From positions 1 through 25,348 of the IMG/VR virus record IMGVR_UViG_3300032316_000745: 25,348 nt of DNA, one strand, 5' to 3'. How positions within the stretch are numbered: the first letter of the stretch is position 1; each line of letters starts with the position of its first letter. The notes under the pieces are model-generated. The model ran no database searches. It was not told where the DNA came from and saw only the letters and a program-made list of their open reading frames with translations. Below, piece by piece: positions 1 to 25,348 of this stretch. Both the position numbers and the translations under genes were made by a program. Source of the DNA: a virus.

Positions 1-972
1 GACTATGCCAAGGGTAACAAACGTTTCTCTGGTATTATGAAAGCAACCAGAAAACAATTCGATAATGATGCTAAAAAAATTAACGAATTAAAAAATCAAA
101 ACGATAATATGGAACTAGATGACCGTATTACACGTGAAGATTTGCGTAAATGGTTCAGTAAAACTGATCCTGAAGGTGATTGGAAAAGAATCAACTCAAA
201 AGGTGAAGTTGCGGGTCCTTGCGCCAGAGAGCCAGGCGAGCCTAAACCAAAATGCATGTCAAAAGAGAAACGTGCAGAGTTGAGTAAAAGTGAACGTGCT
301 GCCGCAGTAGCAACTAAACGTAAACATGATCCAGTTGCTGACAGAGCCGGAAAAGGCGGTAAACCCGTCAATGTTTCGAACTATGGAAAAGGTAAACTGA
401 GTGAAGACGAAGTTGATGAAGCATGTTGGGACACTCACAAAAAAGTTGGCATGAAAATGAAGGGTGGCAAGATGGTTCCGGATTGCAGACCTAAAAATGA
501 AGAAGTGGAACAAATGAACGAAAAAAATAGTCCAACAAATCCTTCACTTTGGTCTAGAGCAAAATCTCTGGCACGTTCCAAGTTTGATGTTTATCCTTCT
601 GCATATGCAAACGGTTGGGCATCTAAATGGTATAAGTCAAAAGGTGGTGGTTGGAAATCTGTCAAAGAAGATGTTGTGCAAGAGGGTATCGGTGGCATCG
701 AAGATTCTCCAATGTCAGCTACAAACTCAGTAAAAGCAATGGAATCCGAACACCGTAAAAAGAACATGAAATCAGCACGTATCATTAAATCCATCTATAA
801 AAAGAAGGGTAAAAATGAAAGCATGTATGATTGGGAAAAAACTGATAAGGGTGGTAAATTACCCACAGCCAAAATCACATTACAGGGTGGCACTACTATG
901 ACAGGAAAGCCACGTGACACCGTTGAAATCGAGCCTGTTCTTAAGACCAGACCCAATTCACAGAAACAATAA
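1..972 (+). CDS. DUF5872-like phage protein, 5' end outside window
   Basis: The reading frame is open from base 1, so the true start lies upstream; the first in-window ATG is at 37. The protein is basic and lysine-rich. From that ATG, residues about 50-115 hold a Cys-containing block (GPCAREPGEPKPKC, then KRKHDP..ADR.GK) of a kind I recall from phage and giant-virus proteins. Residues about 140-150 carry a KVGMKMKGGKMVPDC motif. Residues about 168-208 (PSLWSRAK, KFDVYPSAYANGWA, KWYKSKGGGW) match my recollection of the DUF5872 domain. The tail is charged. No enzymatic motif is visible. The gene sits just upstream of a structural gene, so a virion or head-related role is possible but unproven. 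The domain naming is from memory. Confidence 0.75.
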   Translation, partial: DYAKGNKRFSGIMKATRKQFDNDAKKINELKNQNDNMELDDRITREDLRKWFSKTDPEGDWKRINSKGEVAGPCAREPGEPKPKCMSKEKRAELSKSERAAAVATKRKHDPVADRAGKGGKPVNVSNYGKGKLSEDEVDEACWDTHKKVGMKMKGGKMVPDCRPKNEEVEQMNEKNSPTNPSLWSRAKSLARSKFDVYPSAYANGWASKWYKSKGGGWKSVKEDVVQEGIGGIEDSPMSATNSVKAMESEHRKKNMKSARIIKSIYKKKGKNESMYDWEKTDKGGKLPTAKITLQGGTTMTGKPRDTVEIEPVLKTRPNSQKQ

Positions 973-975
973 ATA
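968..975 (+). promoter_or_regulatory. T4-type late promoter motif (AATAAATA)
   Basis: The ATAAATA core at 969-975 matches the late-promoter -10 of T4 (TATAAATA) and the NATAAATA version reported in T4-like cyanophages. It overlaps the stop codon of the upstream gene and lies 33 bases before the structural gene at 1008. There is no -35, as expected for gp55-type late sigma promoters. A 7-base motif in AT-rich DNA can arise by chance; the position supports it. Confidence 0.5.
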
Positions 976-1007
976 GTAAATAGAATTCTTTCAAGGAGAA
1001 ATTAAAA

Positions 1008-1556
1008 ATGTCAACAGCTTTCTGGACAATGACCGATGCAAACACCGGCGTACCAATTTATGCAGGCACCGCTTTAAACTTAGCACCAACACGTGCAAAT
1101 GCTAACGTAATTTTTGCTAACGCTAACGTAGCACAAGCATTTTCTGAGGCAGTTGGTGTTTACGGTGTCGATACACAAGAAGCATCGAACACACAAGTAA
1201 CACCTGCCGCAACAAAGATGGCACATGCTGGCTGGGTTCAAAGAACTGCCGGTATGGGTCCTGTTCTTTCTATCAGTGCAAACGCTGGCGCTTTTGGAAC
1301 AAACAGTTTCGTAACATTCTCTGGTGGTGGTACGGGTAACACCTCTGCTAACGCAACAGTAGCCGTAAATACCAATGGTTCGATTCGAGCCATCACTATC
1401 AATACTGCTGGCTTATATCTGACTACACCTACAGCAGTTCCTGTTTCTGGAAATGCCGCATTCACTGTAACAATGGGTGGTCGTGCTAATCGTACACAAT
1501 ATGAAACATTGGTTGCAGCCGGAAGTATGACCGGTAACGGCGCAGTTATTATTTAA
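1008..1556 (+). CDS. Putative virion structural/decoration protein
   Basis: 182 residues, rich in Ala, Asn, Gly, Thr and Ser, with almost no charged patches: a composition typical of beta-rich capsid decoration or fibre proteins. A strong ribosome site (AAGGAG at 994-999) precedes the ATG. Residues about 72-84 (AHAGWVQRTAGMG) and 157-175 (GGRANRTQYETLVAAGSM) resemble two halves of a continuous motif I recall from structural proteins of T4-like cyanophages. Between them sits a Ser/Thr/Gly-rich block containing NTAGLYLTTP that looks like an inserted beta-domain. The gene has its own late-promoter motif and terminator, which suggests abundant monocistronic expression. The exact structural role cannot be assigned. 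Confidence 0.7.
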   Translation: MSTAFWTMTDANTGVPIYAGTALNLAPTRANANVIFANANVAQAFSEAVGVYGVDTQEASNTQVTPAATKMAHAGWVQRTAGMGPVLSISANAGAFGTNSFVTFSGGGTGNTSANATVAVNTNGSIRAITINTAGLYLTTPTAVPVSGNAAFTVTMGGRANRTQYETLVAAGSMTGNGAVII

Positions 1557-1560
1557 TATT

Positions 1561-1583
1561 TGGGTGGCGTAAGTCACCCATTT
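1561..1583 (+). terminator. Hairpin terminator with GUAA tetraloop
   Basis: TGGGTGGC (1561-1568) pairs with GTCACCCA (1573-1580) through one G-U pair, closing a GTAA loop of the stable GNRA class. A short TTTAT follows. It starts 5 bases after the structural gene's stop and would end that transcript or protect its 3' end. The U tract is weak, so read-through into the next gene is likely. Confidence 0.6.
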
Positions 1584-1589
1584 ATCATT

Positions 1590-1976
1590 ATGATCGATGA
1601 TTTGACCGAAGATAATTTTATGATGTATGCCATGAAGTCATATAATTCGCCACATTATGTCATGAGTGAATTTGAGGGAGATTTGAAACGCACGAAATAT
1701 CTAAAAAGGCTTTTCAGGCGTTACAAAATTACAAAGTCCCTTAAAGAACGTTTAATATTAAATCATTTGATCTTACTTTATAATGTATTTGGTGCAGAAC
1801 CAGCAACACGGATATTGTTCTTTAGAATTGATGAAGTAGACTATGATGTTCTAAAAACATTTTTAATTTATCTAAATTATATGCCAGATTCAATCAAAGG
1901 TATAAACGGAAAAGATATAATTTCTTCCGATATACTTGTAGATATGAATGTGGCTGAAATACTAAGAAAGATATGA
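1590..1976 (+). CDS. Conserved T4-like phage protein (DUF7207-like), unknown function
   Basis: 128 residues from the ATG at 1590. The same frame is open further upstream from a TTG at 1560, but that start would lie inside the terminator hairpin. The sequence has alternating basic and hydrophobic helical stretches (DLKRTKYLKRLFRRYK, KERLILNHLILLYNVFG) and a conserved-looking end (GKDIISSDILVDMN). I recall close relatives in T4-like cyanophages annotated as conserved hypothetical, possibly DUF7207; the number is from memory. No catalytic motif is visible. There is no clear Shine-Dalgarno, so translation may depend on read-through. It overlaps the next start by 4 bases (ATGA). Confidence 0.75.
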   Translation: MIDDLTEDNFMMYAMKSYNSPHYVMSEFEGDLKRTKYLKRLFRRYKITKSLKERLILNHLILLYNVFGAEPATRILFFRIDEVDYDVLKTFLIYLNYMPDSIKGINGKDIISSDILVDMNVAEILRKI

Positions 1977-2161
1977 AAACATTCAAACAATTCATGTTGG
2001 AGGACGGTGCCGTTGGTGGATCGACTGGACCATCAAATGTAGTCTCCACGGGCGCCATTGCCGGCACGGGTGAAAAGGGTGGAGAACCTGGTGTGAATTT
2101 GAAAAAGAAAAGGCGTGTCGTGATGGCACCAACATTTACACGTAAGACGCCAAAGATGTAA
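1973..2161 (+). CDS. Small basic protein with capsid-targeting-like N-terminus
   Basis: 62 residues. The first ten, MKTFKQFMLE, closely resemble the capsid-targeting sequence of T4 internal head proteins (MKTYQEFIAE). In T4 that peptide directs proteins into the prohead and is cut off after the Glu by the gp21 protease. Here DGAVGG follows the Glu. The middle is Gly/Ser/Thr-rich and disordered-looking. The C-terminus (KKKRRVV, TRKTPKM) is strongly basic, as in DNA-associated internal proteins. The start overlaps the preceding stop as ATGA. The internal-head-protein role is inferred from this peptide. Alternatively it may be a short conserved phage protein in which MKTFKQF has another role. 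Confidence 0.7.
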   Translation: MKTFKQFMLEDGAVGGSTGPSNVVSTGAIAGTGEKGGEPGVNLKKKRRVVMAPTFTRKTPKM

Positions 2162-2162
2162 A

Positions 2163-2615
2163 ATGTGGATACTTAAGTGGTTACCTTTCTGGTTTTTTTA
2201 TGCCATACTTGGTATAGGTCTTATTGGCCTTGCTGTGACCTACTTGTTAAAATTTATTCCACTTCCAGCAATCTACATCTATAAAACTCCAATACAGTTA
2301 GTTTCAATTGCACTCATAGTGTTGGGTACATACATGTCCGGTGCCATTTCAAATGAAGAAGCATGGTTGGCCAGAGTAAAAGAACTCGAAGTAAAAGTTG
2401 AAGCGGCTCAAGTTGAATCAGTCAAAGAAAACGTAAAGATAGAAACAAAATTTGTCACAAAGACTCAAATTGTCAAAGAACGTGGCCAGAATATTATTCA
2501 ATACGTTGACAAAGAAATTGTAAAATACGACACAAAGTTTTTACCTGGCGGTGAGTGTGAAATTCCAAAAGAATTCATATATGCACACAACAAAGCGTCA
2601 GAGGCACCAAAATGA
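2163..2615 (+). CDS. Putative inner-membrane spanin (Rz-like)
   Basis: 150 residues. Two hydrophobic segments (about 9-31 and 41-61) are followed by a long charged helix (about 63-115) with coiled-coil character, and a periplasmic end containing one Cys (GGECEIPKEF). A membrane anchor plus a periplasmic coiled coil, followed by a short overlapping lipoprotein gene, is the layout of two-component spanins, which fuse inner and outer membranes at the last step of lysis. Classical Rz has one membrane segment, so two is a variation. The stop overlaps the next start as ATGA. The assignment rests on architecture and context, not on sequence identity. Confidence 0.7.
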   Translation: MWILKWLPFWFFYAILGIGLIGLAVTYLLKFIPLPAIYIYKTPIQLVSIALIVLGTYMSGAISNEEAWLARVKELEVKVEAAQVESVKENVKIETKFVTKTQIVKERGQNIIQYVDKEIVKYDTKFLPGGECEIPKEFIYAHNKASEAPK

Positions 2616-2875
2616 AATATTTAACTATTCTATTTGTTGCACTGCTTACTGGTTGTTCCACTACAGTTCCCGTTGTTGCAAAGTTTCCTGAAGTACCTCA
2701 GCATTTATTAGTGAAATGTCCACAATTAAATAAGTTGAATGATGATGCTAAACTCAGTGATGTTTCGAAAACCATTACATCAAACTATACTGAATATTAT
2801 ACATGTGCTGTGAAAAATGATGCATGGATTGAATGGTATCAAATACAAAAGAAAATTTTCGAAGGATTAAAATAA
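2612..2875 (+). CDS. Putative outer-membrane lipoprotein spanin (Rz1-like)
   Basis: 87 residues starting with a short lipoprotein signal: a hydrophobic stretch ending in the lipobox LLTGC, with the lipid-modified Cys at position 15. The mature part contains KFPEVPQHLLVKCPQL and a second and third Cys, then a helical end. A small lipoprotein encoded immediately after, and overlapping, a coiled-coil membrane protein and upstream of an endolysin is the o-spanin position. It is longer than lambda Rz1 and lacks its extreme proline richness. It would be translationally coupled to the i-spanin gene. Confidence 0.72.
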   Translation: MKYLTILFVALLTGCSTTVPVVAKFPEVPQHLLVKCPQLNKLNDDAKLSDVSKTITSNYTEYYTCAVKNDAWIEWYQIQKKIFEGLK

Positions 2876-3501
2876 TGGAATTAACAAAAGATCAACTGAA
2901 AAAACTTCTTCCGAAGAATCCATATATTGATAACTGGCATTCTGCGCTATCACAGTTATTTCCAGATTACAATATCAACACACCACAACGTATTGCGGCT
3001 TTTGTCGCACAATGTGCCCATGAGTCCGGTAACTTCATGGTGCTCAAAGAAAATCTGAATTATCGTGCGCCAACTCTACGTAAGATTTTTCCGAAGTATT
3101 TTCCAACTGACGCCATGGCCAGTGAGTATGCTAGTAAACCAAACAAGCAAGAAGCTATTGCCAATCTAGTGTATGCAAATCGTATGGGAAATGGACCTCC
3201 AGAATCTGGTGATGGCTGGCGTTATGCTGGCAAGGGTTTGATTCAATTGACAGGCAAAAGCAACTATACATGGTTTGCGGAATCTCTACAAATTTCTGTT
3301 GAAGATGCCTCTGAATATTTGTTGACTTTTGAAGGTGCGGCACAATCTGCTTGCTGGTTCTGGGAAACAAACAATTTGAACCAATGGGCAGACAAGGGTG
3401 ATATCGTCACACTTACAAAACGTATTAACGGTGGTACAATTGGTCTTGAGGACCGCATCAAGCACTATGAACATGCACTCCATGTTTTAGGAGCACACTG
3501 A
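2875..3501 (+). CDS. Endolysin, GH19 (chitinase-like) muramidase family
   Basis: 208 residues from the ATG at 2875, which shares one base with the preceding stop and has GAAGGA upstream. The N-terminal half carries the GH19 signature QCAHESGNF, with the probable general acid Glu50, followed by the second acidic residue in LKENLNYRA (Glu59). YRGKGLIQLTG-like residues (YAGKGLIQLTGKSNY, about 122-136) form the substrate-binding core, and RINGG lies near the C-terminus. Phage GH19 enzymes cleave the glycan strands of peptidoglycan at lysis. There is no signal peptide, so export would depend on a holin. The neighbouring spanins and membrane proteins fit a lysis cassette. Confidence 0.92.
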   Translation: MELTKDQLKKLLPKNPYIDNWHSALSQLFPDYNINTPQRIAAFVAQCAHESGNFMVLKENLNYRAPTLRKIFPKYFPTDAMASEYASKPNKQEAIANLVYANRMGNGPPESGDGWRYAGKGLIQLTGKSNYTWFAESLQISVEDASEYLLTFEGAAQSACWFWETNNLNQWADKGDIVTLTKRINGGTIGLEDRIKHYEHALHVLGAH

Positions 3502-3803
3502 TGAACGATAAAAAAATGTTTAAATGGTTAGCACTTCTTGTTGTACTACCGCTTACACTAGCTATTTTTGGTGGTGATAGATTCCGTTATCCATGTCAAG
3601 ACCCAGAAAATTGGGAAAAACCAATTTGTCAAAAACCGGCTTGTGATGTAACACGAACCTGTATCGAACATGTGTTCAAAGGTCAACGTGATCCTAGATT
3701 AGGTCCTCCGGAAGAACCGCAAAACATATTGGCTAAACAACAATTAAATATGGTAACACCAAGTTGCCAACAAGTACAACAAGGAGCAAATTGTGGAAAA
3801 TAA
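3501..3803 (+). CDS. Small secreted or membrane-anchored Cys-rich protein
   Basis: 100 residues. An N-terminal hydrophobic segment (about 7-23) follows a basic start (MNDKKMFK) and could be a signal anchor. The rest is predicted periplasmic and holds six Cys (YPCQDP, PICQKPACD, RTCIEH, PSCQQ, NCGK), which suggests disulfides. No known motif is recognised. It lies inside the lysis block, with a start overlapping the endolysin stop, so a role in lysis timing or envelope access is possible but unproven. Confidence 0.65.
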   Translation: MNDKKMFKWLALLVVLPLTLAIFGGDRFRYPCQDPENWEKPICQKPACDVTRTCIEHVFKGQRDPRLGPPEEPQNILAKQQLNMVTPSCQQVQQGANCGK

Positions 3804-4278
3804 TAACTTAATGTACACAGAAGAACAGTTGATGGCTCGACTGAAGTTCTTCATTGGTGTATGCTTATCTCTAACATTGACAGGTATTGTTTTTGTTGTT
3901 CTTTATTCTTTAATATTTGTTACACAACCACTCAATGCAATCTCCCCAATCGACCAAAAGTTTTTTGAGTTGATTGTGCCTATTGCTACATTCTTAACTG
4001 GTACATTATCAGGTATTATGTTAGCCGGTGGATCAAAAGAAGAAAATGAAGCTAAACTAGCATTGATGAAACAAGCACAAGATAATGCTAATTCAGCCGC
4101 TAAGAATACTGTTGAGTTTGTTAAAACACAGAGTGAACCTGTTAAATCATCTGGTAGTATGAAAATGGAACCAGCATTTAATGCTTTCAATGTTGATGCG
4201 CCTATGCCAACCGGTCAAGTTATTATGGGTTACGGTGGTAAGCCAGCGCCTGCGCCAGCACCACAGCCGGAGCTATGA
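3793..4278 (+). CDS. Two-TM membrane protein with disordered tail
   Basis: 161 residues from a GTG start chosen because AAGGAG at 3781-3786 lies six bases upstream; the next ATG (3811) has no ribosome site. Hydrophobic segments span roughly residues 17-42 and 58-79. A charged helix follows (KEENEAKLALMKQAQDNAN), then a Pro/Ala/Gly/Met-rich tail ending in a PAPAPAPQP run. Two membrane segments inside a lysis cassette make it one of the holin or antiholin candidates, but the long cytoplasmic-type tail is unusual for either. It overlaps both neighbouring genes. Confidence 0.65.
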   Translation: MENNNLMYTEEQLMARLKFFIGVCLSLTLTGIVFVVLYSLIFVTQPLNAISPIDQKFFELIVPIATFLTGTLSGIMLAGGSKEENEAKLALMKQAQDNANSAAKNTVEFVKTQSEPVKSSGSMKMEPAFNAFNVDAPMPTGQVIMGYGGKPAPAPAPQPEL

Positions 4279-4520
4279 TGCTAAAAGGGATGCTAGACGA
4301 TTCACACAATAAATCTCTTAGCAGTAAGAGAGTTGTGACTTTTCTAGCATTTATGTTATGTGGTATCGCATTCATTGCTAATTTGTTTTGGAACTATGAA
4401 GTCGAACCACATATGTTCGAAGGTATGATATACCTCACAATGGCAGGCCTCGGTTTCACAGCATCTGAAAAATTTGCATCTATAAATAAAAATAACCAAA
4501 ATACGGAGAACAATCCATGA
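4275..4520 (+). CDS. Candidate holin, small two-TM protein
   Basis: 81 residues with two hydrophobic segments (about 22-40 and 48-64), a charged N-terminus (LDDSHNKSLSSKR) and a polar Asn-rich tail. This size and topology fit class II holins, which form membrane lesions that release the endolysin. CGGAGCT is placed well for the ATG at 4275, which overlaps the upstream stop. No sequence family is recognised with certainty. The protein encoded at 3793 and the one at 4709 are competing holin candidates. Confidence 0.6.
   Translation: MMLKGMLDDSHNKSLSSKRVVTFLAFMLCGIAFIANLFWNYEVEPHMFEGMIYLTMAGLGFTASEKFASINKNNQNTENNP
4481..4488 (+). promoter_or_regulatory. T4-type late promoter motif (TATAAATA)
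   Basis: An exact copy of the T4 late-promoter -10 TATAAATA lies at the 3' end of the preceding gene, 29 bases upstream of the ATG at 4517, with GGAG close to that start. It would provide extra late transcription for the last two lysis-block genes. It could be a chance match in AT-rich coding DNA. Confidence 0.5.
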
Positions 4521-4705
4521 AAGCACTTATTACTTCTATTATGATGGCACTTGCAATTATGCCAGCATATGCGGATAAAGAACCTGAAACTAAAAAAGTT
4601 TGCGTTGAAGAAAAAGATGCAAAAACAGGTAAAGTAAAAGAGGTCTGCAAGACTATCAAGATTCATAAGAAACTTGAGGGAACAAAAGTTCCAGAAAAGA
4701 AATAA
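4517..4705 (+). CDS. Small secreted basic protein
   Basis: 62 residues. A clear signal peptide (MKALITSIMMALAIMPAYA, cleavage after AYA) precedes a 43-residue, lysine-rich, hydrophilic mature part with two Cys (KKVCVEE, KEVCKTI) that could form a disulfide in the periplasm. The ribosome site GGAG is at 4505-4508. No family is recognised. Its place among lysis genes suggests a periplasmic role at lysis or in superinfection control, but this is context only. Confidence 0.65.
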   Translation: MKALITSIMMALAIMPAYADKEPETKKVCVEEKDAKTGKVKEVCKTIKIHKKLEGTKVPEKK

Positions 4706-4708
4706 ATC

Positions 4709-5011
4709 ATGGCTACTACCGTAGAACGAATTGGTATCGTTGAAACAAAGGTTGAAAATCTCAACGGGAAAATTGATGAACTAAAAGTGGATGTGAAAGA
4801 CATGCACGATTGTCTCGATAAAACCCGTGATGACCTAAAGGGCGATCTCGAAAAGATGTATGGTGCTTCATGTGAGCAACATGCCGCTTTGGCCAAGGAC
4901 ATTTCAGAACTGAAAAATCTGAAAGAAAAGTGGACGTATATGATTGCCGGTGGCATCGCTGTTGGTGGCTGGATTGCAGGACATTCGGAAAAACTTCTTT
5001 CACTTTTTTAA
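4709..5011 (+). CDS. Coiled-coil protein with C-terminal TM (XhlA-like architecture)
   Basis: 100 residues. Residues about 1-72 form a heptad-like charged helix (VERIGIVETKVENLNGKIDELK...), and residues about 76-92 are a Gly-rich hydrophobic segment (MIAGGIAVGGWIAG) with a short tail. An N-terminal coiled coil followed by one membrane span resembles the XhlA family, which assists holins in some phages. Sequence identity to XhlA cannot be judged here. It is the last gene of the lysis block; a sigma70-type promoter for the replication genes follows. Confidence 0.6.
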   Translation: MATTVERIGIVETKVENLNGKIDELKVDVKDMHDCLDKTRDDLKGDLEKMYGASCEQHAALAKDISELKNLKEKWTYMIAGGIAVGGWIAGHSEKLLSLF

Positions 5012-5031
5012 AATAATTACCATAACTGGTC

Positions 5032-5060
5032 TTGCACTCCAGATAAAAATGTGCTATAAT
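5032..5060 (+). promoter_or_regulatory. Sigma70-type promoter before the primase gene
   Basis: TTGCAC (5032-5037), a 17-base spacer and TATAAT (5055-5060), with an extended -10 TG (gTGcTATAAT). Transcription would begin near 5067 and give a leader of about 23 bases. The leader lacks a recognisable Shine-Dalgarno before the ATG at 5090. It separates the late lysis block from the replication and nucleotide genes. Confidence 0.75.
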
Positions 5061-5089
5061 GACAGAACTATTCATTATGATACGTTGTT

Positions 5090-6112
5090 ATGTCCGTTTT
5101 TATTGACCGAAAATATCTCAAACTCCTCTCACCAAAATTAAACAGGTTTACCCAAAAAAAGGAAGACCTGTTTAATTTCCGGTGTCCGTTCTGTGGCGAC
5201 TCACAGAAACATCTCCATAAAGCACGTGGTTACGTCTACCGCAAAAAGAACGACTACTTCTATAAGTGTCAAAACTGTGGTGTGGGTCATACCATGTATA
5301 ACTTTATCAATCTACTTGATGCAAACATGGTCAAAGAATATGCCATGGAACGTTATACGAATGGTGAGACTGGAAATCAAAACTATCCGAAGCCTGAAAA
5401 GCAGGAATTGAAGTTTGAAACACCAGTGTTCAAGAAACGGAAAGAAATCAATTTACCGAAGATTATTGACCTCCCGATGGATCACTATGCCGCAAAGTAT
5501 TGCATAGGACGAAAAATTCCAGAGGCTACATATAATACACTATATTATGCACATGACTTCAAAGACTTTATTGATGAGTTGATTCCCGATCATGGTAAAG
5601 AATTGAAGGAAGATGATCCTAGACTTATTATACCCTTTTACGATACTGACGGCACATTATTGGCTGTTCAAGGTCGTTCACTCCGTGATTCGAAGATACG
5701 CTATATCACAATTAAATTAGCCGAAGAAAGTATAAAAATATTTGGTCTTGATAGGATAAACAAAGAAGAAAAATCTTATGTCACAGAAGGTCCGATAGAT
5801 TCCCTTTTTCTTCCTAATGCCGTTGCTACTGCCGATGCTAACTTAGCAAATGCAGTGAATTATATACCAAGAGATAAATTGGTTCTGGTTTTTGATAATG
5901 AACCTAGAAATAAAGATATTTGTAAATTAATGGACAAAGCAATTGAAAATCACTTTGCAATTTGTATTTGGCCGGAGATGATGCAAGAAAAAGATATTAA
6001 CGATATGATTTTGTCTGGTTTTACCAGTGATGAGATTGTTGATATTATAGACAAAAACACCTTTGTGAATTTGAGGGCAAAGATGGAATTTATTCAATGG
6101 AAGAAAGTATGA
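5090..6112 (+). CDS. DNA primase, T4 gp61 type
   Basis: 340 residues, close to T4 gp61. An N-terminal zinc ribbon is formed by CPFC (32-35) and CQNC (60-63), which reads the priming site on the lagging strand. The TOPRIM catalytic core includes EGPIDSLF (Glu233) and the metal-binding VFDNEPRN (Asp269), followed by KDIND near the C-terminus. The enzyme makes RNA primers and would act with a gp41-type helicase, not present in this window. It has its own promoter, no clear ribosome site, and ends in an ATGA overlap with thyX. Confidence 0.9.
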   Translation: MSVFIDRKYLKLLSPKLNRFTQKKEDLFNFRCPFCGDSQKHLHKARGYVYRKKNDYFYKCQNCGVGHTMYNFINLLDANMVKEYAMERYTNGETGNQNYPKPEKQELKFETPVFKKRKEINLPKIIDLPMDHYAAKYCIGRKIPEATYNTLYYAHDFKDFIDELIPDHGKELKEDDPRLIIPFYDTDGTLLAVQGRSLRDSKIRYITIKLAEESIKIFGLDRINKEEKSYVTEGPIDSLFLPNAVATADANLANAVNYIPRDKLVLVFDNEPRNKDICKLMDKAIENHFAICIWPEMMQEKDINDMILSGFTSDEIVDIIDKNTFVNLRAKMEFIQWKKV

Positions 6113-6777
6113 ACGTAAAATTAATTAATTATTCACAAAGTCCCGATGGTATGAATTTATTGGAACAAGTTGCATTTGCCGCACGTGTTTCAAATCCATC
6201 GAATCAAAACAATTCCGAGACTGCGGAGAAGTTGGTGCGCTATCTAATTAAGCACCAGCATTGGTCGCCATTGGAGATGGTCTCCGTGTGCATGGAGATC
6301 GAAACCACACGTGACATTGCACGACAGATTCTCCGTCACCGTTCATTTGCATTCCAAGAATTTTCACAACGGTACGCACGTGCAGACGACCTAGGCTTTG
6401 AACTACGTGAAGCAAGATTACAAGACACAAAGAATCGGCAAAATTCAATTGAAATGAATATTGCCAATGACACCCACCGCCAAGTTGCATATCAGTGGGA
6501 AAATTTGCAAAATGATTTGTTGAAGCGTACAAAAGATGTTTACACATGGGCTTTAGAAAAAGGTATCGCCAAAGAACAAGCACGTGCCGTATTGCCAGAA
6601 GGTAATACAAAATCACGTATGTACATGAACGGAACTCTTCGTTCTTGGGTACACTATATACAACTCCGCTCGGGTAACGGAACACAAAAAGAACACCGCG
6701 ATGTTGCAGTAGCATGTGCAAATGCAATTGAACCAATTTTCCCAATGATTAAGGAGTATATCGATGGACAGTCGTAA
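6109..6777 (+). CDS. thyX: Flavin-dependent thymidylate synthase
   Basis: 222 residues from the ATG at 6109, which overlaps the primase stop (ATGA); an ATG at 6097 lies inside the primase. The ThyX signature RHR-x7-S is present as RHRSFAFQEFSQRYA (RHR 76-78, Ser86), together with an upstream HWSPLEM and a C-terminal RSWVHYIQLR region that contributes to the active site. The enzyme makes dTMP from dUMP using FAD, NADPH and methylene-tetrahydrofolate, supplying thymidine for phage DNA. It is clustered with MazG-like and ribonucleotide reductase genes. Confidence 0.95.
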   Translation: MNVKLINYSQSPDGMNLLEQVAFAARVSNPSNQNNSETAEKLVRYLIKHQHWSPLEMVSVCMEIETTRDIARQILRHRSFAFQEFSQRYARADDLGFELREARLQDTKNRQNSIEMNIANDTHRQVAYQWENLQNDLLKRTKDVYTWALEKGIAKEQARAVLPEGNTKSRMYMNGTLRSWVHYIQLRSGNGTQKEHRDVAVACANAIEPIFPMIKEYIDGQS

Positions 6778-7123
6778 TGATGTAAAAACATTTATGGATG
6801 CATGTGACCAAAAAGAAGTTGATTATGGTTCACAAGCAAATCTATATGTCGATTTAATCCTTGAAGAATTCAAAGAATTGATGGTTGCATTTGGTAATAG
6901 AGACATTGTTGAAATTGCTGATGCATGTGCAGATTTAAAATGGGTGATTGAGGGACTTGAACATACATTACAGATTCCACAACAAGAAGTTTGGGATGAA
7001 GTGTCCAGAAGCAACCTAAGTAAAATCTCCTCGACAGGAAAAGTTATTAAACGTGAAGATGGAAAAGTATTGAAGCCCGAAGGCTGGACACCACCGAACA
7101 TTAAAGAAATTATAAAAGGTTAA
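6764..7123 (+). CDS. MazG-like nucleotide pyrophosphohydrolase
   Basis: 119 residues, all-alpha. The signature of the MazG/HisE-type superfamily is visible: EEFKEL (about 35-40), and EIADACADLKWVIEG (about 51-65), whose acidic residues would bind Mg. The C-terminal half (SNLSKISSTGK, REDGKVLKPEGW) matches phage single-domain members. These enzymes hydrolyse NTPs or dNTPs to monophosphates; in phages they are suggested to clean the nucleotide pool or lower host ppGpp. A strong AAGGAG (6751-6756) precedes the start, and the gene overlaps thyX by 14 bases. Substrate cannot be predicted. Confidence 0.85.
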   Translation: MDSRNDVKTFMDACDQKEVDYGSQANLYVDLILEEFKELMVAFGNRDIVEIADACADLKWVIEGLEHTLQIPQQEVWDEVSRSNLSKISSTGKVIKREDGKVLKPEGWTPPNIKEIIKG

Positions 7124-7127
7124 AACT

Positions 7128-8939
7128 ATGGAATATATGGGCATCCAAATAGATTTGGAAAAAGATAAACTGTTTGACGAATTGGGTGTCAAACGATTAA
7201 AAGAATCATACATGCGTGATGATGAAACATCACCACAACAGAGGTTCGCATATGTATCATCGTCTTTTGGTTCTAATCCAGAGCATTCTCAGCGCCTGTA
7301 TAATTACGCCTCTAATCATTGGCTTAGTTATTCTACTCCAATTCTTTCTTATGGTCGTAGTAAGCGTGGCCTACCTATTTCATGCTTTCTTAACTATGTT
7401 GAAGATACTGCGGAGGGTCTAGTTGATAATCTTTCTGAAACTAATTGGCTGTCTATGTTTGGTGGCGGTGTTGGTATCGGCTTTGGGATACGCTCGGCGG
7501 ATGATAAGTCTACTGGCGTTATGCCTCACCTCAAGATTTACGATGCCTCTAGTCTTGCGTATCGTCAAGGACGCACTCGCCGTGGCTCTTATGCTGCCTA
7601 CCTCGATATTAGTCATCCTGACCTTATTCCCTTTTTAGAGATGCGTAAGCCAACGGGTGATCCAAATGTTCGTTGTTTGAATCTGCACCATGGAATTAAT
7701 ATCACCGATGATTTTATGCGAATCATTGAAAAGTGTATGGTTGATCCAACTGCGAATGATGATTGGAAACTTGTTGATCCACATTCAGGTGAAGTACGTG
7801 AGGTTGTTTCTGCTAAACACCTTTGGCAACAAATTCTTGAACTCCGTATGCACACAGGTGAACCATACATTCACTATATTGATACTTCAAATCGTGCAAT
7901 GCCACAATTCTTAAAAGATAAAGGTTTGAAAATTCATCAATCAAATCTTTGTTCTGAAATTATTTTACCGACAAATGAACACCGTACAGCAGTATGTTGT
8001 CTTTCTTCTTTGAACTTGGAGTATTATGATGACTGGAAATCGCATCCTACTTTCCTTCGTGATGTTGCAGAAATGCTTGACAATGTTCTTCAGTATTTTA
8101 TTAATAATGCACCTACCTCAATCGAACGTGCAAAATATTCCGCAATGCGTGAGCGATCAATCGGTGTCGGTGCGTTGGGTTTCCATGCCTTCTTGCAAAA
8201 AAACAACGTTGCATTCGAAGGAGTGATGGCGAAAGTTTTAAATAATAAGATTTTTAAACATATTAGAGGTGGTTTAGATGAAGCAAATCTTCAACTCGGC
8301 ACTGAACGTGGTGAAGCGCCCGATGCTGTGGGCACTGGCCAGCGTTTCAGTCATCTTATGGCTATTGCTCCAAATGCTTCTTCGTCTATCATCATGGGAA
8401 ATACTAGCCCTTCTATTGAGCCTTATCGTGCTAATGCATACCGTCAAGATACTCTATCGGGATCTTTTTTAAATAAGAATCGTTGGCTCGATAAAGTCAT
8501 TATGCAATATCTATCACCCAATGGTTCTCCATTGACACCAAAAGGTGAAGATGAATATCAACAAATTTGGTCCTCTATTATTGCTAATGATGGTTCTGTG
8601 CAACACTTAAATTGGATGGACGAAAACACCAAAGAAGTTTTCAAAACTTCAATGGAAATTGACCAACGTTGGGTGATTGAACATGCCGCAGACCGTCAAG
8701 TTTATATTGACCAAGCACAATCACTCAATGTGTTTTTCCGACCAGACTCTCACATCAAATATATACATGCTATTCACTTCTTAGCATGGAAAAAAGGTGT
8801 GAAAACTATGTACTACCTCCGTTCTGAAAAATTAGCAAAAGCTGATAAGGTGTCTAGACGTATTGAACGTGATGTAATTAAAGAACTTGATATGACAGCC
8901 CTTGCTGAAGGTAACGATTGTATTGCTTGCGAGGGTTAA
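7128..8939 (+). CDS. nrdA: Ribonucleoside-diphosphate reductase, class I alpha subunit
   Basis: 603 residues, much shorter than E. coli NrdA (761), because the N-terminal ATP-cone allosteric domain is absent. The catalytic residues are visible: Cys86 in PISCFLN and Cys290 in AVCCLSSLNL (redox pair), Asn273/Cys275/Glu277 in SNLCSEI (thiyl radical site), the Tyr pair in KTMYYLRS for radical transfer, and the C-terminal shuttle cysteines in CIACEG. It reduces NDPs to dNDPs with NrdB (12508-13494) and thioredoxin (12270-12515). Lack of an ATP cone implies it escapes dATP feedback inhibition, useful to a phage. The start follows the MazG-like stop by 4 bases. Confidence 0.95.
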   Translation: MEYMGIQIDLEKDKLFDELGVKRLKESYMRDDETSPQQRFAYVSSSFGSNPEHSQRLYNYASNHWLSYSTPILSYGRSKRGLPISCFLNYVEDTAEGLVDNLSETNWLSMFGGGVGIGFGIRSADDKSTGVMPHLKIYDASSLAYRQGRTRRGSYAAYLDISHPDLIPFLEMRKPTGDPNVRCLNLHHGINITDDFMRIIEKCMVDPTANDDWKLVDPHSGEVREVVSAKHLWQQILELRMHTGEPYIHYIDTSNRAMPQFLKDKGLKIHQSNLCSEIILPTNEHRTAVCCLSSLNLEYYDDWKSHPTFLRDVAEMLDNVLQYFINNAPTSIERAKYSAMRERSIGVGALGFHAFLQKNNVAFEGVMAKVLNNKIFKHIRGGLDEANLQLGTERGEAPDAVGTGQRFSHLMAIAPNASSSIIMGNTSPSIEPYRANAYRQDTLSGSFLNKNRWLDKVIMQYLSPNGSPLTPKGEDEYQQIWSSIIANDGSVQHLNWMDENTKEVFKTSMEIDQRWVIEHAADRQVYIDQAQSLNVFFRPDSHIKYIHAIHFLAWKKGVKTMYYLRSEKLAKADKVSRRIERDVIKELDMTALAEGNDCIACEG

Positions 8940-9581
8940 ATGCTAGAAACAATTTGCGATACATTAGTTGAAGCATATAGAAGAAACTGGATTACCAGTC
9001 GTGATGGCAATGTAAGTATTCGCCATCACGATAGAGACCATTTCTATATTACACCGAGTGGTGTCCGTAAGCAGACGATGCAACCTGACCAGTTTAAGAA
9101 GATTGGTATTAAGAAATCATTATACAGTGATTATCACACAGAATTGGCTTACACTGATATCAGTATGAATCTGAAACCTAGTGGAGAGTTACCTCTACAC
9201 TTCGGACTGCAAAAAAATATGGGTCAGCATAGTAATGATGTTAGAGTAGTAGTTCACCTACATCCTACATACTGTATTGCCGCTATGCACGCCGGTATTG
9301 ATTTAGCTACTATCAGCAATGCGTTTCCAGAACTAAATCGTTATACCAAAGTGGCGCATAATGTTGGCGATGTGCCTCCTATCAGTCAAGAACTTGCTGA
9401 CCAGTGTCATCATCATCTTGAATTGGATAAAGACGGCAATATTGCCTATGACATTGTAGGTATCAAAGGTCACGGTGTAGTTGCAATAGATACTAGCCCA
9501 TGGCGTGCTTTTGAACACATTGAACGTCTTGAACATATTTGTCAAATCGTACTAGCATCAGGAAAACTATGTCGCACATAA
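8940..9581 (+). CDS. Class II aldolase/adducin-family protein
   Basis: 213 residues beginning directly after the nrdA stop. Zinc ligands of the fuculose-phosphate aldolase/MtnB fold are visible: HLHP (His106, His108) and KGHGV (His178), with the catalytic-type Glu83 in KPSGELPLH, and GNVSIR and TPSG phosphate-binding elements near the N-terminus. Family members cleave or epimerise sugar phosphates or dehydrate methylthioribulose phosphate. All key residues look intact, so it is probably an active enzyme. The substrate is unknown; a role in sugar-phosphate or methionine-salvage metabolism during infection is inferred. Confidence 0.85.
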   Translation: MLETICDTLVEAYRRNWITSRDGNVSIRHHDRDHFYITPSGVRKQTMQPDQFKKIGIKKSLYSDYHTELAYTDISMNLKPSGELPLHFGLQKNMGQHSNDVRVVVHLHPTYCIAAMHAGIDLATISNAFPELNRYTKVAHNVGDVPPISQELADQCHHHLELDKDGNIAYDIVGIKGHGVVAIDTSPWRAFEHIERLEHICQIVLASGKLCRT

Positions 9582-10207
9582 TTGCAAATTTACCCACAGT
9601 CAAATGTTTTATACGCAAAGAATTCCTGTATGATTTTCAGGGTGGCTTTGGTGATCTGGTACCTTGCTGGTGGGTCAGCATTAAATCATTAAGGGGCCAA
9701 GCATTTCGTATTGAGTCTTATCTAAATGAATATGGTGCGCTTTACGATAAGTTGCCAATCAGTGCATACTGTTGGAAGCCTATTGAAGGTGAACCTTTAC
9801 CACTTGATCACTTACAATTGTGGGACTGTTTAAGTTATGATATCACTGTTTTGAAAAAAGCACAACTTCAATCAATGAAGTGTAAGTTTAAATTGAAGAA
9901 CGGTGATTGGATGTATGGTGAATATTTGTTCACAGTAGATTCTGCACACTCGGATTTTAACGTCCTAGATACTGGTCTTTCCGAGGATGTTGAAGACCAT
10001 AAATCATATAACTTTATAAAGTGTGATAATGGTCAATTTGCATGTCAACCCAACAATAGAATGATTGTGTTTGAACCATCGAGTAATCCTCGGGAATTAA
10101 AGTATCCGGATTTTAAAGTATCAACCAAAAAATGGTCAGTTGAAACTGAAGCCAAGTGGGCTTTAGGTGACACCGATACCGTCATGTACGAAAGAAAAGA
10201 AAAATGA
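9569..10207 (+). CDS. Conserved phage protein of unknown function
   Basis: 212 residues from the ATG at 9569, which has CAGGAAA upstream; an in-frame alternative 10 codons earlier lies within the aldolase gene. The sequence is rich in aromatic residues and Asp (DFQGGFGDLVPCWWVS, LPLDHLQLWDCLSYD) and looks like a compact mostly beta domain. No known motif is recognised. It overlaps the aldolase gene by 13 bases and the phosphoesterase gene by 4, so all three are probably translated together. Confidence 0.75.
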   Translation: MSHIIANLPTVKCFIRKEFLYDFQGGFGDLVPCWWVSIKSLRGQAFRIESYLNEYGALYDKLPISAYCWKPIEGEPLPLDHLQLWDCLSYDITVLKKAQLQSMKCKFKLKNGDWMYGEYLFTVDSAHSDFNVLDTGLSEDVEDHKSYNFIKCDNGQFACQPNNRMIVFEPSSNPRELKYPDFKVSTKKWSVETEAKWALGDTDTVMYERKEK

Positions 10208-10992
10208 AATACAAAAGCATATTCATTAGTGATGTGCATTTGGGTACGAATGATTGTAAGGCTGAGTTATTAAATAATTTCTTGAAACACAATAAATGTG
10301 ATACACTATATCTTGTCGGAGACATACTGGATGTTTGGCGCATTCAGCAAAACAAATGGCGTTGGAAACAAAGTCACACAAATGTTGTTAGAAGGATATT
10401 AGGACACGCCAAACGTGACACAAGAGTGATATATGTGGCAGGAAATCATGATGAATTTTTGAGACCATTGATGCCATATAACATTGGATTCGGTAATATA
10501 GAAATTATGAATCAATGTGAACATATTGGTGTTGATGGTAAAACTTACTTAGTTATACATGGTGATTTGTTTGACGGTATTAGTAGACTGGCTCCTTGGT
10601 TGAGTATATTGGGTGATAAAGCATATGATTTTGTTTTATGGTTGAATAATAAATTTAATTGGTGGCGTCACAAGTTTGGTTTTGGTTATTGGAGTTTGAG
10701 TCAATATTTGAAAGGTAAAGTTAAGACAGCCGTTGATTTCATTTTTCAATTTGAAAAAAATCTAGTTTCTTACTGTAAAAAACGTAGTTATGATGGTGTA
10801 ATATGTGGACACATACATAAGGCGGAAATAAAAGAAATAGACGGAACAATATACATGAACGATGGTGATTGGGTTGAATCTTGTAGTGCATTAGTTGAAC
10901 ATATGGATGGTAGATGGGAAATAGTTTATTGGAAGGATTTAATAAATGTGGACCTTAATACTCATAGCAGTGCATATGAACAACCCGAATGA
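10204..10992 (+). CDS. LpxH-like metallophosphoesterase
   Basis: 262 residues with every calcineurin-like signature: SDVHLG (Asp10, His12), VGDILDVW (Asp40), GNHDE (80-84), HGDLFD (His119, Asp121) and GHIH (202-205). The middle insertion rich in Trp and Phe, with SQYLKGKVKTAV, resembles the UDP-2,3-diacylglucosamine hydrolase (LpxH/LpxH2) group, which acts in lipid A synthesis at the inner membrane face. It could alter host lipopolysaccharide or hydrolyse another nucleotide-linked substrate. Next to a glycosyltransferase gene, an envelope role is favoured. Activity is likely; the substrate is an inference. Confidence 0.85.
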   Translation: MKYKSIFISDVHLGTNDCKAELLNNFLKHNKCDTLYLVGDILDVWRIQQNKWRWKQSHTNVVRRILGHAKRDTRVIYVAGNHDEFLRPLMPYNIGFGNIEIMNQCEHIGVDGKTYLVIHGDLFDGISRLAPWLSILGDKAYDFVLWLNNKFNWWRHKFGFGYWSLSQYLKGKVKTAVDFIFQFEKNLVSYCKKRSYDGVICGHIHKAEIKEIDGTIYMNDGDWVESCSALVEHMDGRWEIVYWKDLINVDLNTHSSAYEQPE

Positions 10993-11119
10993 TATTCCAG
11001 GAAGAATAAATCTGCAATTTCAATCACAACAACAATGCGAACAAACGTTACAATCAATGACATACTGGTTGAAATTTGATAAATTTAAGGTTGAAGGAAA
11101 ATGTCAAAAAACACAATAG
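10976..11119 (+). CDS. Small 47-residue overlapping ORF
   Basis: The ORF starts at the ATG at 10976 inside the phosphoesterase gene and ends at the TAG at 11117-11119 inside the glycosyltransferase gene, filling the otherwise empty 108-base gap between them. The protein is polar, Gln-rich in the middle (LQFQSQQQ), with two Cys and an aromatic-basic stretch (MTYWLKFDKFKVEGK). Its exact bridging of the gap and protein-like composition suggest a real gene. The ribosome site is weak (AGCAG), so expression probably needs coupling. Function unknown. Confidence 0.5.
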   Translation: MNNPNDIPGRINLQFQSQQQCEQTLQSMTYWLKFDKFKVEGKCQKTQ

Positions 11120-11820
11120 AAGAAAAAATTACAATAGTTGTACCGTGTAAAAATGAAGAAGATTATATACATCACTTGCTTGATAATTTGAAAAAGCAAA
11201 ACATCGGTAAAACTAGAATAATTATTGCTGATGCTTCCACAGATAAAACCAGAGAAGTTATAAAGGCGAATCAGTGTGAATTGAATGTTGAAATTATTGA
11301 TGGTGGTCCAGTTTCTATTGCTAAAAATAATGGAGCAAGATTGGTTCAAACGCCATACATACTATTCATTGATAGTGACGTTAGATTCTTTTCAAACACA
11401 GTTATAAAAGAATGTGTTCAGGAGATGGTGAATAAAGAACTGGACTTAATTGGTCTAAAAATAAAATGTTATGACGGAGACAAGAGGGCGCAAATGGGGT
11501 TTACGTTGTTCAATGCAATCAATGGCATTATGAAATACAAAGTTCCTTTTGCTATCGGTGCTTTCATGTTGACCAGGACAGATAAATTTAATGAGTTTGG
11601 TGGCTTTTCGGAAAAATATCAAACAAGTGAGGATTTCTTTTTATCTAAGAAATATGATGTTAAAAAGTTCAAATTGATGCATCATTATTTTGGACAAGAT
11701 AGTAGAAGATTTGAAATAATGGGATATACAGGAATGGCTTGGTATCTAATTAAAAATTTTTGGTATCGCAACAACAAGAAATATTGGGATAATATGGATT
11801 ATTCCAATTATTGGAAATGA
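11101..11820 (+). CDS. Family 2 (GT-A) glycosyltransferase
   Basis: 239 residues with a GT2 fold: ITIVVPCKNEEDYI (nucleotide-sugar entry strand, about 10-23), ADASTDKT, the metal-binding DxD as FIDSDV (about 89-94), and SEDFFLSKK (about 176-184), where the ED motif supplies the catalytic base. The C-terminus is aromatic (AWYLIKNFWYR) and may associate with the membrane. Such enzymes transfer a sugar from a UDP or GDP donor to lipopolysaccharide, a lipid carrier, protein or modified DNA. GAAGGAAA precedes the start. Acceptor unknown; the LpxH-like neighbour hints at the host envelope. Confidence 0.85.
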   Translation: MSKNTIEEKITIVVPCKNEEDYIHHLLDNLKKQNIGKTRIIIADASTDKTREVIKANQCELNVEIIDGGPVSIAKNNGARLVQTPYILFIDSDVRFFSNTVIKECVQEMVNKELDLIGLKIKCYDGDKRAQMGFTLFNAINGIMKYKVPFAIGAFMLTRTDKFNEFGGFSEKYQTSEDFFLSKKYDVKKFKLMHHYFGQDSRRFEIMGYTGMAWYLIKNFWYRNNKKYWDNMDYSNYWK

Positions 11821-11835
11821 CTTTTAAGGAAAAAA

Positions 11836-12273
11836 ATGAAAAAACTATTATTAACTTTGCTATTTGTACCACTAATTGCATTTGCACAAAAGGAAAAAGC
11901 AGGTGTAACTTATGATGCGGTATTGACAAGAGTTGTGGATGGTGATACAATAGCATTCCAGGCTAACTGGTTGCCAGATCCACTGAAAAAAGAATTGAGT
12001 ATTCGTGTATTTGGTGTTGATACACCTGAGAAAGGCCATCGTGCATCTTGCCCAAGTGAAGACGCACGTGGACAAGCGGCAACTGCTTTTACTAAAGCAC
12101 AAATCAATGCGGCACAAAAACGCCAAGTTGTGTTGATGGCTTGGGACAAATATGGTGGTCGTGTACTCGGTGATGTTTTATTGGACGGTAAGAGCCTACG
12201 AATGATGTTAATTAACAACGGTTTCGCACGTGAATATTACGGTGAAGCTAAAACTTCTTGGTGTGATAAATGA
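11836..12273 (+). CDS. Secreted staphylococcal-nuclease-like endonuclease
   Basis: 145 residues. A signal peptide (about 1-17, ending AFA) precedes a complete SNase domain: VVDGDTI (Asp35, Asp37), SIRVFGVDTPE (Arg57, Asp62, Glu65) and DKYGGRVLGDV (Arg109). These match the calcium ligands and catalytic Arg/Glu/Arg of micrococcal nuclease. Cys72 and the C-terminal Cys143 could form a periplasmic disulfide. The enzyme would cut DNA or RNA in the host periplasm or outside the cell. AAGGAA is placed before the ATG, and the stop overlaps the thioredoxin start. Confidence 0.9.
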   Translation: MKKLLLTLLFVPLIAFAQKEKAGVTYDAVLTRVVDGDTIAFQANWLPDPLKKELSIRVFGVDTPEKGHRASCPSEDARGQAATAFTKAQINAAQKRQVVLMAWDKYGGRVLGDVLLDGKSLRMMLINNGFAREYYGEAKTSWCDK

Positions 12274-12515
12274 AAAGAATTTTAAGATTTACGGCATCTT
12301 GGTGCCAACCTTGCAAATCAATGGCGATGATGCTGGAAGAAATCAATGCTGGTGTTCCAGTTGAAGTTATCGATATAGATGTACATTCCGAAATTGCTAT
12401 GGAATATGGCATCCGTTCGGTTCCAACACTTGTTATGAAAGATGGTAACATTGAAGTTAAACGCACTACAGGTTTAAAAACAAAAGAAAGACTAACGGAG
12501 TGGATTAATGGTTAA
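12270..12515 (+). CDS. Thioredoxin/glutaredoxin-like protein
   Basis: 81 residues, shorter than E. coli thioredoxin (109), with the redox motif WCQPC (Trp11, Cys12, Cys15) and the cis-Pro loop RSVPT (Pro52). No signal peptide, so it acts in the cytoplasm. Directly upstream of and overlapping nrdB, it is the likely electron donor that re-reduces the C-terminal cysteines of the phage NrdA. Its start overlaps the nuclease stop (ATGA). Confidence 0.92.
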   Translation: MKRILRFTASWCQPCKSMAMMLEEINAGVPVEVIDIDVHSEIAMEYGIRSVPTLVMKDGNIEVKRTTGLKTKERLTEWING

Positions 12516-13494
12516 GAAAAACGCAACAAGTTTAACAGACGAAAGAAATCATTTTAAACCCTTCAATTATCCTTGGGCTTATGATACATGGCTTAAGCAC
12601 GAACAATCACATTGGCTTCACACAGAAGTTCCAATGTCAGAGGATGTAAAAGACTGGAAACAAAAATTATCGATTGAAGAAAAACAATTTCTCACACACA
12701 TCTTCCGTTTCTTCACACAAGGTGATATTGACGTTGCTGGTGGATATGTTCGCAATTATCTTCCTTACTTTCCTCAACCTGAGGTGAGAATGATGCTGTT
12801 GGGTTTTGCCGCACGTGAAGCACTTCATATTGCCGCATACTCACACCTTATTGAAACACTCGGTCTTCCGGAAACAACATACAATCAATTCTTGGACTAC
12901 CAAGAAATGAGAGACAAGCATGAGTATTTAATGGATATATCATCCCGTAATAGCACAAAAGAATCCACAGCAGAACATATTGCAGTGTTCTCCGCTTTCA
13001 CTGAAGGTATGCAGTTGTTCTCCTCATTCATTATGTTGTTGAATTTCCCACGCACCGGTAAGATGAAGGGTATGGGGCAGATTGTTACTTGGTCTATTGT
13101 TGATGAAACAATGCACGCCGAAGGAATGATTAAATTATTCAGGACCTACATAGAAGAAAATAAAGAAATTTGGAATGATGAACTAAAGAGTAAGATTTAC
13201 ACAATTGCTGAACGTATGGTTCAGCTTGAAGATAAATTTATTGACTTAGCATTCTCTATGGGTGCTATGGAAGGTTTGAATTCAGAAGATGTTAAGAAAT
13301 ACATTCGTTACATCACGGATCGCCGCCTTATCTCTTTAGGTCTGAAAGGTATTATGAAAGTCAAGAGGAACCCGCTACCATGGGTTGAAGAAATGATTAA
13401 TGCACCTACACATACAAATTTCTTTGAAAATCGTGCAACAGACTACGCCAAAGGCGCCACATCAGGAAACTGGGGTGACGTTTGGGCAAATTAA
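12508..13494 (+). CDS. nrdB: Ribonucleoside-diphosphate reductase, class I beta subunit
   Basis: 328 residues. The di-iron ligands can be traced: Asp73 (TQGDIDVAGGY), Glu104 and His107 (REALHIAAY), Glu166 (FTEGMQLF), Glu200 and His203 (VDETMHAEG). Tyr111 follows at the radical position, 31 residues separating Asp73 and Glu104 as in E. coli. It is therefore a tyrosyl-radical class Ia/Ib-type subunit, not the Tyr-lacking class Ic. It generates the radical passed to NrdA. It is separated from nrdA by seven genes. CGGAG precedes the start, and it overlaps the thioredoxin gene by 8 bases. Confidence 0.95.
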   Translation: MVKKNATSLTDERNHFKPFNYPWAYDTWLKHEQSHWLHTEVPMSEDVKDWKQKLSIEEKQFLTHIFRFFTQGDIDVAGGYVRNYLPYFPQPEVRMMLLGFAAREALHIAAYSHLIETLGLPETTYNQFLDYQEMRDKHEYLMDISSRNSTKESTAEHIAVFSAFTEGMQLFSSFIMLLNFPRTGKMKGMGQIVTWSIVDETMHAEGMIKLFRTYIEENKEIWNDELKSKIYTIAERMVQLEDKFIDLAFSMGAMEGLNSEDVKKYIRYITDRRLISLGLKGIMKVKRNPLPWVEEMINAPTHTNFFENRATDYAKGATSGNWGDVWAN

Positions 13495-13503
13495 GGAGAA
13501 ACT

Positions 13504-13689
13504 ATGTCAGAGAAACTAATAACAGCAGAATGTGAAGAATGCGAATCAACTTTTGAAGTTGCATTTGAAGAAGATTTTGTTTCAGAAGAAACCCCGTCCT
13601 TTTGCCCATTTTGTGGTGAAAGAATTGAAGTCCTCAGTGAAGAATATATAGATGATGAGGACTTTGATGAGAACGAGGAATGGAAATAA
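13504..13689 (+). CDS. Small acidic zinc-ribbon protein
   Basis: 61 residues with two CxxC knuckles (CEEC at 10-13, CPFC at 34-37) forming a likely zinc ribbon, and a very acidic C-terminus (EEYIDDEDFDENEEWK). A strong AAGGAG precedes the ATG. Small zinc-ribbon proteins near nrdB occur in T4-like phages, but the function is not known; nucleic-acid or protein binding is plausible. It overlaps the next gene by 10 bases. Confidence 0.75.
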   Translation: MSEKLITAECEECESTFEVAFEEDFVSEETPSFCPFCGERIEVLSEEYIDDEDFDENEEWK

Positions 13690-14117
13690 ATTGGATATAC
13701 AAAGACAGTGAATTCACGGAACCGGACATTGGTGACAACTACGGTTTCGTGTACGTCATAACACATTTAACAACCGGTAAAAAATACATAGGTAAAAAGT
13801 TTTTTTATTCCATAAAAACGAAAGTAATTAAGGGTAAAAGAAAAAAGACTAAATCATTTTCTGATTGGCAAACGTATTATGGTTCAAACTCAGAATTACA
13901 AAATGATGTACAGGTTCACGGAAAAGAAAATTTCAAAAGAGAAATAATTCATCTGTGTAAATCAAAAGGTGAGTGTGGCTATCTTGAAGCTAAAGAACAA
14001 TTTGACAGATGTGTATTAGAATCAAATGATTATTATAACGCATGGATTATGGTGAAAGTTCGAAAGACACATATAAGGGCATTCAATGAGCGAATTATGG
14101 CAAGCATTAAAGACTGA
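13680..14117 (+). CDS. GIY-YIG family endonuclease
   Basis: 145 residues. The signature appears as GFVYVITHLTTGKKYIGKK (22-40), with a GFV-for-GIY substitution and an intact YIGK. A basic stretch (KGKRKKTKSFSDW) and YYGS follow, and the likely metal-binding Glu lies in YLEAKEQFD. It would cut DNA; free-standing phage homing enzymes, T4 Seg proteins and endonuclease II share this fold. The gene is embedded between two overlapping genes with no disrupted host gene nearby, so a host-DNA degradation or resident role is as likely as homing. Confidence 0.8.
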   Translation: MEINWIYKDSEFTEPDIGDNYGFVYVITHLTTGKKYIGKKFFYSIKTKVIKGKRKKTKSFSDWQTYYGSNSELQNDVQVHGKENFKREIIHLCKSKGECGYLEAKEQFDRCVLESNDYYNAWIMVKVRKTHIRAFNERIMASIKD

Positions 14118-14460
14118 ACCATTTGATGGTATAAATTTCTATCGGAATGATGATGGTGATTTAGAAATTTGTGGTTTTCAATATACTGATGCCGGTGAAA
14201 AAATAGCTGGAAGTTCTAGCGGAGAATTGTATGATATCATTATTTTTTCGGAAGATCCACCAAAAATGCCGGAAAAATTTCAGGCAATCTTGATTTCACC
14301 TATTGACTATATTGAAAATATGTTAGATAATGGGTTCTTGGGGATGGTTGCTAAAACAACCACAAAGTCGGCCGAATTCGTTGATGGTGCATTTGATGCA
14401 CTCAGCGAAAGAACGGCAGAATATATTGAATATTATGAAAAGGAAATGAAAGATGTTTGA
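14086..14460 (+). CDS. Hypothetical acidic phage protein
   Basis: 124 residues, acidic. The N-terminal half is probably beta-rich (INFYRNDDGDLEICGFQYTD), and the C-terminus is a long helix (SERTAEYIEYYEKEMK). No known family is recognised. The ATG at 14086 has AAGGG upstream and overlaps the GIY-YIG gene by 32 bases, while the end overlaps the WYL_2-like gene by 8, so it belongs to the same translational chain. Confidence 0.7.
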   Translation: MSELWQALKTEPFDGINFYRNDDGDLEICGFQYTDAGEKIAGSSSGELYDIIIFSEDPPKMPEKFQAILISPIDYIENMLDNGFLGMVAKTTTKSAEFVDGAFDALSERTAEYIEYYEKEMKDV

Positions 14461-14734
14461 TAAGTATGAATTGAAAGAAATTTTGTCCAATACCGTTTCT
14501 ACGGTTGTGTTCACTAAAGTTGATGGAACGGAACGTGAACTAAAGTGTACACTTTTGCCAGAATATCTACCACAAAAACCTGTTGTAGAGGGGCAACAAC
14601 TTTTGACTGAGGCCTTGCCAAGGAAAGAGAATCCTGATACACTAGCAGTATGGGATATGGAAAGCAACGGTTGGCGTTCTTTCCGAACCGATTCTGTTAA
14701 GGCTGTTACCACACATGAGACACGCATCAGTTAA
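14453..14734 (+). CDS. WYL_2/DUF2693-like SH3-barrel protein
   Basis: 93 residues. LKEILSNTVSTVVFTKVDG, CTLLPEYLP and DTLAVWDMESNGWRSFR match my recollection of the phage family named WYL_2 (formerly DUF2693), an Sm-like SH3 beta-barrel. The last part would form the barrel strands containing the W-x-S-F-R element. Such proteins are common in T4-like and other phages, and their role is unknown, possibly nucleotide or nucleic-acid binding. The ribosome site is AAGGAAATGAAAG. It overlaps both neighbours. Confidence 0.8.
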   Translation: MFDKYELKEILSNTVSTVVFTKVDGTERELKCTLLPEYLPQKPVVEGQQLLTEALPRKENPDTLAVWDMESNGWRSFRTDSVKAVTTHETRIS

Positions 14735-15809
14735 AGATTTTGAAAAAGCATTGGCAGGCGGTGAACCGTCTTGGAAAAATGGCGAAAGTTCACTGTCTAC
14801 CGCATTGAATTGGTATAACTATCATTCAGATTCAAAAGAAAGCAAAAAGTTCACGCTTTCTTATCTCAAAGAAATTGGCACACCAAAAAAAGAAATCGAA
14901 TCTGTCGAAAAAATTTCCGATGCTGATTTTAAAAATTTAGGCTTCGTTTGCCGCATGAAACTCCGTGGTGCACCACTTACGGAGAAAAACGAACAATGGA
15001 TTTCCACATTCATTGAAGAACTCAAGAATAAATCACCAGTTAAAAAAGAAGTTGAGGAAACAGAACCTAAAGTTGTGGTTTCTATTCAAGAACGTGTGTT
15101 GGACAAAACACGTGAATACATGAGTGAAATCGAAGGTGCCATCGATGACTGTTTTATTGTACGTGATTTCAAAACAGTTTTTGATCCTTACGATTTGATG
15201 CGTTCACTGGATATTAAAGGTGCCCACACTAAACATATTGTTCCCGTCTATCAGAAAAAGCTGGAAGAAATCGAAGAATCAATCAAGGGTAAAGATGAAC
15301 AACTTGTTGAGGGTTATTCCTTTCTTTCAAAAAAGGAACTCAAAGAATATGCTTCATTACTGAAACGCATTATCGAAGATTGTGCAAGAATTGCACATAC
15401 TGCAAAACTCACACGTGCTCCTAGGAAAAAGAAAGTGAAGCCGGTCGATAAGGTCATTGAAAAACTACAATTTAAAAAGGAAGACAATGAATATAAGGCC
15501 GCTTCTATTAATCCTGCTGATATCATTGGTGCTTCACAGTTGTGGGTATTTAACACCAAAACAAGGAAACTTGGATGCTACAATGCAACGGATGCCGGTG
15601 GACTGAATATCAAAGGTACAACACTCACCAATTTCAATGAAGAAACTTCCGTGCAAAAAACTATCCGTAAACCGGAAGTTGTTTTACCTGCAACGTTGAA
15701 AGCTGGTAAAGTTGCACTGAGGAAAGTTCTTACCGACATTAATGCTGTTGAACAAGCCTTGACAGGACGTATAAATTCTGATATAATCCTTCTACGAGTA
15801 ATTAAATAA
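14715..15809 (+). CDS. Conserved phage protein, unknown, multidomain
   Basis: 364 residues. Residues about 1-105 hold a helical domain (LSTALNWYNYHSDSKESKKF, and SDADFKNLGFVCRMKLRGAPL). A charged linker follows (KKEVEETEPK), then a long helical middle (about 118-250) and a C-terminal beta-rich region (IGASQLWVFNTKTRKLGCYN). The basic cluster RAPRKKKVKP at about 235-244 could contact nucleic acid. Relatives exist in T4-like phages as hypothetical proteins, as far as I recall. The promoter of the RNase H-like gene lies within its last 50 bases. Confidence 0.7.
   Translation: MRHASVKDFEKALAGGEPSWKNGESSLSTALNWYNYHSDSKESKKFTLSYLKEIGTPKKEIESVEKISDADFKNLGFVCRMKLRGAPLTEKNEQWISTFIEELKNKSPVKKEVEETEPKVVVSIQERVLDKTREYMSEIEGAIDDCFIVRDFKTVFDPYDLMRSLDIKGAHTKHIVPVYQKKLEEIEESIKGKDEQLVEGYSFLSKKELKEYASLLKRIIEDCARIAHTAKLTRAPRKKKVKPVDKVIEKLQFKKEDNEYKAASINPADIIGASQLWVFNTKTRKLGCYNATDAGGLNIKGTTLTNFNEETSVQKTIRKPEVVLPATLKAGKVALRKVLTDINAVEQALTGRINSDIILLRVIK
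15759..15787 (+). promoter_or_regulatory. Strong sigma70-type promoter before the RNase H-like gene
   Basis: A perfect TTGACA (15759-15764), 17-base spacer and perfect TATAAT (15782-15787) with extended -10 TG (cTGaTATAAT). It lies at the end of the preceding gene. Transcription would start near 15794, about 24 bases before the ATG at 15818, with AAGG in the leader. This is a consensus early-type promoter. Confidence 0.85.
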
Positions 15810-15817
15810 GGTATAAA

Positions 15818-16669
15818 ATGATTCTCATTGATTTGAACCAGGTTTTGCTATCTGGCTTGATGGCACAAATTGCTGGTCAAAAAAACGTGAAACTTGAAGA
15901 AGGCTTAGTTCGCCACTTGGTACTCAACATCATTCGTGGCCACGTTAGACAATTTCGCCAAGAATATGGTGAAGTTGTACTCTGTTGCGACAATAAAAAA
16001 TATTGGCGCAAAGAATTCTTTCCATTCTACAAGGCTGGCCGCAAAAAGGCACGTGAGAAGTCCGACCTTGATTGGCACCTTATTTTTGACATTCTTGGCA
16101 ACCTAAAGCAAGAACTCAAAGAAAACTTTCCATATAAAGTTATCGATGTTGACGGTGCAGAAGCCGATGACATTATCGGCACACTTACACCAATATATGC
16201 TGGTGGTGACAATAAGATTCTCATTCTATCAAGCGATGGTGATTTTCTACAACTTCAAATGTACAAGAATGTAAAACAATACAATCCTGCACAAAAGAAG
16301 TATATCAAATCAGAAAATCCTGTAGCAGAACTCAAAGAAAAGATTATCAAAGGTGATAAGGGTGATGGCATTCCAAATGTTCTTTCACCGGCCGATTGTT
16401 TCGTTCGTGAACTGCGCCAAACACCAATTAATAAGAATCGGCTTGATAAACTACTGAACGAAAATTATAGTGATTGGGAAGATGAAAATGCACGTATAGG
16501 TTTTTCCAGAAATCAAACACTGATTGACCTACGTCACATTCCCTCGGATATTAAAAATTCGATTATTGATACATATAATAACACAAAGCCGGCTCCACGT
16601 TCCAAGTTGATTAATTACTTCATGGATAAGAAGCTGAAGAACCTAATGGAAGTAATTGAGGAATTTTAA
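15818..16669 (+). CDS. rnh: RNase H-like 5'-3' nuclease, T4 Rnh type
   Basis: 283 residues, near T4 RNase H (305). Acidic metal ligands of the FEN/5' nuclease fold are visible: LIDLNQ (Asp5), VVLCCDNKKYWRKEFFP with the following Arg/Lys-rich KAGRKKAREK, DGAEADDIIG, SSDGDFLQL, and KGDKGDGIPN of the helix-hairpin-helix region. It removes RNA primers and adjoining DNA from lagging-strand fragments, so it would work with the phage primase. It has a consensus promoter. The next gene begins at its stop codon. Confidence 0.9.
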   Translation: MILIDLNQVLLSGLMAQIAGQKNVKLEEGLVRHLVLNIIRGHVRQFRQEYGEVVLCCDNKKYWRKEFFPFYKAGRKKAREKSDLDWHLIFDILGNLKQELKENFPYKVIDVDGAEADDIIGTLTPIYAGGDNKILILSSDGDFLQLQMYKNVKQYNPAQKKYIKSENPVAELKEKIIKGDKGDGIPNVLSPADCFVRELRQTPINKNRLDKLLNENYSDWEDENARIGFSRNQTLIDLRHIPSDIKNSIIDTYNNTKPAPRSKLINYFMDKKLKNLMEVIEEF

Positions 16670-17091
16670 TGAGAAAAAATGTTTATGAAGTTTTTGATGA
16701 ATTTGCAAAGGCTAATTCGAAACAAGATAAGATTAATGTGCTTGCTAACAATTGGACACCAACTGTAAAATTGGTGCTTCAGTTGGCATATCGACCTGAA
16801 ATGGAATGGAAACATAATTCATATCCAGTGAGGTATAAGAAGCCGGATACAAAACCTGGAATTTCTTTTGCATCACTTGATACTGAACTTAAGAGACTTT
16901 ATATATTCCGTAAAGGTAATGAAACCGCCGAGAGTTTGACTCCAAAACGTTCAGAAGAACTTCTTCTGATTATGTTGGAATCTCTTGAACCCCGTGAAGC
17001 GGATGTTGTTATTGGAATTTTTAAAAAAGATTTGGGTGTTAAAGGATTGACTTATAAGTTTATCCATGATAACATTCCTGATGTACTATAA
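16669..17091 (+). CDS. DUF6433-like conserved phage protein
   Basis: 140 residues. It begins YEVFDEFAKANSKQDKINVL, then TPTVKLVLQLAYRPEM, and ends in LEPREADVVIGIFKK followed by GVKGLTYKFI and IPDVL. The start, the LEP-x-(D/E)A-x2-(V/I) block and the final K-G-L-T motif agree with my memory of DUF6433 proteins of T4-like phages. Its position after the RNase H-like gene suggests a replication-associated or late-sigma-region role; T4 places gene 59 and dsbA near rnh. No functional residue can be named. GAGGAA precedes the ATG. Confidence 0.7.
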   Translation: MRKNVYEVFDEFAKANSKQDKINVLANNWTPTVKLVLQLAYRPEMEWKHNSYPVRYKKPDTKPGISFASLDTELKRLYIFRKGNETAESLTPKRSEELLLIMLESLEPREADVVIGIFKKDLGVKGLTYKFIHDNIPDVL

Positions 17092-17108
17092 ACTACGGAG
17101 AAAAAGAA

Positions 17109-17294
17109 GTGGGAAAATTTGTTCCTAAGTTTCGTCCATTTGACGAAGAATATTCTAATGAATATAATTCATCAAAGGAATTTAATAGAAACAAAAAGCG
17201 TAAAAAAGAAGCCGCAGAATTACGGAGAATGCGCCAACGTCAACATGAAGATGATGATTATGGAAATCTAGCAAAACGCTACAGTAAGTTGTAA
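17109..17294 (+). CDS. Small basic helical protein, GTG start
   Basis: 61 residues, highly charged: EFNRNKKRKKEAAEL then RRMRQRQHEDDDYG. The GTG start is chosen because CGGAG (17095-17099) is upstream and no ATG follows in frame until residue 39. The central helix is amphipathic and positively charged, and could bind nucleic acid. No known family is assigned, although such K/R-rich proteins are common in phages. Confidence 0.6.
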   Translation: MGKFVPKFRPFDEEYSNEYNSSKEFNRNKKRKKEAAELRRMRQRQHEDDDYGNLAKRYSKL

Positions 17295-17315
17295 AAAAAC
17301 AACAAATGACTTGAC
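17293..17315 (+). repeat. 23-base promoter-upstream repeat, copy 1
   Basis: Seven A residues, then CAACAAATGACTTGAC, ending inside the -35. Copy 2 at 18293-18315 is identical except at one position (A/C). The A-tract may serve as an UP element. The repeat implies the two promoters derive from one another or share a regulator. Confidence 0.75.
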
Positions 17316-17339
17316 TTTTATCTGTGGAACGAGTATAAT
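17311..17339 (+). promoter_or_regulatory. Sigma70-type promoter for the 17.37 kb gene
   Basis: TTGACT (17311-17316), 17-base spacer, TATAAT (17334-17339), preceded by a run of seven A. The start site would be near 17346, 20 bases ahead of the ATG at 17366, with GGAGA between. Confidence 0.85.
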
Positions 17340-17365
17340 ACATTTATTCGTTTTGGAGATACATT

Positions 17366-17701
17366 ATGATGATATATGTGAAACAAGGAAAATCCAAACC
17401 TAAACTCAAACCGAAAAAAGAACGGGAAGAATACGAGGTTTGGTTGGCTAAACACCAGGTTCCAACAATCAAAAAGGTTGTTCCGGCTGTCAAGCCTTGG
17501 GTTTACAGTTTAGGTAAAAATGTGCGTGAAACACCAAAAATTCCATCATTGAATTCCTCGATGATGGCCGGTGGAACGCTCAAACCTAAACAAGTTTATA
17601 CCGGAGACAAAATTCTAGGTATTGGTACTCTCCACAAGTCCAATGCTGTTCCTGTTTTTTCTGTGGAAGAAGCACAAGATATGGCAAAGATGCGGAGATA
17701 A
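17366..17701 (+). CDS. Conserved phage protein with GDKILGIGTLHKSNAVPV motif
   Basis: 111 residues. The N-terminus is very basic (MMIYVKQGKSKPKLKPKK), then a proline-rich centre, then the block YTGDKILGIGTLHKSNAVPV at about 78-97, and a helical tail. The same end motif occurs, as I recall, in small proteins of many unrelated tailed phages, all of unknown function. The start at 17366 (or 17369) has GGAGA upstream and is the first gene of a strong promoter, so early expression is expected. Confidence 0.8.
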   Translation: MMIYVKQGKSKPKLKPKKEREEYEVWLAKHQVPTIKKVVPAVKPWVYSLGKNVRETPKIPSLNSSMMAGGTLKPKQVYTGDKILGIGTLHKSNAVPVFSVEEAQDMAKMRR

Positions 17702-17703
17702 AA

Positions 17704-17832
17704 ATGAAGATTTTAATTAAAATACCAAAACCAGTTTGTCGCACACCCATCAAGCCTGCACAAAAACACAGGATTGATACCAAGTACGTCCGTAAATCTA
17801 AGCACCGTCAAAAGGATAATTATGCTTACTAA
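17704..17832 (+). CDS. Small 42-residue basic protein
   Basis: Begins MKILIKIPKPVCRTP and ends KSKHRQKDNYAY, with a net strong positive charge and one Cys. It starts 2 bases after the preceding stop, with GGAGATAAA upstream, and its last 11 bases overlap the next gene. I recall similar short proteins (one Cys, Pro-rich front, K/H/R tail) in other marine phages, all unnamed. It has the same transcription unit and likely early expression as its upstream neighbour. Confidence 0.65.
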   Translation: MKILIKIPKPVCRTPIKPAQKHRIDTKYVRKSKHRQKDNYAY

Positions 17833-17971
17833 AAATGAATTGCAAGAAATCACCGAAAAGTTGGAAAAAATGAGTTATGAAGAAATTATGGAAACTTTAA
17901 TGCATGTGAATTTACTGGTTGCAGAAAAACAAAATAAAATCGTTTTTTCCGAGTTTGATTATGTACAGTGA
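17822..17971 (+). CDS. Small helical protein, 49 residues
   Basis: Starts at the ATG at 17822 (AAAGGA upstream at 17811-17816) rather than at a longer in-frame upstream start that would cover the previous gene. The protein is acidic and helical (NELQEITEKLEKMSYEEIM, then ETLMHVNLLVAEKQN). No family is recognised. It overlaps genes on both sides, consistent with coupled translation. Confidence 0.6.
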   Translation: MLTKNELQEITEKLEKMSYEEIMETLMHVNLLVAEKQNKIVFSEFDYVQ

Positions 17972-18284
17972 TACACAAAGGCTAGTAAAAGCAATTATTC
18001 AGAGTGATCCTGAGTTGGCCAACGACATTTATTTCGCATTAGATGAGGAATTAGTCGGAAAACGACAACCTTGGCAAGAATTAACAGATATTGTGCATCA
18101 ATGGGTCAATCCGAAACCAAAAACTTATGGACCACTTCAAATTGAAGACGCACCGGACGGTTCCGGAGACGGAATTCTCACTTTTCCACCCGAATTAATT
18201 GCGGAGACTGGCTGGAAAGAAGGAGACACACTAAATCTCGAAGTTTCCGAAGCCGGAACACTAATTATCACAAAAAAAGAGTAA
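17961..18284 (+). CDS. AbrB/MazE-like swapped-hairpin DNA-binding protein
   Basis: 107 residues. The helical N-terminal half (about 1-50: DTQRLVKAIIQSD, PWQELTDIVHQW) is phage-specific. Residues about 70-105 (DGILTFPPELIAETGWKEGDTLNLEV, shown in part: GWKEGDTLNLEV and GTLIITKK) match the SpoVT-AbrB/MazE domain, which dimerises by swapped beta-hairpins and binds DNA. There is no adjacent toxin gene, so it is more likely a transcription regulator than an antitoxin. The start is the ATG at 17961, overlapping the preceding gene. The paired promoters at 17311 and 18311 flank it and are possible targets. Confidence 0.75.
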   Translation: MYSDTQRLVKAIIQSDPELANDIYFALDEELVGKRQPWQELTDIVHQWVNPKPKTYGPLQIEDAPDGSGDGILTFPPELIAETGWKEGDTLNLEVSEAGTLIITKKE

Positions 18285-18292
18285 TTTGTCTC

Positions 18293-18315
18293 AAAAAAAC
18301 AACACATGACTTGAC
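18293..18315 (+). repeat. 23-base promoter-upstream repeat, copy 2
   Basis: Seven A residues, then CAACACATGACTTGAC. It matches copy 1 (17293-17315) at 22 of 23 positions. After the -35 the two promoters diverge except for TATAATACAT. Confidence 0.75.
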
Positions 18316-18338
18316 ATTTCCTGTCGGTATGATATAAT
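18311..18338 (+). promoter_or_regulatory. Strong sigma70-type promoter before the VWA gene
   Basis: Perfect TTGACA (18311-18316), 16-base spacer, perfect TATAAT (18333-18338) with extended -10 (aTGaTATAAT). It drives the peptidase/VWA gene and probably the following overlapping genes to 22388. Confidence 0.88.
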
Positions 18339-18365
18339 ACATACTACAGACTCACAAGGAAACAC

Positions 18366-20567
18366 ATGCTAGTTGAATCAAAATCAAATCTTGCACGCCT
18401 CATGGCTACGGAAAACCTGATTGTCGAACAACGTCAAGTTCCGACAGCATTTTTCGATATCAAAAATCGTGTTCTCACCGTTCCTGTTCTGAACGGCAAT
18501 CTCTCCAACGAAGTTATTGACCTCCTGTTGGGCCACGAAGTTGGACATGCACTAGAAACACCAGCACAAGGCTGGCACGATTCTGTGGTTGACCTCAAAG
18601 TGAATCGTTCCATTCTTAACGTTTGTGAAGATGCACGTATCGAAAAGAAAATCAAACGTAGATTTCCTGGTATTCGCATTTCCTTTGTCAAAGGTTATCG
18701 TGAATTGATGGAAATGGATTTTTTTGGCACAGATGGTAAAGACCTCAATACAATGAAGTTCATTGACCGTATCAACCTTTACACCAAAGGCGGTGCGGCT
18801 CAAGGTATCGATTTCACTTCCGAAGAATATTCTTTGGTGCGTGAAGTTGAAGATGCTGAAACGTTTGAAGAAACCGTGGCAATTGCCATAAAAATTCAAA
18901 AGTTTATGAAAGAACAATCCAAGGAACAAAAATCCAAACCACCAAAGGTCGAACCTGGTGAAGAAGTACCACCAGAAATTGGGAATACAGGATCTACTGA
19001 TTTTGATTTCAATGAAGGTGAAGATCAAGAAAAAAGTGCCGACAAATCGAAAGAAGGCGAAGCCAAAGAAGGTGATATTGACACACAATCTTCCGGCGGC
19101 ACCGAAGAATCCGAAGAAGACAAAATTTCAGATACACCTGAGATACCAGAAACTGGCGGAACCGGCGGAACTGGTTCTGATGATGTAGAGATTGAATCTG
19201 AAACAGACAATGCTTTCCGTGAAAAAGAAAAACAATTGTATTCCGATAAAAACCGTAAGGATGTGATGTATTCAAACATTCCCGAGATTCTTCTTGAGAA
19301 TGTGATTGTTGACCACAAAACTCTCATTAAAGAGATTGTCGATCACAATACTGATCCAATCCGTAAAGAATGGTTTAACGAAGATAAAATGCGGGCAAAC
19401 TTCAGTAAGTTCCGGAACGAATCGAACAAGGTTGTTTCATACCTTGTGAAAGAATTCGAAATGCGTAAAAATGCTGAACAGCAAACACGTGCAAAAATCT
19501 CCAAGACTGGTGAACTGAACCTTTCGAAGATTCACGAATACAAATTTACTGATGACATTTTCGCTAGGCTCACTAAAGTACCTAACGGTAAATCACATGG
19601 TCTGGTGATGTTCATTGACTGGTCTGGTTCTATGTGTGACCATATGTCACCGACAGTGAAACAACTCTTGAACCTTGTAATGTTTTGTAAAAAGGTAAAT
19701 ATTCCTTTTGATGTATATGCATTCTCAACTTCTCAACTTTTGAGCCAAGTAAAGTTGAAAACACAGAAACTGAAAGTCGGTGATTTGCTTGTTCATCCAT
19801 TTTCACTACTGAATATTCTTTCACACAAAATGAGTGCGAATGAATTCACTAAGATGGCATCATATCTTCTTGATTACGGTACAGGTCGCCGTGGTACATG
19901 TTCAAACATGGAACCACCAGAAATTCTTCAACTTGGTGGAACGCCACTGAATGAGGCAGTGATTGCCGCATTCAAAGTTATTCCGAAGTTCAGAACAGAA
20001 AACAAACTTGAAATTGTGAATAGTGTGTTTCTGACTGACGGTGAAGGTTCTACCCTGTATGGCCGAATCGATGCTATCGAGGGCGAACGTTACGAATGTT
20101 CTTCAGTTGATACTAACTATAAAATGAGAAGTTTCTTCCGTGATCCGACCACTAAAGCATCAGTTGAAGTGATTGAGTGTTCTGGATATGGTCCACGTGG
20201 CGCGGCTCAAACTACTGCACTTCTGAAACTACTGAAACAGCGTACAGATGCAAACGTGATTGGTTTCTATGTTGCGAGAATACGTGATGTTCGTCACGCA
20301 CTTGTAATGTATTCACCGAAGTCGGAAGAAAGTAAAATTGATCACCGTGTGGCAGAGTTCCGTAAGAACAACTTTACGTATCTAAATAACGTTGGATACG
20401 ATGAATATTACTTTATCCGTTCAGATAAACTGGACACTGACGAAGATGATGAATTCGAAGTTACTTCAACGACAACCCGTGGTCTTGTCTCTGCTTTCTC
20501 AAAGTACACAAGCAACCGTGTTTCAAATCGTATCGTGTTGAACCGCTTCATTAACTTGATTGCATAA
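18366..20567 (+). CDS. Metallopeptidase-like/VWA (CobT-like) protein
   Basis: 733 residues in three parts. The N-terminal domain (about 1-180) holds a zinc-peptidase motif, GHEVGHALETP (HEVGH at 57-61), and CEDARIEKKI (Glu88), a plausible third ligand. The middle (about 185-290) is acidic, Gly/Ser-rich and disordered. The C-terminus is a von Willebrand A domain with a full MIDAS: DWSGSM (418-423), GGTPLNE (524-530) and FLTDGEG (555-561). Acidic linker plus VWA recalls CobT and BchD, partners of MoxR/CobS AAA+ ATPases. T4-like cyanophages carry a cobS-annotated ATPase; none is in this window. Likely role: remodelling or cleaving a target protein with a AAA+ partner. CAAGGAAA precedes the start. 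Confidence 0.85.
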   Translation: MLVESKSNLARLMATENLIVEQRQVPTAFFDIKNRVLTVPVLNGNLSNEVIDLLLGHEVGHALETPAQGWHDSVVDLKVNRSILNVCEDARIEKKIKRRFPGIRISFVKGYRELMEMDFFGTDGKDLNTMKFIDRINLYTKGGAAQGIDFTSEEYSLVREVEDAETFEETVAIAIKIQKFMKEQSKEQKSKPPKVEPGEEVPPEIGNTGSTDFDFNEGEDQEKSADKSKEGEAKEGDIDTQSSGGTEESEEDKISDTPEIPETGGTGGTGSDDVEIESETDNAFREKEKQLYSDKNRKDVMYSNIPEILLENVIVDHKTLIKEIVDHNTDPIRKEWFNEDKMRANFSKFRNESNKVVSYLVKEFEMRKNAEQQTRAKISKTGELNLSKIHEYKFTDDIFARLTKVPNGKSHGLVMFIDWSGSMCDHMSPTVKQLLNLVMFCKKVNIPFDVYAFSTSQLLSQVKLKTQKLKVGDLLVHPFSLLNILSHKMSANEFTKMASYLLDYGTGRRGTCSNMEPPEILQLGGTPLNEAVIAAFKVIPKFRTENKLEIVNSVFLTDGEGSTLYGRIDAIEGERYECSSVDTNYKMRSFFRDPTTKASVEVIECSGYGPRGAAQTTALLKLLKQRTDANVIGFYVARIRDVRHALVMYSPKSEESKIDHRVAEFRKNNFTYLNNVGYDEYYFIRSDKLDTDEDDEFEVTSTTTRGLVSAFSKYTSNRVSNRIVLNRFINLIA

Positions 20568-20568
20568 T

Positions 20569-21114
20569 ATGATTAGTATTTTAACTGATGTTCTATCTGA
20601 GGAGTTCATTCAACAACTCCTAGCATGGAACGAGGAGACAAAGGCTGGTGATGTTTGGGCATCAAACCAGACGAAATGGGTGGATGTCCTGAAATATGCC
20701 ACAGGAGGCACGATACTTTCGAGGGCGCTTCCGGACGAATGGAAGAATCCAATTTACTATGAGTTAGTAAACCGTGGTAAATTGGATTATCTTCCATATT
20801 CTTCAGCCGCCATTTTCTATATGGGCTTTCCGACCTCTTGTGTGAACTGGCATCCAGATTACGCAGACTATGATGCTATGTCAATTTATCTCAATAAAGA
20901 ATGGGACTCTAATTGGGGTGGTTGGTTTGCATGGACAGAGGAGAATAAGGGCAGAGATGATTATGGTATTAATCCAAAACAAGGGCAGTTCTATTCTCCG
21001 CAGTACAACACAGCCATTCACTCAACAGAAAGAGAATGGCACTCTACGACACCGATTTCAACAACGGCGCCTCTGAGATTGTCTATCCAGCTTTTCTTCT
21101 CTAAGAAGCCATGA
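20569..21114 (+). CDS. 2-oxoglutarate/Fe(II)-dependent oxygenase
   Basis: 181 residues from the ATG at 20569, one base after the VWA stop codon. The jelly-roll iron triad is NWHPDYAD (His95, Asp97) and a distal His (His158 in EWHSTTPI, or His151), with Arg170 (APLRLSIQLFF) positioned to bind 2-oxoglutarate. This is the prolyl-4-hydroxylase-like layout common in T4-like phages. It would hydroxylate a protein or nucleobase. Coupling to the VWA gene suggests a shared pathway, but the substrate cannot be told. Confidence 0.85.
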   Translation: MISILTDVLSEEFIQQLLAWNEETKAGDVWASNQTKWVDVLKYATGGTILSRALPDEWKNPIYYELVNRGKLDYLPYSSAAIFYMGFPTSCVNWHPDYADYDAMSIYLNKEWDSNWGGWFAWTEENKGRDDYGINPKQGQFYSPQYNTAIHSTEREWHSTTPISTTAPLRLSIQLFFSKKP

Positions 21115-21506
21115 CGGTTCAGAAAAAGCAATTCAAAGCCGCACTTATCAAGTACCGTCAATCTGAGATGGAGAGTGCAGTCTGGTTCTGGATTAATCCG
21201 GGTTCCGGAGCACCACTCTCACCGAAGTTTGAAACACAAGAAGAAGCTGAATTTTGGTTCGAGAGTGTTGTCTCTATACACGAAGAAACGTATGATTTAA
21301 TTGACCGCATTAAAAACGGCAAGTTCTACACGTTAAAAGGTAGAATTGACGTTGGTGATGTTATTTCTTCCAAAAAAGCAAACGAATGTCCATTTACAAT
21401 GCACCTGAAAGATGATATACTCTCCTTAGAAATTCTTGCGACATCCTTTAAACATGCTAAGGAACGTGCTGAAGAATACTTTGAAATTCTCGAATGGATA
21501 GATTAA
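21111..21506 (+). CDS. Hypothetical phage protein
   Basis: 131 residues. The N-terminal part (AALIKYRQSEMESAVWFWI, then PKFETQEEAEFWFESVV) resembles a small alpha/beta domain with aromatic helices. The rest has KFYTLKGRIDVGD and an acidic helical end. No recognised family. It overlaps the oxygenase stop by 4 bases and shares a base with the next start. Confidence 0.7.
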   Translation: MTVQKKQFKAALIKYRQSEMESAVWFWINPGSGAPLSPKFETQEEAEFWFESVVSIHEETYDLIDRIKNGKFYTLKGRIDVGDVISSKKANECPFTMHLKDDILSLEILATSFKHAKERAEEYFEILEWID

Positions 21507-21703
21507 TGAATAATTTTACACTACTTGTTTTGCTACTCCTCGGTATCGGAGTGTTTGTCTTTGGACCGCTTATCACTATCTGGTCACTCAACACAATCTT
21601 TTCCCTATCGATTGCGTATGAACTCGAAACATGGTTTGCAACTGTCTGGCTTCTAATGGTTACATTTGGTAGTCTGGCTTCTACAATCAAAACAAAAAAA
21701 TGA
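21506..21703 (+). CDS. Small two-TM membrane protein
   Basis: 65 residues from the ATG at 21506 (TAATG overlap with the upstream stop; an in-frame ATG at 21494 would add four residues). Hydrophobic segments span about 5-24 and 40-59, joined by a short loop (NTIFSLSIAYELETW), with a basic end (KTKK). Similar PLITIWSLNTIF-type small membrane proteins occur in other phages, to my recollection. Function unknown; far from the lysis block, so not an obvious holin. Confidence 0.65.
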   Translation: MNNFTLLVLLLLGIGVFVFGPLITIWSLNTIFSLSIAYELETWFATVWLLMVTFGSLASTIKTKK

Positions 21704-21960
21704 TCTCAAAAAAAACAATCGAGATATTCGAGAGTGCTAATCGTGATTATCCGAAAGAAAATACGATCTACACTCCAGAACAAATGAAGTACGGTTACAC
21801 ACAGAAAGTAATTGAACTTACACTGAGAGAAGCAGAGAGTGCTGTGGAGAGAGCCGACCTAAGGGGAAAGACATATACGACCTACGATAGGGGCAACCTC
21901 GAATTTTGTAGAAGCCAAATCAAAAAAGAGATTGAAAGCATACTGAATGAACCTAGCTGA
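21700..21960 (+). CDS. Hypothetical protein, 86 residues
   Basis: A helical, charged protein (KKTIEIFESANRDYPKEN, then VIELTLREAESAVERADL) with a C-terminal helix. No motif or family is recognised. The start overlaps the previous stop (ATGA) and the end overlaps the next gene by 14 bases. Confidence 0.65.
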   Translation: MISKKTIEIFESANRDYPKENTIYTPEQMKYGYTQKVIELTLREAESAVERADLRGKTYTTYDRGNLEFCRSQIKKEIESILNEPS

Positions 21961-22186
21961 ATACTTCAAAGAGAACCGATATAAAGCGAGTTTCGAGATG
22001 GGTGAGCGAGTTTCCGGACGGAGCGAAGGTATACCCTTTATTGGTACAGTAGGGAACGACACAGAAATTTCTAAGGAAGAAGGACCGAGAGTGACAGTGC
22101 ATCTCGACCTTCCGTTTCCAAAGACTGGAAGCACCATTCTTTTCGTAAAGCCAAACACCATAAAGAGATTGAAAAGCTATGACTAA
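21947..22186 (+). CDS. Hypothetical small beta-barrel-like protein
   Basis: 79 residues. After a helical start (NLAEYFKENRYK), the strand pattern GERVSGRSEGIPFIGTVGND, then RVTVHLDLP and ILFVKPNTIKRL, resembles a KOW/SH3-like small barrel. No certain family. It overlaps both neighbours, so translation is coupled. The upstream ribosome site is weak. Confidence 0.65.
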   Translation: MNLAEYFKENRYKASFEMGERVSGRSEGIPFIGTVGNDTEISKEEGPRVTVHLDLPFPKTGSTILFVKPNTIKRLKSYD

Positions 22187-22388
22187 AAGATGGAGTATCA
22201 CCTTCCCCGGAGAGTTTGGGCAAGATGTTGTAGAGACATTCACAGAGGAACAAATTTTGAAGTCCTACTATACGTACTGGTCAACTAAGATGATTGAGAA
22301 TGGTAAAGGTGACGATATATCAAAAGAGAAGTGCATCGAAGACTGGTGCGTAGTCCATTGGGCGTGGGAAAATTCGAAAACCGTGTAG
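22179..22388 (+). CDS. Conserved hypothetical phage protein, 69 residues
   Basis: Contains WSITFPGEFGQDVVETF, EEQILKSYYTYWSTKM and CIEDWCVVHWAWE. The Trp/Tyr-rich pattern, with two Cys close together, is the kind of small protein seen repeatedly in aquatic phages, but no function is known. GATTGAAAAG lies before the start. It is the last + strand gene before the convergent minus-strand operon. Confidence 0.7.
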   Translation: MTKRWSITFPGEFGQDVVETFTEEQILKSYYTYWSTKMIENGKGDDISKEKCIEDWCVVHWAWENSKTV

Positions 22389-22444
22389 GGGGTCCGGAGA
22401 AAATCCGAGAGGAGAAGAAAACTTGAAAATGTGCTTCCGGCCCC
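22389..22444 (+). terminator. Long imperfect hairpin after the + strand gene block
   Basis: GGGG (22389-22392), a bulged T, then CCGGA pairs with TCCGG CCCC (22436-22444), nine base pairs closing a 37-base loop. It follows the last + strand stop codon directly. There is no U tract, so it may act as an mRNA 3' end or a factor-dependent stop rather than an intrinsic terminator. Confidence 0.35.
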
Positions 22445-22504
22445 AGAAAATAAATTTAGGGAAAAAAGAGTTTGGGCCATAGCACAAAATTACTTACATA
22501 GTAT

Positions 22505-22517
22505 TACCTTTAAGGTA
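22505..22517. promoter_or_regulatory. 13-base perfect palindrome in the convergent gap
   Basis: TACCTT-T-AAGGTA, a perfect inverted repeat around one central base, in the gap between convergent gene blocks. It could be a small protein-binding site. No promoter is evident beside it. Otherwise the gap 22389-22597 holds only hairpins and no ORF I would call. Confidence 0.3.
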
Positions 22518-22550
22518 CAGTGGTCCAGATTTTTAAGCAGGCGCCAAGCC

Positions 22551-22574
22551 AAAAAAAGGACGCCGAAGCGCCCT
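22551..22574 (-). terminator. Rho-independent terminator of the minus-strand operon
   Basis: Read on the minus strand: AGGGCGC-TTCG-GCGTCCT (22574 to 22557) forms a seven-pair stem with one G-U pair and the extra-stable UUCG loop, followed by a run of T (A run 22551-22557 on the + strand). This is a textbook intrinsic terminator, 24 bases past the last minus-strand stop codon. Confidence 0.9.
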
Positions 22575-22597
22575 TCCCACCAACTGGTGTCCAACCT

Positions 22598-22699
22598 TTA
22601 ACCTGGTCTCCAGTACACCAGGTCCAGCAACACAACCACCACACCCAACACCATGACCACCTTGAATGCAAGGTCCTCCCACTTGTTTTCTGAAAACAT
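22598..22699 (-). CDS. 33-residue single-span membrane protein
   Basis: The minus-strand ORF starts at the ATG at 22699 with AAGGAG eight bases upstream, the same spacing as its upstream neighbour. The protein opens MFSENKWEDLAFK, then a 15-residue stretch of Val, Leu, Met and Gly (VVMVLGVVVVLLDLV) forms one membrane span, and it ends YWRPG. It is the last gene of the operon, and its ribosome site overlaps the preceding stop codon. The strong ribosome site and terminator placement make it a convincing small gene. A role as an inner-membrane microprotein is inferred. Confidence 0.65.
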   Translation of the reverse strand: MFSENKWEDLAFKVVMVLGVVVVLLDLVYWRPG

Positions 22700-22711
22700 A
22701 CTCATTACTCC

Positions 22712-22942
22712 TTATACCGAATGGCCACGGGCATCCATCATTTCCGAGAGGATGAATTTAGCCACGTTCAACTGTTTACGGACTGCCTCATTTTGGTCCA
22801 TGGCACTCAATTCCTGACAATCGGACAGGATGGACATAACCACCATTTCCAAGCCGGAGAATTTAGCGGTGATGGAGCCCATATACTGGCTCCGGATGTC
22901 GGCTTGGCTCATGCCATAGCACTTGGTCTCAAAATCAGTCAT
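22712..22942 (-). CDS. Hypothetical helical phage protein, 76 residues
   Basis: Starts at 22942 with AAGGAG eight bases upstream. Helical throughout: ADIRSQYMGSITAKFSGLE, then VVMSILSDCQEL and VRKQLNVAKFILSEMMD. The block FSGLEMVVMSILSD and the LNVAKFIL end look conserved in my memory of other phages, function unknown. It is cotranscribed with its minus-strand neighbours. Confidence 0.7.
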   Translation of the reverse strand: MTDFETKCYGMSQADIRSQYMGSITAKFSGLEMVVMSILSDCQELSAMDQNEAVRKQLNVAKFILSEMMDARGHSV

Positions 22943-22954
22943 TAGTATTACTCC

Positions 22955-23152
22955 TTACTTGTTTGCGTTAATGTAAACCAAGGTACTCATAACCTCTTTT
23001 TTAGCCTTGGGGCTGAGGTGGCAGAGTGTACCAATGAGACCCTCAAGGTAGCCAACGGTGTAAGAGTTGGTGGCGTGGAGTTCCTCGCCACGGGCGAATT
23101 GGCGGTCCTGAATGGCAGCCACCAGTGCCTTGGCCAAGTCTTGATTTGTCAT
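22955..23152 (-). CDS. Hypothetical helical protein, 65 residues
   Basis: The start chosen is the ATG at 23152 (MTNQDLAKAL), which has GAAAGGAAA just upstream; the same frame extends to 23212 but that part overlaps the promoter at 23184-23212. The protein is helical (DLAKALVAAIQDRQFARGEE, then GYLEGLIGTLCHLS), ending KKEVMSTLVYINANK. No family recognised. It precedes the 76-residue gene by 12 bases. Confidence 0.7.
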   Translation of the reverse strand: MTNQDLAKALVAAIQDRQFARGEELHATNSYTVGYLEGLIGTLCHLSPKAKKEVMSTLVYINANK

Positions 23153-23183
23153 TTTGTTTCCTTTCAAATTCAACATGGAATGG

Positions 23184-23212
23184 ATTATGGCGGATGGGCG
23201 TGAAAATGGCAA
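23184..23212 (-). promoter_or_regulatory. Candidate internal minus-strand promoter
   Basis: On the minus strand: TTGCCA (23212-23207), 17-base spacer, CATAAT (23189-23184). The -35 is the same TTGCC type as the other promoters of this block. The start site near 23177 leaves a 25-base leader before the ATG at 23152. The -10 is one base off consensus and lacks the extended TG. Confidence 0.55.
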
Positions 23213-23239
23213 CCTAGTACCTTAGTTCTCCAGCCACGT

Positions 23240-23255
23240 GCTGGATCAATCCAGC
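23240..23255 (-). other. Inverted repeat across a stop codon
   Basis: GCTGGAT-CA-ATCCAGC, seven pairs with a 2-base centre, spans the stop codon of the 73-residue gene. A second overlapping arm (CCAGC at 23230-23234 with GCTGG at 23240-23244) allows an alternative fold. It lacks a T run, so it may stabilise or attenuate the operon mRNA rather than terminate it. Confidence 0.4.
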
Positions 23256-23467
23256 AGGACCATATATTCTCGGGCATAATGACGGCGAAACCAATCCAGC
23301 CCCTTTTGCATTCTCTTATAATCACCAATCAATTGGCAACCCATAATGGTATCATATACCGCCACTGCCTCTGGAGATAATGTAATGGATTCTCCTGAGA
23401 ATGGATTGGTTACCACCTCATTCTCGGTTCCGACCATGCATTCGAATGGGAGTTTGATTTTGGACAT
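23246..23467 (-). CDS. Conserved hypothetical phage protein, 73 residues
   Basis: Starts at 23467 with GAAAGGAAA upstream. The front half is strand-rich with NPFSGESITLSPEAVAVYD, and the back half is helical (LIGDYKRMQKGLDWFRRHY, then AREYMVLLD). The NPFSG..I.L.P.AVAVYD plus QKGLDWF pattern recurs in other aquatic phages as I remember; function unknown. It sits between the GP88-like gene and the internal promoter. Confidence 0.75.
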   Translation of the reverse strand: MSKIKLPFECMVGTENEVVTNPFSGESITLSPEAVAVYDTIMGCQLIGDYKRMQKGLDWFRRHYAREYMVLLD

Positions 23468-23483
23468 AATGTTTCCTTTCAGT

Positions 23484-24233
23484 TTAAACGGATGCCATCA
23501 TAATGGCGGGGTATTTTACAAAACCAGTGGTATCTTTTTTGGCTTTGCCTTTGGCATATAAGCCAATAACCGAACCTTTTGGATCCAGAAAACGGAGGTC
23601 CGATTCATCGCCATTAAAAACTGGCATATTAAGATAATCGGCTGGCATTGGGAGGGTCTTTTTAATACCAAACACCACAGCCACATTATAGCCTTGGGCA
23701 ATAGCCTTGGTTACGTCATTATCATTACCATCAGCGGCTGAGAATGTCAGGTGATAATTGGGATAATCGGCGATTTTACGTCCGAGAATCTTGGTATAAT
23801 CGTAGAATTGAATTTCAGGGAATGCCATGAAAATGTTTTTATATTCCACACCATTACGGATGGCGGCATACTTTTCAAAGGCTAGGTCCGAAGTGCCATT
23901 AAGGCGAATCACTGGGACCATATTGATTTTGGCGGATTGTTTAATGGCCAATTCAATATCCTTGACCAGCCATTCCATAAAGCCGGTGCGAGCCTCGAAA
24001 AACATTTGGGTTTTGCGGATTCGAGCCTGCTGGATAACGTTGGTTGTCTCGCCTTTTTTGAACATGCCACCACGTCCTGCGAGGTTCAGGCAGGCTGCCG
24101 TGCAACCTTTGGTCCGCTTGGCGCAGGTCTCAAAGCCGGACAGGTCGGCTGGGGCGAGGTGCAGGATGTAGGTATTGTAACCTTGAGCCATGCCCTTGAG
24201 GACCTTAGGGTTGCCAGTGGAGAGGAGGTTCAT
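23484..24233 (-). CDS. GP88-like phage protein (Cys-rich, possible TIM-barrel)
   Basis: 249 residues starting at 24233 with AAAGGAAC upstream. The front half holds C-x6-C-x3-C (Cys37, Cys44, Cys48) in ETCAKRTKGCTAACLNLAGRG, then RIRKTQMFFEAR, VPVIRLNGTSDLAFEK, FPEIQFYDYTK, YHLTFSAADGND and NVAVVFG. This order matches my recollection of the Pfam family Gene product 88, unknown in function. Successive strand endings (VIRLNGTSD, QFYDYTK, LTFSAA, AVVFG) suggest a TIM-barrel, and the cysteines could bind a metal or Fe-S cluster. It is the first gene of the minus-strand operon, under a strong promoter. Confidence 0.8.
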   Translation of the reverse strand: MNLLSTGNPKVLKGMAQGYNTYILHLAPADLSGFETCAKRTKGCTAACLNLAGRGGMFKKGETTNVIQQARIRKTQMFFEARTGFMEWLVKDIELAIKQSAKINMVPVIRLNGTSDLAFEKYAAIRNGVEYKNIFMAFPEIQFYDYTKILGRKIADYPNYHLTFSAADGNDNDVTKAIAQGYNVAVVFGIKKTLPMPADYLNMPVFNGDESDLRFLDPKGSVIGLYAKGKAKKDTTGFVKYPAIMMASV

Positions 24234-24263
24234 TTTTTGTTCCTTTGTTGATTTGATGGATGA

Positions 24264-24291
24264 ATTATACCAGAACCAGCGGGAATGGCAA
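24264..24291 (-). promoter_or_regulatory. Strong promoter of the minus-strand operon
   Basis: On the minus strand: TTGCCA (24291-24286), 16-base spacer, TATAAT (24269-24264) with extended -10 TGg. Ten bases upstream of the -35 lies the shared 14-base element (24315-24302). It is divergent from the promoter at 24340, with about 48 bases between the two -35 hexamers. Confidence 0.85.
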
Positions 24292-24301
24292 CCATCCTCG
24301 G

Positions 24302-24315
24302 AATACTTGACCGGA
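24302..24315 (-). repeat. Shared promoter-upstream element, copy 1
   Basis: TCCGGTCAAGTATT on the minus strand. It recurs at 24764-24777 and 25040-25053 on the + strand. Here and at 24764 it lies exactly 10 bases before a TTGCCA -35; at 25040 only 2 bases before TTGACA. Confidence 0.8.
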
Positions 24316-24339
24316 AGAATGGAGAACTATAGTGCTATA

Positions 24340-24367
24340 TTGCCATTCTGGCCTGCTATGATATAAT
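24340..24367 (+). promoter_or_regulatory. Promoter of the 78-residue acidic gene
   Basis: TTGCCA (24340-24345), 16-base spacer, TATAAT (24362-24367), extended -10 aTGa. It lacks the 14-base element on its own side. Transcription from about 24374 gives a 25-base leader ahead of the ATG at 24399. Confidence 0.85.
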
Positions 24368-24398
24368 AACGTCATTGTAAACGAAACGAAAGTGAAAA

Positions 24399-24635
24399 AT
24401 GAAAGTAGTACAAACGTATTCAAGTGTGGAATGTAATGAGTATTCTGTATTCAATTCTGACAATGTTCAGGTTGCATACTATGTTGAACACTATGTTCAC
24501 CCAATTGATGAAGAAGTATTAGAAACCCCGGTCTTCGAGATATATTATGATTACAATGAAGAAGACGATGAATATGAAAGTTCTCTTATTTCTGAGAATT
24601 TTGACGATATTCAGGAAATAATCGATTCGTTCTAA
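24399..24635 (+). CDS. Very acidic small protein, DNA-mimic candidate
   Basis: 78 residues with about 21 Asp/Glu and only one Lys and no Arg, so a net charge near -20. It is also rich in Tyr (YYVEHYVHP, EIYYDYNEEDDEYE). The charge density resembles DNA mimics such as T7 Ocr, which block restriction enzymes or other DNA-binding proteins, but no sequence similarity is claimed. It has its own promoter, a modest ribosome site (GAAAGTGA) and its own terminator, the layout of an individually regulated early gene. Confidence 0.7.
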   Translation: MKVVQTYSSVECNEYSVFNSDNVQVAYYVEHYVHPIDEEVLETPVFEIYYDYNEEDDEYESSLISENFDDIQEIIDSF

Positions 24636-24639
24636 TCTA

Positions 24640-24664
24640 ATAACCCAGCAACGGGCTGGGTTAT
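24640..24664 (+). terminator. Hairpin terminator, 10-bp perfect stem
   Basis: ATAACCCAGC (24640-24649) and GCTGGGTTAT (24655-24664) pair perfectly around AACGG. It follows the acidic gene's stop by a few bases. The downstream T content is low (CTCTTG), so efficiency may be moderate. The next promoter's -35 begins only 4 bases later. Confidence 0.75.
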
Positions 24665-24667
24665 CTC

Positions 24668-24695
24668 TTGCCTTCCCTGCTGGTTGTGGTATAAT
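24668..24695 (+). promoter_or_regulatory. Promoter P1 upstream of the 70-residue gene
   Basis: TTGCCT (24668-24673), 16-base spacer, TATAAT (24690-24695), extended -10 TGg. The spacer shares GCTGGTT and TGG with the minus-strand promoter at 24264. An ATG (24703) lies seven bases after the -10, in frame with the gene at 24823. Confidence 0.8.
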
Positions 24696-24763
24696 TGGTA
24701 CCATGATTCGAAGCAAAGGCGGGGTGGACACGGAGGCTGGGCGCCATAATAATAACCCTCCAC

Positions 24764-24777
24764 TCCGGTCAAGTATT
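24764..24777 (+). repeat. Shared promoter-upstream element, copy 2
   Basis: TCCGGTCAAGTATT, identical to the copies at 24302-24315 (minus) and 25040-25053. Ten bases separate it from the -35 at 24788, the same as for copy 1. Confidence 0.8.
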
Positions 24778-24787
24778 GCCAGCATGG

Positions 24788-24815
24788 TTGCCAAACCAGC
24801 TGGTACCTGTATAAT
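24788..24815 (+). promoter_or_regulatory. Promoter P2 of the 70-residue gene
   Basis: TTGCCA (24788-24793), 16-base spacer, TATAAT (24810-24815). The expected start site (about 24822) is at or one base before the ATG at 24823, so the mRNA would be leaderless. The sequence around the -10 (CCTGTATAATCCAA, then CCC/TCC) repeats at the 25056 promoter. Confidence 0.82.
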
Positions 24816-24822
24816 CCAACCC

Positions 24823-25035
24823 ATGATGAACACAAAACCCTACACTGTAGAACACCACGACAAAACCATGGAATTCCATGTGATCCGCTGGTCCCCATTG
24901 TCCAACGGTGTCCACACCGGTGAGTCCGTAGAACGGTTCCAATGTGAGGATGAGGCCATGGAAGTGGCTCGAATCCTGAACCAAGCCGAGGAACTGAGCC
25001 TGTACCTGGACCAGTCCTGCGAATTTGATTCTTGA
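24823..25035 (+). CDS. Small acidic protein, possibly from a leaderless mRNA
   Basis: 70 residues (MMNTKPYTVEHHDKTMEFHV then IRWSP); the second ATG at 24826 is an alternative start. The frame is open back to the ATG at 24703, but that upstream part contains promoter P2 and the 14-base element, so it is probably not coding. The C-terminal half is an acidic helix (FQCEDEAMEVARILNQAEEL). There is no Shine-Dalgarno before either ATG. No family is recognised. A longer 110-residue product from P1 cannot be excluded. Confidence 0.6.
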   Translation: MMNTKPYTVEHHDKTMEFHVIRWSPLSNGVHTGESVERFQCEDEAMEVARILNQAEELSLYLDQSCEFDS

Positions 25036-25066
25036 CCAATCCGGTCAAGTATTGGTTGACAATACT
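25031..25066 (+). promoter_or_regulatory. Two overlapping inverted repeats, operator candidate
   Basis: CTTGACC-AATCC-GGTCAAG (25031-25049) and AGTATTG-GTTGA-CAATACT (25048-25066) are both perfect seven-base arms with five-base centres, arranged head to tail and sharing bases 25048-25049. The second covers the -35 of the promoter at 25056. The shared 14-base element (25040-25053) bridges them. This looks like an operator, or a hairpin ending the upstream gene, whose stop codon lies at 25033-25035. Confidence 0.6.
25040..25053 (+). repeat. Shared promoter-upstream element, copy 3
   Basis: TCCGGTCAAGTATT, identical to the copies at 24302-24315 (minus) and 24764-24777. It lies only 2 bases before the -35, eight bases closer than the other two copies. 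Confidence 0.8.
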
Positions 25067-25083
25067 ACCAGAACCTGTATAAT
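25056..25083 (+). promoter_or_regulatory. Promoter of the last, partial gene
   Basis: TTGACA (25056-25061), 16-base spacer, TATAAT (25078-25083). Unlike at 24788, the base triplet at the equivalent start position is ATA, and the real ATG (25116) lies about 26 bases downstream after AAAGGAAAG. Confidence 0.85.
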
Positions 25084-25115
25084 CCAATCCATATTGTGAA
25101 AGAAAAGGAAAGAAA

Positions 25116-25348
25116 ATGTCCCGTTTTGAATTGATCTCCGAGTCTGATGCCGTGGAACGGTATGAGGACATCCTGGACTCCGAAGGTCCTCTGACCCTCG
25201 CCGGCATGTCCTATGCCCGCTCCTACGTCCTGCGTGAGGTCGACCCGGTAGCCTATCGGTGCGGTTTTAATGATTTTGTGGATTCCTTGTCTGAGGATGG
25301 CATTTTCGTAGAAGGTCTCACCGAGGATGAGATGGAGTCTGAGGATGA
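25116..25348 (+). CDS. Acidic phage protein, 3' end outside window
   Basis: 77 complete codons, open to the window end. It starts with AAAGGAAAG upstream. The protein begins MSRFELISESDAVERYEDIL and continues AGMSYARSYVLREVDPVAYR, then CGFNDFVDSLSEDG, ending in a very acidic run (LTEDEMESED). The net charge is strongly negative with about five Arg. The DPVAYR-x-GF-x-D pattern recalls small unnamed proteins of proteobacterial phages. The GC content here (39 of 60 in line 25201-25260) is far above the left of the window. Confidence 0.75.
   Translation, partial: MSRFELISESDAVERYEDILDSEGPLTLAGMSYARSYVLREVDPVAYRCGFNDFVDSLSEDGIFVEGLTEDEMESED

Follow-up and report, generated by a model that had tools for sequence, protein, structure and literature searches.

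The dyad of the P2 Ogr and P4 Delta activators lies near -55, and these proteins contact the alpha subunit of RNA polymerase; the sites of phi29 p4 are inverted repeats. Cluster A mycobacteriophages carry stoperators, short promoter-linked sites with GTCAAG that are numerous, asymmetric and found genome-wide. Late promoters of P2 and P4 are Ogr-dependent and have the consensus TGT-N12-ACA (PMC3931495), while phi29 p4 is described as an upstream regulator that activates or represses phage promoters by touching the alpha subunit (PMC4461284). In T4, early promoters have strong -10, TG and -35 elements, and middle promoters have a MotA box at -30 in place of the -35 (PMC2988021).

Here we compare with these systems a set of promoters from a 25-kb viral fragment (the window; 25,348 nucleotides in full) that encodes ribonucleotide reductase, ThyX, a primase, a T4 RNase H-like nuclease and GP88. 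Judged by its genes the window phage is T4-like, because its 733-aa protein and primase match T4-like cyanophages at 36-46% identity and a 166 kb relative (record G017), whose GP88 is 94% identical to that of the window, encodes gp32, UvsY and a RegA-type translational regulator. No close cultured relative was found, and comparison of the GP88 region with the phage collection at the DNA level gave no match to known phages. The GP88-family protein (PF17338, Pfam E 2.5e-37; 23484-24233, minus strand) is the first gene of an operon read from 24291 on the minus strand.

The first-pass annotation described a 14-base element, TCCGGTCAAGTATT, placed just upstream of the -35 of three promoters. All three exact copies are present, at 24315-24302 on the minus strand and at 24764-24777 and 25040-25053 on the plus strand. 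The window holds no further copy with 0-2 mismatches, TCCGGTCAAGTATT is the sole 14-mer found three times in it, and any 14-mer occurred three times in 2 of 100 first-order Markov shuffles. The three promoters do share a 16-bp spacer, with a perfect TATAAT as -10, and the gaps to the -35 are 10, 10 and 2 as described; the hexamers are TTGCCA, TTGCCA and TTGACA, so that the third is not the TTGCCA that had been given for it. When copies were aligned across relatives, TCCGGTCAAGTATT proved to cover only one arm of a 27-bp dyad together with its centre. Sequences upstream of promoters in related phages served to train a symmetric profile, and this converged on a 13-base half-site, AATAcTysAsCnn, which is followed by one centre base and the inverted half-site (13+1+13; full consensus AATAcTysAsCnn-N-nnGsTsrAgTATT). 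In some copies the conserved arm is distal to the promoter, which places the promoter on the opposite side. With this profile five window sites score above 14 bits, every one at a promoter, and together they serve six promoters; the next-best non-promoter site scores 9.1. The unit is thus a 27-bp dyad, present at five sites for six promoters, where three copies of a 14-bp element had been proposed.

The predicted operator at 24302-24328 (AATACTTGACCGG-A-AGAATGGAGAACT, 24.4 bits) is common to two divergent promoters: on the minus strand the TTGCCA at 24291-24286 follows at gap 10 and opens the GP88 operon promoter (TTGCCA-16-TATAAT, 24264-24291), and on the plus strand the TTGCCA at 24340-24345 follows at gap 11 and opens a TTGCCA-16-TATAAT promoter (24340-24367) that precedes a 78-aa ORF at 24399-24635. 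The plus-strand predicted operator at 24751-24777 (AATAACCCTCCAC-T-CCGGTCAAGTATT, 24.1 bits) lies at gap 10 from the TTGCCA at 24788, in a TTGCCA-16-TATAAT promoter (24788-24815, plus strand) preceding a small ORF that ends at 25035. The strongest one, at 25027-25053 on the plus strand (GATTCTTGACCAA-T-CCGGTCAAGTATT, 28.7 bits), runs at its left end into the stop codon of the ORF before it and lies at gap 2 from the TTGACA at 25056; its promoter (TTGACA-16-TATAAT, 25056-25083, plus strand) precedes an ORF starting at 25116. Two diverged predicted operators had been overlooked, as had the divergent plus-strand promoter served by the 24302 copy. One, at 24639-24665 on the plus strand (AATAACCCAGCAA-C-GGGCTGGGTTATC, 16.5 bits), has gap 2 to the TTGCCT at 24668 of a TTGCCT-16-TATAAT promoter (24668-24695, plus strand), which precedes a conserved short non-coding stretch at about 24702-24750. 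The other, at 23224-23250 (ATTGATCCAGCAC-G-TGGCTGGAGAACT on the minus strand, 15.9 bits), has gap 11 to the TTGCCA at 23212 of a minus-strand TTGCCA-17-CATAAT promoter (23184-23212), and an orthologous site precedes the promoter at G017:89096.

The two inverted repeats that had been cited as operator support are both present (25031-25049, CTTGACCAATCCGGTCAAG; 25048-25066, AGTATTGGTTGACAATACT), and they differ in standing. The first is the core of the 27-bp dyad and retains that role. The second lies outside the element and is not conserved at the orthologous G017 promoter, which reads AGTATTGGTTGACAAACCT; we rejected it as part of the element and regard it as probably incidental.

The short non-coding stretch forms a separate observation. 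About 35 nt long (ATTCGAAAGC..GGACTGGGGTGGACGYGGAGGCTG; window 24690-24750, plus strand), it stands shortly after a TATAAT-like hexamer in 26 of 26 kept copies and occurs in L183, L184, L186, L187, L013, L054, L084, L109, L195, L197, L199, L204 and others. Its reading frame is not conserved, no consensus fold emerged and Rfam gave nothing above threshold. It may be a small RNA or else a conserved 5' leader.

A profile scan of 1.70 Mb of loci, in which no promoter was required, returned 130 sites of at least 18 bits compared with none in the shuffled DNA of 60 loci; since related phages share descent, such site counts are not independent events. A promoter lies within reach at 114 of these 130 sites as against 3.45% of random positions, an association that is not fully independent, as promoter-upstream sequences trained the profile and the 14-mer itself was used to pick many of the loci. 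Two divergent promoters are served by 16 of the 130. In eight long records (1.15 Mb) we found 40 sites of at least 17 bits compared with 1.2 in shuffled DNA, 37 of them with a sigma70-type promoter close by, and no site came up in 0.51 Mb from three related records that lack the element. When the whole viral collection was searched for a half-site and promoter with any gap of 0-25 allowed, only gaps of 2, 8, 10 and 11 were returned; this search and the long-record scan lessen the selection bias in the promoter association, but do not eliminate it. Promoter-linked sites are confined to one region per record, of about 0.7-6 kb. As a spacing control, the pattern with one extra base between the halves had 0 viral matches and 1 bacterial match, compared with 21 viral stretches for the correct spacing. 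The scanned stretches of S-RIM8, HTVC008M and Limnohabitans phage DC31 held no convincing site.

The gap between dyad and -35 is discrete, at 1-3 (39 cases), 8-12 (113) or 42-43 bp (13), with few others in the range 0-130. This puts the dyad centres 15.5, about 24 (23.5-24.5) and 56.5 bp upstream of the -35, or at about -50, -58 and -91 from the start as counted from the -10 hexamer. By arithmetic, the three centre distances differ by no more than about 1.5 bp once whole turns of 10.5 bp are subtracted, that is, they fall on roughly one face of the helix. The 42-43-bp class first surfaced as promoter-less sites: 10 of the 11 strongest of these have a promoter at 42-43 bp, and the remaining one has a weak promoter at gap 11. 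The modules of this class (L023, L055, L110, L137:5217, L141, L143, L144, L191, L193, L196 and L200) combine near-perfect 27-bp dyads with promoters of the TTGACA-16-TATAAT type. The motif ATCAANNNNTTA, which resembles what we take to be the IHF consensus, occupies one and the same place between dyad and -35 in 7 of the 11 modules (L023, L055, L110, L137, L144, L193 and L141), compared with a background of 0.5%; the eleven are the ten re-examined sites plus L141. L196 has the variant ATCAACCGCTTA, which makes eight modules if that spacer is counted, and the other three carry near-matches. Because the 42-43-bp modules are related by descent, an IHF bend in them is only a lead.

The earlier proposal of a common operator for a promoter set that includes the divergent GP88 operon is, in this larger form, strongly supported because of the fixed spacing, the clustering and the recurrence in many phages. 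The dyad is a new operator family of a general kind already known, and P2 Ogr and phi29 p4 are its nearest working parallels. Like the Ogr and Delta promoters, those described here are phage promoters with a conserved upstream dyad, which in P2 and P4 binds a small activator. They differ in the 27-bp 13+1+13 sequence, in the three alternative positions and in the retention of a -35; with AATAcTysAsC in place of TGT-N12-ACA, the sites do not belong to the Ogr/Delta class. The likeness to p4 is that of an upstream regulator of phage promoters, whereas the sequence and the phage group are different. Like T4 early promoters, the dyad promoters have -35, TGn and -10 elements that suit the sigma70 polymerase of the host, but a G+C-cored dyad stands in place of the A+T-rich UP region. 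Stoperators share with the dyad the many copies of a conserved promoter-linked site; a stoperator assignment was rejected, as the dyad is confined to one region per record and is not asymmetric and dispersed.

We consider it likely that the 27-bp dyad is bound by a homodimeric factor at three set upstream positions, from which it touches host RNA polymerase and determines how strongly the GP88 cluster is expressed. A homodimeric transcription factor would recognise the two-fold symmetric operator, and the bound dimer would be centred on one of three points, 15.5, about 24 or 56.5 bp upstream of the -35 of a sigma70-type promoter. The dimer would touch the host RNA polymerase, probably at the alpha C-terminal domains, and in this way set the output of a small gene cluster around GP88 across a large T4-like phage group. 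We infer protein binding, polymerase contact and early or middle timing alike, the term 'early' being read from promoter type. A polymerase-touching protein is favoured because the positions are fixed and roughly helically phased upstream of an intact promoter, which a simple blocking repressor would not need. Between activation and repression we lean somewhat towards activation, because the TTGCCA typical of the class is a weakened -35, one base off consensus. The TATAAT and extended -10 (TG) elements are strong at dyad promoters, so these promoters could fire unaided.

One rival, which is partly shared with the explanation that we prefer, bears on timing and on where the factor originates. 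An early phage protein would take the MotA/AsiA role, and the promoters would be switched on after the immediate-early genes, as a middle class. This is possible, though we rate it well below an even chance. It fits every spacing result, and a phage-made activator must itself be produced first. Unlike T4 middle promoters, each promoter here retains a recognisable -35, with TTGCCA or TTGACA 16-17 bp from TATAAT, and on this ground membership of the T4 MotA/AsiA class was rejected.

That the dimer shuts promoters off, silencing strong promoters from the dyad by polymerase contact and not by covering them, seems to us unlikely, if by no means far-fetched. The near-consensus -10 and TG elements mean that activation is maybe unneeded, upstream repression through the alpha subunit is known for phage proteins, as with phi29 p4 at A2c (cited in PMC4461284), and T4 early shut-off is independent of AsiA (PMC2988021). 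A repressor would not, however, require three helically phased upstream positions, nor a -35 that is systematically TTGCCA, and the 56.5-bp position with its IHF-like motif resembles an activator arrangement.

An RNA-level reading starts from the PeSLs of T4-like phages described in PMC4503421. Here the palindrome would be a stem-loop that terminates the upstream gene and forms, with an early promoter, a mobile shuffling module. PeSLs and the present sites have in common a palindrome with an early promoter between genes in plastic regions: the palindrome stands directly upstream of a strong early-type promoter in T4-like phages, an early sigma70-type promoter accompanies 37 of 40 sites, and one window site in five, with the repeat at 25031-25049, is terminator-like. 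The arms, however, do not covary within sites, with an identity of 7.45/13 inside a site compared with 7.98 when arms are shuffled between sites; as selection by total score lowers arm identity slightly, this test excludes strong covariation and is not an exact measure of its absence. The halves are chosen independently, which argues that the dyad is a protein operator and not an RNA stem-loop. Pairing is poor at many sites, the -35 spacing is fixed at 2, 8-12 or 42-43, and the base identity of the arms is kept across phages. The absence of arm covariation, together with the sites common to divergent promoters, speaks against a PeSL or terminator, and we regard this reading as very improbable. 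An intrinsic terminator was rejected separately, as a stem with a T run is found at only one of the five window sites and the arms lack covariation. The palindrome thus differs from PeSLs in its predicted action as a protein operator. That the repeat is chance or duplicated functionless intergenic DNA, to which the three window copies within 750 bp could point as duplicates, has next to no probability, given the same dyad and spacing in dozens of divergent contigs with differing surroundings, and a chance repeat is refuted by the promoter-linked site counts relative to shuffled DNA and by the discrete gaps.

For the dimeric factor that we favour, family scans of 150 and then 55 G017 proteins, covering the 25 most frequent families per scan, and co-occurrence yielded no convincing DNA-binding regulator, though a weak match may have escaped at this depth. 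The window encodes one candidate, with a C-terminal AbrB/MazE-like DNA-binding domain (PF04014; 17910-18281, plus strand; E 3.9e-5, just under the curated cut-off); the protein is kept in several of these phages, with a distribution that does not match the dyad. An NrdC.10-like AAA ATPase (L209:6018-6899, minus strand, in G017) is found in 7 of 8 records that have the dyad and in none of the 3 that lack it, and has no recognisable DNA-binding domain. As its gene lies directly downstream of a dyad promoter in several records, it is probably a target and not the regulator. A search for an Ogr-type zinc finger, CX2CX22CX4C, found only an acidic zinc-ribbon protein of other spacing, and a similar protein occurs in G014, which is without the dyad.

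Relatives without the 27-bp dyad have other palindromes before the GP88 promoter. The commonest is GTTGY-N6-RCAAC, with 165 sites in the first loci, 120 of them at promoters, and among the matches listed in a whole-collection scan it is very common before sigma70 promoters in IMG/VR phages. Across the eleven long records its centre is mostly found 15 or 24-26 bp upstream of the -35, the corresponding distances of the 27-bp dyad being 15.5 and 23.5-24.5; the wider collection shows a sharp peak at 15 bp, with the other distances more spread out. The -35 is TTGCCA in 62-74% of promoters with the 27-bp dyad compared with 20-28% of GTTGY promoters. One genome may hold both dyads at different promoters, and in G017 the 27-bp sites occupy 84.6-89.1 kb, most GTTGY sites falling outside this stretch. 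The window has a GTTGY-N6-RCAAC copy at 17288-17303 before a plus-strand promoter at 17311, and a degenerate copy before 18311. A third palindrome, ATTGGAATA-N17-TATTCCAAT, spans the GP88 promoter region in L140, L141, L143, L144 and L151. We tentatively suggest, with confidence a little short of even, that the two unrelated dyads form a two-operator code that would split non-late promoters into two separately controlled regulons, each with its own dimeric factor, in a large uncultured T4-like group. Positions at 15 and about 24.5 bp upstream of the -35 would be common to both dyads, and a remoter one, probably bent by IHF, would be available in addition to the 27-bp dyad.

Phage takeover of bacterial transcription has its model in the T4-like phages, and this model is built on early promoters of the UP type and the MotA/AsiA switch for middle transcription. 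A wide uncultured T4-like group would instead use predicted dyad operators at helically phased positions. The half-site profile may serve as a direct regulon finder in any such genome, and the dyad as a bait sequence for the factor.
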